NCBI RefSeq assembly: GCF_007991175.1
Contig: NZ_BJXV01000014.1
Coordinates: forward strand, 62,001-126,000
DNA length: 64,000 nucleotides
Source: Halovibrio variabilis
GTDB taxonomy: Bacteria > Pseudomonadota > Gammaproteobacteria > Pseudomonadales > Halomonadaceae
Direction of reading: 5' to 3'
Position 1 is the first letter of the stretch, and every line of letters begins with the position of its first letter. The notes under the pieces were generated by a model, which worked only from the letters and a program-made list of their open reading frames with translations, searched no databases and was not told where the DNA came from. The translations under genes and the position numbers were made by a program. Shown here one piece after another: positions 1-64,000 of the stretch.

Positions 1-1
1 A

Positions 2-64
2 GTACACTTATTCGATGAGAACGGTGCAGCACTAATGCTATCTACTCAACAAGCAGCAGCTTAA
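2..64 (+). CDS. C-terminal tail of a sugar ABC transporter ATP-binding protein (partial)
   Basis: An open frame enters from the left edge and stops at TAA 62-64, giving a 20-residue tail beginning VHLFDENGAAL. The HLFD(A/E)xG(x)AL pattern is what closes many MalK/UgpC/AglK-type ATPases of sugar ABC importers, so I read this as the last codons of such a gene. Its neighbour is a LacI-type regulator, which fits a sugar uptake cluster lying to the left. The fragment is short and the call rests on this pattern only. Confidence 0.45.
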   Translation, partial: VHLFDENGAALMLSTQQAAA

Positions 65-230
65 GCACGAGAGACAACCAAGATACCCGCATTAACGACC
101 CTCTGTGTGTGCCTAACCCCCCCTTTCGCTTATCATGGGGAGTGGCAACATTCAGCGGGTCGATTTTATTATCCGCACCTATTGAATAGCTAAATTTTCA
201 ATTATTAAAAAAGCCTGTAAAGGAAGCACC

Positions 231-1280
231 GTGACTGATCAGCGCCGTATGACACTCAAGGATCTTGCGCAGGAACTCAACGTCTCTACTGCGACGATTT
301 CCAACGCCTTTAACCGGCCGGATCAGCTCTCGCCAGCCCTGCGCGAACGCATACTCAAAGAGGCCAAACGGCTGGGTTACAGCGGCCCTGACGCCAAAGC
401 GCGCAGCTTGCGCACCGGCCGCTCGCGGATTATTGCGGTGATTCTTGCAGAAAGCCTTACCTACAGTTTGAACGACGCCGTGGCCAGCGAGTTTTTATCC
501 GGTGTTGCCGAAGTTCTCGATGCCCACGGCCACACGCTGCTGTTATTGCCGGGTCGCGGCCACGCCTCACAGCCGCCGGGCTCCGCCAATATCGCCGATG
601 GCTTTATCGTTTACGGGTTAATGCCCAACAATAAACTGCTGGATGAACTGCCCGCCCAGCGCACCCTGGTGGCCGTTGATTTTGATATTGAAGGCTGCCC
701 GACGGTGCATATCGATGACACCGCTGCCAGCTATAAAATCGCCCAGCATGCGCTTAGCGAGTTGCCCAAACGCCCGGCGATTATCAACCTGCGCTTGACC
801 AAAGAGGTCTGCAACGGCCGGGTGACGGCCGAGCACACGCTGCTGCCCAACACCAGCACCATCAGCCGCGCCCGCCTTGAGGGCTTTCATAGCGCGCTGA
901 GTGAGCAAGGTGTGGATGTGGCGCAAGTGCCGCTCTGGAATATCGAGGAGAATACCTTTGAGGTGTGCTCGCCGGTGATTGCTGAGATTCTCGACCAGCC
1001 CATAGAAAAACGGCCAGACCTGCTGCTGTGCATGTCTGACCGCATTGCGCTCACGGCGCTAACGCTCGCCGAGCAGCGCGGTATTCGGGTGCCGGAAGAG
1101 TTACGCATTACCGGGTTTGACGGCATTGCAGAAGGGCAGTACCGGGCACCGCGTTTAACCACAGTGCGCCAGGATAGCGTGGGTAAAGGGCGGGTCGCAG
1201 CGCAGATGATTCTTGGCCGCGTCCCCCTCGCCCAGCAGCTGCTGCAAACTGAACTGCTGCTGGGCGATACCTGCCCTTAG
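231..1280 (+). CDS. LacI-family transcriptional regulator
   Basis: 349-residue LacI/GalR-type repressor with GTG start, preceded by an AAAGGAAG ribosome site. Residues 8-55 form the N-terminal helix-turn-helix and hinge helix (MTLKDLAQELNVSTATISNAF). Residues 65-340 are the periplasmic-binding-protein-like effector domain, with the usual ITGFDGI motif near residue 288. It follows the tail of a probable sugar ABC ATPase 166 bp upstream, so it most likely controls that transport cluster, perhaps for an alpha-glucoside. The ligand cannot be read from sequence. It converges on gap with 21 bp between the genes. It is distinct from the FruR-type LacI protein at 4619-5596. Confidence 0.85.
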   Translation: MTDQRRMTLKDLAQELNVSTATISNAFNRPDQLSPALRERILKEAKRLGYSGPDAKARSLRTGRSRIIAVILAESLTYSLNDAVASEFLSGVAEVLDAHGHTLLLLPGRGHASQPPGSANIADGFIVYGLMPNNKLLDELPAQRTLVAVDFDIEGCPTVHIDDTAASYKIAQHALSELPKRPAIINLRLTKEVCNGRVTAEHTLLPNTSTISRARLEGFHSALSEQGVDVAQVPLWNIEENTFEVCSPVIAEILDQPIEKRPDLLLCMSDRIALTALTLAEQRGIRVPEELRITGFDGIAEGQYRAPRLTTVRQDSVGKGRVAAQMILGRVPLAQQLLQTELLLGDTCP

Positions 1281-1301
1281 TAGTGGATACCTGGCAGCGT
1301 G

Positions 1302-2306
1302 TTACTTGGCAGTTGCCTGCATGGCCAGCGCGGTATCCAGCATACGGTTGGAGAAGCCCCACTCGTTGTCGTACCAGGCCATAATTTTAACCAGACGCCC
1401 ATTCACACGGGTGTGATTAGCATCGAAGGTCGAAGAGTTGGCATCGTGGTTAAAGTCAATAGAGACCAACGGCTCAGCGTTAACGGCCAATACCGGCGAG
1501 TTAGCCGCGGCCTTCTCAACGATGGCATTAATCTCTTCTTTAGTGGTATCGCGACTGGCAGTAAAGGTCAGATCCACCAGCGAGACGTTGATTACCGGTA
1601 CGCGAACGGCCAGGCCGTCAAACTTACCCGCCAGCTCTGGTAGCACCAAGCCCACCGCAGCGGCAGCGCCGGTTTTGGTCGGGATCATCGAATGCGTGGC
1701 ACTGCGCGCACGATAAGGGTCGGTATGGTAAACATCCGACAGATTCTGATCGTTGGTGTAAGCGTGCACCGTGGTCATCAAACCGTTTTCGATACCGACT
1801 GCATCGTTCAACGCTTTTGCCACCGGCGCTAAACAGTTGGTGGTGCAGGAAGCGTTAGAGACAACGGTGTGCTCAGCGGTCAACACCTGGTCATTCACGC
1901 CATACACAATCGTCGCATCGGCATCAGGGCTGGGTGCAGAAATCAGCACGCGCTTGGCACCCGCTTGGATATGCTTGGCCGCCGCTTCGCGCTTGGTAAA
2001 CAGCCCGGTGCACTCCATCACTAGATCGATATTCATCGATGCCCATGGCAGCTGCACTGGATCGCGCTCAGAAGAGATGACGATACGATCACCATCCACC
2101 GTGATGCTTTCGGCGTCGTGTTCTACCTTAAAAGGAAAATGACCATGCACAGTGTCGTGACGCAGCAGGTGGGAATTTAGCGAGGGGTCGCCGAGATCGT
2201 TAATAGCAACGACCTGAATACGGTCACGGTAGCTGTTTTCATAAAGGGCGCGCAGCACATTGCGGCCGATACGACCAAATCCGTTAATTGCAACTTTTAT
2301 TGTCAT
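1302..2306 (-). CDS. gap: Type I glyceraldehyde-3-phosphate dehydrogenase
   Basis: 334 residues, the normal length for the NAD-dependent glycolytic enzyme that converts glyceraldehyde-3-phosphate to 1,3-bisphosphoglycerate in the cytosol. The Rossmann motif INGFGRIGR is at residues 7-15, catalytic Cys154 sits in SNASCTTNC and His181 in [10 protein letters not shown]. The C-terminus [14 protein letters not shown] is typical. The ATG at 2306 has a GAGGAG ribosome site. An Epd (erythrose-4-phosphate dehydrogenase) role is less likely because the active-site neighbourhood ([16 protein letters not shown]) is of GapA type. It is divergent from pyk across a 212-bp region with two A/T-rich palindromes that probably regulate both genes. 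Confidence 0.95.
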
Positions 2307-2344
2307 GTTAGCTCCTCAATTGACCAATAATAATAAGTGGTACC

Positions 2345-2365
2345 TTTAGTAAAAAAATTACTAAA
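2345..2365. promoter_or_regulatory. A/T-rich palindrome in the gap promoter (variant HexR-like site)
   Basis: TTTAGTAA and TTACTAAA form perfect 8-bp arms separated by five A residues, about 40 bp upstream of the gap start. The arm sequence resembles the HexR half-site (TGTARTWWWATTACA), but the spacing is 3 bp longer than in the sites before pyk and pgi. It is therefore a weaker match and may bind a different protein. Confidence 0.4.
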
Positions 2366-2438
2366 AATACGTATTTAAGCGTCATGAGGCCGATAAATAG
2401 CTTCTTAACCGCCCCAAAAGGCTAGTAAAAATCCAATA

Positions 2439-2453
2439 TGTAGTAAAATTACT
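2439..2453. promoter_or_regulatory. HexR-like operator upstream of pyk
   Basis: TGTAGTAAAATTACT matches the HexR consensus I know, TGTARTWWWATTACA, at 14 of 15 positions and is centred on TAGTAA-AA-TTACTA. It lies 66 bp before the pyk start in the gap-pyk divergent region. HexR (RpiR family) senses 2-keto-3-deoxy-6-phosphogluconate and controls gap, pyk and hexose genes in many gammaproteobacteria. Binding here is inferred from the motif. Confidence 0.6.
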
Positions 2454-2518
2454 ATATAAACGCTATCGTAGTCCAATACTAAATCGCCAACAATACCCTT
2501 AAAAAGGAGAGCGCCCAC

Positions 2519-4039
2519 GTGACAAAAGCCACCTCGAATACACAAGCTCCGGCGTCTACTAGCCATCTTACCCACACGCAGACCAGCCCTCATACTCCAT
2601 TGCGGCGCACCAAAATCGTCGCCACACTCGGCCCCGCTAGTGATCGCCCCGGCGTGCTGGAAGCGATGCTAAAAGCCGGTGTGGATGTGGTACGGCTTAA
2701 CTTCTCCCACGGCTCAGCGGATGATCACCGCCGTCGCTTAAGCGAAGTCCGCGAGATCGCCGAGGGCCTTGGCCGCAGCGTTGCTGCCCTGGGCGACCTG
2801 CAGGGGCCAAAAATTCGTATTGCTCGTTTCATCGAGGGCGCCGTCAAACTCGAGGTCGGCCAACCGTTTGTCTTGGATATGGCACTGGACGCCAACAGTG
2901 GCACCGCAGACCGCGTCGGCTGTGACTATCAAACCCTGGCTGATGATGTTGTTGAGGGCGACCGCCTGCTGCTCGACGATGGCCGCTTGGTACTCGATGT
3001 CACGCAAGTAGTTGGACAAGAAGTCCATACCCGCGTTCACGTGGGCGGCAAGCTCTCCAACAATAAAGGCATTAACAAACAAGGCGGCGGACTCTCAGCG
3101 CCCGCTCTCACTGAAAAAGACAAGGCTGACCTAAAAACCGCCATTGAAATCGGCGTTGACTACTTAGCTGTCTCCTTCCCGCGCAGCGCCGCGGACATGC
3201 AAGAAGCCCGCGAGCTGCTTGGCGAAGCCGGTAAAGAAATTGGCTTAGTGGCTAAGCTTGAACGTGCCGAAGCGGTTGCTGACGATGCTACGCTGGACGG
3301 CATCATTGAAGCCTCTGAGGCGGTCATGGTGGCCAGGGGCGATTTGGGCGTTGAGATTGGCGACGCCGCGCTGATTGGTACTCAGAAGCGCATTATCAAG
3401 CACGCACGTACGCTCAACCGTGCCGTCATTACCGCCACCCAGATGATGGAATCGATGATTGAGTCGCCGCTGCCCACCCGCGCCGAGGTCTTCGACGTGG
3501 CTAACGCAGTGCTCGACGCCACCGATGCAGTCATGCTCTCTGCGGAAACGGCGGCAGGTGATTACCCGGTGGAAACCATCGAAGCGATGAACCGCGTTTG
3601 TCTGGGTGCCGAGCGTGAGCGGCTCGCTCAAGAGTCAGGCCACCGCATTCATGAAGGCTTTGAGCGCATCGATGAAACCATTGCGCTATCGGCGATGTAT
3701 GCAGCGAATCACTTATCCGGCGTCAGCGCCATCGCCTGCATGACCTCCACCGGCTATACACCGCTGATTGCATCGCGCATTCGTTCAGGCCTGCCTATCG
3801 TAGGGTTGGCTCACAGCCCTATCGCCCAGCGGCGCATGGCGCTCTATCGTGGCGTCGTTTCAATACCTTTCGACACCACCGATATGGACCCGGCCAATCT
3901 TAACCAAGAGGCCTTGAAATGCTTGCAGGCGAAGGGATTTATCCACCCGGGCGAGCATGTCATTCTCACTCGCGGCGACCATATGAATGCCCATGGGGGC
4001 ACCAATACGATGAAAATCCTTGCCTTTGATAGTGAGTAA
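2519..4039 (+). CDS. pyk: Pyruvate kinase
   Basis: 506-residue pyruvate kinase, which transfers phosphate from phosphoenolpyruvate to ADP in the last step of glycolysis. The GTG start is chosen because AAAAAGGAGA precedes it by about 8 bp. The first 30 residues are a poorly conserved Ser/Thr/Pro-rich extension before RRTKIVATLGPAS. The substrate-binding VDVVRLNFSHG segment, the metal-binding VMVARGDLGVEIG motif and the ITATQMMESMI segment are all present, followed by the C-terminal allosteric domain. It is longer than E. coli PykA/PykF mainly at the N-terminus. It is divergent from gap and followed by mgsA 106 bp downstream on the same strand. Confidence 0.95.
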   Translation: MTKATSNTQAPASTSHLTHTQTSPHTPLRRTKIVATLGPASDRPGVLEAMLKAGVDVVRLNFSHGSADDHRRRLSEVREIAEGLGRSVAALGDLQGPKIRIARFIEGAVKLEVGQPFVLDMALDANSGTADRVGCDYQTLADDVVEGDRLLLDDGRLVLDVTQVVGQEVHTRVHVGGKLSNNKGINKQGGGLSAPALTEKDKADLKTAIEIGVDYLAVSFPRSAADMQEARELLGEAGKEIGLVAKLERAEAVADDATLDGIIEASEAVMVARGDLGVEIGDAALIGTQKRIIKHARTLNRAVITATQMMESMIESPLPTRAEVFDVANAVLDATDAVMLSAETAAGDYPVETIEAMNRVCLGAERERLAQESGHRIHEGFERIDETIALSAMYAANHLSGVSAIACMTSTGYTPLIASRIRSGLPIVGLAHSPIAQRRMALYRGVVSIPFDTTDMDPANLNQEALKCLQAKGFIHPGEHVILTRGDHMNAHGGTNTMKILAFDSE

Positions 4040-4145
4040 CGGTCTAACCTCTATAGCGAGCTTTTAGCTTTTGCGACCTTTAACAAGAAAAAAGCCATTC
4101 GGCCATAAGACCGAAAGACAATAGAACCATGAGGGAAGTAACCAA

Positions 4146-4622
4146 ATGAGTGACGCGCAACCGCCCCGCCAGGCCATCCGTACGCTGCAACCGCGCAAGC
4201 GTATTGCGCTGATTGCCCACGATGGCAAGAAGAGCGAAATGCTGGAGTGGGCAACCCGCTGGAAGGATACGCTGAGCCAGCACGAACTGATCGGGACAGG
4301 CACAACATCTAAGCGGCTGCAAACCGCGTTAGGATTAGATGTCGAGGGGCTAATGAGCGGGCCCTTAGGCGGTGACCAGCAGATTGGCGCACGGATTGCG
4401 GAGCAGCGGCTGGATGTGCTGATCTTCTTTTGGGACCCCTTCTCTCCCCAGCCCCACGACCCGGATGTCAAAGCGCTGCTGCGTTTAGCGGCACTGTGGA
4501 ATGTACCGGTCGCCTGCAATGCGGCGAGCGCCGACTTTCTACTCTCCTCGCCCTACTTAAGCGAGAGCTACGACATGTCGATACCCGATGCAGCCGCTTG
4601 GGCCCAGGCGCGTACTGTTTAA
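4146..4622 (+). CDS. mgsA: Methylglyoxal synthase
   Basis: 158-residue methylglyoxal synthase, which converts dihydroxyacetone phosphate to methylglyoxal and phosphate as an overflow route when triose phosphates build up. It has the conserved IAHDGKK (His25), the phosphate-binding GTGTTSKRL, SGPLGGDQQIGA (Asp77, the expected catalytic base region) and FFWDPFSPQPHDPD blocks. The gene lies just downstream of pyk. Its last codon overlaps the end of fruR by 4 bp in convergent orientation. The position between pyruvate kinase and the fructose operon fits a valve at the triose-phosphate node. Confidence 0.93.
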   Translation: MSDAQPPRQAIRTLQPRKRIALIAHDGKKSEMLEWATRWKDTLSQHELIGTGTTSKRLQTALGLDVEGLMSGPLGGDQQIGARIAEQRLDVLIFFWDPFSPQPHDPDVKALLRLAALWNVPVACNAASADFLLSSPYLSESYDMSIPDAAAWAQARTV

Positions 4623-5596
4623 CGCTGGTGCAGGTGGCGAGCCACCACCTGCAACCCACATTCGTAATGCCCGTCCATGGCGGCCAAAGTGCAATGCAGG
4701 GTTAGTTCAGCAATACGGTCATAATCTTGCCAAGCTGAATTCACCGGCTGGGGAAGAAAGTCCAGAAGCCGATGGTCGCCAAAAGTAGCCAGGCGAATAT
4801 TGTCCGGCAAGCCGCCACGCTCTAAGAACACATCAAACACCCCCTCCAGCAGCGTATAAGACGCCGTCACCAGTGCATCGGCACCACCCTGCTCATCTAG
4901 CAGCTGAACGGCTAAACGCGCACCTTCGCTCCGCTCATAGTGGGCACCGCTCAAATACAGTGGTTCAATTGCGGTATCTTTTAGGGCGGCATTAAACCCT
5001 GCTCGCCGTTCGCGGCTAATCGACAGATCCGGCATCGCTTCTAACCAGGCAACACGTTTGGTTGCCGCGCCGATTACCGAGCGGGTCAATATCTTTGCTG
5101 CTTCCTGATCATTACTCACAACACTGGCAAAGCGCGCCGGATTGAGGCCACGGTCCATGCCCACCACGAACCAGCCCTCATCTACCAAGTCGGTGTAAAA
5201 AGTATCGTCGCTGGGCAAGCAGCTGGCGGTGATCAACACCTCACAGCGTTGTGCACGCAGCGCCAACGCAAGTGTCCGCTCACTCTCTGCACAATCATCC
5301 GAGCTTACGATCAGCAGCTGATAACCCCGCTCCCTGGCACCGCGCTCCAGGCGTTTGGCTAGGCGGGCGTAACTGACATTCTCTAAATCAGGCACGATAA
5401 GGCCAATAAGACGGCTGGCGCCACGGCGTAACGCGGCAGCTTGGGGATCAATGTGGTAGCGATGTTGACGCACCACGGCCATGACTTTTTCAATCGTTGC
5501 CGTGCTGATACGTCGCTGTTCTGCCTGGCCATTAATCACGTAACTCGCTGTGGTGCGTGAAACACCAGCGAGTCGGGCAATATCAGCAAGTGTCAT
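4619..5596 (-). CDS. fruR: Fructose repressor FruR/Cra (LacI family)
   Basis: 325-residue LacI-type regulator that opens MTLADIARLAGVSRTTASYVINGQAEQRRIS, the characteristic N-terminal DNA-binding domain of Cra/FruR. The effector domain follows (RLIGLIVPDLEN... FGDHRLLDFLPQPVNS). Cra proteins are relieved by fructose-1-phosphate and repress or activate central carbon genes. The gene is divergent from fruBKA, with 245 bp between the starts and two FruR-type palindromes in that gap, so autoregulation plus control of the PTS operon is expected. The ATG at 5596 has a GAGGG ribosome site. Confidence 0.92.
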   Translation of the reverse strand: MTLADIARLAGVSRTTASYVINGQAEQRRISTATIEKVMAVVRQHRYHIDPQAAALRRGASRLIGLIVPDLENVSYARLAKRLERGARERGYQLLIVSSDDCAESERTLALALRAQRCEVLITASCLPSDDTFYTDLVDEGWFVVGMDRGLNPARFASVVSNDQEAAKILTRSVIGAATKRVAWLEAMPDLSISRERRAGFNAALKDTAIEPLYLSGAHYERSEGARLAVQLLDEQGGADALVTASYTLLEGVFDVFLERGGLPDNIRLATFGDHRLLDFLPQPVNSAWQDYDRIAELTLHCTLAAMDGHYECGLQVVARHLHQR

Positions 5597-5684
5597 GAGA
5601 CCCTCTTGGTGTTACTAGACCGTTTATCAGCGCGCTGGGCTTTACCCGACCAAAGTCTAAATACACAGCCCTTGTGTCCTAAAG

Positions 5685-5696
5685 TGAATCGATTCA
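5685..5696. promoter_or_regulatory. FruR/Cra operator 1
   Basis: TGAATCGATTCA is a perfect 12-bp palindrome in the fruR-fruB intergenic region and matches the Cra-type core (TGAAWCGNTTCA-like). It lies 89 bp from the fruR start and 146 bp before fruB. Confidence 0.75.
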
Positions 5697-5716
5697 GCAT
5701 AGCCACTATACACAGG

Positions 5717-5728
5717 TGACACGATTCA
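5717..5728. promoter_or_regulatory. FruR/Cra operator 2 (degenerate)
   Basis: TGACACGATTCA matches operator 1 at 10 of 12 positions. The two sites start exactly 32 bp apart, close to three helical turns, which would place two FruR dimers on the same face of the DNA. Confidence 0.55.
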
Positions 5729-5841
5729 TCCATCCAGACCCATGACGCCTTCGACTATAGATGTAGGCTTCAGCATCATGGGCTTTCGCAGCGGCTGAAT
5801 TGTCATTAGACGTTACCTGAACGCGTTTACAGGAGAGCACC

Positions 5842-8715
5842 ATGCTAACACTCGGCCCCGATGACATCTTGCTTGGCCGCCACGCAGACAGCTGGCAAAT
5901 CGCTCTGGACAGTGCCGCTGAGGCGTTGGTAGACGCCGGATTCGTTGAGGCTGGCTACCGCGATGGCCTACACGCCCGCGAGGCGCAGTCATCAACGTTT
6001 TTAGGCAACACCATTGCGATCCCCCACGGTACGCCAGAAAGCCGCCAGCATGTGAAGCAAACGGGCGTGCGGGTACTGCAGTTTCCCCAAGGGATCGAGT
6101 GGCACGACGGCCAGCAGGTACACGTACTGGTAACCATCGCCGCACAGAACGATGAGCACCTTGATATCTTACGCCAGCTCACCCACGTTCTGGATCGCGA
6201 AGGCGTTGCGGAACAGCTGGCCGGCGCCACTTCGGCCGATGATGTAGCGCGGCTACTTTCCAAACCAACGTTAGAACCCCGCCTGGATGCTGAAACCCTG
6301 TGCGTCAACTTTCCGGCTCGCGACCCACAAGAACTCGCCCTGGCCGCCGCCGCTCGCTTACGTCAATGCGGCTGTGTCGATAACAGTTTTATTACCGGCG
6401 TCGCTGCGGCGCAGCCGACCTGGTTAGGCAAAGGACTCTGGCTGACCAGCAGCGACCAGGGCGTGAATCAGCCAGCGCTTGGGGTTGCCACGCCTGCTGA
6501 ACAATCCCTGGAAAGCGCTGGCCATCCAATACATGCGTTGTTTTGTTTAGCTGCTCACGGCGATGCCCACCGCCCGCTGCTAGAGCAACTGATGGCAGTG
6601 ATAGAAAACGGTGAAAGCCAGAGCCTAGTGGGCAAAACCAGCGCGCAACTGCTAGCCTCCCTGGCAGGAGAGACTGCCAATACACACACCCATCGCGTTA
6701 GAGTTCTTAATACGCACGGCCTGCACGCCCGCCCGGCGAAACAGCTGGTGCAGGTGGCTCGCGCCCAGCACATGCCAATTAATGTACGCCTGGAAGAAGG
6801 CAGCGCGACGCCGGTTTCCGCGGCTAGCCTAACCAAAGTAATTGGTTTGGGCGCACGACGTGGCCAGTGGCTGGTGCTGTCAGCCGAAGGGGAGCAAGCA
6901 AGCGAAGCCTTAGAGGCCGTCGCCGCTGCGGTTGAAGACGGCCTGGGTGAGAAAGTATCGCCGTTTGACGGTGGGCGCGAAGACAACGCCATTGTTGATA
7001 CGCAAGCAGCACCCAGCGTGGCGCCATTAGCCAGCGATACGCCCCACGTTGGGGTAGCCGCGTCCCCTGGTTTAGCGATCGCGCCGGTGTTTGTGATTCG
7101 TCCGCTGACATTTGACTATCCCCAGCACGCCGACGATCCAGAGCATGAGTTGGTCCGCCTGCGCGAGGCATTAAAAGTGGCGGGTACCCAGCTGCAGACC
7201 CTCGTGCACAACGCCCCTGGCGCTGAGGTTGCCGATATTCTCTCGATGCACGAGGAAATACTCGACGACCCCGAGCTTTACCAGGCGGCGGCAGAAGGCA
7301 TTCGCGATGGTTTATCGGCTCAGGCCGCCTGGTGGGAAGCCATTGAAACCGCGGCCCACGCCCAAGAGATGCTCGCCGACCGCCTGCTTGCCCAACGCGC
7401 GGCCGACCTGCGCGACGTCGGCCGCCGGGTGCTTGGCGTGCTCTGCGATGTCAGCCTTCCCGAACCGCCGGATCACCCCTACATTCTGGTCATGGACGAT
7501 ATCGGCCCTTCCGATGTCGCTCGCCTGGATACGTCGCGGGTACGCGGCCTGCTTACCGTACGCGGCGGCGCCACCGCCCACAGCGCTATTCTCGCCCGCG
7601 CCCTGGGCATTCCTGCCGTCGTCGGCGCGGGCCAAGCGGTGATGACACTCAATAACGGCAGTATGATGATTCTGGACGGCGAGCGCGGCCGAGTGACACC
7701 GCAGCCTTCAGAGGAACGCTTACTGCGTGCTGAGAAACAGCTGCAAGAGCACCAGCAGCGTGAAGCCGATGCCTGGGAAACACGCTTTGAGATCGCCCAA
7801 ACCCGGGATGGCCATCGAGTCGAAGTCGCGGCGAATTTAGGCAACACCGCCCACGCCGCCGATGCGGTAGAGCGCGGCGCCGAAGGCGTTGGCCTGCTAC
7901 GCACCGAATTTCTGTTTATGGCCCACGCCAGTGCACCGGACTTGGCCACCCAAATTGGCGAGTACCGCCAGGCGATTGATGCCCTGGAGGGCCGCCCGCT
8001 GGTCGCGCGCACCCTGGACGTCGGCGGCGACAAACCGCTGCCCTACTGGCCTGTGCCCCACGAAGACAATCCCTTCCTGGGCCTGCGTGGCATTCGCTTA
8101 GCGCTGACCCAACCCGACGTACTGGAAACTCAGCTACGCGCCCTGCTGATGGCCAGCACCAACCAGCCGCTGCGTATCATGCTGCCGATGGTCAAAGACA
8201 TCGCCGAATTCCGCGCGGTTAAAGCGATTTATGATCGCTTATTAACTGAAATCGCCCCCTCTCAGCGTGCTACCGATGTGCAATTAGGGGTGATGATTGA
8301 AATCCCCTCCAGCGCGCTGCTGGCGCCAAGCCTTGCCGCCGAGGTGGACTTTTTCTCGGTGGGCACCAACGACTTGACCCAGTACACCCTGGCCATCGAC
8401 CGTGGCCACCCGGAGCTTTCGGCCAGTGCCGATGGTTTACACCCCGCAGTGCTGCGTTTAATTCAAATGACCGTGGCAGCTGCCCACACCCAAGGCAAAT
8501 GGGTCGGCGTATGCGGCGAATTAGCCTCAGACGCCGTGGCCATTCCGGTGCTGGTAGGCCTGGGCGTCGACGAGCTCTCCGTCAGCGCGCGGCAGATTCC
8601 GCTGGTCAAAGCCCGCCTGCGCGAGTTTGACTTCGCGGACGCTCAGGTCAGTGCGCAATTGGCGCTCTCCCAAGCGACCAGCGACGAAGTGCGTGATGCC
8701 CTGGAGGCGCGCTAA
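5842..8715 (+). CDS. fruB: Fructose PTS multiphosphoryl transfer protein (EIIA-Fru / HPr / Enzyme I fusion)
   Basis: 957-residue cytosolic phosphorelay protein carrying the complete soluble part of the fructose PTS. EIIA-Fru occupies about residues 1-145 with phospho-acceptor His62 in IPHGTP. A degenerate EIIA-like linker domain covers about 150-275. HPr covers about 284-370 with His295 in GLHARPA. Enzyme I covers about 400-957 with His580 in GGATAHSAILARALGIPAVVG, GVGLLRTEFL, a C-terminal VGTNDLTQY and VCGELASD. E. coli FruB lacks the Enzyme I part, whereas pseudomonads and relatives have this full fusion. The ATG at 5842 has an AGGAGA site. The stop overlaps the fruK start (TAATG), indicating translational coupling. 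Confidence 0.96.
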   Translation: MLTLGPDDILLGRHADSWQIALDSAAEALVDAGFVEAGYRDGLHAREAQSSTFLGNTIAIPHGTPESRQHVKQTGVRVLQFPQGIEWHDGQQVHVLVTIAAQNDEHLDILRQLTHVLDREGVAEQLAGATSADDVARLLSKPTLEPRLDAETLCVNFPARDPQELALAAAARLRQCGCVDNSFITGVAAAQPTWLGKGLWLTSSDQGVNQPALGVATPAEQSLESAGHPIHALFCLAAHGDAHRPLLEQLMAVIENGESQSLVGKTSAQLLASLAGETANTHTHRVRVLNTHGLHARPAKQLVQVARAQHMPINVRLEEGSATPVSAASLTKVIGLGARRGQWLVLSAEGEQASEALEAVAAAVEDGLGEKVSPFDGGREDNAIVDTQAAPSVAPLASDTPHVGVAASPGLAIAPVFVIRPLTFDYPQHADDPEHELVRLREALKVAGTQLQTLVHNAPGAEVADILSMHEEILDDPELYQAAAEGIRDGLSAQAAWWEAIETAAHAQEMLADRLLAQRAADLRDVGRRVLGVLCDVSLPEPPDHPYILVMDDIGPSDVARLDTSRVRGLLTVRGGATAHSAILARALGIPAVVGAGQAVMTLNNGSMMILDGERGRVTPQPSEERLLRAEKQLQEHQQREADAWETRFEIAQTRDGHRVEVAANLGNTAHAADAVERGAEGVGLLRTEFLFMAHASAPDLATQIGEYRQAIDALEGRPLVARTLDVGGDKPLPYWPVPHEDNPFLGLRGIRLALTQPDVLETQLRALLMASTNQPLRIMLPMVKDIAEFRAVKAIYDRLLTEIAPSQRATDVQLGVMIEIPSSALLAPSLAAEVDFFSVGTNDLTQYTLAIDRGHPELSASADGLHPAVLRLIQMTVAAAHTQGKWVGVCGELASDAVAIPVLVGLGVDELSVSARQIPLVKARLREFDFADAQVSAQLALSQATSDEVRDALEAR

Positions 8716-9686
8716 TGGCCCGCGTGCTGTGCATTACGCTCAACCCAGCGCTGGATTTGGCGTTTAACCTTGATGCCCTGGTAGTAGGCAGCGTCAACCG
8801 CCCCAACAGCGCGCAGTTAGAAGCCGCAGGCAAAGGCGTTAACGTTGCCCGGGTATTGGCAGGCCTTGGCCACGTCGTTACCGTTAGCGGCTTTTTAGGT
8901 GCCGATAACGAGGCGCCCTTTCAGCTGGCGTTTGCCAAGTACTCGCTAGCAGACGCCTTTGTGCGCGTGCCGGGGGAAACCCGTATTAACGCCAAAATTG
9001 CTGAACAGAGCGGTCGCATCACCGACATTAACGGCCCCGGCATGCCGGTTGACGCCACGCATTTGCAGGCGTTGATCAACACCCTTGATACCGAGCTTGC
9101 CAGCACGACACCGCCACAAGCCGTCGTTCTAGCGGGCAGCCTGCCCCCGGGGCTGTCACTGGACGACTTCAGCAAGCTATTAAAGCATTTAAACGCCAGC
9201 GGCGTGCCGCTGTGGGTGGATACCAGCGGTCCAGCGCTTAATGTTGCCATCGCAACGCATCCTGCGGGCGTTAAACCCAACGAAACCGAGCTTGCCGAAT
9301 GGGCAGGTGAAGCGCTCGAAACCACTCCGACGCGCCTACGCGCTGCTACACGATTACATCACAGCGGCGTGGAGCACGCGTTAATTTCTGCGGGTGCTGA
9401 CGGCGTGCTGTGGGTTAATGCGCAAGGTGCCTGGCACGCTACGCCGCCCAAGGTCACCGCGACCAATACCGTTTGCGCTGGCGATACTTTTGTCGCTGGC
9501 ATCCTCCACGGCCTGCTGAGTGGCCATGCCCCCGAGCACACCCTTCGCTTTGCCACCGCGCTTTCTGCCGAAGCAGTGCGCCACATTGGTGTGGGCAACC
9601 CCCACGCTGCCGATTTCGATTCACTCCAACAACACACCCGGATACGGCGTCTTGATGACACCATCACCGAGGGAGCCACGCTATGA
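8715..9686 (+). CDS. fruK: 1-phosphofructokinase
   Basis: 323-residue PfkB-family kinase that phosphorylates the fructose-1-phosphate delivered by FruA to fructose-1,6-bisphosphate. The N-terminal ITLNPALD and the GKGVNVARVLAGLG substrate-binding motif are present. The PfkB signature includes catalytic Asp257 in CAGDTFVAG. Length is normal for FruK. The ATG overlaps the fruB stop by one base and the gene's own TGA overlaps the fruA ATG by four, so the three genes form one coupled operon. Confidence 0.95.
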   Translation: MARVLCITLNPALDLAFNLDALVVGSVNRPNSAQLEAAGKGVNVARVLAGLGHVVTVSGFLGADNEAPFQLAFAKYSLADAFVRVPGETRINAKIAEQSGRITDINGPGMPVDATHLQALINTLDTELASTTPPQAVVLAGSLPPGLSLDDFSKLLKHLNASGVPLWVDTSGPALNVAIATHPAGVKPNETELAEWAGEALETTPTRLRAATRLHHSGVEHALISAGADGVLWVNAQGAWHATPPKVTATNTVCAGDTFVAGILHGLLSGHAPEHTLRFATALSAEAVRHIGVGNPHAADFDSLQQHTRIRRLDDTITEGATL

Positions 9687-11419
9687 ACATTATTCTGATT
9701 ACCGCCTGCCCCAGCGGCATGGCGACCACGTTCCTCGCGGCCAAGCGCCTGGAGCAAGCCGCCCAGCGCCAAGGCTGGACAGTGCATGTGGAAATGCACG
9801 CTGAAATAGCCCCGCTGCAAGCCGCCACTGCCGAGCAGATCGCCAACGCCGATTTAATCGTCGTCGCGGCTGATTACGTGCCAGCCCCGGAACGCTTTGA
9901 AGGCAAGCGGCTCTTCCAGGCGCCTATCGCCAGCGCCCTTCCCGACCCCAGCGCGTTCCTGGCTCAGGCCAAGCGTGAAGCACCTATCTACACGGCGCCT
10001 ACTGCCACGCCCACCGCCGTTGACGCCAGCAAGCCGGGCGGCAAGAAGATTGTTGCCGTCACCGCCTGCCCCACCGGCGTGGCCCACACCTTTATGGCCG
10101 CTGAAGCGCTAGCAGAGGCAGGTAAAGCCATGGGCCACGCCATTCGCGTGGAGACCCAAGGCTCGGTAGGCGCACAAGCTCAGTTGACCGAAGCAGAGAT
10201 CGCCGAAGCAGACGTGGTGCTGCTGGCCTGCGATATCGAAGTCGATCCTACTCGCTTCGCTGGCAAGCGCGTTTATCGCACCTCTACCAGCAACGCATTG
10301 AAGAAGCCACAACCTACCATTGAGGCCGCGCTGGAAAATGCGGCGTTAGAGAGCAGCGGTTCAGCCAACGCCGCCAGCGACACTAAGAGCGTCAAAGAGA
10401 AAGGCGTTTATAAGCACCTGCTCACCGGCGTTTCCTTTATGCTGCCGATGGTAGTAGCGGGCGGCCTGCTGATTGCACTTTCCTTTGTGTTTGGCATCGA
10501 GGCTTTTGAACAGGAAGGCACCCTGGCCGCCGCGCTAATGCAGATCGGTGGCGGCACCGCCTTTGCCCTGATGATTCCAGTACTGGCAGGCTACATTGCC
10601 TATTCCATCGCCGATCGCCCCGGCATTGCGCCGGGTATGATTGGCGGCATGCTGGCGTCCAATATCGGCTCCGGGTTTATCGGCGGTATTTTGGCGGGCT
10701 TTCTGGCGGGCTATGTGGCGCTGGCCGTTACTCGCTATGTCAAACTGCCCTCTAGCATTGAATCCCTGAAGCCGATTCTGATCATTCCGCTAGTGGCCAG
10801 TTTGGTTACCGGCCTAACCATGATCTACGTGATTGGCGAACCGGTCGCCGCACTGCTCAATGGCCTGACCAGCTTCCTGGAATCCATGGGCTCCACCAAC
10901 GCGGTGCTACTGGGCATTCTGCTGGGGGCGATGATGTGCTTTGACCTGGGTGGCCCGGTCAATAAAGCCGCCTACACTTTTGGCGTGGGTCTGCTCGCCT
11001 CAGAAACCTACGGCCCCATGGCAGCGATTATGGCGGCGGGCATGGTGCCTGCCATTGGTATGGGCATTGCCAGTTTTGTCGCCAGTCGCAAGTTCTCTGA
11101 ACCCGAGCGGGAAGCGGGTAAAGCCTCGTTCGTACTTGGCCTATGCTTTATTAGCGAAGGCGCGATCCCCTTTGCGGCCAAAGATCCGCTACGGGTCATT
11201 CCTGCCTGTATCGTGGGCGGTGCGCTAACCGGCGCGCTCTCTATGCTGGTCGGTGCGCAGCTAATGGCGCCCCACGGCGGCATCTTTGTGCTGCTGATTC
11301 CCAACGCCATTACCCCGGTGCTGCTCTACCTTGGCGCCATTGTGGCAGGCTCGCTGGTCACCGGATTGGGCTACGCCTTTATCAAGCGCGGTGCTGCCCC
11401 AGTAGCCGTTGCCACTTAA
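9683..11419 (+). CDS. fruA: Fructose PTS permease, EIIB'BC
   Basis: 578-residue membrane transporter that imports fructose as fructose-1-phosphate. It has two EIIB modules in tandem: residues 1-100 with Cys9 (ITACPSGMATTF) and residues 121-225 with Cys129 (VTACPTGVAHTF). A linker of about 15 residues follows, then an EIIC domain from about residue 240 with eight or more hydrophobic segments and the GGPVNKAAYTFG motif. The second EIIB has the canonical CPTGVAHT phosphorylation loop; the first is the less conserved B' copy seen in E. coli FruA. It overlaps fruK by 4 bp. A perfect hairpin lies 22 bp after the stop. Confidence 0.95.
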   Translation: MNIILITACPSGMATTFLAAKRLEQAAQRQGWTVHVEMHAEIAPLQAATAEQIANADLIVVAADYVPAPERFEGKRLFQAPIASALPDPSAFLAQAKREAPIYTAPTATPTAVDASKPGGKKIVAVTACPTGVAHTFMAAEALAEAGKAMGHAIRVETQGSVGAQAQLTEAEIAEADVVLLACDIEVDPTRFAGKRVYRTSTSNALKKPQPTIEAALENAALESSGSANAASDTKSVKEKGVYKHLLTGVSFMLPMVVAGGLLIALSFVFGIEAFEQEGTLAAALMQIGGGTAFALMIPVLAGYIAYSIADRPGIAPGMIGGMLASNIGSGFIGGILAGFLAGYVALAVTRYVKLPSSIESLKPILIIPLVASLVTGLTMIYVIGEPVAALLNGLTSFLESMGSTNAVLLGILLGAMMCFDLGGPVNKAAYTFGVGLLASETYGPMAAIMAAGMVPAIGMGIASFVASRKFSEPEREAGKASFVLGLCFISEGAIPFAAKDPLRVIPACIVGGALTGALSMLVGAQLMAPHGGIFVLLIPNAITPVLLYLGAIVAGSLVTGLGYAFIKRGAAPVAVAT

Positions 11420-11441
11420 CGGCTTTTAGCAAAAAAGTGAA

Positions 11442-11462
11442 GGGCAGGCATCTCGCCTGCCC
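11442..11462. terminator. GC hairpin downstream of fruA
   Basis: GGGCAGGC-atctc-GCCTGCCC forms an 8-bp stem right after fruA. The plus-strand tail (TCACAAAA) has no U run, while on the minus strand the stem is followed by CTTCACTTTTTT. It probably acts as a 3' stabilising or processing hairpin for the fru mRNA. As an intrinsic terminator it would work better for minus-strand transcripts. Confidence 0.5.
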
Positions 11463-11535
11463 TCACAAAAGTCGGTAGTTTTAAGCAGCTAACTCCTTCC
11501 CAGCACAAATACCCTCCACTCTTTGTCACTTTTTA

Positions 11536-11550
11536 TGTAGTATTTTTACA
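11536..11550. promoter_or_regulatory. HexR-like operator upstream of pgi
   Basis: TGTAGTATTTTTACA matches the HexR consensus TGTARTWWWATTACA at 14 of 15 positions and sits 58 bp before the pgi start. Its left arm TGTAGTA is identical to that of the site before pyk, supporting shared control of the two glycolytic genes. Confidence 0.6.
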
Positions 11551-11607
11551 TAACCTACTTTTTCGATTTTTGATCACCTAATTCATCTACAACAAACGGA
11601 TCGCCTT

Positions 11608-13275
11608 ATGTTTCAGCTCACTCGCAGTGTTACCTGGCAGGCGCTTGAGCGCCTGCGCGATAAAACCGCCAACGACCGCATTCGTGACTATTTCACCAAT
11701 GACCCGCAGCGCTTTGAGAAAATGAGCTTACGGGTGGGGGGGCTGTTTCTTGACTACTCCAAGCACCACGTCTCAGATGAAGTGCTCGCCAAGCTGATTG
11801 AGCTGGCCGACCACTCCGCGCTGGTACAGCGCCGCGCACAGATGTTCTCGGGCGATATTATCAACGTCACCGAGAACCGCCCGGTACTGCATACCGCTCT
11901 GCGCCACTTAGGCGATGAGCCGGTCTATGTGGACGGCGAAGACGTCATGCCTGAAATTACTCGCACTCGCGAACAGATCAAGCTTTTCTCGGAAGCAGTG
12001 CGTAGCGGCGAGTGGAAAGGCTACAACGGCCAGCGCATCAAGGACGTGGTCAATATCGGCATAGGCGGCTCGGACCTTGGCCCCAATATGGCGGTGCGTG
12101 CGCTGCTCAAGTACCGCCACCCGGAGCTGCACTTCCACTTCGTTTCCAACGTGGACGGTACCCATATTCAGAAGGTGCTTTCGCGGCTCGACCCGGCGAC
12201 TACGCTGTTTATCGTCTCGACCAAAACCTTCTCTACCCAGGAAACGCTGCTCAACGCCAAAACCGCGCGCCGCTGGTTCCTGGAGAATGCCGGGGAAGAC
12301 GCCGATGTGGGCGCGCACTTTATTGCCGCTTCCACCAACCGCAAAGCGGCGATGGAGTTCGGTATTCGCGAAGAGAACGTATTCGAGTTCTGGGCCTGGG
12401 TGGGCGGGCGATACTCCATGTGGTCATCCATCGGCCTGCCGATTGCGCTTTCGATTGGTTTTGAAGGCTTTATCGAGCTGCTGGAAGGCGCCCAGGAAAT
12501 GGATAACCATTTCATCAATGCGCCCTTTTCACAAAATATGCCGGTACTGATGGCGCTGATTGGCATTTGGTACATCAACTTTATTGGCGCCGAGACCCAA
12601 GCTATCGTGCCCTACGACCAGGCCTTGAACCAGCTGCCCTCTTTCCTGCAGCAGCTGGATATGGAGTCTAACGGTAAGTCGGTGGATATTTTCGGCCACC
12701 CGGTGAACTATAAAACCGGCCCGATTGTATGGGGGCAAACCGGTTCCAACGGCCAGCATGCATTCTTCCAGCTACTGCACCAAGGCACCCGCTACGTGCC
12801 TATCGACTTTATTGCCTCGCTCAAGCCCGAGCCCGGCATGGAAGACCACCATTTTGCCCTGCTGACCAACATGCTCGCCCAGGCCAACGCCTTCATGGAA
12901 GGCAGCCAAGGGGACAGCAAAGAGCTAAGCCAGCATGACCCCTACAGCTGCCCCGGCAACCGTCCTTCCAGCACCCTACTGCTGGACGAGCTAACGCCGA
13001 AAAATCTGGGCGCGCTGATAGCACTTTATGAACACAAGGTATTCGTTCAAGGGGTAATCTGGAACATCAACTCCTTTGACCAGTGGGGTGTGCAGCTCGG
13101 CAAGCGTATCGCCGGTGAAATCAGCGAACGCATCGACACCAACGCCGCTGACTTCGATGCCTCCACCCAAGGCCTGCTGGAACTGGTTCGTGCGCACTTC
13201 CCCAATGGCGGCAGCGGCGAACAGGAAAGCGTACCGGCCAATGCCGATAAGAAGCCGGCGAGGAAAAAGCACTAA
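11608..13275 (+). CDS. pgi: Glucose-6-phosphate isomerase
   Basis: 555-residue cytosolic enzyme interconverting glucose-6-phosphate and fructose-6-phosphate. Family signatures are all present: IGIGGSDLGPNMAVRAL, SKTFSTQETLLNA, GGRYSMWSSIGLP, QLDMESNGK (catalytic Glu region), GQHAFFQLLHQGTRYVP (His) and SFDQWGVQLGK (Lys). Length matches the long bacterial form. The start ATG at 11608 has only a weak ribosome site. The last 25 residues are a Lys-rich tail of no known function. A strong plus-strand terminator follows. Regulation by the HexR-like site is inferred. Confidence 0.95.
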   Translation: MFQLTRSVTWQALERLRDKTANDRIRDYFTNDPQRFEKMSLRVGGLFLDYSKHHVSDEVLAKLIELADHSALVQRRAQMFSGDIINVTENRPVLHTALRHLGDEPVYVDGEDVMPEITRTREQIKLFSEAVRSGEWKGYNGQRIKDVVNIGIGGSDLGPNMAVRALLKYRHPELHFHFVSNVDGTHIQKVLSRLDPATTLFIVSTKTFSTQETLLNAKTARRWFLENAGEDADVGAHFIAASTNRKAAMEFGIREENVFEFWAWVGGRYSMWSSIGLPIALSIGFEGFIELLEGAQEMDNHFINAPFSQNMPVLMALIGIWYINFIGAETQAIVPYDQALNQLPSFLQQLDMESNGKSVDIFGHPVNYKTGPIVWGQTGSNGQHAFFQLLHQGTRYVPIDFIASLKPEPGMEDHHFALLTNMLAQANAFMEGSQGDSKELSQHDPYSCPGNRPSSTLLLDELTPKNLGALIALYEHKVFVQGVIWNINSFDQWGVQLGKRIAGEISERIDTNAADFDASTQGLLELVRAHFPNGGSGEQESVPANADKKPARKKH

Positions 13276-13300
13276 TCGAATAAGTAAACGGGTAAAACCA

Positions 13301-13334
13301 ACGCCTTGGTTTGAAAGAACCAAGGCGTTTTTTT
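13301..13334 (+). terminator. Rho-independent terminator after pgi
   Basis: ACGCCTTGGTT-tgaaag-AACCAAGGCGT is a perfect 11-bp stem with a six-base loop, followed by a run of T (13328-13334). It lies 26 bp after the pgi stop. Confidence 0.92.
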
Positions 13335-13349
13335 AGGGAAGGTAGGCGA

Positions 13350-13649
13350 CTAAGCGTTTAACAGTAGATCTTCACGAATAATTTCAGGGTGACGAAACGC
13401 TATTTCAACCAATGCCTTAGCGGGCCCAGAAGGCTTCCTGCGACCTTGCTCCCACTCCTGCAAAGTACGTGGAGAAATATTGAGCGCCTTGGCAAACTCA
13501 CCCTGCGTTAGACCGGTTTTGCTGCGTGCTTTAGCGACTTCATTGGGCGCAACACGGCTGACACGTGCTGCCTTTGCGGCCTTCATCTCTTTAACAGATT
13601 GGAGCAGCTTGTTACCAAGCTCTTCTGCACTGATAATTTCGTTACTCAT
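13350..13649 (-). CDS. HigA-like antitoxin (HTH, XRE-type)
   Basis: 99-residue antitoxin with a C-terminal helix-turn-helix (about residues 40-85: ARSKTGLTQGEFAKALNISPRTLQEWEQG) and the RRKPSGPAKALVEI tail typical of HigA-2-type proteins. The ATG at 13649 is used because the reading frame overlaps the toxin stop by 8 bp (ATGAGTAA), the usual arrangement in a toxin-first HigBA operon. A start at 13664 is possible but less conserved. The protein should neutralise the neighbouring RelE-fold toxin and repress the operon through the palindrome at 13967-13983. Confidence 0.88.
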   Translation of the reverse strand: MSNEIISAEELGNKLLQSVKEMKAAKAARVSRVAPNEVAKARSKTGLTQGEFAKALNISPRTLQEWEQGRRKPSGPAKALVEIAFRHPEIIREDLLLNA

Positions 13650-13956
13650 CTTCCAGCACCTCACGAATCGACTTCAGAATATGAGCGGGAATGTTCTCTT
13701 TAACAGCTTTTTTGTAGATGACTAATAGCCAGATTTCACCGTTAGCCCGTTTAGTAAAATAAATAACTCGAGCCCCGCCCCGCTTTCCGGTGCCCGCTAC
13801 AGACCAACGAACTTTCCTACACCCACCGCTACCTGGGATGGGGTCGCCAATTTCTGGATTGGCTGCCAACCAGGCAAAGAAAGCCCCTCGCTCTTCCTCT
13901 GTCCAGATTTTTCTGGCGTCCGCTGCAAATGTTGGGGTTTCAATGATGGTAAGCAT
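13642..13956 (-). CDS. HigB-like RelE-superfamily toxin
   Basis: 104-residue toxin resembling Vibrio HigB2 (RelE-like family), expected to cleave mRNA in the ribosome. Typical blocks are NPEIGDPIPGSGGCRKVRW, GTGKRGGARVIYF and LLVIYKKAVKENI. I choose ATG 13956 (MLTIIETP) over 13968 because the predicted -10 element TATGTT (13969-13964) covers the earlier ATG. Transcription would then begin about at 13956, giving a leaderless mRNA. The toxin precedes and overlaps the antitoxin. Confidence 0.87.
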   Translation of the reverse strand: MLTIIETPTFAADARKIWTEEERGAFFAWLAANPEIGDPIPGSGGCRKVRWSVAGTGKRGGARVIYFTKRANGEIWLLVIYKKAVKENIPAHILKSIREVLEDE

Positions 13957-13963
13957 AATAACA

Positions 13964-13992
13964 AACATACGTCATTGACGTATTTTTTGCAA
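13964..13992 (-). promoter_or_regulatory. Promoter and autorepression operator of the higBA pair
   Basis: On the minus strand, TTGCAA (13992-13987) and TATGTT (13969-13964) are separated by 17 bp, a good sigma70 spacing. A perfect palindrome ATACGTCA-T-TGACGTAT (13967-13983) fills the spacer and overlaps the -10. Repressor binding there would block polymerase directly, as expected for toxin-antitoxin autoregulation. Confidence 0.65.
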
Positions 13993-14206
13993 GTACCGTA
14001 AAAAATATTTAAGAAGTCTGATTAATAGTGCCTATTAGTAAATGGGGCCAAGTCTAAGATTTTAGACAATTGTGACAACTCAGCGTGGTACTCAAATCGT
14101 CGACTGTCAGCGCCGCTACCCAGTTAATCATCACGGTATCGGGCCATCCGCGACGTTTTTTTAAGCCCCTCTCCCGCTCCTTGCACCTTTAGCCAAACGC
14201 CATATA

Positions 14207-14222
14207 CTGTATATATAACCAT
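14207..14222. promoter_or_regulatory. LexA-like box upstream of the radical SAM gene
   Basis: CTGTATATATAACCAT agrees with the gammaproteobacterial SOS box CTGTATATATATACAG at 13 of 16 positions, but the right half is degenerate. The surrounding 14207-14236 stretch is also an imperfect AT-rich palindrome (CTGTATATAT / ATATATATAG; TATAAC / GTTATA). In Pseudomonas aeruginosa the homologue PA0069 belongs to the LexA regulon, which makes SOS control plausible. Confidence 0.45.
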
Positions 14223-14252
14223 ATATATAGTTATACAAGTCAGAGGTGGCAA

Positions 14253-15338
14253 ATGATGACTCCCGAGCAAACGTCTAGTGTTTCAGCAGTGCGTAAAGGC
14301 CGTGGGGCGACATACGACCCGCACAATCGCTTTGCGCCCACCCACAGCGTTGCGGAAGATGACGGCTGGTGGCGGGAAGAAACGTCGACAACCATTGCCA
14401 CCGAAGTGCGCGAGGAAGTGAGCAAAAGTGCCCTGTCCTGGAACAAATCGCCTGATTTGCCCTTTGATCGCTCACTAAACCCTTATCGCGGCTGTGAACA
14501 TGGCTGCGTTTACTGCTATGCCCGCCCGTCGCATGCCTACTGGGACTTATCGCCAGGGCTGGATTTTGAAACCAAATTGATTGCCCGCAGCGGTTTAGTG
14601 GAACGGTTATCTGAGGAGTTTTGCCACCCCAACTATGTGTGTCGTCCTATCAACCTTTCTGGCAACACCGACTGCTACCAGCCGTTAGAGGCCACCTACC
14701 AAACCACCCGGCGGTTGCTGGAACTGCTGCTGGAATGTCGTCACCCGGTGACGATTGTGACAAAAAGCACCTTAGTGCTGCGGGATTTAGAGTTGCTGGC
14801 TGAGATGGCCGAACACCGCTTAGTACGTGTGTTTGTCAGCTTGACCAGCCTGGATGCCAACCTAAAGCGTTCCCTGGAACCGCGTACAGCGTCACCCCAA
14901 GCGCGCCTGCGGGCCATTAGCGAACTCAATACCGCGGGTATTCCGGTGGGCACGCTGATCTCACCGGTTATTCCGGGGCTGACCGATCATGAAATCGAAA
15001 ACCTTTTGGAAGCCGCCAGCCGCGCGGGCGCACGCACGGCCACTTGGATGCTGTTGAGGCTTCCCCATGAAGTCGCGCCACTGTTTGAAGCGTGGTTAGA
15101 AGCGCACTACCCGGAGCGCGCCGCTAAAGTAATGAGCCTGATGCGCCAGTGCCGAGGTGGCAAAACGTACGATGCCAAGTTTGGTAAGCGCTTTCGCGGT
15201 GAAGGCGTTTTTGCCGATTTAATCGCGAAGCGTTTCGCTCGCGCCAGCCGCCAGTGGAAGTTACAAGAACGTACCGAACAGGGGCTCAACACGCGAGATT
15301 TTCGGCCACCACGGGCGCAGGGAGATTTATTCATTTAA
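14253..15338 (+). CDS. PA0069-family radical SAM protein (SplB-like)
   Basis: 361 residues with a radical SAM CX3CX2C cluster motif: Cys81, Cys85, Cys88 in RGCEHGCVYCYARPSH. The motif binds a 4Fe-4S cluster and S-adenosylmethionine. The family is related to spore photoproduct lyase (SplB) but its substrate is unknown. LexA control in pseudomonads suggests a DNA-damage role. The N-terminal 65 residues (GRGATYDPHNRF) are characteristic of this family. Two adjacent ATG codons (14253, 14256) follow an AGAGGTGG site. A small winged-helix protein is encoded 42 bp downstream and may be co-transcribed. Confidence 0.85.
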   Translation: MMTPEQTSSVSAVRKGRGATYDPHNRFAPTHSVAEDDGWWREETSTTIATEVREEVSKSALSWNKSPDLPFDRSLNPYRGCEHGCVYCYARPSHAYWDLSPGLDFETKLIARSGLVERLSEEFCHPNYVCRPINLSGNTDCYQPLEATYQTTRRLLELLLECRHPVTIVTKSTLVLRDLELLAEMAEHRLVRVFVSLTSLDANLKRSLEPRTASPQARLRAISELNTAGIPVGTLISPVIPGLTDHEIENLLEAASRAGARTATWMLLRLPHEVAPLFEAWLEAHYPERAAKVMSLMRQCRGGKTYDAKFGKRFRGEGVFADLIAKRFARASRQWKLQERTEQGLNTRDFRPPRAQGDLFI

Positions 15339-15380
15339 GCTAGTCGGCGACGTTAATAAACTTGCTGTAAAGGAAGCCAA

Positions 15381-15680
15381 ATGCCCGCTCTTAGCAAAAC
15401 CAAATCGAGTTTTTACCGACGTTTATACGTCGCCTATTTGATCGAACAAGGCGTCGCCAGCGTGCCCGCGTTAATCGAGGCCACCGGCATGCCACGGCGC
15501 ACCGCCCAGGATACGATTGCATCGCTTGCCGAGTTGGATATCGAGTGTGTGTTTACTAAAGGCGAAGGCGAGCGCCACAACATTGGCCGCTACCAGATTC
15601 GTGATTGGGGCGCGATCAATCCAAGTTGGGTGGCCACACACGCCGAGCGACTCAAGCAGGCACTTGGCTATGCTGTTTAG
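15381..15680 (+). CDS. Small winged-helix DNA-binding protein
   Basis: 99-residue protein with a predicted winged helix-turn-helix: residues 10-50 include RRLYVAYLIEQGVASVPALIEATGMPRRTAQDTIASL, followed by a short wing (ECVFTKGEGERHNIGRYQI). It is preceded by an AAAGGAAG ribosome site and lies 42 bp after the radical SAM gene. The C-terminus overlaps the end of the convergent copper ATPase gene by 4 bp. I recognise the fold but not a named family. It could regulate the radical SAM gene or simply be a small DNA-binding protein. Confidence 0.7.
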   Translation: MPALSKTKSSFYRRLYVAYLIEQGVASVPALIEATGMPRRTAQDTIASLAELDIECVFTKGEGERHNIGRYQIRDWGAINPSWVATHAERLKQALGYAV

Positions 15681-17878
15681 TCATTTTCATCAGGGTCTGA
15701 CCATGCCAGTCGTGCAGCGTTAAGGGTAACCGTCAGCGAGCTCGCCGCCATGGCAAGGACCGCCACTAGCGGGGGTATCGCCACCAGCACCACCAAGCCC
15801 AATGCCAAAGTGTTATAGAGCGCCGAAAAGAACAGATTCTGAACCATGATGCGCCGCGTGCGTTTGGCAATGCAGAGCAATTTCACTACGCTCCCGACCC
15901 CGGCCGCCATTAGCTGTGCGGCAGCCCCTTCTCTAGCAGCTTCGCTGGCACTCAGTGGCGCGATACCCACATCGGCCGCGGCCAAGCTCAAGGTATCGTT
16001 TAAGCCATCCCCTACATAGAGCGTTGGCGATGGCAGCGCCTGCAGCAGCCGCGCTTTGGCTTCCGGCGAGCGCCGGGCATAGCAAGCGTCTCTTCCAAGA
16101 CCTATCCGCTCACCCAACCAACTCACTGCGCCCTGCCGGTCACCGCTGATCATCGCCACCACATAACCAGCCGCTAACAAATTGTTCACACTGGCCGCGG
16201 CATCCTTTACTGGCTGATCGGCCAAATAGAACGTTGCTAACCAGCCTGTATCGTCCGCAAGCATCACTTGGGAAGCAAAGTCCAGCGTTGCGTCTTCCGC
16301 TTGGGCAGGCAGCGCTATCTGCTGGCGAGCGAGCCACCCGGCGCTGCCCACCGTGAGCCACTCGCCGCTGTTGAGTTGCACGCGGCGCCCTTCCCCGGGT
16401 GTGTCATTAACCTGCAGATACTGCCCAGGGCGCTGATCGCCTCGGCTGCTCGACCAGCGCGCCAACGCTTGTGCTAACGGATGTTCGCTTCCCGCCACGG
16501 CGGCACTGAGCTTGCGCTGCAAGGTGGGCTCACCAACGCCCTCTCTAGCCTGCCAGTGCATTACCGAGTGGCTACCGGTGGTTAAGGTGCCGGTTTTATC
16601 CAGCGCTACCGAGCGAATACGTGCCAAAGTTTCGAGCGCTGCTGGGTCGCGTAGCGCAATACTCTGCTGCATAGCCTGACCGCTACCCGCCAGGCTTGCC
16701 AGCGGTACCGCGAGCCCGACGGCGCAAGGGCAAGCGACGACTAAAACCGAAAGAGCGCGCACAAAAGCATCTTCCCAGCCCAGGCCAAACAGCAATGCGC
16801 CGGGCAGCGTTAGCATTGCTAGCACTAGCGCCAGCGGGCTTAACCAGGCGGCAAAGCGGTCAGCGAGCTTCTGCAGCTCGCCTTTTTCGGCTTGGTAGCG
16901 GCGCATTTCGTCACACAGTAGATCCAGTCGCCGCTTGCCTACCCCAGCGCTTACCTGCATAACGATAGGCGTGGCGCCCAAATAGCGGCAGCCCGCGTAG
17001 ACCTTTTGCCCGGCATGCAAGTGGCGCGGCAGGCTTTCGCCGGTCAGCGAGGCCGTATCGATCCAACCGGGCGCTTCTAGCATGCCATCAAGCGCTACCA
17101 ACTCACCGGACGCAAGCTCGATGCGCATTCCCTTCGTCGCTTCACCCACAGGAAGCGATTCCCAACGTTCAGCTTGCCAAACCTTTATGTTGTCATCTGG
17201 CAGCGCCAGCGAATCGAGCGCTTTTAACCCACGGTGGCGGCACAGCGTTTCCACCAGCCGCCCAACCAGTAAAAGCATAATCAGCATCACGGCCGTGTCG
17301 AAGTAAGCCTCGCTTGAGCCGCGCCATAGCAGCCAAATCGAGACCATCACCGCGCCGATAACGCCCAGGCTAACCAGCACATCCATTCCCGGTCGTTTAG
17401 CCAGCAGCGTACGCCATCCCGCCCGATAAAACGGCACTCCTGCAAACAACACAACGGGCAGTGAAAACGCCCCTGAAACCCATGCCACCACCAGCTCAAC
17501 CTGATGATCAGGCAGCGCACCGGCGTAGATCAGTAGGGAGGCGAGCATCGTCCACATGCCGAACAGCGAACCGACCATCAGTCGAAGCGTTAGGTAGCGG
17601 CTCTCCTCTTCTAAACGCCCATGGGCGTCTACCACCGGCTCAAGTTCTGTTAGCCGATAGCCAAGGCGTTTAACTTTTGGGGCGAGCGTTGAGAGCTGGA
17701 TAACGGCAGGTGTGCCACTGATGCAGAGGGTCGCGCTTGGATAGTGGACGCTAACCTCACGCACGCCTTCAAGCCGTTTGAGAGAGCCTTCCACGGCTAA
17801 GGCGCAGCTGGTGCACCACATACCGTGGAGGGTAAAGAGCTGCTCGTCCTCCTTACTAAGCGCATCGCTTACAGGCAA
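15677..17878 (-). CDS. Heavy-metal (copper) P1B-type ATPase, CcoI/CopA-like
   Basis: 733-residue membrane pump. The N-terminal HMA domain has GMWCTSCA (Cys22, Cys25) for Cu(I) delivery. Membrane helices begin near residue 95, TGES is at 279-282, the transmembrane CPC motif at 383-385 and the phosphorylated Asp427 in DKTGTLT. An SEHPLAQ motif and GDGLNDTLSLAAADVG follow. The MWCTSC form of the HMA motif is typical of CcoI/FixI pumps that supply copper for oxidase assembly. It is the last gene of the caa3 oxidase operon, so assembly of CuA/CuB is its likely role. The start is TTG at 17878, overlapping the upstream membrane gene by 10 bp; no ATG lies before the HMA motif. Confidence 0.88.
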   Translation of the reverse strand: MPVSDALSKEDEQLFTLHGMWCTSCALAVEGSLKRLEGVREVSVHYPSATLCISGTPAVIQLSTLAPKVKRLGYRLTELEPVVDAHGRLEEESRYLTLRLMVGSLFGMWTMLASLLIYAGALPDHQVELVVAWVSGAFSLPVVLFAGVPFYRAGWRTLLAKRPGMDVLVSLGVIGAVMVSIWLLWRGSSEAYFDTAVMLIMLLLVGRLVETLCRHRGLKALDSLALPDDNIKVWQAERWESLPVGEATKGMRIELASGELVALDGMLEAPGWIDTASLTGESLPRHLHAGQKVYAGCRYLGATPIVMQVSAGVGKRRLDLLCDEMRRYQAEKGELQKLADRFAAWLSPLALVLAMLTLPGALLFGLGWEDAFVRALSVLVVACPCAVGLAVPLASLAGSGQAMQQSIALRDPAALETLARIRSVALDKTGTLTTGSHSVMHWQAREGVGEPTLQRKLSAAVAGSEHPLAQALARWSSSRGDQRPGQYLQVNDTPGEGRRVQLNSGEWLTVGSAGWLARQQIALPAQAEDATLDFASQVMLADDTGWLATFYLADQPVKDAAASVNNLLAAGYVVAMISGDRQGAVSWLGERIGLGRDACYARRSPEAKARLLQALPSPTLYVGDGLNDTLSLAAADVGIAPLSASEAAREGAAAQLMAAGVGSVVKLLCIAKRTRRIMVQNLFFSALYNTLALGLVVLVAIPPLVAVLAMAASSLTVTLNAARLAWSDPDEND

Positions 17879-18225
17879 GCCGGAATGCCTATAATGGGTA
17901 ACGCGGTAAATACAACACCCAGCGTAGAGAATAGATAGAGCCCTGCAGAAACCACCGCATTAAAGCGCAGCCGCCCTTCATGGCGCTTGGCCACGCGGCA
18001 ACAGCCTAGCGTTAACGCCGCCAGCAGTGCGATTGCTGCAATACTAACGACAAGCAGCATGGCGTTAACCAAGGTAAAAACGCCCTGTTCGGGAGCAGGT
18101 GGCACCACGGCGCAGGCCACCGCATGCCCGCCATAAACGGCTACAAACCAGATACTCCAAAGTGTCAGACCAATCACGAAATGCACTGGATGGGTTAAGT
18201 GCAAGCGCTGCATAATCAATGTCAT
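17869..18225 (-). CDS. Small membrane protein of the caa3 oxidase operon
   Basis: 118 residues with three or four hydrophobic segments (about 15-35, 52-75, 88-112) and one short polar cytoplasmic loop (CCRVAKRHEGRL). It starts 4 bp after the end of the fused subunit I/III gene and overlaps the copper ATPase gene by 10 bp, so it is co-translated with the oxidase genes. I do not recognise the family. A role in oxidase assembly or as a small accessory subunit is inferred from context only. Confidence 0.7.
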   Translation of the reverse strand: MTLIMQRLHLTHPVHFVIGLTLWSIWFVAVYGGHAVACAVVPPAPEQGVFTLVNAMLLVVSIAAIALLAALTLGCCRVAKRHEGRLRFNAVVSAGLYLFSTLGVVFTALPIIGIPACL

Positions 18226-18229
18226 CAGC

Positions 18230-20773
18230 CTAGCTCCCTATCACGCGGGGCAGCACCGCAAGCGCGCCCACCAGTATCCAGAAGGTCACCAGGTTATAGC
18301 GCCACAGCTGGGCAACCACTGCGGGCTCGAAAGGCGCATGGGCACCCACATAGCCATAACCTACTCGCAGGCCCTGCAGCAGCGTTAGAGTAGCGCCTAA
18401 GCTACCGTGTAGCAGCGCATAGGCCAGCCCGACCATAATGATCGCATCATGGGAAGTCTCGGTAACGGCGAGAGCCGCACTGAGCAATACCCAGAGTGTC
18501 ATGCCCACCTGCACAAAGCCTAGGGCGCTGATGCAATACATGCCCACGGCCAGCCCTGAATCCTTGCGCTGGCGTAGACCGCGCACCAGTTTCTCAAGTA
18601 TTCCGGCACCAGCGGTTAGCGCCCCCCCTGCAACAACCAGCCCCACCGAGGAGAGCTGTGACGTCTCGGGCATCCGCCACTCAGGGGACATCGTCCATAA
18701 ATAGAACCAGCCAAACAGATAGGATAAGAAGAACGAACCATTGGCGAGCAGCGTGATCGACATGGCCCATAGGCCTGGGCCATCCATGGTGCGTGAGTGT
18801 AGTGGTGGGTCGCCGGGAGCGACCTCGGCATCCGGCGCCGCTTTCGGGTGCGCCCCGTTCTCCCACGACCAGCGCAGCAGAAATAGCCCAGCCACGATGA
18901 CGGCGATACCGGCTAGCGGATATAGCCGCGTCAGCAGGCTTAAACACACCACGGCAAGCGCCATAGCAGCAAACAGCGGCCACCATGAGTTTCCCGGCAG
19001 ATGAATGATTTCACGCACTTTTCCGGTTAAAGGGTCAGTGCCCCACATCTCCCGCCGCCCATGGGTTGCCACCGCCAGGCCATGCTCACCTTCCGCCATG
19101 GCGCGAGGTAAATCCGGGTTATCCCATAGCGGGTGACGTGTCTCGACGTTTGGCAGGCTGACAAAGTTATAGGCGCTGGGCGGCATGCGGTTGGCCCACT
19201 CAAGGGTATCTGCGTTCCAGGGGTTATGCTTAGCGGGTTTGCCGAAACGGAAGTGCAGCGCTATATCCAACAGCACCATGGCAACGCCCGCCGACAGAAT
19301 AAAGCTGCTGACGGATGAGAGTAGATTAAAAATATCCCACCCCATGCCCGAATCGTAGGAGTACACTCGCCGCGGCATACCCAGCAGGCCCGTCCAGTGC
19401 ATGATCAAGAAAGTGCCATTAAAGCCCAAAAAGGTCAGCCAAAAGCCCCATTTCCCCAGCGTTTCAGACGGCATGCGCCCTGAAAACAGCGGCAACCAGT
19501 AATACAGCCCGGCGATAAGTGGGAAAAACATGCCCCCCACCAACACATAGTGCATATGCGCCACCACAAAGTGGGTGTCGTGCACCTGTAGATTAAACGG
19601 CACCAGCGCCAGCATTACCCCGGTCAAACCGCCACACACAAAGATAATCAAAAAGCCCATGATCCACAGCATCGGCAGCTTCATTTTGGGCTTACCCAGC
19701 CAGAGTGTGGCCAACCACACAAACACCTGAATGGCCGTGGGTACCGCCACCAACATACTCGCCGCCGAAAAAAATGCTTGGGCCAACTGGGGAATCCCCA
19801 CGGTAAACATGTGATGAACCCAGAGTCCAAAACTGATAAAACCGGTGATGATAATCGCGGCCACCACCCAGCCATAGCCAACGATCGGGCGGCCCGCAAA
19901 CACTGGTATCAGCGTGGAGACAACCCCCGCTGCGGGCAGGAAAATGATGTACACCTCAGGATGGCCAAACAGCCAGAACAGGTGCTGCCAAAGAATCGGG
20001 TCACCGCCGCCGGCAACTTCAAAAAAGGGCATCCCCACGGCGCGCTCAAGCTCCAGCAACACACTGCCCAAAATCAGCGGCGGGAAACCGACCACAATCA
20101 TTAGCGCCATGGCGAGGATGTACCAGGCAAACAGCGGCATTTTATGCAGTGCCATGCCCTGAGTGCGGGTGCGCAGAATCGACACCACCAGTTCAACCCC
20201 GGCAGAAAGCGCGGAAATTTCAACAAAGGTAATGCCTAGCAGCCAGAAATCCGAACCCAAGCCCGGTGAGTATTCATTGCTGCTGAGCGGCGTATACATA
20301 AACCAGCCGCTATTAGGCGCCATCTCCAGAATCAAACTAAACGACAAAATGATGCCGCCAAATAGATAACACCAGTAACCCAGTGATGTCAGCCGCGGGC
20401 AAACCAGATCCCGGGCACCAATCATCTTGGGTATCATGTAAATCGCCAGCCCTTCCAACATAGGGATGGCGAACAGGAACATCATCACCGTGCCGTGCAT
20501 GGTGATGACCTGGTTATAGATATCCGGCGACATGAAGTCTTGATCGGGGAATGCCAACTGGGTGCGCACCAGCATGGCTAACAGACCGCCGACCAAGAAG
20601 AACACCATCCCAGTGACCATGAACCTTAGGCCGAGCGTGGAGTGATTCACAATGGTGAAGGCTTTTAACCCGCGTGGATTGCCCCATATTTCGTGCAGAT
20701 CTTCGTGTAACCCTTGCGGGTCTTTAGAATATTGGGGATATTGAGGGGTTGCCTGGCGATTAATCGTCGTCAT
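18230..20773 (-). CDS. Cytochrome c oxidase subunit I-III fusion (caa3/aa3 type)
   Basis: 847-residue polytopic protein. Residues about 35-560 are heme-copper oxidase subunit I: low-spin heme ligand His93 (HGTVMMF), CuB ligands His271 with cross-linking Tyr275 (HPEVY), His320-His321 (VHHMF), heme a3 His406 and heme a His408 (HMHYV). Residues about 640-847 are a subunit III-like domain of five or so helices. The ATG at 20773 overlaps the coxB TGA (ATGA), which fixes the start against an earlier in-frame Met at 20794. The enzyme reduces O2 to water with electrons from cytochrome c and pumps protons. Confidence 0.92.
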   Translation of the reverse strand: MTTINRQATPQYPQYSKDPQGLHEDLHEIWGNPRGLKAFTIVNHSTLGLRFMVTGMVFFLVGGLLAMLVRTQLAFPDQDFMSPDIYNQVITMHGTVMMFLFAIPMLEGLAIYMIPKMIGARDLVCPRLTSLGYWCYLFGGIILSFSLILEMAPNSGWFMYTPLSSNEYSPGLGSDFWLLGITFVEISALSAGVELVVSILRTRTQGMALHKMPLFAWYILAMALMIVVGFPPLILGSVLLELERAVGMPFFEVAGGGDPILWQHLFWLFGHPEVYIIFLPAAGVVSTLIPVFAGRPIVGYGWVVAAIIITGFISFGLWVHHMFTVGIPQLAQAFFSAASMLVAVPTAIQVFVWLATLWLGKPKMKLPMLWIMGFLIIFVCGGLTGVMLALVPFNLQVHDTHFVVAHMHYVLVGGMFFPLIAGLYYWLPLFSGRMPSETLGKWGFWLTFLGFNGTFLIMHWTGLLGMPRRVYSYDSGMGWDIFNLLSSVSSFILSAGVAMVLLDIALHFRFGKPAKHNPWNADTLEWANRMPPSAYNFVSLPNVETRHPLWDNPDLPRAMAEGEHGLAVATHGRREMWGTDPLTGKVREIIHLPGNSWWPLFAAMALAVVCLSLLTRLYPLAGIAVIVAGLFLLRWSWENGAHPKAAPDAEVAPGDPPLHSRTMDGPGLWAMSITLLANGSFFLSYLFGWFYLWTMSPEWRMPETSQLSSVGLVVAGGALTAGAGILEKLVRGLRQRKDSGLAVGMYCISALGFVQVGMTLWVLLSAALAVTETSHDAIIMVGLAYALLHGSLGATLTLLQGLRVGYGYVGAHAPFEPAVVAQLWRYNLVTFWILVGALAVLPRVIGS

Positions 20774-21750
20774 GGGGCCAAGGTCTCCAGCCAAGCACCC
20801 AGGCTCTCCAAGGTGGCGGTTTCAATATTATCGTGGGACGGCATTTTGTTGCCCGGTTTTAAGCGCTGGTGATGCTTAAGCCAGTGAGTGACGGCGCCCT
20901 CTTCCATGGCCATTATCCCCGCCCCGAGGCTTGTCCGGCTTCCAAGATCAGAAAGATCCGGCCCTGCTTTACCCGAGGAGAGCCCTGCCACTCGGTGGCA
21001 GCTCGCGCAATGGGTCATAAAGGCCTCCCTGGCAGGTTCATGCTGTTGGTCGTTTCCCGCTAGCGCCGTTAGCTCGCTAGTTTGACGGGCAGCCAGCCAG
21101 GCCTCGTACTCGTCACGCCCCACGGCTTCCACATAAAGCTGCATTTGAGCATGCTGGGCACCGCAAAACTCGGCACACTGAGCGCCAAATACCGCTGGTT
21201 CATCGGCTTCCAAACGTATTTTATTCATCCGCCCAGGGATCATGTCGATCTTGCCGCCCAGCCGTGGCACCCAGAAAGCGTGAATAACATCAGCGCCGGT
21301 AACGTGAAAATCCACCGGCTCGCCAGCGGGCATTATCAACTGATTAGCGGTCACCACCTCGCCCCCTTCCGCATCAGGGTAGCGGACTTCCCACCACCAC
21401 TGGTGGCCAATCACTTCAATCACTTCCGGTGGCTCTTCCAATGGCAGCGGCAAAAGCCGCTGCCCGGTGGGCACCCCAAACGCCAATAGCGCCGTAATGC
21501 TCGCCACCGGCAGTACAATGCCGCCGCCAACAATCCAGCGGCGGGCTATTTTTCGCTCCTCAGCAGGCGTTCGCGTCACCGCTTTACGCTTGAAGGTATA
21601 TAGCCAAAACGCGGTGACCAGTACCAATACCACGCTGCCAAATCCCAGCATTATCCACCAGATCATCACCACATCTCGCGCGGCCTGGCCAGCCGGGTTT
21701 AGGATAGACTGATCCCCCGCGCAGCCGGCCAATAGCAGCCCAATTAGCAT
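20770..21750 (-). CDS. Cytochrome c oxidase subunit II with fused cytochrome c domain
   Basis: 326 residues from ATG 21750. A lipobox LLLAGC ends at Cys10, two transmembrane helices lie at about 28-52 and 72-94, and a cupredoxin domain carries the CuA ligands His157, Cys192, Glu194, Cys196, His200, Met203. The C-terminal cytochrome c has CASCH (Cys248, Cys251, His252) and distal Met303. This is the caa3 layout. The start is uncertain: from ATG 21750 the lipoprotein signal lacks its basic n-region, whereas the frame upstream encodes KLRRQRLGPQRANKF. A rare CTG at 21807 preceded by AAGGG could be the true start. Confidence 0.88.
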   Translation of the reverse strand: MLIGLLLAGCAGDQSILNPAGQAARDVVMIWWIMLGFGSVVLVLVTAFWLYTFKRKAVTRTPAEERKIARRWIVGGGIVLPVASITALLAFGVPTGQRLLPLPLEEPPEVIEVIGHQWWWEVRYPDAEGGEVVTANQLIMPAGEPVDFHVTGADVIHAFWVPRLGGKIDMIPGRMNKIRLEADEPAVFGAQCAEFCGAQHAQMQLYVEAVGRDEYEAWLAARQTSELTALAGNDQQHEPAREAFMTHCASCHRVAGLSSGKAGPDLSDLGSRTSLGAGIMAMEEGAVTHWLKHHQRLKPGNKMPSHDNIETATLESLGAWLETLAP

Positions 21751-21849
21751 TGTTAGTGCTACGCTAAACTTGTTGGCCCGCTGCGGGCCTAGGCGCTGTC
21801 TACGCAGCTTTATCCCTTGAATGGCTTTTACTGCCCACAGGAAGTGACG

Positions 21850-22311
21850 ATGGCAAAATCTCCCCAACGCTCGATTAAAAGCCGCGCCTCGCTCGCCGGC
21901 CACCCGCTTCATCCCGTGATGATTCACTTTCCCGTCGCGGCTCTGATGGCGCTGGTAGCGAGCGATATCGGCTTTTTGCTGAGCGGCGACCCGTTCTGGC
22001 TGCGCGCTAGCCTGTGGCTGGCAGGCGTTGGCGCTTTTGGTGGCTGGATTGCCAGCATGGTGGGGATTATTGACTTGGTGACGGTGCCACGTATTCGCCA
22101 CCTGATAACAGGCTGGAGTCACGCTATCGTCGCGGTGGTAATGCTTTCGCTGGCGTCGCTTAACTGGCTGTTGCGCTTTAATGACCCCAGCGCGATTATA
22201 CCCTGGGGCCTGACTGTTTCGCTGATCACCGCCGCTTTGATTGCCTTGGCGGGGTGGCTGGGCGGGCAACTGGTGTATGAACACGCGGTCGGCGTCGATG
22301 TTGACGACTGA
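21850..22311 (+). CDS. DUF2231-type membrane protein
   Basis: 153-residue integral membrane protein with about four transmembrane segments and the GHPLHPVMIHFPVAALM motif that defines DUF2231 proteins (conserved His residues, possibly heme or metal ligands). ATG 21850 follows an AGGAAG site and is preferred over the in-frame ATG 21817. It is divergent from the caa3 oxidase operon with about 100 bp between the starts, and proteins of this type are common near oxidase genes. Biochemical function unknown. Confidence 0.8.
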   Translation: MAKSPQRSIKSRASLAGHPLHPVMIHFPVAALMALVASDIGFLLSGDPFWLRASLWLAGVGAFGGWIASMVGIIDLVTVPRIRHLITGWSHAIVAVVMLSLASLNWLLRFNDPSAIIPWGLTVSLITAALIALAGWLGGQLVYEHAVGVDVDD

Positions 22312-22336
22312 AGCAGCTCGATCAAATAACATCTTG

Positions 22337-22762
22337 TCAGCTCCAGTCCAACGGTTTCGCTAACACGACGGCGAGAACACTCAATATTCCCGCCAGCGCA
22401 ACGCTCAGCGCGGCCCAGTTAGCGGGCTTAACCCAGCGGTAATGGCCCATCTCTATGCGTAGAATCAAAAAACCAAAACAGCCATGAGCCGCCACCATCG
22501 CAACGACCGCACCAAGCTTTAAAATCAGCCAGCCGCCCAACACGCCATGGACAAGAAACAGCAGCGTGCCCGAGGCGATCGCTGTTAAGGCGGCCGGGGT
22601 AGCGATTGAGTTATAAAAAAACCGCGGCATAGGCGGCGTACCCTGGGCAAAGCCCGAGTCTTTACGCAGTAGCAGCGCCTGACTAAGCAAGGCAGGTAAA
22701 TAAAGCAGTGAGCCGCACCAGATGACTAGCGCGGCAATGTGAAGCAGTTTTAGCCAGGGCAT
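22337..22762 (-). CDS. CopD/HemJ-like membrane protein
   Basis: 141 residues, four hydrophobic helices, starting MPWLKLLHIAALVIWCGSLLYLPALL. The LKxLHI...WxGSLLYLP N-terminus is shared by CopD-type copper proteins and HemJ-type protoporphyrinogen oxidases. The gene converges on the DUF2231 gene and lies next to a copper-dependent oxidase locus, favouring a copper or heme role. I cannot decide between the two families from sequence alone. An AAGGAAG site precedes the ATG. Confidence 0.72.
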   Translation of the reverse strand: MPWLKLLHIAALVIWCGSLLYLPALLSQALLLRKDSGFAQGTPPMPRFFYNSIATPAALTAIASGTLLFLVHGVLGGWLILKLGAVVAMVAAHGCFGFLILRIEMGHYRWVKPANWAALSVALAGILSVLAVVLAKPLDWS

Positions 22763-22842
22763 CGAAGGCTTCCTTGCGTTGCTTAAGGCTGGATCAGTTA
22801 CTTCCTAACCTTAGCCAACTCGATGCGTTCTAACCAGCCGTG

Positions 22843-23670
22843 TTAACTTATTTGGATCTCGTAACCGGTGAATTTGCGGAGATTAATCACGCCGCTATCA
22901 AGGATTAAATACTGTCCTTTGACGCCTTGCAGCAGGCCTTCCACTAACGGCTGCTTGTCAAAATTATGCGATGCCACTTTTTTCGGAAAGACGCTAACCG
23001 GGTAGTGGAAATGTTGCGGCACCGCTTCCAGCGTGCGAATCGAATCGACGCCGTGGGTCTCGCGTAGTTGACTCAAGCCATTGGCCAACAGGCTAAACAA
23101 ACGGTCACGCTCGGCGTTTAAATCGATCACCTCTACGTCCCCCTTGAGCATCGCCCGCCAGTTGGTACGGTCTGCTACCTGCTCTTTAAACAGCATTTCG
23201 ACAAACCCGGACTGCTGACGAGTATCCACTTCAAGAATCGGCAGCGCCTGAATCGCGCCTTGGTCCAGCCAGCGGGTAGGCATCTGGGTGTTGCGGGTAA
23301 TACCCACCTTGAGCCCCGAGGAGTTAGCCAAATAGACGATATGGGGTTGGAAACAATGCCGCTCGCCCCACTCCGGCTCACGGCAGGTGCCTTGGAAATA
23401 GTGGCAGGTTTCCGGCTTCATGATGCAGGTATCGCACTGGGCCAATCGCTTGAAGCAGGGGTAACAGTGGCCCTGGGCAAAGCTTTTTTTAGTCGCCCGC
23501 CCACAGTGAGTACAGGCAATTGCCCCGGTCCAGCGCAGGCTAAGCGGCTCGCCGATACGCTCGTTAAGCGCAATTCGGTGCTCACCCGCCCGCAAGTGGT
23601 AGACCACCTGATCATTCTGGCGGCTAGGGAGCGCTGCCGCCATTTTGCTTAAACAACCTTGTACTGCCAT
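22843..23670 (-). CDS. DUF2797 domain protein with zinc-binding cysteines
   Basis: 275 residues. A cysteine-rich segment (CTHCGRATKKSFAQGHCYPCFKRL..., then CDTC and C-x5-C residues, about 52-100) looks like one or two zinc sites, followed by a conserved HCFQPHIVYLANSSGLKVGITRNTQMPTRWLDQGA core. That core resembles a GIY-YIG-like nuclease fold (LANSSGLKVGITR). The ATG at 23670 is used because it lies one base after the upstream stop (TGATATG) and matches the family's usual N-terminus (xGxLxKM). Function unknown; co-transcribed with the YeaC-like gene. Confidence 0.8.
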   Translation of the reverse strand: MAVQGCLSKMAAALPSRQNDQVVYHLRAGEHRIALNERIGEPLSLRWTGAIACTHCGRATKKSFAQGHCYPCFKRLAQCDTCIMKPETCHYFQGTCREPEWGERHCFQPHIVYLANSSGLKVGITRNTQMPTRWLDQGAIQALPILEVDTRQQSGFVEMLFKEQVADRTNWRAMLKGDVEVIDLNAERDRLFSLLANGLSQLRETHGVDSIRTLEAVPQHFHYPVSVFPKKVASHNFDKQPLVEGLLQGVKGQYLILDSGVINLRKFTGYEIQIS

Positions 23671-23671
23671 A

Positions 23672-23956
23672 TCAATCACGCGTGGCATCCCGCGCCAAAC
23701 CGGTCATTTCAGGCGATACACCCGCGCCGCTGGCAGCCGCCCCGCAGGTACGCTGCTCTAAATACCCGACACGGTTCTCTTCTGGCACGTTGTTCTCCGC
23801 CTCAAAACGCATCACCGCTTCCAGGCAGAGTGCGGTTTGTTCCGGCGTCAAACGACGGCCGTCGGGCCATTTGCGCAGCGATACGGCCTGTTTAAGGCTT
23901 TCGTAAATCGCCGGGGTCATCTGGTTGATCATTTTTTCGAACGTCATGTCGCTCAT
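23672..23956 (-). CDS. DUF1315 (YeaC-like) protein
   Basis: 94-residue soluble protein of the YeaC/DUF1315 family: MTFEKMINQMTPAIYESLKQAVSLRKWPDGRRLTPEQ is the conserved N-terminal block, followed by LEAVMRFEAENNVPEENRVGYL. No catalytic motif is visible and the family has no established function. It begins 10 bp after glpG and is followed with a 1-bp gap by the DUF2797 gene, so the three form a likely operon. Confidence 0.85.
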   Translation of the reverse strand: MSDMTFEKMINQMTPAIYESLKQAVSLRKWPDGRRLTPEQTALCLEAVMRFEAENNVPEENRVGYLEQRTCGAAASGAGVSPEMTGLARDATRD

Positions 23957-23966
23957 TGCAGGCCTC

Positions 23967-24818
23967 TTAACGATGTTTCAAACGGCGTGATGAATAATAC
24001 CAGCCAGTGGCAAGCCCCACGAGCAGCCCGCCCAAGTGGGCTTCGTTGGCCACGTTGCCAAACCCAACGCTGTCGGCCATGTCGGTCATGGTGAACACCA
24101 TCCAGCCGAGCATAAACACCACCAGCATCTGGGGTACAAAAAAGCCGCTTTGCGGCACTCGACGCGACATCAGCCACACGTGCGCCAGCAAAGCGTAAAC
24201 CACCCCGGACATACCGCCAAACAGGGCGGTGCCGGTCAGGTACTGCGCCAGGTTAGCACCGATACCCGCCACAATAAGCAGCAGTAACATGGTACGACTG
24301 CCCTGCAGCGCCTCAATTTGGCGGCCGAAATACCATACCCACATCAGATTAAAAATCAGATGCATCCAGCCAAAGTGCAAAAAGGCCGGCGATAATAAGC
24401 GCCATAGTTGGCCTGAGAAAAGCGTTTGCGACAGATTACCCATGACCAGCTCACCCCCTGAAATACCTATCGGGACGATGGTCAAGGTCACAATCAACAG
24501 ATCGCCAAACACCCCAATCAACGCAAATACTGCCAGGCTAATCACTATCATCAGTGCCGTCACCGGCACCTGACGCAGCGAGGTTAACGAAGTGGTCATG
24601 GTATTTGAACGTTTAGCAGGCTGCTGAAGCTCCAGGCGTTCACCCTGCTGCCAGCGCTCTACTAGGGCCATGAGCTCATCATGTTGGTGTGGGTCGGCGA
24701 TCCATAGCAGCTGTCCATCAGCTTCATCGGTAATGCGGTGACCAATGCGATGGTGCCAAAGCGCTTGGCGCAGTTCGCTCATATCCGCGTGATCGGGCAA
24801 AAGCATCACTGGATGCAT
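23967..24818 (-). CDS. glpG: Rhomboid-family intramembrane serine protease
   Basis: 283 residues. A cytoplasmic N-terminal domain (1-70, similar to the GlpG NRho domain) precedes six predicted membrane helices. The catalytic dyad is Ser204 (GGMSGVVYAL) and His261 (NEAHLGGLLVG). HxxxN (His153, Asn157 in WMHLIFNLMW) supplies the oxyanion site. It cleaves transmembrane substrates in the inner membrane. Length and architecture match GlpG. The ATG at 24818 has a GAGGGAAG site. It is first gene of a glpG-yeaC-DUF2797 operon and lies downstream of a strong minus-strand terminator. Confidence 0.92.
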   Translation of the reverse strand: MHPVMLLPDHADMSELRQALWHHRIGHRITDEADGQLLWIADPHQHDELMALVERWQQGERLELQQPAKRSNTMTTSLTSLRQVPVTALMIVISLAVFALIGVFGDLLIVTLTIVPIGISGGELVMGNLSQTLFSGQLWRLLSPAFLHFGWMHLIFNLMWVWYFGRQIEALQGSRTMLLLLIVAGIGANLAQYLTGTALFGGMSGVVYALLAHVWLMSRRVPQSGFFVPQMLVVFMLGWMVFTMTDMADSVGFGNVANEAHLGGLLVGLATGWYYSSRRLKHR

Positions 24819-24903
24819 AACTTCCCTCTAATCAAAGCGCAGGCAGCTCTATGGCCGCAACGCGTGGGTTTGAATACGCTAAGTGGCCGCCAACCAACAG
24901 ACC

Positions 24904-24931
24904 AAAAAAAACCGGCGGTGGGGACCGCCGG
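24904..24931 (-). terminator. Intrinsic terminator between the metallophosphoesterase and glpG genes
   Basis: On the minus strand CCGGCGGT-cccc-ACCGCCGG is followed by eight U residues (A run 24904-24911). It lies 115 bp after the metallophosphoesterase stop and 85 bp before glpG. The sequence TGATCCCTTGCTT stands just upstream of the stem, as it does at 29321-29366. Confidence 0.9.
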
Positions 24932-25045
24932 AGAATTAAAGCAAGGGATCATTCAAGGGAACACTTACTCTGATAGCCGACAGCAGGGTTAGTTCAGCTG
25001 GTTTGCAAAAATTATGTAACGGTATGTAATTTTAAAAACAAGGGG

Positions 25046-26062
25046 CTAATCAAAGTCGATCTCCCAGGGTTTGGGCAACGCTCGTTCCTCTCTGGGAACC
25101 GGCACCCAAACAAAGTGGTCGGCGTTTAAGGCACGCTCTCCGCTCCAACGGTAAGCAACTAAACGTCCATATTTGACAGCACTATAATCCAGACAAGCGA
25201 TATTGCCAGTCGGCAACGCCGGTATGCCTTCACACCAGTAGTGACCGATAAACAACGGCGGTTGTTCAGGGCCATAATAACTAAGTTGCTGGCGTTCTTC
25301 GGGGGTCAATGGCCGGGTTTCAAGATCGCCGGGCAGATTATCCGGCTGGAAGACTACATCGCCCCACTGCTGAGGCGCCTGGGCCCAGAAGTGGGCGCGA
25401 AAACTTTTCCGCTTAAAGCCATCGCCGGAGTGGATCGCGATGCCTGCGGGCAGCGAGACATGCGGGCCACGGGTTAAGCGGTCTAAAATTCGAAACGCCT
25501 GGGTCGTCGGATCGATAGACTCGACTAGAAACTGAGTGTCCATGCAGCCATCAGGATGGCGCTGGTTAAGCTCTGCAATCAGCGCCTTATCCCAGCAGGC
25601 ATGCACCACGCGGATACCATCGATTTCTAAACACAGCGGGATGGTTTTAAACCACGCCAGGGTATCGTCCCACTCGTTGGTATAGTCGCGATACTGATCC
25701 AGGGTATCTTGAATAATACGATTATGCCGCGGGGTATGCTCACGCAGCCAGCGTTTGTGGCTGCCCACAGGCGCTGGATGGGTATACGCCAGGGCGTTAT
25801 ATTCATGATTGCCCATGACGATATACGCCTCGCCCTGCTCGACCATCCGCCGGGCGATGGTCACCGCAAGGCGGATACGCGGCCCGCGATCAATTAAATC
25901 TCCCAGAAAGATGACTTTGCGGCGGGGATGGCGATACACACCGGCACGCTGGTGGTACCCCAGCTTTTCCAGCAATACCGCCAGCGTAGCGCCACAGCCA
26001 TGAACATCACCAATCAGGTCATATCCTTCCAGTGGGGGCTTGCCTTGCGTTTGACGCTGCAT
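25046..26062 (-). CDS. Metallophosphoesterase (ApaH/PrpE-like)
   Basis: 338-residue calcineurin-like phosphoesterase. The metal-binding motifs are in order: GDVHG (residues 18-22), GDLIDRGP (about 54-61) and GNHEYN (about 85-90), with downstream His residues in GIAIHSGD and FIGHYW. These place it with PrpE/ApaH-like enzymes that hydrolyse dinucleoside polyphosphates or phosphoproteins. The real substrate is unknown. The ATG is 2 bp after the nadK stop, so it is translated with nadK and the EamA transporter. Confidence 0.82.
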   Translation of the reverse strand: MQRQTQGKPPLEGYDLIGDVHGCGATLAVLLEKLGYHQRAGVYRHPRRKVIFLGDLIDRGPRIRLAVTIARRMVEQGEAYIVMGNHEYNALAYTHPAPVGSHKRWLREHTPRHNRIIQDTLDQYRDYTNEWDDTLAWFKTIPLCLEIDGIRVVHACWDKALIAELNQRHPDGCMDTQFLVESIDPTTQAFRILDRLTRGPHVSLPAGIAIHSGDGFKRKSFRAHFWAQAPQQWGDVVFQPDNLPGDLETRPLTPEERQQLSYYGPEQPPLFIGHYWCEGIPALPTGNIACLDYSAVKYGRLVAYRWSGERALNADHFVWVPVPREERALPKPWEIDFD

Positions 26063-26064
26063 GC

Positions 26065-27003
26065 TTAATCCCCCAACCGATTGCTCCAGCCTAACTTGCT
26101 GCGTAGCACTTCATAAAAATTGTGGCCGATGGGATGCACCAACTGAACAGGTTCGGGTTTACGTGTAATCACTAGCACATCGTTGGGTTTGGCCACCGCT
26201 CGCGTTTGCCCGTCGCAGCTTATATGCGGATAGGACTGGTTCGTTTCGCCAATATGAATGCGTATTTCACTCTCGGCATCAATCACAATTGGCCGACTCG
26301 ACAGCGTATGGGGGAACATTGGGACCAGCGTCACGACATCCAGCTTAGGGTGCATAATCGGCCCGCCGCCCGACAACGCGTAGGCCGTGGAGCCGGTGGG
26401 CGTGGCAATAATTAAGCCGTCGCTACGCTGGCTATACACAAACTGGCCGTCAATAAACAGCTCAAACTCAATCATGCGGACCGCTTTACCGGGATGCACC
26501 ACTACTTCGTTAAGGGCATCGCCATTGCCTACCGCAACCCCATTACGGTACAGCACTGCGTCGAGCAAGAAACGCTGCTCAACCTCAAACTCCCCCGCCA
26601 GCACTTCGCCTACGCGGGTTTCTAGCTCATCTGGGGAAATATCGGTAAGAAATCCCAGCCGACCACGGTTAACACCTAAAATCAGCGTGCCGCTACGGCA
26701 AAGAGTGCGCGCCGCGCCTAGCAAACTACCGTCGCCGCCCACCACAATCACTAAATCGCACAGCTCACCCAACATGCGGCGGCTGGTTTCCGGCTGACCA
26801 TGCTGCGGCAACGCGGTAGCGGTGCGGTCTTCCATCAGCACATGGTAGTCGTTGGCGACCAGGTAGGTGACGAGACGCTGCAAAGAGTCGATAACTTTAT
26901 CGCTACCCAGCCGACCAATCAGCCCAATGGTTTTAAAGGGCCTGCCTGGGCGGTCGCGGGAAGACGACACAGCGTCTGATGGCGATAGTAAGGTGTTGCT
27001 CAT
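26065..27003 (-). CDS. nadK: NAD kinase
   Basis: 312 residues from ATG 27003; the cytosolic enzyme that phosphorylates NAD to NADP. The GGDGSLLGAAR motif and the conserved DALNEVVVHPG, SDGLIIATPTGSTAYALSGGGPI and SRPIVI segments are diagnostic. The frame is open further upstream (ATG 27033, TTG 27060), but the first 25 residues are Ser/Pro-rich and not conserved, so the start is not settled. It lies between the EamA transporter and the metallophosphoesterase in one operon. Confidence 0.93.
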   Translation of the reverse strand: MSNTLLSPSDAVSSSRDRPGRPFKTIGLIGRLGSDKVIDSLQRLVTYLVANDYHVLMEDRTATALPQHGQPETSRRMLGELCDLVIVVGGDGSLLGAARTLCRSGTLILGVNRGRLGFLTDISPDELETRVGEVLAGEFEVEQRFLLDAVLYRNGVAVGNGDALNEVVVHPGKAVRMIEFELFIDGQFVYSQRSDGLIIATPTGSTAYALSGGGPIMHPKLDVVTLVPMFPHTLSSRPIVIDAESEIRIHIGETNQSYPHISCDGQTRAVAKPNDVLVITRKPEPVQLVHPIGHNFYEVLRSKLGWSNRLGD

Positions 27004-27066
27004 GGGCTGAGTCTCGCTTGCATAGACAGCCATTATGGCGTCAGCGATAGTATCGGGCAAATAGAC

Positions 27067-27936
27067 TTAACTAACGGCCACTTGACGGCGCTGGCACCAC
27101 CAATGGTTTAGCCATAGTGAAGCTGCCATTATCAGCGCGCCTAACACCAAGCGTGGGATATCCGCATCGCGGTTCCAAATCAGCAAATTGACTATCAAGC
27201 CCGCGGGCACCAGCGCATTGTTCATAATGGCCAAGGTGCCAGCGTCTACTTTCGTCGCCCCCTGGTTCCAGGCAAAGTAGCCCACGCCTGACGCCACTAA
27301 CCCTAGCCACGCCAATACTCCCCACTGCAGCGACGTCGTGGGCAGCGCCGCGCTGTTGCCGAAGAGTAAATACGCCGGCAAGGCGACGACCATTGCGCCA
27401 ATAAAGAACCAGCCAAAGACGTTATGCCATGCCAACGAAGGCGACAAATCAGCCGCTAAGCGACGGTAGCCCACTTGGCCGAGGGCGAAACAAAGGTTGG
27501 CCCCTTGCACCACTAAAAAGCCTGCCCAAAACCCGCTGTCAACGCCGTCGTAGCGGATAACCCCAGCGCCCACCACCGCGAGCAGCGCAGTGATTAAATA
27601 GATCGGCGTAAAGCGCCCGAACAGCAGATCATCCAGCAGCGCGATATAAATAGGCGTAAAGATGGTAAACAGCAGAACTTCAGGTACCGACAGCAGCAGA
27701 AAAGATTGATAGAAAAAGGTGTACATCACCCCTAGCTGCACGGCGCCTAAGCCCATAAGCGCCAGCCGCTGCTTACCTTGCAGCAAGCTGGGGCGTAAAA
27801 ACGGCAAGAACACCAACGTAGCCAGTGATACCCGCAAGAGTACCGCAAAGTAGCTGTCTACCTGCCCGGCCAGATATACCCCAATCAGCGAAAAGGAGAA
27901 TGCCCACAAGGCGGTCACACCAATCAAATAGCCCAC
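27067..27936 (-). CDS. EamA/DMT-superfamily transporter
   Basis: 289-residue inner membrane protein with about ten transmembrane helices arranged as two EamA repeats (residues 1-135 and 140-280). Drug/metabolite transporters of this type export or import amino acids, vitamins or nucleosides; the substrate cannot be predicted here. GVYLAGQVDSYFAVLLRVSLATLVFLPF and the repeat-2 segment GVGYFAWNQGATKVDAGTLAIMNN are typical. It is the first gene of the operon with nadK and the phosphoesterase. Confidence 0.85.
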   Translation of the reverse strand: MGYLIGVTALWAFSFSLIGVYLAGQVDSYFAVLLRVSLATLVFLPFLRPSLLQGKQRLALMGLGAVQLGVMYTFFYQSFLLLSVPEVLLFTIFTPIYIALLDDLLFGRFTPIYLITALLAVVGAGVIRYDGVDSGFWAGFLVVQGANLCFALGQVGYRRLAADLSPSLAWHNVFGWFFIGAMVVALPAYLLFGNSAALPTTSLQWGVLAWLGLVASGVGYFAWNQGATKVDAGTLAIMNNALVPAGLIVNLLIWNRDADIPRLVLGALIMAASLWLNHWWCQRRQVAVS

Positions 27937-28024
27937 TGTAAACCTCGTTGCTTTAGGTGGTTTACATGGATTATACGCACCTTAACAGGGCTGCCAAGTC
28001 GTCAACGTCATTAAGCACCTAACG

Positions 28025-28537
28025 TTAACGCTGCCAAACCCAGCGAAACGCGTAGGCTACGCCGGGTAACCAACCCAGCAGCGTTAACACAGCGCTGATG
28101 ACCACTCGGCGGGGGCTGCCTTTCGTCAATGCCACGGCAAGCGGGGGCAGTAGAATTGCCAGCGCGAAGTAGGCCATTCTCAACCCTGCTGGCGACTCAG
28201 GCGGCGCGGTTTCCATGTCCGCCGTTGGTCCTTCTGACCGCGCTTTTGGCGCAGGCGTGAAGTGCTCGACAGGACTTGCTTCCGGCGCTGCCGCTTCCCC
28301 CCGCGCCTGTGCCCGATGGGCTTCTTTGTCAATTTTCTGATCGAGCGTCTCGGCCCCTTCAGCAAGATCACCGTGGTAGCGCTCCCACTCTTCCCAATCA
28401 TGGGGCGTACCTGATTTAGGTCGCTGATGACCAGAGCCACGCGCGCGCTCCCAGGCCTTTTCTTCCAGCGTATTGGGACGTTCAGGTTCATGGTCAACGC
28501 CCACTCCTTTGCGGTTCAAGTACTCACGTGCATCCAT
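28025..28537 (-). CDS. YqaE/Pmp3-type membrane protein with a charged N-terminal extension
   Basis: 170 residues from ATG 28537, which has a well-placed AAGGAG site. The first 118 residues are hydrophilic and charged (HDWEEWERYHGDLAEGAETLDQKIDKE). Residues about 120-170 are a two-helix YqaE/Pmp3 module (LPPLAVALTKGSPRRVVISAVLTLLGWLPGVAYAFRW). Pmp3 proteins are usually about 55 residues long, so the long polar extension is unusual. Such proteins are linked to salt and membrane-potential stress, which would suit a halophile. Function is inferred from the fold. Confidence 0.75.
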   Translation of the reverse strand: MDAREYLNRKGVGVDHEPERPNTLEEKAWERARGSGHQRPKSGTPHDWEEWERYHGDLAEGAETLDQKIDKEAHRAQARGEAAAPEASPVEHFTPAPKARSEGPTADMETAPPESPAGLRMAYFALAILLPPLAVALTKGSPRRVVISAVLTLLGWLPGVAYAFRWVWQR

Positions 28538-28841
28538 CAGAAGCTCCTTGAAGCGTTCAATCAATAGGGGATCATTTTAATGGTTAGAGAAATAACAGCT
28601 TACAAGATTCAGTATTGAAAGCGTTGAAATACCTCAGGGGGCACAGCAACACGCAATGGGCAAAATCACCTACAGTGATAGAGTCGATCAGTGGTAGGGT
28701 CGATGTTGCATTAAGGCGATACCCGCTGGCTCTCAAACACCCGCTCACGTGGTGCATTGATATGGCTGTCGCTAAATGCAACGAGTCAAATACAGTGATA
28801 GCTAAATACAATGGCTGAAGACGGTGCGTCAGGAGTCCTTT

Positions 28842-29249
28842 ATGAAAACAACAACCCCTAACATCGTGCGCGACATCATGTCCCGTGACTGCTACCGCGT
28901 CTCACCCGACACATCGGTTACCACGCTAGCCAAAGGGTTAGCATTGCACCGTTTACCTGGGGCGCCGGTTGTAGACGCTGCTGATCGGCTAATTGGCTTT
29001 ATCTCCGAGCAGGATGTCATGGGCCGCGTGCTGGATAGCATCTATCACGACGACGAAGCACCGCTGGTTAAAGAAATGATGCGTCATGAGGTGCTTAGCG
29101 TAACGCCAAATAAAAGTATTACCGACCTGGCCCAGGAAATGCTCGGCCCTAAACCCAAAATCTATCCGGTGGTCGAACAGCAGCGCTTGGTAGGCATCGT
29201 GACACGACGTGATATCCTCATCGCCCTACTGACCATTCGCCGTCATTAA
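28842..29249 (+). CDS. CBS-domain protein
   Basis: 135 residues forming a Bateman pair of CBS domains: VRDIMSRDCYRVSPDTSVTTLAKGLA at 6-31 and KEMMRHEVLSVTPNKSITDLAQEML near 74-98, each followed by the expected (L)VGIVTRRDIL-type beta strand. CBS pairs bind adenine nucleotides or SAM and often regulate transporters or enzymes. The ATG at 28842 has an AGGAG site; an earlier GTG at 28824 is less likely. A single-gene unit, no partner apparent. Confidence 0.88.
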   Translation: MKTTTPNIVRDIMSRDCYRVSPDTSVTTLAKGLALHRLPGAPVVDAADRLIGFISEQDVMGRVLDSIYHDDEAPLVKEMMRHEVLSVTPNKSITDLAQEMLGPKPKIYPVVEQQRLVGIVTRRDILIALLTIRRH

Positions 29250-29320
29250 TGGTGTGGAGGTCCTAACCATCACAAGGCCCTAACTATCACCCAGGCGTGA
29301 GCCATTGGCAGGCAACAGGC

Positions 29321-29349
29321 AAAAAAAACCGCTACTCAGAAAGTAGCGG
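29321..29349 (-). terminator. Intrinsic terminator on the minus strand with no upstream minus-strand gene
   Basis: CCGCTACT-cagaa-AGTAGCGG is a perfect 8-bp stem preceded by eight A residues (29321-29328), hence a U8 tail on the minus strand. Adjacent genes on both sides are on the plus strand. TGATCCCTTGCTT lies just upstream of the stem on the minus strand, as before the terminator at 24904. Confidence 0.82.
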
Positions 29350-29538
29350 AAGCAAGGGATCAAAACATATAGAGCTAAGACAACAATTCTAGCGACTGCT
29401 ATCGCCATGTTGCCTGTACTAACTCAGACACGCTGTGAAGGAAAAGTTCGCAAAAAAGGTAAAATTTTCGTCATTGCCAGCTTCCAGCGTATAGTTAAAC
29501 AGGTATTTATTAACGGACGACGCCTAGGAGCATTGCGA

Positions 29539-29901
29539 ATGGCGCTGTATCTTTTAGTGTTTGGTGTGTGCCTGCTGGTGATTGGCGCGGTCATGTTGGT
29601 GTTAATGACGTCAAGCACCCCGCGATACCGCACTGAACCCGACGATCTACTTACACTGTTTGATAAGGCGCTTAACAGCGAAGTGAGCGAAACCGAATGG
29701 AACGCTATCATCGGTTATCCCATTCGCCACAATGAGTATTTGGACGGCATTAGGCGCCGCGCTGCGCACTTAATGGAGGAGCACGGTCGTCGCTGGCTGG
29801 TTGCCCAAGGTAAGCCACTGCTTACGCAAGAGGGGCAAGAAGAGCTTAAGGCCCTTCGCGACCATTTGTCCGCTCATACTAACCTCCGCCAGCAACAGTG
29901 A
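29539..29901 (+). CDS. Unrecognised protein with one N-terminal membrane helix
   Basis: 120 residues from ATG 29539, chosen for its AGGAG site; an earlier in-frame start at 29407 would add 44 basic residues. Residues 1-25 are a single hydrophobic helix (MALYLLVFGVCLLVIGAVMLVLM) followed by a polar, mostly helical domain rich in charged residues (LTQEGQEELKALRDHLSAH). I find no family. It probably sits in the inner membrane with the C-terminal domain in the cytoplasm or periplasm. The AraC-type regulator starts 41 bp downstream. Confidence 0.65.
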   Translation: MALYLLVFGVCLLVIGAVMLVLMTSSTPRYRTEPDDLLTLFDKALNSEVSETEWNAIIGYPIRHNEYLDGIRRRAAHLMEEHGRRWLVAQGKPLLTQEGQEELKALRDHLSAHTNLRQQQ

Positions 29902-29941
29902 TTGCGGTTCATGAGCGTTATTGCGGTTTAGGAGACTGACG

Positions 29942-30775
29942 ATGCCCAGCACTATCCGGCAAATTCCGCTAGCCAGCGCTACACATCACCACACGCACGA
30001 TTTTCATCAAATAGTGATTACGCTGTACGGTTCCTCGGAATTTGAAATCGAAGGCTTAGGTGGTCGAGTCAATGCGTTTTCGGGCTGTATCGTGCCCGCC
30101 AACCACGAACACTACTACTCAGGTTACGGCCACAACCGGCAATTGATTTTCGACCTTCCCGAAGATGCCCCTGCGCTAACCGGTGAAAACCGCGAGCTGG
30201 TGGCACTGTTTGATGCACCCCGCTTTTTCGGCCTGGATAGCTCCATACGCCACTATTTAACTTTTATGCAAAGCGAGCTTGCTCAAGGGTTTGACACTGC
30301 CTCCGACTCCTTTCAGCAAGATCGATTGGCAGCCACTCTGCTGGGCTCACTTAAAGCCCGGCTAGGTACGCCGGCCAACACCACTCAGCGCCGCTTGGAC
30401 CTAAGCCGCATCGACCACTTTATTCATCAACATCTCGCCGATGACCTCCGAGTTGCCGATCTTGCCCGGCTGGCCTGCCTGAGCGAAGCGCATTTTTCCG
30501 AGTGCTTTCGCGCCCAAACCGGGCTATCGCCCTGGCAGTACGTCAAGCGCCAGCGCCTGCATGCGGCCCGCCAATTGATTCTGCAAAGCCGCCTACCGCT
30601 TACCGATATTGCGATTCAAACCGGCTTTGCCAACCAAAGCGCCCTGTCCCATGCGTTTCGGCGCAGCTATGGATTGTCGCCGCGCAAATTGCGCCAAGCG
30701 GATATGGCACCGGTTGCTATTAGCCCGTCAAACGCTGCTTTTGAGCCGCTAGCAGGCCAGCAAAAATTCTACTAA
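29942..30775 (+). CDS. AraC-family regulator, probable proline regulator (PruR-like)
   Basis: 277 residues from ATG 29942 with an AGGAG site. An N-terminal cupin-type sensor (THHHTHDFHQIVITLYGSSEFEIEG) is followed by two AraC-type helix-turn-helix motifs at about residues 185-270 (LADDLRVADLARLACLSEAHFSECFRAQTGLSPWQYVKRQRL and TDIAIQTGFANQSALSHAFRRSYGLSPRKLR). Proline catabolism in pseudomonads is activated by the AraC-type PruR encoded beside putA-putP. Because this PutA lacks its own DNA-binding domain, the same job is likely here. A 21-bp-period direct repeat just downstream is a candidate binding site. Confidence 0.8.
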   Translation: MPSTIRQIPLASATHHHTHDFHQIVITLYGSSEFEIEGLGGRVNAFSGCIVPANHEHYYSGYGHNRQLIFDLPEDAPALTGENRELVALFDAPRFFGLDSSIRHYLTFMQSELAQGFDTASDSFQQDRLAATLLGSLKARLGTPANTTQRRLDLSRIDHFIHQHLADDLRVADLARLACLSEAHFSECFRAQTGLSPWQYVKRQRLHAARQLILQSRLPLTDIAIQTGFANQSALSHAFRRSYGLSPRKLRQADMAPVAISPSNAAFEPLAGQQKFY

Positions 30776-30797
30776 AGTCGTAAAACTACTACTCTTG

Positions 30798-30826
30798 CCG
30801 CGGAATTGACACGTATTACCGCGGAA
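30798..30826. promoter_or_regulatory. Direct repeat with 21-bp period (candidate AraC-type operator)
   Basis: CCGCGGAA occurs at 30798-30805 and again at 30819-30826, exactly 21 bp apart, which is the spacing of AraC-family half-sites bound on one DNA face. It lies in the intergenic region between the AraC-type gene and putP and would suit activation of putP. Binding is inferred only. Confidence 0.55.
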
Positions 30827-31241
30827 CCAACATACACTCAAGGTGGCGGCACTCTACATTCGCTTATTAGCTTGGGCCTAACGCTCTGTTACTCATTTGT
30901 TCTTTATCTGAAACACTTGTTACTGCAAAAACGATTACTAATAACACCGCTGCGTTAGGCGGGAACGCGTCACTGTTGGCGCTAGGCGATGAGTGAGCAA
31001 CTCATCAACGACAAACCAAAACTCCTGAACAGGAAACTACCTCATGGTCGAAAATAATACAGGGATCATTGCTGATAAACGTGCCATCAAACCTTCTGAC
31101 ACTATCTCTGGCGGGCGCTCGTTAGGCCTCGTAACGTAATAGCCAACGGGGTTAAAAACAATGCGGGCCACTACCGGTTTCTCACGGTAACCGCGCTAAC
31201 CGGTCGGAACTCATTCCGTCCTGACGAACTGGAGAAGTTAC
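30827..31241. other. putP leader region
   Basis: 415 bp between the repeat above and putP contain no conserved gene. A 31-codon open frame with a good ribosome site lies at 31044-31139. An inverted pair ACCGGTT (from about 31175) and AACCGGT (about 31200) could fold into a stem just before the putP ribosome site (GGAGAAG). The length suggests a long 5' untranslated region. Confidence 0.5.
31044..31139 (+). CDS. Possible 31-residue leader or small protein upstream of putP
   Basis: ATG at 31044 preceded by AGGAAA at 7 bp spacing; stop TAA at 31137. The product begins MVENNTGIIADKRAIKPSD and has no hydrophobic segment and a single Pro, so it is not an obvious proline attenuator peptide. It could be a genuine small protein, a regulatory upstream frame of putP, or chance. 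No homologue is recognised. Confidence 0.3.
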   Translation: MVENNTGIIADKRAIKPSDTISGGRSLGLVT

Positions 31242-32735
31242 ATGGCTATTGGTGTTTGGATTAGTCTCATTGCGTACTTTGCGCTTATGGTCGGCATCGG
31301 CATTTATGCGATGCGCAAATCCACCTCTTCCTCTGAAGATTACATGCTGGGTGGTCGAACCCTCAGCCCGCAAGTAGCGGCTCTCTCTGCCGGCGCATCG
31401 GACATGAGCGGTTGGTTGCTGCTAGGTTTACCGGGCGCAATGTTTGTATCCGGCCTGGGCTCGGCCTGGATCGGCATTGGCTTGCTCGTAGGGGCGTTAT
31501 TCAACTGGATTCTGGTCGCTCCGCGTCTGCGTGAACAGACGGTTCACTACGGCAATGCGATCACTATTCCGGCTTTCCTCGCCAACCGCTTCCCGACCCG
31601 TGCGCTTTCCCTGCGCACCGTGTCTGCCATCGTTATCGTGATCTTTTTCGCGGTTTACACCGCGTCAGGTCTAGTGGCTGGCGGCAAGCTATTTGAAAGC
31701 GCGTTTTCTGGCATTTACAACTTCGGTGACATGAGCAACTACGCCATGGGTATCATGATCACGCTTGGCGTGGTGCTTGTTTACACGGTGGTCGGCGGCT
31801 TCCTGGCTGTGAGCATGACGGACTTCGTGCAAGGCTGCATCATGATGCTAGCGCTAGTAATCATGCCAGCGGTGGTGCTATTTGGCGAAGGTGGCGGTGG
31901 TTTAGGCCAAGCGACACAGACCCTGAATGAAATCGATCCTACCCTGCTATCCTGGACATCAGGCCTCACCTTCATCGGCTGGCTGTCTGCGGTGACCTGG
32001 GGGCTGGGCTATTTCGGCCAGCCGCACATCATTGTGCGCTTTATGGCGATCCGAACGCTGAAGGATGTCCCCGTTGCCCGCAACATCGGCATGGGCTGGA
32101 TGCTTATCTCGCTGATTGGTGCCGTTTCTCTGGGCATCTTCGGCCGCGCCTATGCGATCCGCAATGGCATGGATATCGAAGATCCGGAAACGATCTTTAT
32201 TGTCCTGGCGAATCTGCTGTTCCATCCGTTGATTACCGGTTTCCTCTACGCGGCACTGCTTGCTGCGATCATGAGTACCGTTTCCAGCCAGCTTCTGGTG
32301 GCGTCTTCCTCACTGACTGAGGACTTCTATCGCCTGTTCCTGCACAAGAATGCGTCCGAACAAGAGTCTGTCGCCGTCGGCCGTGTCTGCGTGGTGCTGG
32401 TGGGTATCGTGGCAGCGATTATTGCCTCTGATGAAAACTCCCAGGTGCTGGGGCTGGTCAGTAACGCTTGGGCAGGCTTCGGTGCAGCGTTTGGCCCGCT
32501 AATTATCTTGTCGCTGATGTGGTCACGCACCAACGGTAATGGTGCCATCGCAGGCATGGTAGTCGGTGCTCTCACGGTTATGATTTGGATCTCGCTGGGC
32601 TGGAACGGTGAATTCCTGGGCGGCCCAGGTGTCTACGAGATTATTCCTGGCTTCATCGCGTCCTTCATTGCCATCATGGTGGTGAGCAACGCAACCGAAG
32701 ACTCGGGTGAATATCAGCACATCACTCGCAACTAA
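31242..32735 (+). CDS. putP: Sodium/proline symporter
   Basis: 497-residue SSS-family transporter with about 13 transmembrane helices, importing L-proline with Na+. The N-terminal MRKSTSSSEDYMLGGRTLSPQVAALSAGASDMSGWLLLGLPGA segment contains residues that form the Na+ and proline sites in E. coli PutP. AVTWGLGYFGQPHIIVRFMA and the AALLAAIMSTVSSQLLVASSSLTEDFY segment are equally conserved. ATG 31242 has a GGAGAAG site. putA follows 169 bp downstream after a terminator-like hairpin. In a halophile the protein may also serve to take up proline as an osmolyte. Confidence 0.95.
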   Translation: MAIGVWISLIAYFALMVGIGIYAMRKSTSSSEDYMLGGRTLSPQVAALSAGASDMSGWLLLGLPGAMFVSGLGSAWIGIGLLVGALFNWILVAPRLREQTVHYGNAITIPAFLANRFPTRALSLRTVSAIVIVIFFAVYTASGLVAGGKLFESAFSGIYNFGDMSNYAMGIMITLGVVLVYTVVGGFLAVSMTDFVQGCIMMLALVIMPAVVLFGEGGGGLGQATQTLNEIDPTLLSWTSGLTFIGWLSAVTWGLGYFGQPHIIVRFMAIRTLKDVPVARNIGMGWMLISLIGAVSLGIFGRAYAIRNGMDIEDPETIFIVLANLLFHPLITGFLYAALLAAIMSTVSSQLLVASSSLTEDFYRLFLHKNASEQESVAVGRVCVVLVGIVAAIIASDENSQVLGLVSNAWAGFGAAFGPLIILSLMWSRTNGNGAIAGMVVGALTVMIWISLGWNGEFLGGPGVYEIIPGFIASFIAIMVVSNATEDSGEYQHITRN

Positions 32736-32783
32736 CGTTCCAGGGTACATTCAACGTATTGCCAGAGCATATCTAACGTATAA

Positions 32784-32807
32784 AGAGGGCTCCCGCGGGA
32801 GCCCTCT
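32784..32807 (+). terminator. Hairpin between putP and putA
   Basis: AGAGGGCTCCC-gc-GGGAGCCCTCT is a perfect 11-bp inverted repeat 48 bp after the putP stop. The tail ATTGGTTTGATCTTTTG is only moderately U-rich, so termination may be partial, leaving putA both co-transcribed and separately driven. Confidence 0.7.
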
Positions 32808-32904
32808 ATTGGTTTGATCTTTTGTGCTTGCTTTAAAAAGAACGACTACATTCTAGCTGACAACGCATCAACGCTACGTTTCGGCTAGCAGGGAGAAACC
32901 CAGT

Positions 32905-35900
32905 ATGAACGAAGCCAATCCCCATCTGCATAATCTGCATAGCGACGTGAGTGATCTGCGCTCACGCATTCGCACCAATTACGACGCCAATGAGGCAGAT
33001 GTACTGCACGGGCTTGTCGAGCGTATCAAGCTATCGGAGGATGACCGCCAGAAGGTCGCCGCCGAGGGTGCTAACTACGTGGCGCGTGTGCGTAAGGAAA
33101 GGTCGCCCTCAATGATGGAGGCGTTCCTGGCCGAGTACGGGCTCTCGACCACCGAGGGCGTCGGTCTGATGTGTCTGGCGGAAGCACTGCTGCGCGTACC
33201 CGATGCGGAAACCATCGACGACCTGATCCACGACAAGATCGAGCCGTCTGACTGGGGCGCCCACCTGGGCAAGTCGTCTTCGTCAATGGTCAATGCCTCG
33301 ACCTGGGCACTGCTGCTGACTGGCAAGGTGCTGGAAGAAGACCCCAAGGGCCCGACGCGGGCGCTACGCGGCCTGGTACGCCGCATGGGCGAGCCGGTGG
33401 TGCGCAGGGCGGTTGGCCAATCAATGAAAATTCTCGGCCGCCAGTTCGTACTCGGCCAAACCATTGACGAGGGTATGAAAAATGCCCGCGAACTCGAGAA
33501 ACAGGGCTACACCTACTCCTACGACATGCTGGGCGAAGCGGCGCGCACCGACGACGATGCTCTCCGCTATCATCAAGCGTATGCCGAGGCGATTACCGCG
33601 ATCGCCAAGCAGGCCAAGGGCGACGTACGCGGCAGCCCCGGCATCTCCGTGAAGCTCTCAGCGCTGCATCCGCGCTATGAATATACCCACCGTGACACGG
33701 TGATGGCCGAGCTATTGCCCCGCGCCAAAGAGCTGGTGCAGCAGGCAGCCAAGGCCAATATCGGTTTCAACATCGACGCCGAAGAGCAAGACCGGCTGGA
33801 TCTCTCCCTCGACGTGATCGAGGCATTGATGGCCGACCCAAGCCTGGACGGATGGGATGGCTTCGGGGTCGTCGTGCAGGCCTATGGGCGCCGAGCCGCG
33901 CCGATGATTGAGACACTCTACGAACTGGCCGAGCGGTTCGATCGCAAGATTATGGTACGTCTGGTCAAAGGCGCTTACTGGGATACCGAGATCAAACTTT
34001 CCCAGGAGATGGGGGTCAAGACCTTCCCGGTCTTCACCCGCAAGGTCAACACCGATGTCAGCTACATGGCCTGCGCCCAGATGCTGCTCGACCGGCGCGA
34101 CCGTATCTATCCGCAGTTCGCTACCCACAACGCCCACACCTGCGCCGCCGTGGTGGCCATGGCAGGCGACGACAAGGACAGCTACGAGTTCCAGCGCCTG
34201 CACGGCATGGGCGAATCGCTGCACCACATCGTCAAGGAGACGGAAGGCGCCCACTGCCGCATCTATGCCCCGGTCGGCGCGCACCGCGATCTGCTGGCCT
34301 ATCTGGTCCGCCGCCTGTTGGAAAACGGCGCCAATTCCTCGTTCGTCAATCAGGTGGTGGACAGCTCGATTCCGCCGAGCGAGGTATCAAAGGATCCCAT
34401 TGAAGGCTTTAAGCAGCTCGGCAACGACGTCTCAAGCCCGTTGATCCGTCAGCCCGGCGAGCTGTTCGAGCCTGAGCGCAAGAACTCCAAGGGCTATCGG
34501 ATTAACGAGCCAGCATCGATCCTCCCACTGCTTGAGGCACGGGAAGCGTTTGCCGATGCCACCTGGACCGCAGGCCCCATGCTGGTGGGCAACCCCGCAC
34601 CCCAGGGCCCGGCGCGCGATGCCGTCTCCCCCGCAGATGGTTCGCGAGTGGTCGGCAAGGTGCATGAGGCCACCCCTGAAGAGGTGACAACCGCCCTTGA
34701 CGCCGCCGAGCAAGGCTTCAAAGAGTGGTCGGCACGCCCAGCGGCCGAACGCGCCGCGGTACTGCGCCGCACTGCCGATCTCTACGAGGAGCATATCGCC
34801 GAGCTGACCGTGATCACCACCCGCGAAGCGGGCAAGATGATGTTCGACGGTATCGCCGAAGTGCGCGAAGCGGTGGATTTCCTGCGTTTTTATGCCAACG
34901 AAGGCGAGCGTCTGGACGCGGAAGAGCCCGGCAGCGCCCGCGGCATCTTCGTCTGCATCAGCCCGTGGAACTTCCCCCTGGCGATTACCACCGGGCAGAT
35001 CGCTGCTGCCCTAGTGGCCGGTAACGCGGTACTCGCCAAGCCCGCCGAGCAGACGCCCCTGATTGCCGCCCGCGCCGTCGAGCTGATGCGCGAAGCCGGC
35101 CTACCGGAAGCGGCGCTGCAGCTGCTGCCGGGCGACGGCCCGACGGTGGGCGGCCCGCTGACCAGCGATCCGCGTATCGCCGGTGTCTGCTTCACCGGCT
35201 CCACCCCGGTGGCGCAGATTATCCACAAGGCGCTGGCCGAGAACGCGGGCCCCGATGCGATACTAATCGCCGAGACCGGCGGGCTCAACTCCATGATTGT
35301 GGACTCCACGGCGCTGACCGAGCAGGCGGTGCGCGATATACTGATTTCCTCCTTCCAGTCGGCTGGCCAGCGCTGTTCCGCGCTGCGCATGCTGTATGTC
35401 CAGGAAGAAGCGCGGGACCGGTTGCTCAACATGCTCTACGGCGCCATGGACGCGCTCACCATTGGCGACCCCTGGAACACCGATACCGACGTGTCGCCGG
35501 TCATCGACGCCGACGCCCAGGCCGATATCAGCGACTATGTGGCAACACAGGAGAAAAACGGCAAGGTACTGAAGAAGCTGCCCGCGCCAGACACCGGCAC
35601 CTTTGTCACCCCGGCGGTGGTCGAAGTCAGCGGCATCGAGGACCTCGAGCGTGAGATCTTCGGCCCGGTGCTGCACGTCGCCACCTTCAAAGCGCGGGAT
35701 ATCGACAAGGTGGTCGACGATATCAATGGCAAAGGCTACGGGCTGACCTTCGGCTTGCATACCCGCATTGATGACCGCGTGCAGCAGATCGTCGAGCGCA
35801 TCCATGTCGGCAACGTCTACGTCAACCGCAACCAGATCGGCGCCATCGTTGGCTCCCAGCCGTTCGGTGGCGAGGGGCTCTCAGGCACAGGCCCCAAGGC

Positions 35901-36579
35901 CGGTGGCCCACTCTACGTCAACCGCTTCCGTCGCACCGCAGACGCCGAGCACGTTGAGGCGCCAGAAGGAAAAGCCGTTTCACTTGGCGATCTTCAATCG
36001 GCGCTTGATGGGCTGGATGCGCGTAACTGGGCGGTACGTCCCAATCGCATCGAGGTGCTGCGCAAGGCGCTCTCCGGCAAAGGCGGCGTGATCCGCAAGG
36101 CACTCAATGAGACGGCCGCGCTGGACATGACGTCGCAGACGCTGCCGGGGCCGACGGGCGAAAGCAACCGCCTGGCGATGTATCCGAAAGGAGTGGTGCT
36201 GTGCCTCGGGCCAACTCTGGATATCGCCATCGCGCAAGCAGCCCAGGCCCTCGGCGCGGGCTGTGCGGCCGTCGTGGTCACGACAGGTGCCGAGCAGGCG
36301 GTGAAGCCACTGATTGACGCCGGCGCGCCAGTGGTCGGGCTTGATGGCAGCGTTTCAGCAGAGACACTGAGCGAGGTCAAAGGCATTGCAGCGGTCGCCG
36401 CTGCTGGCGCCAGCGACTGGACCCGCGAACTGCGCATTGCGCTGGCCAAGCGCGACGGCGCCATCATCTCGCTCGAGACCCAGACTATCTCGCCGGATCG
36501 CTACGTGGTGGAACGTCACCTATGTATCGACACCACCGCAGCGGGCGGCAACGCCAGCCTGTTGGCAACGGCCGAATAG
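32905..36579 (+). CDS. putA: Bifunctional proline dehydrogenase / P5C dehydrogenase without DNA-binding domain
   Basis: 1224 residues. Proline dehydrogenase (FAD, about 185-485) oxidises proline to pyrroline-5-carboxylate, using motifs such as VRLVKGAYWDTEI and YPQFATHNAHT. The aldehyde dehydrogenase domain (about 575-1020) makes glutamate, with Glu790 (AETGGLNS) and Cys824 (SAGQRCSALRM). A C-terminal domain of about 190 residues follows, as in long PutA forms. The ribbon-helix-helix repressor domain found at the start of E. coli PutA (1320 residues) is absent, so this protein does not repress its own genes. Its base composition is more GC-rich than its neighbours'. Confidence 0.95.
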   Translation: MNEANPHLHNLHSDVSDLRSRIRTNYDANEADVLHGLVERIKLSEDDRQKVAAEGANYVARVRKERSPSMMEAFLAEYGLSTTEGVGLMCLAEALLRVPDAETIDDLIHDKIEPSDWGAHLGKSSSSMVNASTWALLLTGKVLEEDPKGPTRALRGLVRRMGEPVVRRAVGQSMKILGRQFVLGQTIDEGMKNARELEKQGYTYSYDMLGEAARTDDDALRYHQAYAEAITAIAKQAKGDVRGSPGISVKLSALHPRYEYTHRDTVMAELLPRAKELVQQAAKANIGFNIDAEEQDRLDLSLDVIEALMADPSLDGWDGFGVVVQAYGRRAAPMIETLYELAERFDRKIMVRLVKGAYWDTEIKLSQEMGVKTFPVFTRKVNTDVSYMACAQMLLDRRDRIYPQFATHNAHTCAAVVAMAGDDKDSYEFQRLHGMGESLHHIVKETEGAHCRIYAPVGAHRDLLAYLVRRLLENGANSSFVNQVVDSSIPPSEVSKDPIEGFKQLGNDVSSPLIRQPGELFEPERKNSKGYRINEPASILPLLEAREAFADATWTAGPMLVGNPAPQGPARDAVSPADGSRVVGKVHEATPEEVTTALDAAEQGFKEWSARPAAERAAVLRRTADLYEEHIAELTVITTREAGKMMFDGIAEVREAVDFLRFYANEGERLDAEEPGSARGIFVCISPWNFPLAITTGQIAAALVAGNAVLAKPAEQTPLIAARAVELMREAGLPEAALQLLPGDGPTVGGPLTSDPRIAGVCFTGSTPVAQIIHKALAENAGPDAILIAETGGLNSMIVDSTALTEQAVRDILISSFQSAGQRCSALRMLYVQEEARDRLLNMLYGAMDALTIGDPWNTDTDVSPVIDADAQADISDYVATQEKNGKVLKKLPAPDTGTFVTPAVVEVSGIEDLEREIFGPVLHVATFKARDIDKVVDDINGKGYGLTFGLHTRIDDRVQQIVERIHVGNVYVNRNQIGAIVGSQPFGGEGLSGTGPKAGGPLYVNRFRRTADAEHVEAPEGKAVSLGDLQSALDGLDARNWAVRPNRIEVLRKALSGKGGVIRKALNETAALDMTSQTLPGPTGESNRLAMYPKGVVLCLGPTLDIAIAQAAQALGAGCAAVVVTTGAEQAVKPLIDAGAPVVGLDGSVSAETLSEVKGIAAVAAAGASDWTRELRIALAKRDGAIISLETQTISPDRYVVERHLCIDTTAAGGNASLLATAE

Positions 36580-36701
36580 GTTGTTGCCTTAGTGGTTGGT
36601 GCTTAGGAACAGGTGCTTAGGAGGCGAGCGGCTCATTGAAGTCGCTTGCCCTCCTCCCGCACTCAGCAAATGCTGATCACTGTCTCAGCGATCCATCATT
36701 A

Positions 36702-36726
36702 GCCACTACTCGTTAGTGGCTTTTTT
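36702..36726 (+). terminator. Rho-independent terminator after putA
   Basis: GCCACTA-ctcgt-TAGTGGC is a perfect 7-bp stem followed directly by six T residues, 122 bp after the putA stop. The accessory cassette region begins about 45 bp further on. Confidence 0.9.
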
Positions 36727-36783
36727 GTATCTGGCAGCCGGGATTTACGGAGGATTACCCTGCAATTTGTTAAATGCTCACTT

Positions 36784-36805
36784 GAATGCGCATTCCAGTG
36801 CGCAT
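36784..36805 (+). promoter_or_regulatory. ccdAB operator-promoter region
   Basis: GAATGCGCATTC (36784-36795) is a perfect 12-bp palindrome, and TGCGCAT recurs 12 bp later (36799-36805). The elements lie 40-60 bp before the ccdA start and overlap plausible -35/-10 sequences (TTGAAT, CATAAT, although only 15 bp apart). CcdA-type antitoxins repress their own promoter, so this is a candidate site. Confidence 0.45.
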
Positions 36806-36845
36806 AATCTGTAATAATGTTGGTCACAACTCTGTGGAGGGAAAA

Positions 36846-37091
36846 ATGCCAGAACTTTACGATACAGCCGCACCCAGAAAGGCAGCGAACCTGTCGGTGA
36901 ACAGTGACCTCCTAAACAAGACCCGCGCTCTGAACATTAACCTTTCAGCCACCCTTGAGCGGGCGCTGAAGGAAGAGCTTGCGAAACGAGAGGCCGCTCA
37001 ATGGGTCGAAGAAAACCGTAGTGCGATCAAGAATTATAACGAATTCGTTGAGCAACATGGGTGCTTTGGCGACGAATTTCGGGAGTTTTGA
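36846..37091 (+). CDS. ccdA: CcdA-like antitoxin
   Basis: 81 residues. The N-terminal ribbon-helix-helix (RKAANLSVNSDLLNKTRALNINLSATLERALKEEL) binds DNA. The C-terminal segment (AAQWVEENRSAIKNYNEFVEQHGCFGDEFREF) is the disordered toxin-wrapping part typical of CcdA. ATG 36846 has a GGAGGG site and the TGA overlaps the ccdB ATG by one base (TGATG). It sits inside the integron-type cassette array, transcribed opposite to the neighbouring cassettes from its own promoter. Confidence 0.9.
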   Translation: MPELYDTAAPRKAANLSVNSDLLNKTRALNINLSATLERALKEELAKREAAQWVEENRSAIKNYNEFVEQHGCFGDEFREF

Positions 37092-37408
37092 TGGCACAAT
37101 TCGACGTTTACCCTAACCCAAGTAAAACCAGCAAAGCGCACTACCCTTACCTGATAGATATTCAAAGCGCCCTTCTGACCGACTTGGCAACTCGTATCGT
37201 TATCCCTTTGGGGAGGAGCGCTGCTTTTGGCGAACAGGCCATGCGGGGCCTCACGCCAGAGGTAACGTTCAACGATCAGACGTTGCTCTTGCTCACTCCG
37301 CAAATTTCCTCGGTGCCAAAAAAGCACCTAAAGAATCCCGTCGGCTCCCTCTCGCACTTCAGAGATCACATTATTGCCGCACTGGATCTCGCGGTCACTG
37401 GCATTTAA
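37091..37408 (+). CDS. ccdB: CcdB-like gyrase-poisoning toxin (chromosomal type)
   Basis: 105 residues of the CcdB family (YPYLIDIQSALLTDLATRIVIPLGR, LTPQISSVPKKHL). F-plasmid CcdB ends in Trp-Gly-Ile, where the tryptophan stacks in gyrase; here the end is Thr-Gly-Ile and the protein has no Trp at all. It resembles the Vibrio chromosomal type, which ends similarly. The stop codon falls inside the ATTTAAC box of the adjacent attC-like site, as if the gene were trimmed to fit the recombination site. Confidence 0.9.
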   Translation: MAQFDVYPNPSKTSKAHYPYLIDIQSALLTDLATRIVIPLGRSAAFGEQAMRGLTPEVTFNDQTLLLLTPQISSVPKKHLKNPVGSLSHFRDHIIAALDLAVTGI

Positions 37409-37460
37409 CGCTTCGAAACAGCGGCGAGTTTACGAGTCCGACTGCTTTTGATCGTTATGT
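37403..37460 (-). repeat. attC-like recombination site 3
   Basis: 58 bp. On the minus strand it starts with ACATAAC (37460-37454) and ends with GTTAAAT (37409-37403). The inner part pairs AAAGCAG-t-CGG with CCG-CTGTTT, with an unpaired base. It overlaps the last codons of both ccdB and the DUF6680-like gene. ACATAAC departs from the RYYYAAC consensus at one base. Confidence 0.65.
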
Positions 37461-38041
37461 GACTCTGCTTCCGGCACAGGGTCAATAGGTTGGTAGGGTG
37501 GTAGGTATGTAACCGCCATTGGAAAGGATCTTCGCCCTTCCAAGATACCAACGATCCCTTCTCTTATCTTGGTTTGATCTCTTTCAATTTTTCCGTGCGC
37601 TATCGGGCTATAACAATCCCGCTTCAGCTGGACTTCATCAAAGTCATAACCTAAGGACTGAGACATGGCATACAGTAAAGACGTAAATAGCTCAGCCCCT
37701 TTCTCTATCCATGCGTCTAGACGTTCATCAGGTACGCTGTTATTCAGATGATCGTTATAGATTTTCCATGCGTTCGTGACTTTCCTGTCAGCTTCCGATT
37801 GCCAGCGTTTACCGAAGTATTTCTTCCCGTAGAATTCCAGGTCTATCATGTTTAGAGCTGAAACGTGTGGCCCTGAAAGCCTAGTAGCCCGTGTCTCCAT
37901 CAGGGTATGGAAGATTTGAAGTTTTCTTTGCTTTCGGTCTCGTATGCTCTCGACCATTTTTTGCGCTTGGACAGCCAGAATTGGCCCAGCGATGATCGCG
38001 CAAACGGTAATCCAATCTTTGATTTCCATGTTCAAATCCAT
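37430..38041 (-). CDS. DUF6680-like membrane-anchored protein
   Basis: 203 residues. The N-terminus MEIKDWITVCAIIAGPILAVQAQKMVESIRDRKQRKLQIFHTLMETRA resembles proteins annotated DUF6680, with a single hydrophobic helix at about 10-28, then a soluble helical domain (LNMIDLEFYGKKYFGKRWQSEADRKVTNAWKIYNDHL). Function is unknown. ATG 38041 is preceded by GAGG; a second start (38029) is possible. Its 3' end runs into attC 3 and its start lies 16 bp from attC 2, so it is one cassette. The cargo-type setting suggests a stress or defence role, which is inference. Confidence 0.7.
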   Translation of the reverse strand: MDLNMEIKDWITVCAIIAGPILAVQAQKMVESIRDRKQRKLQIFHTLMETRATRLSGPHVSALNMIDLEFYGKKYFGKRWQSEADRKVTNAWKIYNDHLNNSVPDERLDAWIEKGAELFTSLLYAMSQSLGYDFDEVQLKRDCYSPIAHGKIERDQTKIREGIVGILEGRRSFPMAVTYLPPYQPIDPVPEAESHNDQKQSDS

Positions 38042-38056
38042 ACTGACCTCTTGGGC

Positions 38057-38126
38057 ACATAACGTTCAAGGTCAGGGGCGCTGCGCGGCCTCACTGCGCA
38101 GCGTCCCCTGCACCGCCAGGTTGGGC
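38057..38126 (-). repeat. attC-like recombination site 2
   Basis: 70 bp. On the minus strand the R'' box GCCCAAC (38126-38120) opens it and the GTTATGT box (38063-38057) closes it. The inner palindrome pairs CAGGGG-a-CGCTGCGC with GCGCAGCG-CCCCTG, with one extrahelical A as in functional attC sites, and TTGAAC precedes the closing box. The last 12 codons of the HNH gene lie within it. Confidence 0.82.
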
Positions 38127-39275
38127 ATCATCTGCATCATCGTCCAAAAAATCATCATCAATGTATTCGGCGTACTGCCGTTCGTAGGCAATTGCTGGCG
38201 TCTTATGCACCCATTTGTTGGGTTGAGCAATTAGAAGGGGACTTGCCCGAACTAGAGTGACCTTATCAGCTTGCAGTTCAACAGTACGTACAAGGCAATA
38301 GATGATGTAGCGATTCTTGCCACCAATTCGGGTGATGGCTGACATAGACATCATGAAGATGGGATCTAGTATCCATTCAATACGAAGATGCTTTCGTGAA
38401 TAGTGAAGAAGGATGGTCGGAGTGCTCGCAGTGATAGGCAGGTCCGGCCCTTTAGCACAGACACCGCCGATGAAGAACGCGTAATGCCCTTCGCTCGCCT
38501 TCAGGGCGGAATGCCCTGCGTTAGCCGTTTCATCTAGATCGATGAAGTTAGTCACCGTGGCAATCTGCTGCGTCAGTTGTTTGTAGTGCTCTGTCTCTTG
38601 GTGCGTGATGTAGTCGAATAGGTAGCGCCCTCCCGACAAGTGTGTCTGAACATACTTCTGGTCAAAGGAGCCACCAGCGCCCAAAATGCCTGCGCTGCGA
38701 AGGCTGGCTGTAAGCGTTGTTTGAGGTATCTTCTTGAAGAGACGAACACACAACTCTTCGATGCGTTTCACATTGACGTAGTCAATTGCATCGTCATTCA
38801 CGTCGATTAATTGCGCTGCTCTTTGCGCATTCGCCACCTCGACCTGTTTTTCCCACTTCGTTTTTGTTGTGCGCAGCTGAGATTCGGTGAGCCTTAGAGT
38901 CAGCCCGCCTTGGTGTGCGAGGTCGTGATCGACGGGGCAAAGGACAATAAGATTGTTGTAGGTGTTGTCCTGAGTCTTTTCGTATTCGACTATGTGGTGA
39001 ATGATGTAAGAAGGCCCCTTTTGACCTTTGCACACACTGCACACGAAGTTACTGCTTTCCAGCAGTAACTGAACAATTTGCTCGTCGATTGGTTCCCGCC
39101 GTACACAGTGGCTCAAGGTCTTCGCTTCAGCCTCGGAAAGACCGAACTTTGAAACCATATCCTTCTGGCTAAGTGACCTCGCCTTGGTCACAGTGAGCCC
39201 AGCTGAATTAGCTTTTTCGGCAAGATCGCTAGCAACACCGTATTGAAGCAGAGTACCTAGAGTGCGTGCATTCAT
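38091..39275 (-). CDS. HNH endonuclease domain protein
   Basis: 394 residues. The N-terminal 70 form a helical region. The HNH nuclease module is about residues 79-121: Cys79/Cys82 (CSVC), His93-His94, Asn108, Cys113, His117, His121 (VLCPVDHDLAH), matching a zinc-stabilised HNH fold. Residues 150-380 are an unrecognised domain (SAGILGAGGSFDQKY..., RIEWILDPIFMMSMSAITRIGG). The C-terminus is Asp/Gly-rich and encoded within attC 2. It is likely a DNA nuclease of unknown target. Being an integron-type cassette next to a toxin-antitoxin pair, it may belong to the restriction or phage-defence class, but that is inference. Confidence 0.78.
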   Translation of the reverse strand: MNARTLGTLLQYGVASDLAEKANSAGLTVTKARSLSQKDMVSKFGLSEAEAKTLSHCVRREPIDEQIVQLLLESSNFVCSVCKGQKGPSYIIHHIVEYEKTQDNTYNNLIVLCPVDHDLAHQGGLTLRLTESQLRTTKTKWEKQVEVANAQRAAQLIDVNDDAIDYVNVKRIEELCVRLFKKIPQTTLTASLRSAGILGAGGSFDQKYVQTHLSGGRYLFDYITHQETEHYKQLTQQIATVTNFIDLDETANAGHSALKASEGHYAFFIGGVCAKGPDLPITASTPTILLHYSRKHLRIEWILDPIFMMSMSAITRIGGKNRYIIYCLVRTVELQADKVTLVRASPLLIAQPNKWVHKTPAIAYERQYAEYIDDDFLDDDADDAQPGGAGDAAQ

Positions 39276-39307
39276 GGGGTCAGTCGCCTCGGAGCGAGTG
39301 TGTTGAT

Positions 39308-39367
39308 GCCCAACGCTAACCGTCAGCCGCGCGAGGTACGAGCGTCGGCTGCACAGGATGGTTAAAT
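39308..39367 (-). repeat. attC-like recombination site 1
   Basis: 60 bp. On the minus strand it opens with ATTTAAC (39367-39361) and closes with GTTGGGC (39314-39308), both matching the RYYYAAC/GTTRRRY consensus exactly. The central stem pairs CAGCCG-a-CGC with GCG-CGGCTG, leaving one unpaired A. It begins 2 bp after the lipoprotein stop and ends 32 bp before the HNH start. Confidence 0.85.
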
Positions 39368-39369
39368 TC

Positions 39370-39687
39370 TCAACACTGCTCCAGCGCTAAATCAATCATG
39401 GAACCTATATTGACTCTCACCCCTGGAATCTCAGGGTTTTCTCGCCAAATTGGATCTATAGGCGCATAGCCACTACTACGGGCAAAACCATTCAGTTGAT
39501 AGGACGTCCCGCCTGTCTTGAAGATCGCCGCCTGGCCATCAACACAATCCACAACTCCACTTTCTACAGTAAACGGCCAAGATTCCCCAAACTCGCCTTT
39601 TGAGACCTCTAAGCCTGAGCTGCTAGATTGCCCACAACCTGACAATGCAAACAAAATTACGACAATTAACGTGGTACGGATGTTCAT
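39370..39687 (-). CDS. DUF2511-like lipoprotein
   Basis: 105 residues from ATG 39687, which has a GGAG site. Residues 1-16 are a lipoprotein signal with lipobox LSGC (modification at Cys16), and a short Ser-rich linker (QSSSSG) follows. The body (GESWPFTVESGVVDCVDGQAAIFKTGGTSYQLNGFA) resembles DUF2511/YebY-type proteins with two Cys that may form a disulphide. It is probably a periplasmic lipoprotein of unknown role, and forms the outermost identified cassette of the array. Confidence 0.75.
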   Translation of the reverse strand: MNIRTTLIVVILFALSGCGQSSSSGLEVSKGEFGESWPFTVESGVVDCVDGQAAIFKTGGTSYQLNGFARSSGYAPIDPIWRENPEIPGVRVNIGSMIDLALEQC

Positions 39688-40231
39688 TCGTTTCTCCATG
39701 AATTTAACAGTTTATTTATAAGCATGCGTATTTTTCTAGAAAGTCTAACACCATAAAAACCTTCAAGGTATTGATAAGAATGGAAAATCACCAATCCCCA
39801 ATGCAAACCACGCTAGAAAAAAGCGCATGCTCATAATCACTTATGACCATCTTTTCGCATTGCCTATAAGCACGGCATATTTTTTACAACCAGCTGTTTT
39901 AATTCGTTTTTATAAAAAAATCCGGAAAATTTGAGCATGCCGCTTGCTGAGCGTACCAGAAAAACACGCATTACGGACTCAAAATACTGCTTATAGCTGT
40001 GCATATACCCATGCTAATTGGGTACCCAAATGGCCAGCAGCCCGCTCCTGAGTTAGGCTTCCCCGCCCCCCTCCCTCCTAATAACGTTTGTCTAATAACC
40101 CTTGCCCTGGATCAATAATCCACTCCCTGGGTCTCGTTACACTTGTTTCATCGTTAAGCGGCTATCGAATGGCCGCCCAGCTTTGCAACTAGTCATTTGA
40201 AACTGTCTGTTTTAACACCTGGAGTGAACCC
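39688..40231. other. 544-bp AT-rich intergenic region
   Basis: No gene is seen. The region is clearly more AT-rich than the flanks, holds several GCATGC-containing palindromes (39722, about 39828, about 39936) and a candidate cassette box GTCTAAC at 39743-39749. The ompW promoter presumably lies in its last 150 bp. It may be decayed cassette DNA. Confidence 0.5.
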
Positions 40232-40855
40232 ATGCGTAAAGCCGCCCTTTCCACCTTACTCGTTTCCAGCATTGCCGCTGCGGCATTGATGACCAGCAGC
40301 CAGGCATTTGCTTATGGCGCGGGTGACTTTTTTACCCGCGTGGGTATTGCGAAAGTGGACCCGAAAAGCAATAACGGTGAGATCTTAGGCGCCGATGTTA
40401 ATGTCGATGCGGAATCGAATTTTGCCTTCACTCTGGGCTATCGCTTCCACGATAAGATGGGCGTCGAGCTGTTGGCCGCGCTACCCTTCAAACACGACCT
40501 GCAGGTGGAAGGCGTGACCGATGGCTCTACCAAGCATCTGCCGCCTACCCTCACGCTACAGTACTACCCGCTAGGGGGTACCGAGGCCCGTGTTCAGCCT
40601 TATGTCGGCGCCGGTATTAACTACACCCGCTTCTCTGACGAAAAAACCGATATCGGCGCGTCATTGGAACTTGACGACTCCTGGGGCGCTGCGGGTCAGG
40701 TAGGTGTGGACCTGCTGATTGATGAACATTGGGCGTTCAATGCGGCGGCCTGGTATATCGATATCGATGCCGACGCCAAAGTAGGCGGCGCAGACGCTGG
40801 CAGCGTTGAGATCGACCCTGTCGTGGTCATGGCAGGCCTCAGTTACCGCTTCTAG
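40232..40855 (+). CDS. ompW: OmpW-family outer membrane protein
   Basis: 207 residues with a clear signal peptide (residues 1-27, cleavage after SSQAFA). It is an eight-stranded beta-barrel protein of the OmpW/AlkL type, ending in Phe as outer membrane proteins do (AGLSYRF). Conserved segments are LGYRFHDKMGVELLAALPFKHD and PTLTLQYYPLGG...VQPYVGAGINYT. OmpW proteins pass small hydrophobic molecules. ATG 40232 has a GGAG site at ideal spacing. A bidirectional hairpin follows the gene. Confidence 0.93.
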   Translation: MRKAALSTLLVSSIAAAALMTSSQAFAYGAGDFFTRVGIAKVDPKSNNGEILGADVNVDAESNFAFTLGYRFHDKMGVELLAALPFKHDLQVEGVTDGSTKHLPPTLTLQYYPLGGTEARVQPYVGAGINYTRFSDEKTDIGASLELDDSWGAAGQVGVDLLIDEHWAFNAAAWYIDIDADAKVGGADAGSVEIDPVVVMAGLSYRF

Positions 40856-40892
40856 GCCGCCTGTAAAACCACCGTTTTAGCTGTTATCCCCA

Positions 40893-40917
40893 AAGCCTGC
40901 CTTTCTGGCAGGCTTTT
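40893..40917 (+). terminator. Terminator after ompW
   Basis: AAGCCTGCC-tttct-GGCAGGCTT is a perfect 9-bp stem followed by TTTTCG on the plus strand, 38 bp after ompW. The opposite side is followed by TTTGGGG on the minus strand, so it may also end the convergent YqcC transcript weakly. Confidence 0.8.
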
Positions 40918-40948
40918 CGTTACTAAGATCCTACGCAGCTCTTCCCTT

Positions 40949-41281
40949 TCAGCTCTCCGTGACAATCTGATCGACCTTCTCCACCGCGCGAACGACGAGC
41001 AGCTGGTGGTGGGCGGGTGTTTTTTCCTGCTGCAAATAGGCCGCCACGGCGGGCGCCACCTCGCACTTGGCGGGCATGGCAGCATTCGCATCAATCAAAG
41101 CGTTCAAACGGGCAATAAACACAAAGCGGATCCACTGGGGAAGCGACATGGTGTCGATACAAAACGGCTGCTGGCTTGCAAATGCGTCTGCGTCCGGTCT
41201 TGGCATACGCCACAAATCGGCGGCTTTCATCGAAGCTTCAAGCTCTAAAAGCGCGGTTTGCAGCGGCTGATAAGTACTCAT
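40949..41281 (-). CDS. YqcC-family protein
   Basis: 110 residues from ATG 41281. The pattern LQTALLELEASMKAADLW... PFCIDTMSLPQWIRFVFIARLNALIDANAAMPAKCEVAPAVAAYL matches YqcC (DUF446) proteins, which are small, helical and of unknown function and often lie near pseudouridine synthase genes. Here it lies alone, divergent from the DUF3549 gene, with a region holding DnaA-box-like sequences between them. Confidence 0.85.
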   Translation of the reverse strand: MSTYQPLQTALLELEASMKAADLWRMPRPDADAFASQQPFCIDTMSLPQWIRFVFIARLNALIDANAAMPAKCEVAPAVAAYLQQEKTPAHHQLLVVRAVEKVDQIVTES

Positions 41282-41331
41282 AAATAGGTTTGTCACTGCC
41301 TTGGAAAGTGAAAAAGAAAATCGTCCTATCA

Positions 41332-41423
41332 TTATCCCTGCTGTGTGGACGGCTTGCCAATCAAGATCGTTTGAGAATACTTATCCATAGACCCACAGAA
41401 AACCTGCATGAGCCTGTGGATAA
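41332..41423. promoter_or_regulatory. DnaA-box cluster between YqcC and DUF3549 genes
   Basis: TTATCCATA (41381-41389, 8 of 9 to TTATCCACA) and TGTGGATAA (41415-41423, a perfect box on the minus strand) face each other 25 bp apart, and TTATCCCTG (41332-41340) is a weaker third copy. The 313-bp intergenic region contains no gene. A DnaA-responsive promoter or titration site is possible. Confidence 0.45.
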
Positions 41424-41594
41424 ACTATGGAAAGGTGTCGCAGCGCCTGCTCTCATGGGGCTTTCGACTAGTTGTTTAATTTTTAACCGCACTGTCATGA
41501 ATGGCGCGTCATTTGAACGATGTTTATCGACTTTTGCGGCTGACAGTGATCCATCATCAAGGTAGAGTGCAGGCTTGCAACGCGGAAGGATGTC

Positions 41595-42632
41595 ATGCAA
41601 CCGATTCAAACCCTTGATGAGTTTTTTACCCGTAGCGGTGGTGAGGTCTCGCTTTACCATATGGGCCGCCATGTCGTCCCCTGTCCACGGGAGTCATTCG
41701 CTGCCTTTGAACGTGGCGAGCTGGCGTGGCCAGAACCATGGCAAAGCCAAGCGCGATTAGCCATTGTGTTTCGCCTCGGCGATATGCCCGAGCCGGCGAT
41801 TTGGTTTTTAGCCTTACCGCTGGATGAACAAGGGCTGCTGGTACCCGCCCAGCGCGATGCGTTTTTAAATCGGCTATTAGAGACGCTGGGACGCAACGTT
41901 TCGCAAGTAGGCCGCGAAGAAACAGCGGACGTGGATCATTTAATGAAGGATAATCCTCTCGCCTTCACGCCGAATGTTACCTTCCAAGCGACGTTAAATG
42001 CCCGCGCTACCTACGCCATGGGCTTGCCCGCCAGTCAGCATTTAGAACCCGTTGAAGCGTACTTTAGCGGCCAGCTAAGCATTGATTGGCAAGCCTTGGG
42101 GTTACAAGGGATCGCCGACTACGTCGCCCGCTTGGAAACGCCTGACGATGCAACCTTAGCTCAACAACTGGGTTCACTGCCTGCCGCCGTTATTCACTCA
42201 TTGTGCTACTGTTTAGAACATCATGCCTTGTCAGCGGCACTAGCGTCGGCACTTCACCAGCGAGGCGAGGTTGCCGCGCAAGCGGGCGATGTAGAAACCC
42301 TGTGTGCCTGTCTACGCGCTGTGGGCAATACCGACAGCGCCGAAATTGGCCAGTGGTATGGCCTTTTATTAACTGACACGGCGGCTTGCGGGCCTGATGT
42401 GCTCGCCGCCATGGCAGGCCGCGGCTGGCGCCACCTTGAAGATGCTCAGCGACTGCCGCTATTTCTACAGCGTTTGGCGGAGGACAAGCGGACCGATTTC
42501 GCCGCGGCGGTGCGAGACATTGCGCTAATACCGCGGCTACGCTTACCGGTCATGATGGCGCTACGGGATGCGCCAGCGGGCTCCCCGGTCCAACGCCGAT
42601 TAGCCCTTATGATGCAACACAGCAATGCTTGA
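41595..42632 (+). CDS. DUF3549-family protein
   Basis: 345 residues matching DUF3549 proteins of pseudomonads and halomonads: MQPIQTLDEFFTRSGGEVSLYHMGRHVVPCPRESFAAFERGELAWPEPW is the conserved N-terminal block, followed by helical repeats to the C-terminus. No catalytic residues are recognised. ATG 41595 has a GGAAGG site. Probably a soluble cytoplasmic protein. rimB starts 36 bp downstream on the same strand. Confidence 0.8.
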   Translation: MQPIQTLDEFFTRSGGEVSLYHMGRHVVPCPRESFAAFERGELAWPEPWQSQARLAIVFRLGDMPEPAIWFLALPLDEQGLLVPAQRDAFLNRLLETLGRNVSQVGREETADVDHLMKDNPLAFTPNVTFQATLNARATYAMGLPASQHLEPVEAYFSGQLSIDWQALGLQGIADYVARLETPDDATLAQQLGSLPAAVIHSLCYCLEHHALSAALASALHQRGEVAAQAGDVETLCACLRAVGNTDSAEIGQWYGLLLTDTAACGPDVLAAMAGRGWRHLEDAQRLPLFLQRLAEDKRTDFAAAVRDIALIPRLRLPVMMALRDAPAGSPVQRRLALMMQHSNA

Positions 42633-42668
42633 TTCGATGTTGTCACTTTTATTTGCAAGGAGTGAACT

Positions 42669-43109
42669 TTGAAGGAATTACCCTATCAGGCTAAGGCGGT
42701 TATTGGACGTCGCGAGATGGTGACGTTACCTGAGCTTGGGCTCCACCTTTGTTGCAAAGCCGACACCGGTGCACGCACGTCTGCCCTGCATGCGGAAGAG
42801 ATAGACACCCATGAAGATGAACATGGGCAACTGTGGGTGAGTTTTATTACCCACGGCGGGGGACCGGACACGCCGGCCCACCGTTATAGTCTGCACTTGC
42901 ATGATCGACGCCGGGTCACCAGTTCTAACGGCCATAGCGAGTGGCGCTATGTGATCCGCACCCCGATGCAAATGGGCGAATTAAATTTTCTCGTTGAACT
43001 GACCCTGACTGACCGTAGCAATATGCGCCATCCGATGTTACTAGGACGCCGCGCCTTGCGCCGCCTGCTAGTTGCACCCGGTGCCGCTTTTTTGCACGGT
43101 GAGCCTTAA
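42669..43109 (+). CDS. RimK-associated retropepsin-like protease (RimB-type)
   Basis: 146 residues of the putative ATP-dependent zinc/aspartic protease family associated with RimK. The retropepsin-like signature KADTGARTSALHA (Asp near residue 32) and HPMLLGRRALRRLLV are diagnostic. In pseudomonads RimB/RimA/RimK modify ribosomal protein S6 and affect adaptation. The start is TTG at 42669 after AAGGAG with 6-bp spacing. rimK begins 41 bp downstream. Confidence 0.87.
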   Translation: MKELPYQAKAVIGRREMVTLPELGLHLCCKADTGARTSALHAEEIDTHEDEHGQLWVSFITHGGGPDTPAHRYSLHLHDRRRVTSSNGHSEWRYVIRTPMQMGELNFLVELTLTDRSNMRHPMLLGRRALRRLLVAPGAAFLHGEP

Positions 43110-43150
43110 CCCCTTATTAGTCGCCTTAATTTAGGCTCGGAGTCTCTTAC

Positions 43151-44059
43151 ATGCATATCGCTCTGCTGTCGCGCAATCGCAATTTGTACTCTACCCGCCG
43201 CTTGGTGGAAGCTGCAGAGCAGCGCGGGCATACCGCTCGCGTGGTGGACACGCTGCGCTGCTATATGAGCATTACCTCTCACCACCCCTCGATTCACTAT
43301 AAAGGCGAAGAGATTGAGCCTTTCGATGCAGTGATCCCGCGGATTGGCTCATCGGTGACCTTTTACGGCTGCGCGGTGCTGCGTCAGTTTGAGATGATGG
43401 GCACTTACGTTATCAACGATAACGTCTCGATTACCCGCTCACGGGACAAGCTGCGTTCGCTACAGCTACTATCGCGTAAAGGCCTGGGCCTACCAATCAC
43501 GGGGTTTGCCCACTCGCCTGACGATATTCCCGACTTAATCACCATGGTAAAAGGCGCACCGCTGGTCATTAAGTTGCTCGAAGGCACCCAGGGGATTGGC
43601 GTGGTACTGGCGGAAACCAACCAGGCGGCAGAATCGGTGATTCAAGCCTTCATGGGCATGAAAGCCAACATCATGGTGCAGGAGTATATTAAAGAAGCGC
43701 GTGGCGCCGATATCCGCTGCTTAGTGATCGGCGATAAGGTGGTGGCGTCAATGAAGCGCCAGGCGGCAGAGGGCGAGTTTCGTTCGAACCTGCACCGCGG
43801 CGGCACCGCCAGCGTGATCCGAATTACCCCCGAAGAGCGCTCTACCGCTATTCGCGCGGCAAAAGCCATGGGGCTGCGCGTGGCCGGTGTCGACTTGTTG
43901 CGCTCTAATCACGGGCCGGTGATTATGGAGGTTAACTCTTCACCTGGGCTGTTTGGCATTGAAAACGCCACCGGCAAGGATATTGCAGGCATGATTATTG
44001 AACATATTGAAAAAAATGCCGTGCCCCCCCGCAAGGCGCCGCCTAAGCCGAAAGGCTAG
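43151..44059 (+). CDS. rimK: RimK glutamate ligase for ribosomal protein S6
   Basis: 302-residue ATP-grasp ligase that adds glutamate residues to the C-terminus of S6. The N-terminal pre-ATP-grasp domain ([27 protein letters not shown]) and the ATP-grasp core ([54 protein letters not shown], with the metal-binding Glu-x-Asn) are intact. ATG 43151 has a GGAG site. It pairs with the RimB-type protease directly upstream, so substrate processing and ligation are likely linked. Confidence 0.95.
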
Positions 44060-44148
44060 GGCAAAAAATATAAAATATATCCGTTACGGGGGTGGCAAAT
44101 TGACGCTGCCCCGCTCACAATCTGCGTCACCGAAGGAGGTAGACGCTC

Positions 44149-44595
44149 ATGTTTCTCGATAATCGCCAAGTGGCGATGGACAGCGTATTGGAAGCGCTGG
44201 CCGATAGCATTGATTATTTCCAAGACAATATCGAACGCCTGCGGCCCTCACTGCGCGACGCCCTAAAGCCGCACTATACCGAACGGCTTAAACAGATGCG
44301 CAAGCTGCAGGAACTCGCCCGTACGCATTTGAAAATGCTGCCTCGCGATGCAGACGTTGAGCGGGATGATTTTCTCTGGCTATGGAGCCGCTTGAAAAGC
44401 TTTGTTGGCAACGATAGTCAAGTATTGATCAATGAGCTATTGGAGCAAGAGCGGGTACTGATGCAGGCCCTCTCTTCACTGTTTACTCACCCCTTGCCCG
44501 ACCCGATCGAGCCAGTAGTGGAAGAGTGCATGCGGGGCTGTCGTAAGCTGATACGCGAGCTGTATACGCTGCAAAAGCGCAAAACGCATCGCTGA
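44149..44595 (+). CDS. Unrecognised helical protein
   Basis: 148 residues, almost entirely alpha-helical (ALADSIDYFQDNIERLRPSLRDALKPHYTERLKQMRKLQELA, then VVEECMRGCRKLIRELYTLQKRKTHR), likely a four-helix bundle resembling PA2169/DUF2383-type proteins only loosely. It has a very strong ribosome site (GAAGGAGG, 10 bp spacing). A Cys near residue 128 and a basic C-terminal tail are notable. It is transcribed 90 bp after rimK and could be the last gene of that operon. I cannot assign a function. Confidence 0.65.
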   Translation: MFLDNRQVAMDSVLEALADSIDYFQDNIERLRPSLRDALKPHYTERLKQMRKLQELARTHLKMLPRDADVERDDFLWLWSRLKSFVGNDSQVLINELLEQERVLMQALSSLFTHPLPDPIEPVVEECMRGCRKLIRELYTLQKRKTHR

Positions 44596-44625
44596 GATTG
44601 GCAAGGCTGACGTGGGCAAAGCTGG

Positions 44626-45357
44626 TCAAGGGGCGACAAAACGCTTGTCTAACCCCGGCAGGATGAGTTCAATGGGAGGCCGCGGCGGCAATTCAATGGG
44701 TTCCGGCGCACCTAGAAAATAGGGTTCCCGCTTCCAAATATACAGATCGCCCAGGGTGGCTACCCGCGCCGCCCACTCGCGCAGCTTTAAGCGCCACCCC
44801 AAAGCGACCGTTGGGTCATCCGCCACGCAGCCAGTGACATCTATACCTAACGCCCGACCAATATACACCGCCCGCGGCAGGTGCCAGCTCTGCGTGATCA
44901 GTAACGCCCTTTCAAGCTGAAAAACGTCCTTGGCACGAGCCAGCGTGTCGTAGGTGCTAAAGCCCGCAAAATCCATGGTCAACCGCTCAGGCGCTACGCC
45001 GCGCCGATACAGCTCGCGCCACATCGCCCGTGGCTCGTTATACGCCTGGGTACGGTTATCCCCTGAGAGCAACAGATGCTCGACACTCGCTTGATCAATC
45101 AATGTTGCCGCGGTGCGCATACGGGCATGAAAGTGCGGGTTGCGTACGCCGCTGCGCGTCCAGTGAGACGTGCCAAATACAATTCCCACTTTATCGGGGC
45201 GGCATTGCTGGGGTTGCTTTTCGATATAGGCCGCCGTGGTGGCCACTACCCAAAAATTACCCGCTATAAACAACAATATCGCCAGCAGCAATAGTGCTCC
45301 TAGCGACATTAGCAAACGCTTTAGCCATATCAACACAAGGTTATGTATCCAACTCAA
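44626..45357 (-). CDS. sanA: SanA/YdcF-like inner membrane protein (DUF218)
   Basis: 243 residues. One N-terminal membrane helix is followed by a DUF218 domain with VGIVFGTSHW, LLLSGDNRTQAYNEPRAMW and DFAGFSTYDTLARAKDVF. This pattern fits E. coli SanA, which affects envelope permeability and vancomycin tolerance, rather than other YdcF-like proteins. The start is TTG at 45357, overlapping the sufT stop by 4 bp (TTGA); a start within the membrane segment (45309) is possible. It is apparently co-transcribed as the last gene of the suf operon. Confidence 0.82.
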   Translation of the reverse strand: MSWIHNLVLIWLKRLLMSLGALLLLAILLFIAGNFWVVATTAAYIEKQPQQCRPDKVGIVFGTSHWTRSGVRNPHFHARMRTAATLIDQASVEHLLLSGDNRTQAYNEPRAMWRELYRRGVAPERLTMDFAGFSTYDTLARAKDVFQLERALLITQSWHLPRAVYIGRALGIDVTGCVADDPTVALGWRLKLREWAARVATLGDLYIWKREPYFLGAPEPIELPPRPPIELILPGLDKRFVAP

Positions 45358-45923
45358 AACATGCCGAGTTCAAGCTTGGCCTCGTCACTCATCATGTCAC
45401 GGCTCCAGGGCGGACTGAAGACGATTTCGGTGTGCACTTTGCTGATTTGCGGCGCACCGAGGATCTTATTGCGCGCATCCGCGGCAATCACATCGCCCAT
45501 TCCACAGCCTGGGGCGGTCAGCGTCATACGGATAGTCACCATGCGCTCACCGTTAATTAAGCGCTCGATACGGCAGCCGTAGACCAGCCCTAAATCAACA
45601 ATGTTAACGGGAATCTCCGGGTCAAAACAGGTGCGTAGCTGATCCCACACAAACTGCTCTATTTCTTCTTCCGTTGCCGTTTCGGGCAGCGTAGGGCGCG
45701 GTAACGGCTCAAGCCCTAAGGCATCTAAGTTGCTGCCCTCAACCAGAAAAAGACGCCCCTCAAAACCGACACTCACCGTACTGCCCTTCGCTTGCATGAC
45801 GCTCACCACGCTATCTTCGGCCAGCGTTTCCGTACTCCCAAACGGAATCGCAATAGCCTCCACATCACGCTGGAGCGGCAACTGTTGGCCTCGTTCGAGA
45901 CTAGCGACTTGCTCAAGATCCAT
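45354..45923 (-). CDS. sufT: Iron-sulfur assembly factor SufT
   Basis: 189 residues with an N-terminal extension (residues 1-80) and a DUF59/MIP18-like domain: EEIEQFVWDQLRTCFDPEIPVNIVDLGLVYGCRIE and LTAPGCGMGDVI (conserved Cys near 146). SufT proteins help mature Fe-S clusters, mainly under iron or oxidative stress. The gene follows sufS by 50 bp and overlaps sanA by 4 bp. It takes the last suf position in the operon, as in many SUF-only bacteria. Confidence 0.92.
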   Translation of the reverse strand: MDLEQVASLERGQQLPLQRDVEAIAIPFGSTETLAEDSVVSVMQAKGSTVSVGFEGRLFLVEGSNLDALGLEPLPRPTLPETATEEEIEQFVWDQLRTCFDPEIPVNIVDLGLVYGCRIERLINGERMVTIRMTLTAPGCGMGDVIAADARNKILGAPQISKVHTEIVFSPPWSRDMMSDEAKLELGMF

Positions 45924-45973
45924 AGCTGTCCTTAAATAGCTGTTCTTAGAGAACTGGCCTTACATAACCGCGC

Positions 45974-47254
45974 TTAACGCACCATATTAATGACACGTTG
46001 AAGTGCTTCAATAAAGCGGTCCACTTCTTCCAGCGTATTATACGCCGCAAATGAAGCACGGCACGTCGCGTCTACCCCGAAATGATGTAACAACGGCTGC
46101 GCGCAGTGGTGCCCGGTACGAATGGCGACGCCGAGCTGATCGATCAGCAGACCAATATCCTGGGAGTGCGCACCGTCCACGATAAAGGAGAGAACGGCAG
46201 CTTTATCAGGCGCTGTGCCTAAAATACGTAGACCGTCAATGCGGCCCGCCGCTTGCGTCGCATGCGCAAGCAGCTGCCCTTCCCAGGCGCCAATCGCGCT
46301 CACACCGACGCTCTCCATCCACTCCAAAGCCCGCCCCAGGGCGATCACTTCCGCAATAGCCGGCGTGCCCGCTTCAAATTTATGTGGAATCGCCGCGAAG
46401 GTAGTGCCGACATCAAAGGAGACGGTATTGATCATCTCACCGCCGCCCTGCCAGGGCGGCATCGCTTCAAGCAGTGCCTGCTTACCGTACAGCACGCCCA
46501 CCCCGGTCGGCCCATAAACTTTATGGCCGGAGAAGGCATAGAAGTCGGCATCAATGGCTTGCACATCGACAACCTGATGCGGCGCGGCCTGAGCGCCATC
46601 GACCAGTATCACCGCGCCCTGATGATGAGCCAGCGCGGCCATCTCCTGGACTGGATTAACCGTGCCAAACGCATTAGAGACGTGGTTCACCGCCACCAGC
46701 TTGGTACGCTCGCTAAGCAGCGCGCGATAAGCGGCCAGGTCCAGCGTGCCGTTGGCTTCGACGGGAATCACCTTGATGGTGAAGCCGATCTCAGCGGCCA
46801 GCAGCTGCCAGGGCACAATATTGGAGTGGTGCTCAAGCATCGAAATAAGCACTTCATCACCAGGGGCAAGGTTTTTCCGCCCCCAGCTTTGCGCCACCAG
46901 GTTAATCGCTTCTGTGGTGCCACGGGTGAAGATGATCTGACGCGCATCTTCCGCGTTGAGAAACGCCCGAACCCGATGGCGCGTGCCTTCAAACGCCGCT
47001 GTTGCTTCATCGGCGAGGGTGTGCAGCCCACGATGGATATTGGCGTTATAGCGCGAATAGTAATCGCTAAATACGTCAATGACCTGCTGTGGCGTCTGGC
47101 TAGTGGCCGCGTTGTCTAAATAGATCAGCGGCTTGCCGTGCACTTCACGAGCCAAAATCGGGAAGTCCTGACGCAGCCGCGCAACGTCTAAAGGCGCTTG
47201 CGCAGGGCTCGTTGGCGAAAGGCTAGGCGCTGACTCAATAACGGTATGTGGCAT
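45974..47254 (-). CDS. sufS: Cysteine desulfurase SufS
   Basis: 426 residues from ATG 47254, which has an AGGAG site. PLP-dependent group II cysteine desulfurase that releases sulfur from cysteine as a persulfide. The PLP lysine is Lys245 (FSGHKVYGPTGVG) and the catalytic Cys384 lies in RTGHHCAQPLL. The first 20 residues are a poorly conserved extension. Length is typical. No SufE or SufU gene is adjacent, so its sulfur acceptor must be elsewhere or the SufBCD complex takes sulfur directly. Confidence 0.95.
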   Translation of the reverse strand: MPHTVIESAPSLSPTSPAQAPLDVARLRQDFPILAREVHGKPLIYLDNAATSQTPQQVIDVFSDYYSRYNANIHRGLHTLADEATAAFEGTRHRVRAFLNAEDARQIIFTRGTTEAINLVAQSWGRKNLAPGDEVLISMLEHHSNIVPWQLLAAEIGFTIKVIPVEANGTLDLAAYRALLSERTKLVAVNHVSNAFGTVNPVQEMAALAHHQGAVILVDGAQAAPHQVVDVQAIDADFYAFSGHKVYGPTGVGVLYGKQALLEAMPPWQGGGEMINTVSFDVGTTFAAIPHKFEAGTPAIAEVIALGRALEWMESVGVSAIGAWEGQLLAHATQAAGRIDGLRILGTAPDKAAVLSFIVDGAHSQDIGLLIDQLGVAIRTGHHCAQPLLHHFGVDATCRASFAAYNTLEEVDRFIEALQRVINMVR

Positions 47255-47267
47255 CGAACACTCCTGG

Positions 47268-48608
47268 TTAATCGTTGAGAGCAACCGCCGTTTCTACCAG
47301 CCCTGCCAGATTAAAGCGCTCTGGCAGCTTACCAGCGACCGCTAATTCAACGCGTTCGGCAATTGCGTCCAGACTGACCTTGTCCAGCACTTCACCGGCA
47401 AAGGCCAGCGTCAGTAGACCCCGTGCAGTGGCTTCATCAATGCCGCGGGTACGCAGCACATAGATAGCGTTTTCGTCCAACTGGCCGGTGGTCGTACCGT
47501 GCGAGCACTTCACATCGTCGGCATAGATTTCAAGCTCGGGCTTGGCGTCGATGTGGGCGCGATCCGAGAGCAGTAAGTTTTGGTTACTTTGATAGCCTTC
47601 GATCTTCTGACTGTCGCGCTTGACGTAGACTTTGCCGTTAAACACCCCGTGGGCGCGGTCATCCAGAATGCCTTTGTAGTTCTCGTTGGAGAACGTCAGC
47701 GGCGCGTTGTGATTCACCTTGGTGTGGTTATCAACGTGCTGGCGCCCCTGGCCAAAGAACAGCCCCAGAAAATTGGTTTCCGCGCCCTGGCCATTCAAAT
47801 CACTGATCAGGTCGTTACGCACCAGCGAACCGCCCAAGCTCAGGTTGTAAGAGGTATAGCGCGTATCACGACCCTGCTCCACGTGGATACTTGCCACGTG
47901 CATATCGCCCAGCGGCGCTTCTTGCAGCTTGTAGTGGGCCAATATCGCGCCACGATCAAGCATCAACTCACCCACCACATTGGTGAAGTTAGTCGCTTCA
48001 CTTTCACCAGTATAGTGTTCAATCAGCGTGGCTTCGCTGCGGCTACCGGCTTCTACCAGCACGCGCGGGTGGCACATCACCGGCTGGCCAGCACGGGATA
48101 GAAACTGCAGCAGAATGGGTTTTTCAACCACCGTTCCGGGCGCGATGCGCACCACGGCGCCCTCTTCCATAAAGGCGGTGTTCAATGCGGCAAACGGTGA
48201 GAATTCGACCCCGGTCAAACGGCCCAGCGGCCCGCCCACGGCTTCGTGATTCTCCTCAAGCGCCTTGGAAAGCGGTAATACCTGGACGCTTGACGGCAGC
48301 GAATCAACATCCGAGAGTGCGGCCGAAAAAACACCATCCACGAAGGTAAGTCGATAGGCATTGATGGGCAGCGTCAGCGCCGCAGCGCTAGCCGGGGAAA
48401 ATTCGGCGTCATCGGCCAGGGCAAAGTTGCCCCGGGCAATCGAGCGCACGTCGGTATATTTCCACTCTTCATCACGGCGCGTCGGGAAACCCAAGGCTTC
48501 AAACCGTGCAGCGCCCGCCTGGCGGCGCGCGGCGATCCAGGTTGGCTCCGCCTGATAGCCTTGGCTACGCGCTTGCAGCGTATCTAAAAAGGTTTGCGTA
48601 TCGCTCAT
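47268..48608 (-). CDS. sufD: Fe-S scaffold protein SufD
   Basis: 446 residues with the SufB/SufD beta-helix scaffold domain (VVRIAPGTVVEKPILLQFLS, then LLLSDRAHIDAKPELEIYADDVKCSHGTTTGQLDENAIYVLRTRG). SufD pairs with SufB and the SufC ATPase as the assembly site for clusters. The gene starts at ATG 48608 and overlaps sufC by 4 bp. sufS begins 14 bp downstream. Confidence 0.94.
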   Translation of the reverse strand: MSDTQTFLDTLQARSQGYQAEPTWIAARRQAGAARFEALGFPTRRDEEWKYTDVRSIARGNFALADDAEFSPASAAALTLPINAYRLTFVDGVFSAALSDVDSLPSSVQVLPLSKALEENHEAVGGPLGRLTGVEFSPFAALNTAFMEEGAVVRIAPGTVVEKPILLQFLSRAGQPVMCHPRVLVEAGSRSEATLIEHYTGESEATNFTNVVGELMLDRGAILAHYKLQEAPLGDMHVASIHVEQGRDTRYTSYNLSLGGSLVRNDLISDLNGQGAETNFLGLFFGQGRQHVDNHTKVNHNAPLTFSNENYKGILDDRAHGVFNGKVYVKRDSQKIEGYQSNQNLLLSDRAHIDAKPELEIYADDVKCSHGTTTGQLDENAIYVLRTRGIDEATARGLLTLAFAGEVLDKVSLDAIAERVELAVAGKLPERFNLAGLVETAVALND

Positions 48609-49354
48609 GCCACAGACTCCTCGATGCCTTCGTACCCGTTGGCTTCCAGCTGTTTGGCCAGCTCAGCGTCGCCGCTTTTGACAATACGGCCATCGACCAG
48701 CACATGGACTTTATCCGGCACGATGTAATCCAGCAGGCGCTGATAGTGAGTGACCAGCAGAATGGCGCGGTCTTGAGCGCGCAGGCTGTTAACGCCATCT
48801 GCAACGACTTTCATGGCGTCGATATCCAGCCCCGAATCGATTTCATCGAGCATGGCGAGTTTGGGCTGGAGTACCAGCATTTGCAGAATCTCGTTGCGCT
48901 TTTTCTCGCCGCCAGAGAAGCCTTCGTTTACCGCACGCTGCAGGAAGCTGGCGTCCATTTTCATGTAGCCGAGCTTCTCTTTGACCAGCTTCATAAACTC
49001 CGGTGCGGGCATCTCGCCTTCACCGCGAGCCACACGCTGGGCATTAAGCGCTGCTTTCAGCAGATAGATGTTTTTTACCCCTGGAATTTCCACCGGGTAT
49101 TGAAAGCCCAACAGCAAACCGGCCTGGGCGCGCTCTTCAATTTCCATCTCGAGCACGTCTTTGCCTTCAAAGGTAACCGTACCCTGGGTAACTTCGTAGC
49201 CATCTTTACCGGCGATCACCGCCGATAGTGTCGATTTACCCGCGCCGTTTGGCCCCATGATGGCGTGTACTTCACCGGCATTGATGGTCAGGGTGAGGCC
49301 TTTAAGAATTTCATTACCTTCGACGGTGACGTGTAAATCATTCACTTGCAACAT
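48605..49354 (-). CDS. sufC: Fe-S assembly ATPase SufC
   Basis: 249-residue ABC-type ATPase. The Walker A is GPNGAGKST, the ABC signature FSGGEKKRNEI and the Walker B LAMLDEIDSGLD; LLVTHYQRLLDYI carries the switch His. These are diagnostic of SufC. ATG 49354 (MLQVNDLHV) is the conserved start. sufD overlaps it by 4 bp and sufB lies 74 bp upstream. Confidence 0.96.
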   Translation of the reverse strand: MLQVNDLHVTVEGNEILKGLTLTINAGEVHAIMGPNGAGKSTLSAVIAGKDGYEVTQGTVTFEGKDVLEMEIEERAQAGLLLGFQYPVEIPGVKNIYLLKAALNAQRVARGEGEMPAPEFMKLVKEKLGYMKMDASFLQRAVNEGFSGGEKKRNEILQMLVLQPKLAMLDEIDSGLDIDAMKVVADGVNSLRAQDRAILLVTHYQRLLDYIVPDKVHVLVDGRIVKSGDAELAKQLEANGYEGIEESVA

Positions 49355-49428
49355 ATTGATTACCTTTCTGATTCTTGCGTGCCGCCAGGGCGACACGGGT
49401 ATAAGTAAGTAAAACAAAGGGCCAACGG

Positions 49429-50871
49429 TTAGCCTACCGCACCTTCCAACGTCACGTTGAGCAGTGCTTCGGCTTCTACCGCGAATTCCATCGGCAGCTC
49501 TTGGAAAACGTCTTTACAGAAGCCGTTAACGATCATGCTGACGGCGTCCTCTTCCGAGATACCGCGGCTCTGGCAGTAGAACAGCTGGTCTTCCCCGATT
49601 TTAGACGTGGTCGCTTCGTGCTCAATGGTCGCCGTGCTATTACCAATTTCTTGGTAGGGGAAGGTGTGCGCACCGCTCTTATCGCCGATCAGCAGCGAAT
49701 CGCACTGGGTAAAGTTGCGCGCCCCTTTGGCCCGCGGGCCGATTTTCACCAGGCCACGATAGGACTGGTCACTTCTGCCCGCTGAAATGCCCTTGGCGAC
49801 GATATAAGAGCGAGTGCCCTCACCAATATGAATCATCTTGGTGCCGGTATCCGCCTGCTGACGACCGTTGGTGACCGCAACGGAGTAAAATTCGCCGATG
49901 CTGTCTTTACCGCGCAGCACACAGGAGGGGTACTTCCAGGTGATGGCAGAACCGGTTTCCACCTGGGTCCAGCTGATCCGTGAACGGTCGCCACGGCAGT
50001 CACCGCGTTTGGTAACAAAGTTGTAGATACCGCCAACGCCGTTTTCATCACCGGGGTACCAGTTCTGTACGGTGGAGTATTTGATATAGGCGTCGTCTAG
50101 CGCGACGAGCTCGACCACTGCGGCGTGGAGCTGGTTTTCATCGCGCATCGGCGCCGTACAGCCTTCCAGATAGGAGACCTGAGCACGGCTTTCGCAAATA
50201 ATCAGCGTGCGTTCAAACTGGCCGGTGTTGGCCGCGTTAATACGGAAGTAAGTCGACAGCTCCATCGGGCAGGTCACGCCTTCCGGCACAAACACAAAGG
50301 AGCCATCGGTAAACACCGCTGAGTTCAGTGCCGCAAAATAGTTGTCGTTTTGCGGGACGACGGTGCCCAGGTATTGCTTGATCAGCTCTGGGTAGTCGCG
50401 AATGGCTTCGGAAATCGAGCAGAAAATCACCCCGGCTTCGCCCAGCTGCTTTTTAAAGGTGGTAGCGACCGACACGGAGTCGAACACGGCGTCTACCGCC
50501 ACGCCCGCAAGCGCGGCGCGCTCGTGCAGCGGAATACCCAGTTTTTCGTAGGTCTCCAGCAGCTTGGGATCCACTTCATCCAGGCTCTGAGGACGGTCTT
50601 CCGGGCGCTTCGGTGCGCTAAAGTAAGAGATGGACTGGTAATCAATCGGCGGATAATCGAGATGCGCCCAGGAAGGAGCCTCCATCTTCAACCATTGACG
50701 GTAGGCATCCAGACGCCACTCAAGCATCCACTCGGGTTCGCCTTTCTTGTTAGAGATAAAGGCGATGGTGTTTTCATCCAGGCCAGGTGGCAGGGTGTCG
50801 CTTTCAATATCGGTTACAAAGCCGTCTTTGTATTCGCGACGAACCAACTGTTCCATTTCTTCAGTTGCCAT
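49429..50871 (-). CDS. sufB: Fe-S scaffold protein SufB
   Basis: 480 residues from ATG 50871, chosen for its GGAGG site over a start at 50907. It has the SufB-specific N-terminus ([47 protein letters not shown]), a central beta-helix and the [36 protein letters not shown] segment near the C-terminus, which includes conserved Cys and His positions. It is the main scaffold for cluster building with SufC and SufD. Confidence 0.96.
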
Positions 50872-50949
50872 GGTGATACCCTCCGGGCAGTTGGGTGGCG
50901 AGGTCATCGCCTTTAATAATTAATAAGGCCTGCTTCTACGGCGGCGCTG

Positions 50950-51414
50950 TTAGGCAGTCGCTGTCGACAGGCTGATCGTTTGAATCGGCATTTGCACCGG
51001 CAATTTAATCGGCGCGGTATCCGCAAGGTGCGCGAGCGTCACGCTCTCAAGCAGGGTGCGCATTGCCAATGAAACCCGTTGCCAGTTGTCGGCCACGCTG
51101 CAGGTCGCTACCAGCTCACAATCACCTTCTGCTTGACTACACTCGGTCATGGCGACGGGGCCTTCAATCGCCGCAATAATGTCGGCGGCGGTAATTTGCG
51201 ACGCTGGGCGCGCAAGCCGATAACCGCCTTGAACGCCGCGCTGAGAAACCAACAGCCCTGCGCGCACCAGCATTTTAAGCGTCTTACTCACAGTGGGGTG
51301 TGGCAACTGCACGGCGTCAGCCAGATCAGCCGCTGCATGCGACGCTTGGGAGTGACGGGCAATTTGCGCCATCACTACCGCGGCATAGTCTGTCAGCCGA
51401 GAAAGCTTGAGCAT
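50950..51414 (-). CDS. Rrf2/IscR-type regulator of the suf operon
   Basis: 154-residue Rrf2-family transcription factor. The winged helix-turn-helix (MLKLSRLTDYAAVVMAQIARHSQASHAAADLADAVQLPHPTVSKTLKML) is followed by three cysteines, Cys92, Cys99 and Cys105, in a C-x6-C-x5-C pattern that in IscR-type proteins binds a 2Fe-2S cluster. It is the first gene of the suf operon and matches SUF regulators of Xanthomonas/Pseudomonas type (often called SufR). An IscR-like palindrome precedes it. I expect feedback: the cluster-bound form represses when Fe-S supply is sufficient. Confidence 0.9.
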   Translation of the reverse strand: MLKLSRLTDYAAVVMAQIARHSQASHAAADLADAVQLPHPTVSKTLKMLVRAGLLVSQRGVQGGYRLARPASQITAADIIAAIEGPVAMTECSQAEGDCELVATCSVADNWQRVSLAMRTLLESVTLAHLADTAPIKLPVQMPIQTISLSTATA

Positions 51415-51472
51415 GTCGACTCCCCTTGAGCGTTTTCTTTATGCGGCTTTTTGAACCGCCGCAGCTGAATTG

Positions 51473-51489
51473 AGGACCATTTTAGTCCT
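51473..51489 (-). promoter_or_regulatory. suf operon promoter with IscR-like operator
   Basis: On the minus strand the palindrome AGGACTAAAATGGTCCT resembles the IscR type 1 core (GACTRWWWYAGTC). It overlaps a -10 element TAAAAT, with TTCACA 17 bp upstream as a -35. It lies 59-75 bp before the regulator's start codon. This placement would allow direct repression. Confidence 0.65.
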
Positions 51490-51570
51490 GTATAAATTTG
51501 ATGTGAAGCCCTTGAGCAAAATGGATAGCAATTTACGCATAATATCGGCACGTTCGACGCTAATCGCATC

Positions 51571-51589
51571 AAAAACAACAATCATTATC
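51571..51589. promoter_or_regulatory. Fur-box-like sequence
   Basis: The 19-mer ending AATCATTATC matches the Fur consensus GATAATGATAATCATTATC at 14 of 19 positions. It sits about 100 bp upstream of the suf -10 element and about 130 bp before the yjfB-like gene. Iron control of suf would be sensible, but the match is partial and the distance large. Confidence 0.35.
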
Positions 51590-51716
51590 ATTCAGAAAAG
51601 CTATCGCCTAACCTTTTCCAGAAGAGGGCTTTGCACTTGGTAGGGACGTCTGGTAATTTCAGTTGAGTATTTGATGCCATCGTTGCGGATGGCTAAAGCT
51701 ATTCGAGGGTGACAAC

Positions 51717-51920
51717 ATGGATTCAGCCGTAAATAACATGGTAAGTGCATCGATGGCGATGCAGCAGGTACAGGTAAGCCAACAGGCCCAACTCAGCGTT
51801 TTTAAACAAGCGTTAGATGGCAGTGCATCGCAGATTGCTGCACTGATGGAAAGCGTTTCAATGGATTCCCAGTTAGCTACCAGTGGCAGCGTCGGAACAC
51901 AAATTAATACCACGGCGTAA
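51717..51920 (+). CDS. YjfB-like small putative motility protein
   Basis: 67 residues, Gln/Met/Ser-rich, matching the YjfB family (putative motility protein): MDSAVNNMVSASMAMQQVQVSQQAQLSVFKQALDGSASQIAALMESV. Function is not established. Transcribed alone, divergent from the suf operon, with a strong bidirectional terminator downstream. ATG 51717 has a GAGGGTG site. Confidence 0.78.
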   Translation: MDSAVNNMVSASMAMQQVQVSQQAQLSVFKQALDGSASQIAALMESVSMDSQLATSGSVGTQINTTA

Positions 51921-51947
51921 CAAGCGTGATAGCCGATACAAAAATAA

Positions 51948-51979
51948 CCCCCTGACTAACGCCAGGGGGCTATTTTTTT
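51948..51979. terminator. Bidirectional terminator between the YjfB-like and YjdM-like genes
   Basis: CCCCCTG-actaacgc-CAGGGGG stem followed by CTATTTTTTT on the plus strand and by TTATTTTTGT on the minus strand. It lies between two convergent genes and probably serves both. Confidence 0.85.
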
Positions 51980-52013
51980 GGCTATCTATTTCTGGTTTTT
52001 TATATGGTTAGCG

Positions 52014-52355
52014 TTACGCTTTCTTAACAAACTCGGATTTAAGCTTCATCGGGCCGATACCGTCAATTTTGCAGTCGATATCGTGATCGCCGTCCACTAG
52101 ACGAATGCTTTTCACTTTGGTGCCTACTTTCACCACCAACGAACTACCTTTAACCTTTAAATCCTTGATCACCGTAACGCTATCGCCGTCGACCAGCTTA
52201 TTGCCGTTGGCATCGCGCACGCCTGCCGTGTCATCAGCCCCCGCGTCCTCTGCCACTTTTGACCACTCGTGACCACACTCTGGGCACACGTATTGAAGCC
52301 CATCGTCGTAGCTAAACTCCGAGGCACAGGCAGGACAATTAGGTAGATCACTCAT
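52014..52355 (-). CDS. yjdM: YjdM/PhnA-type zinc-ribbon protein
   Basis: 113 residues. An N-terminal zinc ribbon has CPAC and CPEC pairs ([31 protein letters not shown]). The C-terminal domain [51 protein letters not shown] is typical of YjdM (formerly PhnA), a small protein of uncertain role near phosphonate genes in E. coli. No phosphonate genes are nearby here. Single-gene unit. Confidence 0.9.
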
Positions 52356-52465
52356 CAGAAGGCTCCATCGCAGGGCTCATACAAAAAACTAATACAAAGG
52401 GCTAGCAAGAACTAAGAAAGCGATGGAGCCTACACGGGTTAGCCAAAATGTCCAGCATGATAATA

Positions 52466-52942
52466 TTAGCCGCGCTGATAGGTCCCCACCAGGCGGTTCA
52501 TGCCGAGCAGATTAGGCTCTACTTCTTGCAATAGCTCAGTCAGCGTCAAGCCTTCAGGTAGCGACGTTTGATGATCCAGCGCCAGCACCCAGAAGTAGTA
52601 AAGATGCTTGCCATGCCCTTCTGGCGGCATTGGGCCCGCATAGCCAATATTGCCACTGTCGTTCATCCCAGCGGCACCCAGCGCCGTCTTTTCAGTTAAT
52701 TCCTGAATATCGCCCGGTAAGTTGTAGAGTACCCAGTGTACAAAACCGTAGCTTCCCCCTTTAACCAACGGCGCATCCGGGTCATGGCAGATGAGGGCAA
52801 ACCCTTTGGTTCCCTCAGGCGCCTCCTGCCAAGCCAGCGCTGGCGATACATCGTCACCTTCCCCGGTGTGTTGGGAAGGAATCGCTTCATGGTTAGCAAA
52901 CGCCGGGCTGGTAACCTGCATTGATGAAAGTGCAAATGCCAT
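52466..52942 (-). CDS. YbhB/YbcL-family Raf-kinase-inhibitor-like protein
   Basis: 158-residue PEBP-like protein: SPAFANHEAIPSQHTGEGDDVSPALAWQEAPEGTKGFALICHDPDAPLVKGGSYGFVHWVLYNLPGDI contains the CDPDAP and GxYGFVHW signatures of YbhB. The fold binds phosphate-like ligands in eukaryotic homologues; bacterial function is unclear. ATG 52942, no signal peptide, cytosolic. Followed 40 bp further by the DUF393 gene on the same strand. Confidence 0.9.
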   Translation of the reverse strand: MAFALSSMQVTSPAFANHEAIPSQHTGEGDDVSPALAWQEAPEGTKGFALICHDPDAPLVKGGSYGFVHWVLYNLPGDIQELTEKTALGAAGMNDSGNIGYAGPMPPEGHGKHLYYFWVLALDHQTSLPEGLTLTELLQEVEPNLLGMNRLVGTYQRG

Positions 52943-52982
52943 CTCTATCTCCTTGGTTTATCTGATGTGTCATTGCTTGGCT

Positions 52983-53357
52983 TTAAGTGGGCCACCGGCC
53001 CTGTTCCTGCAAGCGGCGCTTAACCCAAACATCATAAAGCTTGCGCAATCCTGTTTTAATGCCCGGCAGACCAATGATCCAGGCGATCGGCACCAGTACG
53101 GGTATGCGCGCCATTAATAAACGGTAAGCATCGATACCTTCAATGAGCTGGCCGTTGGCGGTTTCGACATGCAGGGAGCGCAGCGCCACTTCTGGTTCAA
53201 CCCCTTTGGCGCGCAGCATCTGCTGGTGCTCGGTGACGTCAAGCCAGGCGATATCACCAACGTTTTTGCCCGCCCAGCGTTCATAGCGGCGCCGCTCTTT
53301 GCGACACAGCGGGCACTCTGCATCATAAAAGACATTGATAGCGCTTTGACTCGGCAT
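52983..53357 (-). CDS. DUF393 (DCC-type) thiol-disulfide oxidoreductase-like protein
   Basis: 124 residues. The N-terminal FYDAECPLCRKERRRYERWAG has the DxxCPLC motif (Cys15, Cys18) of the DCC/DUF393 family, followed by a thioredoxin-like core and a hydrophobic C-terminal helix (RIPVLVPIAWIIGLPG). Probable redox function; substrate unknown. It precedes the YbhB-like gene on the minus strand and is likely its operon partner. Confidence 0.85.
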   Translation of the reverse strand: MPSQSAINVFYDAECPLCRKERRRYERWAGKNVGDIAWLDVTEHQQMLRAKGVEPEVALRSLHVETANGQLIEGIDAYRLLMARIPVLVPIAWIIGLPGIKTGLRKLYDVWVKRRLQEQGRWPT

Positions 53358-53454
53358 ATAGGCTCTCTAGACAAGATTATTTAATCAGTGTGGCATTTTC
53401 GGCACCTGACGCAAGCCAATAGATCGACGCCATATTTTAGTTGAGACGCCCTGC

Positions 53455-53916
53455 ATGAAACAGCTATTAGTGATTGCCCATGCCCCTTCCGCCAATACGC
53501 GCCTTTTACGAGAGGCAGCCTACCGTGGCGCTTGCCATCCTGATCTCGACCAAGTGAACTGTGTGGTGAAAGCGCCCTTGGACGCAGGCCCAGACGATGT
53601 TCTAGCCTGCGACGCCCTTCTACTCGGCACCACGGAAAACCTCGGCTATATGAGCGGCGCACTCAAGGATTTTTTTGATCGCAGCTACTACGCCGTTCTT
53701 GAAGAGCAGCAGGGACTGCCTTGCGCGCTGTATATTCGCGCGGGCCACGATGGGACGGGCACCCAGCGAGCGGTGGAAAGCATCGTTACCGGCTTACGCT
53801 GGCGATGGGCTCAGCCGCCACTGATTTTGCGTGGTGAGTGGCAGGACGCCTTTATTGATCAGGTGGAAGAACTGGGGCTTTATCTAGCCGCGGGGCTGGA
53901 TAACGGCATACTTTAA
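53455..53916 (+). CDS. Flavodoxin-like NAD(P)H-dependent oxidoreductase
   Basis: 153 residues with a flavodoxin fold: MKQLLVIAHAPSANTRLLREAAYRGA (FMN phosphate loop APSANT) and LLLGTTENLGYMSGALKDFFDRSYY, as in FMN-binding reductases of the WrbA/Azor type. Electron acceptor unknown. ATG 53455 lies 96 bp from the DUF393 start in divergent orientation. A terminator follows. Confidence 0.8.
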   Translation: MKQLLVIAHAPSANTRLLREAAYRGACHPDLDQVNCVVKAPLDAGPDDVLACDALLLGTTENLGYMSGALKDFFDRSYYAVLEEQQGLPCALYIRAGHDGTGTQRAVESIVTGLRWRWAQPPLILRGEWQDAFIDQVEELGLYLAAGLDNGIL

Positions 53917-53933
53917 GAAGCTGTATAAGCGAG

Positions 53934-53960
53934 AACGGCACCTCGCAGGGTGCCGTTTTC
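53934..53960 (+). terminator. Terminator after the flavodoxin-like gene
   Basis: AACGGCACC-tcgcag-GGTGCCGTT is a perfect 9-bp stem followed by TTC, 18 bp after the stop. The U run is short, so efficiency is uncertain. Confidence 0.75.
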
Positions 53961-53994
53961 TAGTGCCGTCTTGTCGCAATAAAGAGCGCGGTGG

Positions 53995-57407
<3,413 letters not shown>

Positions 57408-57469
57408 CCGTGCTTTCTCCACATTACGGGCTGGCTCTAAAAAGAACCCGCCACACTTTTACACGATTT

Positions 57470-57485
57470 TCATACGGTCGTTTGA
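57470..57485. promoter_or_regulatory. PsrA/FadR-like operator upstream of fadB
   Basis: TCATAC-GGTC-GTTTGA is a 6-bp inverted repeat with one mismatch, close to the (C/G)AAAC-N4-GTTT(G/C) site of the TetR-type regulator PsrA, which represses fadBA in pseudomonads. It lies 63-78 bp upstream of the fadB start. No regulator gene is in the window. Confidence 0.45.
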
Positions 57486-57543
57486 TTACATTAGCTTGGT
57501 TGAGTTGAATGACAACGTCAAGCCCAGACTTTTGGCTAATTTA

Positions 57544-57591
57544 CCAATTTACTCAGATGCTAATTTGCTCAGCTACTAACTTGCTCAGACC
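57544..57591. repeat. Three imperfect 16-bp tandem repeats upstream of fadB
   Basis: Units start at 57544, 57560 and 57576 (CCAATTTACTCAGATG, CTAATTTGCTCAGCTA, CTAACTTGCTCAGACC), each 16 bp with a conserved TYGCTCAG-like core. They lie in the 327-bp divergent gap between fadB and the DUF5924 gene, which has no coding frame. They may be protein-binding sites or a short minisatellite. Confidence 0.7.
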
Positions 57592-57734
57592 AGGCCTTCC
57601 CTGTCTACGTTCATATTGCACAGCCTGTGCGGGTTAAACCAATCGTGATGAATAAAACGGATTGATAGTAGATCAGCGTTAAGCCTGACAGCCTGTTAGA
57701 ATCGCGCTTCCTCTTATTTTGCAGGTTACCTTGT

Positions 57735-58886
57735 ATGAGCACATTGCTCACGCCAGCGCGGATTGCCATTGTTCAGAACGGCATCGAAAATCTTGTTGAG
57801 CGGCTGAAACCCTGGACTTTGCTATGGCCGCCTATGGCGTTCGCGGCAGGTTTAGCTAGCTTCTTCCTAGTCGATCGCCAGCAGTGGTTAGGCGCCGCCT
57901 TGGCGCTGGGTTTGCTTTTTGCGTGGGCATTACTGCTTTCAGAAGGCTTAATCAGCCGCTGGCTCTCCAAGCGAGGGCACCCCACGCCACCGCGCGGCGT
58001 GGCAACCTTTATAGCCCAGATGATTCACCAGGAAACGCTTTTCTTCACCCTGCCGTTTATTTGGGTGACCACGGTTTGGAACAGTGGACAAACGCTGTTT
58101 GCTCTATTGGTTGGGGGCATGGCGCTACTCTCGATTATTGATCCGTTCTATTTCAAAATCGCAGAACGCTGGCGCAGCCTCTACTTTGTGTTTCATGCCC
58201 AGTGCGTCTTTCTGGTCTTGCTGGTCACGTTGCCGATTATGCTGCACCTCACCACTGGGCAGAGCCTACTGCTGGCCCTGGGCATCACGATTTTGGTTGC
58301 CCTCCCCAGTTTTTGGCACCTGCTAAAGCAGAGCTCCATAAAACGCTGGTGCGCTTTCTTTGCGCTCACGCTGGTACTTGCCTACGTCGCGTGGGTGGGA
58401 CGTATTTGGGTGCCGCCGGCTAGCCTATGGATGACCGGCAGTGCGCTATCCCCGGGCTTTGATGTTGAACAGCGCCTCCCCCAAGGCTCAATGACACTGA
58501 CCCCGCAGGCAATCAGCGAAAATGGCCTCTATGTCTACACGGCGATCCGCGCGCCGCGAGGTTTAAGTGAAACCATTACCCACGCTTGGCATCATAATGG
58601 GGAAGCCCTTGACGTGGTGGCGCTAAATATTGACGGCGGGCGCGAACAGGGTTACCGCGCCTGGAGTCATAAACAAAATTTCCCTGCTGACCCCTCGGGT
58701 GATTGGCGAGTCGATATCATGACCGCCAGCGGCCAGCGATTGGGTTTAATACGCTTTGAAGTGTCAGAAGACGCCGAGAAGGCTTCCCAGGCCAATGCCG
58801 ACATTCATGCCAGCGGTCTAAGCGGCATGAATTTAGGGCGTTTCGTGCCAGGTAGCACTGATGATGACGCTCAACCGGCGGATTGA
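57735..58886 (+). CDS. DUF5924/DUF2914 membrane protein
   Basis: 383 residues. The first 240 hold about seven membrane helices (DUF5924). The C-terminal 120 residues (SAISENGLYVYTAIRAPRGLSETITHAWHHNGEALDVVALNIDGGREQGYRAWSHK...GDWRVDIMTASGQRLGLIRFEV) match DUF2914, likely a periplasmic beta-rich domain. Function unknown. It starts 328 bp from fadB in divergent orientation. Confidence 0.82.
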   Translation: MSTLLTPARIAIVQNGIENLVERLKPWTLLWPPMAFAAGLASFFLVDRQQWLGAALALGLLFAWALLLSEGLISRWLSKRGHPTPPRGVATFIAQMIHQETLFFTLPFIWVTTVWNSGQTLFALLVGGMALLSIIDPFYFKIAERWRSLYFVFHAQCVFLVLLVTLPIMLHLTTGQSLLLALGITILVALPSFWHLLKQSSIKRWCAFFALTLVLAYVAWVGRIWVPPASLWMTGSALSPGFDVEQRLPQGSMTLTPQAISENGLYVYTAIRAPRGLSETITHAWHHNGEALDVVALNIDGGREQGYRAWSHKQNFPADPSGDWRVDIMTASGQRLGLIRFEVSEDAEKASQANADIHASGLSGMNLGRFVPGSTDDDAQPAD

Positions 58887-58962
58887 ATGGTTATGAGCCT
58901 TGCATTCATTGGCGCAGCTTATGACAATTCGCCTACTCACACTTATTGGTAGCTCGTTAACT

Positions 58963-59415
58963 ATGGCTTCAACGATTGGTTTTCGCATCGCACGCTTGCC
59001 GCACCTATGGCGTTCCATTCTAGATCGGCGACTGGCGCCCTTAGGCTTAACGCAGACGCGTTGGGTCACGCTCTATCATCTATGGCGTTTAGGTGAAGGA
59101 CACCCCCAGTGCGATCTGGCCCGCGCCATCGGCGTTGAGGCCCCTTCGCTAGTGCGCACACTCGGCCAACTAGAAGAACAGGGCTTGGTTGAACGGCGCG
59201 CCTGCGATAATGACCGCCGCAGCAAGCGGATCTATTTAACGCCCGCTGCCATGCCGTTACTGGAGCAAATCGACAGCGTTGCTCAACAGGCGCGCAAGGA
59301 GATGTTCGCGGGGTTAAGCGAGGAGAATCTGGAACAACTCAACGATTGGCTAGCCGTCATTGAATCCAACGGGCTGGCGATTCAAGCGCGGGATCAAGAT
59401 GACCCCGCTTCCTGA
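58963..59415 (+). CDS. slyA: SlyA-type MarR-family regulator
   Basis: 150 residues from ATG 58963; this aligns the N-terminus (MASTIGFRIARLPHLWRSILDRRLAPLGLTQTRWVTLYHL) with E. coli SlyA. The winged helix LARAIGVEAPSLVRTLGQLEEQGLVERRACDNDRRSKRIYLT is highly conserved. The protein is a homodimer that activates or represses genes in response to small aromatic ligands and antagonises H-NS. An upstream start (58900) would add 21 residues. Its 3' end overlaps the convergent gene by 22 bp. Confidence 0.9.
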   Translation: MASTIGFRIARLPHLWRSILDRRLAPLGLTQTRWVTLYHLWRLGEGHPQCDLARAIGVEAPSLVRTLGQLEEQGLVERRACDNDRRSKRIYLTPAAMPLLEQIDSVAQQARKEMFAGLSEENLEQLNDWLAVIESNGLAIQARDQDDPAS

Positions 59416-59963
59416 TCATTGATTGCTCGGCTTCCCGACAGCGCGCCAACGTCGAGCGGTTTGTTGATAGGCCGATCAGCATGGCCCTGTAGCGCATCGC
59501 GCAATTGCTGAAACTCGGGCAAATAGGTCGCAAACCGCTGCGCGGTTTGTGACTCCCACCACCATAGCGTCAGCGTATAACGGTTCGACTGCACCACCAG
59601 CGCATCTTGAGGCAAGCGCTCCAGGAGTGTTTTTAAAGGCACCGTCGCCGCCTCTGGTAGCGGGCGCAAGGGCGCAATCCGCCAACGCCAGCCAGCATAG
59701 TAAGGCGCCAAGGCGTCACTGGCATCGCTATCCCTAACCAGCAGAAAATCCGGACCGGGCCTTTCCTGTGGATAGTGCCAACGATACGCAGGCATCGTGC
59801 CCCTAAAATAGTGAAGCGGCGGCTTTTCCAGCTTGATCGTGACGCCCTTGTCGGCGATATGGGCGCGAAGCGTTTGCTGACGCTTTTGCCGTGGGCTTGG
59901 TTTTAGCCACATCACCGGCGCAATGACAAGCATCAGAATAAAGACAATAATTAACCAGTCCAT
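59394..59963 (-). CDS. Unrecognised protein with an N-terminal membrane helix
   Basis: 189 residues from ATG 59963 (MDWLIIVFILMLVIAPVMWLKPSPRQKRQQ). One transmembrane helix is followed by a soluble domain of about 150 residues with KPPLHYFRGTMPAYRWHYPQERPGPDFLLVRD and LTLWWWESQTAQRFATYLPEFQQLRDAL. I do not recognise a family; the layout resembles YajC-like short translocase subunits only in the N-terminal part. It converges with slyA with a 22-bp overlap. Confidence 0.65.
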   Translation of the reverse strand: MDWLIIVFILMLVIAPVMWLKPSPRQKRQQTLRAHIADKGVTIKLEKPPLHYFRGTMPAYRWHYPQERPGPDFLLVRDSDASDALAPYYAGWRWRIAPLRPLPEAATVPLKTLLERLPQDALVVQSNRYTLTLWWWESQTAQRFATYLPEFQQLRDALQGHADRPINKPLDVGALSGSRAINDQEAGSS

Positions 59964-60128
59964 TTCTACATTTCCCTCAATATAAGCCACACTCAATAAA
60001 CTAACCGATAAAACCATGACCTAGGTCGTTGTTAAGGCTTAATCCGTTGTTAAAACAAGTCACTCCATCTAAAGTAAAGGTCATCGTACAAAGAACTTCT
60101 TTGTTACCCACTGCCAAGGAGATACGCC

Positions 60129-60581
60129 ATGAGCTATCACCACATTTTAGTTGCCGTTGACCTAACCAAAGATTCCCACAAGATTCTGGAACGTGCCGTT
60201 GCCATCGCTGAACGTAACGAACAAGCCAAAATCTCCATCATGCATACCCTGGAGCCACTGGGGTTTGCCTACGGTGGCGACATTCCCATGGACTTGACCA
60301 GCATCCAGGATCAGCTGGATGAACACGCCAAAAAACGCCTGGCCGAAATTGCTGACCCGCATGTTTCTGAGGCCGACCAACACGTCGTCGTGGGTATGCC
60401 CGATACCGAAATCCATCGCTTTGCCGAAGAGCATAACGTGGATCTCATTGTGGTGGGGTCCCACGGCCGCCACGGCTTCGCCCTGCTGCTGGGCTCAACC
60501 TCTACTGGCGTGCTGCACGGCGCCCAGTGCGACGTTCTTGCGGTACGTGTCGGTAAGAACGGCGAAAAAAGCGACGAGTAA
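60129..60581 (+). CDS. Universal stress protein, UspA family
   Basis: 150 residues with the UspA fold and an intact ATP-binding signature (GSHGRHGFALLLGSTST, G-x2-G-x9-G-[ST]). N-terminal YHHILVAVDLTKDSHKILERAVAIAERN is typical. Such proteins act in stress tolerance. ATG 60129 has an AAGGAG site at ideal spacing. Followed by a bidirectional terminator. Confidence 0.93.
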   Translation: MSYHHILVAVDLTKDSHKILERAVAIAERNEQAKISIMHTLEPLGFAYGGDIPMDLTSIQDQLDEHAKKRLAEIADPHVSEADQHVVVGMPDTEIHRFAEEHNVDLIVVGSHGRHGFALLLGSTSTGVLHGAQCDVLAVRVGKNGEKSDE

Positions 60582-60608
60582 CCCACAGCGTTATCCGCTT
60601 ACAAAAAA

Positions 60609-60628
60609 GGCGCCCATTGGCGCCTTTT
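60609..60628. terminator. Bidirectional terminator between the UspA and uup genes
   Basis: AAAAAAGGCGCC-catt-GGCGCCTTTT: a perfect 6-bp GC stem (60609-60614 and 60619-60624) flanked by A and T runs, in the 60-bp gap between two convergent genes. Confidence 0.9.
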
Positions 60629-60641
60629 AACGTTACTGCGT

Positions 60642-62558
60642 TTATTCGCCAGCAGCCATCGCTTCAAGCGACATCCAGCGCTCCATGGCGACTTCTAACG
60701 CCTTCTGCACTTTCTCAAGCGTTTGCAGCTTTGCCGTCACGGCCTCGGCGTCCTGCTGATAAAACGCCGGGTCGCCAATCTCACGCTCCAGGGCCTCTAC
60801 TTCACTTTCCAGGCGCTCTATCTCCGCGGGCAACGCATCCAGCTCTCGCTGTAAATTATACGAGAGCTTGACGCTCTTTTTAGCCACTGCGGCAGGTGCT
60901 TCGGCGACTTTCTTGGACGTTTCGACGGTGGGTTCAGTGCGCTGACGCGCCGCCCCTTCCCAGGGCGCTGGGGGCAGCTTGCCACCCTGACGAATCCAGT
61001 CGGTATAGCCGCCCACGTATTCACGTACAACGCCATCGCCTTCAAAGGCCAACATGCTGGTCACCACGTTATCCATAAAGGTACGGTCGTGGGAGACCAA
61101 CAGCAGCGTGCCGTCGAAGTCGAGCAGCAGCTCTTCAAGCAGCTCCAGGGTTTCCATGTCGAGGTCGTTGGTCGGCTCATCGAGCACCAGCACATTGGCG
61201 GGCTGAGTAAACAGCTTGGCCAGCAGCAGGCGGTTGGACTCACCCCCCGAAAGCGCTTTCACCGGTTGGCGTACCCGCTCAGGTGTAAACAGGAAATCCT
61301 GCAGGTAGCTCATCACATGGCGATCTTTACCGCCCACGCTGACGCGGTCACTGCCCTGAGCTACGTTGTCATAGACGGTTTTTTCCAGCTCAAGCCCGGC
61401 GCGTAGCTGGTCAAAATAAGCCACTTTGAGATTGGTGCCCATCTGCACCTTGCCTTCGCTGGGTTCCAGCTCGCCCAGCAATATCTTCAGCAGCGTTGTC
61501 TTCCCCGCACCGTTGCGGCCCAAGAAACCGATTCGATCGCCGCGCAGTACCTCAAGGTTAATATCGCGCAGTATCACCTCATCGCCAAACCGCTGGGTCA
61601 CGCCTTGCAACTCAACAACGCGCTTGCCGGTGCGCTCACCACGGTCAACCGTCAGGTTGGCATTACCCTGGCGTTCGCGGCGCTGGCTGCGCTCGTTACG
61701 CATGGCTTCTAGCTCTCGTACCCGGCCTTCGTTACGGGTGCGCCGGGCTTTGACGCCTTGACGAATCCAGACTTCTTCTTGGGCGAGCTTTTTATCAAAC
61801 TCGGCGTTCTCCCGCGCCTCCACTTCCAGCTCGTGCTGCTTGCGGGCTTGGTACTCAACGTACTTGCCGGGGTAGCGGCCCAGCTGGCCACGGTCTAGCT
61901 CAAGAATATTGGTCGCCAGCTTGGAAAGAAACGCCCGGTCGTGGGTAATCAATAGCACCGCGCCGTTAAACGCCAGCAGCTGCTCTTCCAACCAGGCAAT
62001 GGTGTCTAGGTCCAAGTGGTTAGTGGGCTCATCAAGCAGCAGCAGGTCGGGCTCGGCGACCAAGGCGCGGGCCAAGGCGACACGCCGACGCCAACCGCCC
62101 GAGAGCGAGCTCATCTCGGCCTCGGGCGGTAAGCCTAAACGCGTTAGCACGGTGTCGATACGCTGGTGGAACGACCAGCCATCGATAGCTTCCAAGCGCG
62201 TTTGCAAGGTCGCCATGCGATCCATATCGGGGTCAGGGTCGTTAACTAAATGATCGTATTCGGAGAGCAGCGCCCCCGCCTCTGACAACCCTTGGGCCAC
62301 CATATCAAAGATGGTCAGGCCCGATGACTCAGGTAATTCCTGGGCCAACACACCAATTTCAAGGCCGGGCGCACGCCAGATCGAGCCGTCGTCGGGCAGA
62401 ATCTCCCCCGCCACCAATTTCAGCAGGGTGGACTTGCCGGTGCCGTTACGCCCAACCAGCGCCAGCCGCTCGCCTTTTTCAACCGTCAGGTCGGCGCGAT
62501 TGAGTAGTACATGGTTGCCGTAGGCGAGTTGCAGCTGTTCGAGTCGTAGCAGGGTCAC
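60642..62558 (-). CDS. uup: ABC-F ATPase Uup
   Basis: 638-residue soluble ABC-F protein with two ATPase cassettes. Walker A motifs are GRNGTGKST (first, residues 37-45) and GRNGAGKTT (second); signatures are LSGGWRRRVALARAL and LSGGESNRLLLAKL; Walker B DEPTNHLD and DEPTNDLD. The linker (ARKQHELEVEARENAEFDKKLAQEEVWIRQGVKARRTRNEGRVRELEAM) and a C-terminal coiled coil (LPAEIERLESEVEALEREIGDPAFYQQDAEAVTAKLQTLEKV) fit Uup, which acts on the ribosome or on branched DNA. The GTG start has an AGGAGG site. Confidence 0.93.
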   Translation of the reverse strand: MTLLRLEQLQLAYGNHVLLNRADLTVEKGERLALVGRNGTGKSTLLKLVAGEILPDDGSIWRAPGLEIGVLAQELPESSGLTIFDMVAQGLSEAGALLSEYDHLVNDPDPDMDRMATLQTRLEAIDGWSFHQRIDTVLTRLGLPPEAEMSSLSGGWRRRVALARALVAEPDLLLLDEPTNHLDLDTIAWLEEQLLAFNGAVLLITHDRAFLSKLATNILELDRGQLGRYPGKYVEYQARKQHELEVEARENAEFDKKLAQEEVWIRQGVKARRTRNEGRVRELEAMRNERSQRRERQGNANLTVDRGERTGKRVVELQGVTQRFGDEVILRDINLEVLRGDRIGFLGRNGAGKTTLLKILLGELEPSEGKVQMGTNLKVAYFDQLRAGLELEKTVYDNVAQGSDRVSVGGKDRHVMSYLQDFLFTPERVRQPVKALSGGESNRLLLAKLFTQPANVLVLDEPTNDLDMETLELLEELLLDFDGTLLLVSHDRTFMDNVVTSMLAFEGDGVVREYVGGYTDWIRQGGKLPPAPWEGAARQRTEPTVETSKKVAEAPAAVAKKSVKLSYNLQRELDALPAEIERLESEVEALEREIGDPAFYQQDAEAVTAKLQTLEKVQKALEVAMERWMSLEAMAAGE

Positions 62559-62705
62559 GCGGTGTCCTCCTTAATCGTAAGGCGCACAGTGTAACGCATG
62601 AGCGAGCCGGGAGGGGGAACCGAAACCGTGCTTTCAACGCAGGAAGAGACAAATCACCAACCGCTGGCCCCAAAACATGCACGGCAGGTGGTGGCTAACA
62701 AACGA

Positions 62706-64000
62706 CTAAATTTCAGTACGAATACGTTTTTTATCCAGTTTTCCCACGCTGGTCTTGGGAATCTCATCCACAAAGCGGATAAGGCTGGGAATCGCCCAGC
62801 GGTTGAGTTTGCCCTCGATAACAAACCGCTCTAAAAATGCCTGTACGGATTCTGTGGTCGGGGGGTTATTAAGGTCCGAAGGCACGGCTAACGCCGCCGG
62901 TCGTTCGCCCCATTTATCATCCGCCACCCCAATCACCGCGACTTCGGCGATGCCTGGGCACTGACTAAGATAGCTTTCCAGCTCTAACGACGAAAGCCAC
63001 TCGCCACCGGTCTTAATCACATCTTTAATACGGTCACTAATAGTCAAAAAACCGCGTTCATCAAGACAGCCCACGTCTCCGGTATGTAGCCAGCCATCGC
63101 GCCATAACTCGGCACTGCGTTTATCTTCTTTGTAGTAGGCCTGAGTCAACCAGGGCGCCTGAACACGCACTTCGCCAACGCTTTCACCATCATTGGGTAA
63201 TGGCTCGCCGCCCACATCGACTACTTGAAGCTTAACCAGAGGCATCGGCAAGCCCGCTTTACAGCGCCAGGGCAGCTGAGTGTCAAAATCGGCGTCGGCG
63301 ATATCCTTGGGTAGAATATCAGCAGTGAGTAGCGGGCAGGTTTCCGACATGCCATAAGCGCTGCGGGTATCAATGCCCAGTTTCCATGCCTTGCTCGCCA
63401 GCGATTGGGTCAACGCACTGCCACCCACCAACACTTTCCAGCCGGAGAGATCGACCTGTCTTGAGGCGATGGCTTCAGCACTTACCACCATATTGAGCAG
63501 GGTGGGCACGCAATGAGAAAAGTCGACTTTCTCGCTAACCAACAGTTTAACCAGCATTTCCGGCTCGTAGCGACCGGGATAGACCTGGGTAGCCCCCATC
63601 AGTGTGGCGGTATAGGGCACACCCCAGGCATGCACATGAAACATAGGAGTAATCGGCATATAGACTTTGTCGCGATTGAGCAACTCAAAGCCGGGCGACT
63701 GGAAAGTACTGGCCTCGCCCAAGGTATGTAGCACCAGTTGACGGTGGGTAAAGAAAACCCCTTTTGGGTTACCAGTGGTGCCGGTAGTATAGAATAGCGT
63801 CGCGACGGCGTTTTCATCAAAGCTTGGAAAATCGTACTGGGTGAGCTGCTGGCCGAGAAGCGCCTCAAATTCACCGACAAGCGGCAAAGTGGTGTCGACT
63901 GCCTGCGGATTTTCCTGACACAGCAGGTAGCCACGCACTTGGGCTAATTTGTCGGATAGCGGCTCAAGCAGAGGCACAAATTCTTCGTGTACGATCACAA
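62706..64000 (-). CDS. Fatty-acid/AMP-dependent acyl-CoA ligase (partial, 5' end outside window)
   Basis: At least 431 residues of the C-terminal part; the start lies beyond the right edge. The adenylate-forming motif YTTGTTGNPKG, the GMSETCPLLT region, and the C-terminal GWLHTGDVG, KTGGEWLSSLELE and PKTSVGKLDKKRIR (catalytic Lys) segments show a fatty-acid CoA ligase of the AlkK/DmdB-like group. Medium-chain substrates are likely, not certain. It fits with fadBA for fatty acid use. Confidence 0.88.
   Translation of the reverse strand, partial: VIVHEEFVPLLEPLSDKLAQVRGYLLCQENPQAVDTTLPLVGEFEALLGQQLTQYDFPSFDENAVATLFYTTGTTGNPKGVFFTHRQLVLHTLGEASTFQSPGFELLNRDKVYMPITPMFHVHAWGVPYTATLMGATQVYPGRYEPEMLVKLLVSEKVDFSHCVPTLLNMVVSAEAIASRQVDLSGWKVLVGGSALTQSLASKAWKLGIDTRSAYGMSETCPLLTADILPKDIADADFDTQLPWRCKAGLPMPLVKLQVVDVGGEPLPNDGESVGEVRVQAPWLTQAYYKEDKRSAELWRDGWLHTGDVGCLDERGFLTISDRIKDVIKTGGEWLSSLELESYLSQCPGIAEVAVIGVADDKWGERPAALAVPSDLNNPPTTESVQAFLERFVIEGKLNRWAIPSLIRFVDEIPKTSVGKLDKKRIRTEI

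Follow-up and report, generated by a model that had tools for sequence, protein, structure and literature searches.

We analysed a 64-kb stretch of DNA, hereafter the window, in which a gene for a 394-residue HNH protein lies on the minus strand within an array of attC-like sites. Read along that strand, the order is a DUF2511 lipoprotein gene, attC 1, the HNH gene, attC 2, a DUF6680 gene, attC 3, a ccdAB pair in the opposite orientation and then putA, so that the HNH gene is flanked by two attC-like sites, attC 1 and attC 2. The features of the array, by window coordinates, are as follows.

39370..39699, minus strand: DUF2511 lipoprotein-like protein, the upstream cassette ORF (PF10709, E = 3.8e-11)
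39308..39367, minus strand: attC 1, the attC of the DUF2511 cassette, 60 nt (R'' ATTTAAC, R' GTTGGGC)
38091..39275, minus strand: coding sequence of the HNH gene, specifying a 394-residue protein of predicted HhH-HNH-OB-like make-up (ATG start, TGA stop; ORF intact)
38057..38126, minus strand: attC 2, the attC of the HNH cassette, 70 nt (R'' GCCCAAC, R' GTTATGT)
37430..38041, minus strand: DUF6680 protein, the downstream cassette ORF (PF20385, E = 1.2e-53)
37403..37460, minus strand: attC 3, the attC of the DUF6680 cassette, 58 nt (R'' ACATAAC, R' GTTAAAT)
36786..37408, plus strand: ccdA-ccdB toxin-antitoxin pair, inverted relative to the other cassettes (PF07362, E = 5.9e-30; PF01845, E = 5.7e-33)
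36769..36775, minus strand: R''-like box (ATTTAAC) of a degenerate fourth attC beyond the inverted ccdAB cassette

An earlier note on this DNA had placed the HNH gene between two attC sites, with its last 12 codons encoded by attC 2, and this held: attC 2 starts at nucleotide 1149 of the coding sequence, and the last 12 codons, stop included (AQPGGAGDAAQ*), are attC sequence. Because Rfam gave no match at gathering score in the window, and none at E ≤ 1 for positions 36000–41000, the attC sites were tested by structure and core matching. A cassette of circular origin must begin, at its 5' end, with the core-site half that pairs with its own R'' box. All four cassette 5' ends (GTTAAAT, GTTGGGC, GTTATGT and GTTAAAT) proved exactly complementary to their own R'' box at 7 of 7 bases, in an array of four consecutive cassettes that contains three different core sequences. 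When the R'' boxes were reassigned among the cassettes, only 2 of 24 assignments did equally well, since two of the boxes are identical. A scan of the full 64 kb for attC sites passed on both strands only at the three cassette junctions, with single-strand-only passes at three further places (17494, 59234 and 61610). No R' was seen beyond the R'' box of the fourth cassette, the inverted ccdAB. With a core site upstream, its own attC downstream and a 5' end complementary to its own R'', the HNH ORF qualifies as an integron-type gene cassette.

Other parts of the array also drew our attention. The stop codon of the inverted ccdAB cassette falls in attC 3, with the degenerate attC behind it. The DUF6680 gene (37430–38041) is itself a cassette gene, and no mention of its family was found in the literature searched. 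Just upstream of the first cassette lies a 24-nt inverted repeat (88%), with arms at 39716–39739 and 39813–39836 and 73 nt between them, which is possibly an attI relic or a regulatory region.

The same note had treated the cassette as one of a mobile integron, a view that we reject because the source genome contains no integrase above cut-off. In this 3.73-Mb genome, a draft assembly of 48 contigs in which a missed intI is unlikely but possible, the best score against the integron integrase profile TIGR02249 was 77 bits versus a cut-off of 265, and the two best matches are genes that we read as Xer-type recombinases. The definition in the available passages of the IntegronFinder 2.0 paper (PMC9024848) describes a CALIN as at least two attC sites without an integron integrase. 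With three attC-like sites and no intI above cut-off, the array is integrase-less, chromosomal and CALIN-like, an assignment made by that definition and our own attC scan.

The array occupies a chromosomal gap between putA and ompW (36579–40232); in relatives that share this gene order, the gap is empty or contains different genes. OmpW-type genes were present in all 82 genomes of the genus, and we examined the 30 loci returned. Eight of these carried the window-type putA end beside ompW in the fetched stretch, with gaps ranging from 211 bp (locus L087) to about 1.0 kb (L099); nine of the other 22 were read further, and ten longer stretches were fetched in all. In eight of the ten, ompW adjoins a transporter-like ORF of 491–496 residues (or an ORF called over it), preceded by a longer PutA-like ORF that matches the putA query only partly, indicating that the gap is absent there in the same form. 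The remaining two keep the gap with other genes in it: in one (genome G009, locus L122) a near-identical ccdAB (ccdA 97.5%; ccdB in two pieces) adjoins putA and is followed by other ORFs, and in the other (G046, L123) there are six small ORFs. Our attC scan returned nothing in the former and one single-strand candidate in the latter. The putA-ompW gap is variable within the genus.

Within the encoded protein, four regions can be delimited (all on the minus strand).

39087..39266, minus strand: residues 4–63, predicted helix-hairpin-helix (HhH) domain of RAD51/RadA N-terminal type (profile and model)
38910..39041, minus strand: residues 79–122, HNH motif, CxxC...HH...N...CxxxH...H (Pfam PF01844)
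38202..38549, minus strand: residues ~243–358, predicted OB-fold-like domain (C-terminal model, moderate confidence)
38127..38168, minus strand: residues ~370–383, acidic C-terminal tail, found in several homologues too (alignment)

The HNH module previously noticed in this 394-residue protein was recovered by Pfam (PF01844, residues 79–122, E = 2.1e-6, 28.2 bits versus a gathering score of 21.4). Its eight motif residues (C79, C82, H93, H94, N108, C113, H117 and H121) were present in all 12 aligned sequences, comprising the window protein and 11 homologues, indicating that the nuclease site is intact. PF01844 accounts for 44 of the 394 residues and was the sole Pfam match, with none to SAVED. 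PADLOC profiles gave four matches, all weak; the best, at E = 1.6e-4, spans 54 of the 253 positions of its profile. They are limited to the HNH region and the sequence directly following it, and none extends over most of its model, as a match to a known PADLOC system should. The sole NCBIfam match was to IscB (E = 4.9e-6), an identity that we reject at 25.9 bits versus a cut-off of 175.

An AlphaFold2 model of the whole protein, built from four sequences, was poor (mean pLDDT 55, pTM 0.44), too poor for a structural comparison of the HNH part. Residues 1–60 are among its better-modelled parts (block pLDDT 63–83), and here the N-terminal domain of a RAD51 paralogue matched with Z 7.6 and an rmsd of 1.7 Å over 54 residues (26% identity), ranking above RadA, Dmc1 and NusA. 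A profile of nine relatives matched the HhH repeats of Topoisomerase V at positions 17–69, with a whole-sequence E of 0.0028 and no single stretch that passed by itself; the profile of a distant subfamily on its own reached only E = 0.32. Taken from model and profile, there is good support for a predicted HhH fold of RAD51/RadA type at residues 4–63, a region on which the earlier note had not remarked.

Modelled alone, the C-terminal part (residues 156–380) reached a pLDDT of 67.6 and a pTM of 0.67. Foldseek matched this model to AspRS (E = 7.5e-4), with BrxL among the matches of larger rmsd, and VIA matched it to AsnRS (Z 7.1), Teb1 (6.9), RecG (6.9), MCM (up to 6.7) and RPA (6.5), all below Z 8, a range that unrelated models also reach. 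The matched structures, whose folds we take from general knowledge to be mostly OB, align mostly over residues ~243–358, at 4–15% identity among the matches listed. Neither SAVED nor CARF is among the structural matches listed for the C-terminal model, which is no exclusion of either. A library of viral folds gave nothing below E = 6e-4 and a mixture of proteins, some of them single-stranded DNA-binding proteins (SSBs). In the alignment, N168, R171, S312 and A313 of the C-terminal part are invariant (12 of 12). The C-terminal part thus modelled likely holds an OB fold, with moderate confidence, and its predicted fold suggests nucleic-acid recognition.

The architecture had been called unrecognised, and profile searches and structure prediction of the C-terminal part had been proposed. 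In Pfam that description stands, with no match outside the HNH region; it no longer fits residues 4–63, which resemble the RAD51/RadA HhH domain in the model, or residues ~243–358, for which structure prediction yielded an OB-like fold at moderate confidence.

We searched for relatives in genomes, plasmids and viruses. With the window protein as query, the only match among the 82 genomes of the genus, and again among the 369 of the class, was the source genome itself; the same query matched 8 of 398 genomes of the genus of one homologue (locus L002, recorded as Pseudomonas sp.; E ≤ 1e-6, its own genome included) and 3 of 72,556 plasmids. A collection of 50,697 phage records gave no match, a DNA search of E. 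coli genomes no relative, and a genome-contig search that depends on short exact peptides two relatives from 14 pattern matches. The nine-row profile (A5) matched 17 of the 398 genomes of the L002 genus at E ≤ 1e-8, with at most four candidates scored per genome: seven matches are nearly full-length, eight cover the HNH alone, one (G984) combines the HNH and the C-terminus without an HhH, and one (G1107) is a C-terminal remnant with stops. Of 398 genomes of the phylum, 22 matched an N-terminal profile (A3); outside the source genome these matches cover the HNH part, and three of them extend somewhat further N-terminally (G748, 37–148; G728, 47–135; G813, 23–130, with a stop inside). In the family of Ideonella, 4 of 260 genomes matched, and the whole module was covered only in Ideonella itself.

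Among the 11 loci from the viral collection, two were full-length (L054, 52%; L055, 49%) and nine were shorter stretches. In viral contigs, the single-protein query returned no relative, the N-terminal profile one HNH-only relative, and neither a degenerate HHIVEYE-type pattern nor the distant-subfamily profile any; the C-terminal profile recovered the same two contigs again (L054 and L055). The C-terminal part of the window protein alone found nothing in plasmids at E ≤ 1. With the full L055 protein as query, coverage was 91% over Bradyrhizobium homologues.

These searches also revealed how the protein is assembled in other lineages. On a conjugative plasmid of Pantoea (L004, 7983–9869), where the gene adjoins an integrase and a nucleotidyltransferase gene lies nearby, the first ~150 residues precede TPR repeats, and in Ideonella they precede an unrelated C-terminus, indicating that the HhH-HNH half is a module. 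The TPR and other C-termini on the same N-terminal module fit a swappable recognition module. A sensor role, suggested in the earlier note for the domain behind the HNH, drew no support from any of these results. At a further locus (L049, 8971–9936) the HNH is joined to the same C-terminal domain without the HhH, a further sign of module exchange.

Carriage with an attC is not the norm of the family, and we rejected it as such on finding no both-strand site at the homologue gene in any of the 11 homologue loci scanned (all but L054 and L055); the sole both-strand attC-like site among them, at 1563–1621 of L049, lies far from the homologue gene.

Relatives were found on viral contigs and on plasmids, conjugative ones among them, as well as next to recombinases of transposon type. 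At the Pseudomonas sp. dw_358 locus (L002, homologue at 8001–9137), a serine resolvase lies upstream (Pfam, E = 1.2e-42), an adjoining KAP NTPase matches PADLOC PDC-S49 (E = 2.7e-26), and the recombinase-like ORFs downstream include one with a Phage_integrase match below cut-off, the others being so read by eye. At L047 the next ORF of at least 150 residues beside the homologue (10436–11821) joins a GrpB domain to a 4TM domain, with a CBASS-type effector match (E = 8e-59); GrpB, which we take to be nucleotidyltransferase-like, may be a nucleotidyltransferase partner in one chain with the 4TM domain. At L053 the homologue adjoins an AbiJ_NTD4 protein (PDC-S32, E = 8e-27), with PD-Lambda-5_A (E = 2e-247) also at the locus and a reverse transcriptase on the other side; L052 carries RmrT (E = 2e-18) and RmrA (E = 1e-128), L050 TnsB and a mad2-like gene (E = 2e-14), and L048 a DUF927 protein. 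An annotated nucleotidyltransferase gene two genes from the homologue at L004 reached only E = 9.6e-6 in PADLOC, and the neighbours scanned at L003 and L051 gave no strong PADLOC match. In the two viral contigs the homologues lie behind genes that we read by eye as lysis-type; in L055 the homologue and an adjoining DUF2971 gene (7971–10190) sit near the contig end and are followed by tRNA-Pro, and this position between lysis-type genes and a tRNA gene is likely a prophage cargo site.

Of the 13 homologue loci, five (L002, L047, L053, L052 and L050) have defence-type genes no more than 9 kb away; the other eight, without a countable defence neighbour, include three (L005, L049 and L054) at which no neighbour was scanned, neighbours having been chosen by eye. 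Ten of the 26 neighbours scanned with PADLOC matched at E ≤ 1e-10, or seven after a reverse transcriptase, TnsB and a generic AAA protein were dropped, versus 0 of 20 control proteins (best E = 1.2e-7). The controls were hand-picked, two per place, from the 29 ORFs listed around ten randomly placed positions in five of the homologue-carrying genomes; some are central ORFs, some are likely spurious, and at one place (L124) the sequence runs into the margin of the L053 stretch, so that the contrast between neighbours and controls is indicative only.

The expectation that a cassette of this kind would be stress or phage-defence cargo therefore meets mixed evidence: the integron-type cassette, the accessory, mobile carriage of relatives and the defence genes near some of them speak for it, and none of the four cassette neighbours in the window had a PADLOC match. 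Homologues embedded in housekeeping operons would have told against a defence role, and by eye no such operon was apparent at any homologue locus read.

We favour the reading that the protein is a single-gene anti-phage nuclease that recognises its phage-DNA target directly, to which we assign a probability of about 0.5; its activity, its target and its part in defence are what we infer from the features above. That DNA-binding parts are predicted on both sides of the HNH site suggests direct recognition of the substrate by the enzyme. In such an enzyme the HhH domain at the N-terminus would grip the backbone of duplex DNA, and the OB-like domain at the C-terminus would recognise some feature of phage DNA as it enters or replicates (single-stranded stretches, junctions or modified bases, for example), thereby bringing the HNH site onto the foreign DNA for a nick or cut. 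The first ~150 residues (HhH and HNH) would form a constant cutting module, to which other lineages would add TPR or other C-termini, and as the unit is complete in one gene it could travel in integron cassettes, prophages, plasmids and transposons. Carriage in a cassette adds little to this probability by itself. The accessible part of a review (PMC12409362) reports at least 16 anti-phage cassettes among 179 from V. cholerae and 9 among 57 from V. parahaemolyticus, a base rate at which carriage alone gives about 1 in 10; as some nine in ten of the V. cholerae cassettes were not found to be anti-phage in that account, carriage alone says little.

A more specific version, which we put forward tentatively, is a family of clamp-type one-gene anti-phage nucleases, in which the HhH domain would sit on duplex DNA, the OB domain and its acidic, SSB-like tail would engage single-stranded or junction DNA of replicating phage (or compete for partners of the phage SSB), and the HNH would cut between them. 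The HhH-HNH half would be reusable with swapped recognition halves (OB type, TPR type and others) and spread by integrons, prophages, plasmids and transposons.

Several rival explanations draw on the same observations. HhH and OB domains are common among DNA recombination and repair proteins, and relatives occur in viral contigs, plasmids and the vicinity of transposon-type genes, with recombinases adjoining some of them. This could point to a nuclease of mobile-element biology (recombination, repair or inter-element competition) rather than of phage defence. The carriers nevertheless differ widely in transfer mechanism, no partner gene common to the loci read was seen, and defence-type genes occur at five loci; we consider this explanation unlikely. 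Many free-standing HNH genes of phage genomes are homing enzymes, and with two relatives in viral contigs the protein might be a homing-type endonuclease that spreads by cutting empty sites; yet the copy in the window, an integron cassette that carries an attC of its own, has no need of homing, and the 50,697 phage records yielded no match, making this a weak and highly improbable rival.

Two further rivals would keep the protein in defence and differ in what the C-terminal domain recognises. If the protein were an effector nuclease gated by a second messenger or ligand, as in CBASS Cap5, a partner enzyme would make a signal whose binding to the C-terminal domain would unleash indiscriminate DNA cutting by the HNH, leading to abortive infection. 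Weak matches of the HNH region to CBASS HNH effectors and SAVED-HNH proteins, possible nucleotidyltransferase-type genes at two loci (the GrpB-4TM gene of L047, and L004) and the invariant polar residues N168, R171 and S312 are consistent with this scheme; however, no cyclase gene was seen in the window (by eye, with only the cassette neighbours profile-searched), and the C-terminal model gives OB folds rather than SAVED or CARF among the matches listed, and we regard such gating as quite unlikely. A methyltransferase beside the gene was likewise absent from the Pfam matches of the four cassette neighbours, on which ground we rejected Type II restriction; the same absence accords with a modification-dependent, Type IV-like nuclease resembling McrA, a narrower defence reading in which the C-terminal domain would bind modified phage bases, the HNH would cut nearby and self-protection would be unneeded. 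The combination of an HNH with a separate reader domain, a weak HNH match to McrA (6ghc, E = 0.51) and the reduced Type II and IV restriction genes reported for integrons in the part of the review available to us (PMC12409362) count in its favour. Against it, no known modified-base reader was matched, the best C-terminal folds are OB and the McrA match is confined to the HNH, so that we hold this reading, too, to be improbable.

We thus read the window protein as an HNH nuclease of mobile elements, probably acting in phage defence, whose combination of domains was not found described. The CxxC...CxxxH pattern is shared with the Pfam HNH family (PF01844), with the rest of the protein outside Pfam. 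Residues 4–63 are predicted to fold like the N-terminal HhH domain of RAD51/RadA, and also like the C-terminal HhH of NusA and the Topoisomerase V repeats; in RAD51/RadA, however, a RecA ATPase follows the HhH, where the window protein has an HNH instead. The fold predicted for residues ~243–358 resembles the anticodon-binding OB domain of AspRS and AsnRS and those of RPA and Teb1, although the gene has no synthetase context. CBASS HNH effectors (Cap5 and SAVED-HNH) have a weakly similar HNH core, likewise placed before a C-terminal domain, whereas the window protein has an extra N-terminal HhH and a C-terminal domain not recognised as SAVED. In the phage-defence cassettes of chromosomal and mobile integrons (Darracq et al. 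2025; Kieffer et al. 2025), known to us through passages of PMC12409362 and the references of PMC13092281, the unit is likewise a single small cassette-borne gene. PADLOC (2023), Pfam and NCBIfam contain no model for the HhH-HNH-OB-like architecture, a literature search, in which coverage of subscription journals was thin, found no description of an HhH-HNH family, and none of the DefensePredictor passages on HNH and integrons that were available describes this architecture.

If the protein is protective, it would represent a defence gene of ~1.2 kb contained in one cassette, of a kind absent from PADLOC (2023), in which a constant cutter is combined with exchangeable recognition parts. Such a system would bring a further mechanism, in which HhH and OB domains read the structure of the target, to the set of small defence genes in integrons that are currently being screened, and would make other integrase-less cassette clusters of environmental bacteria worth reading for defence genes.
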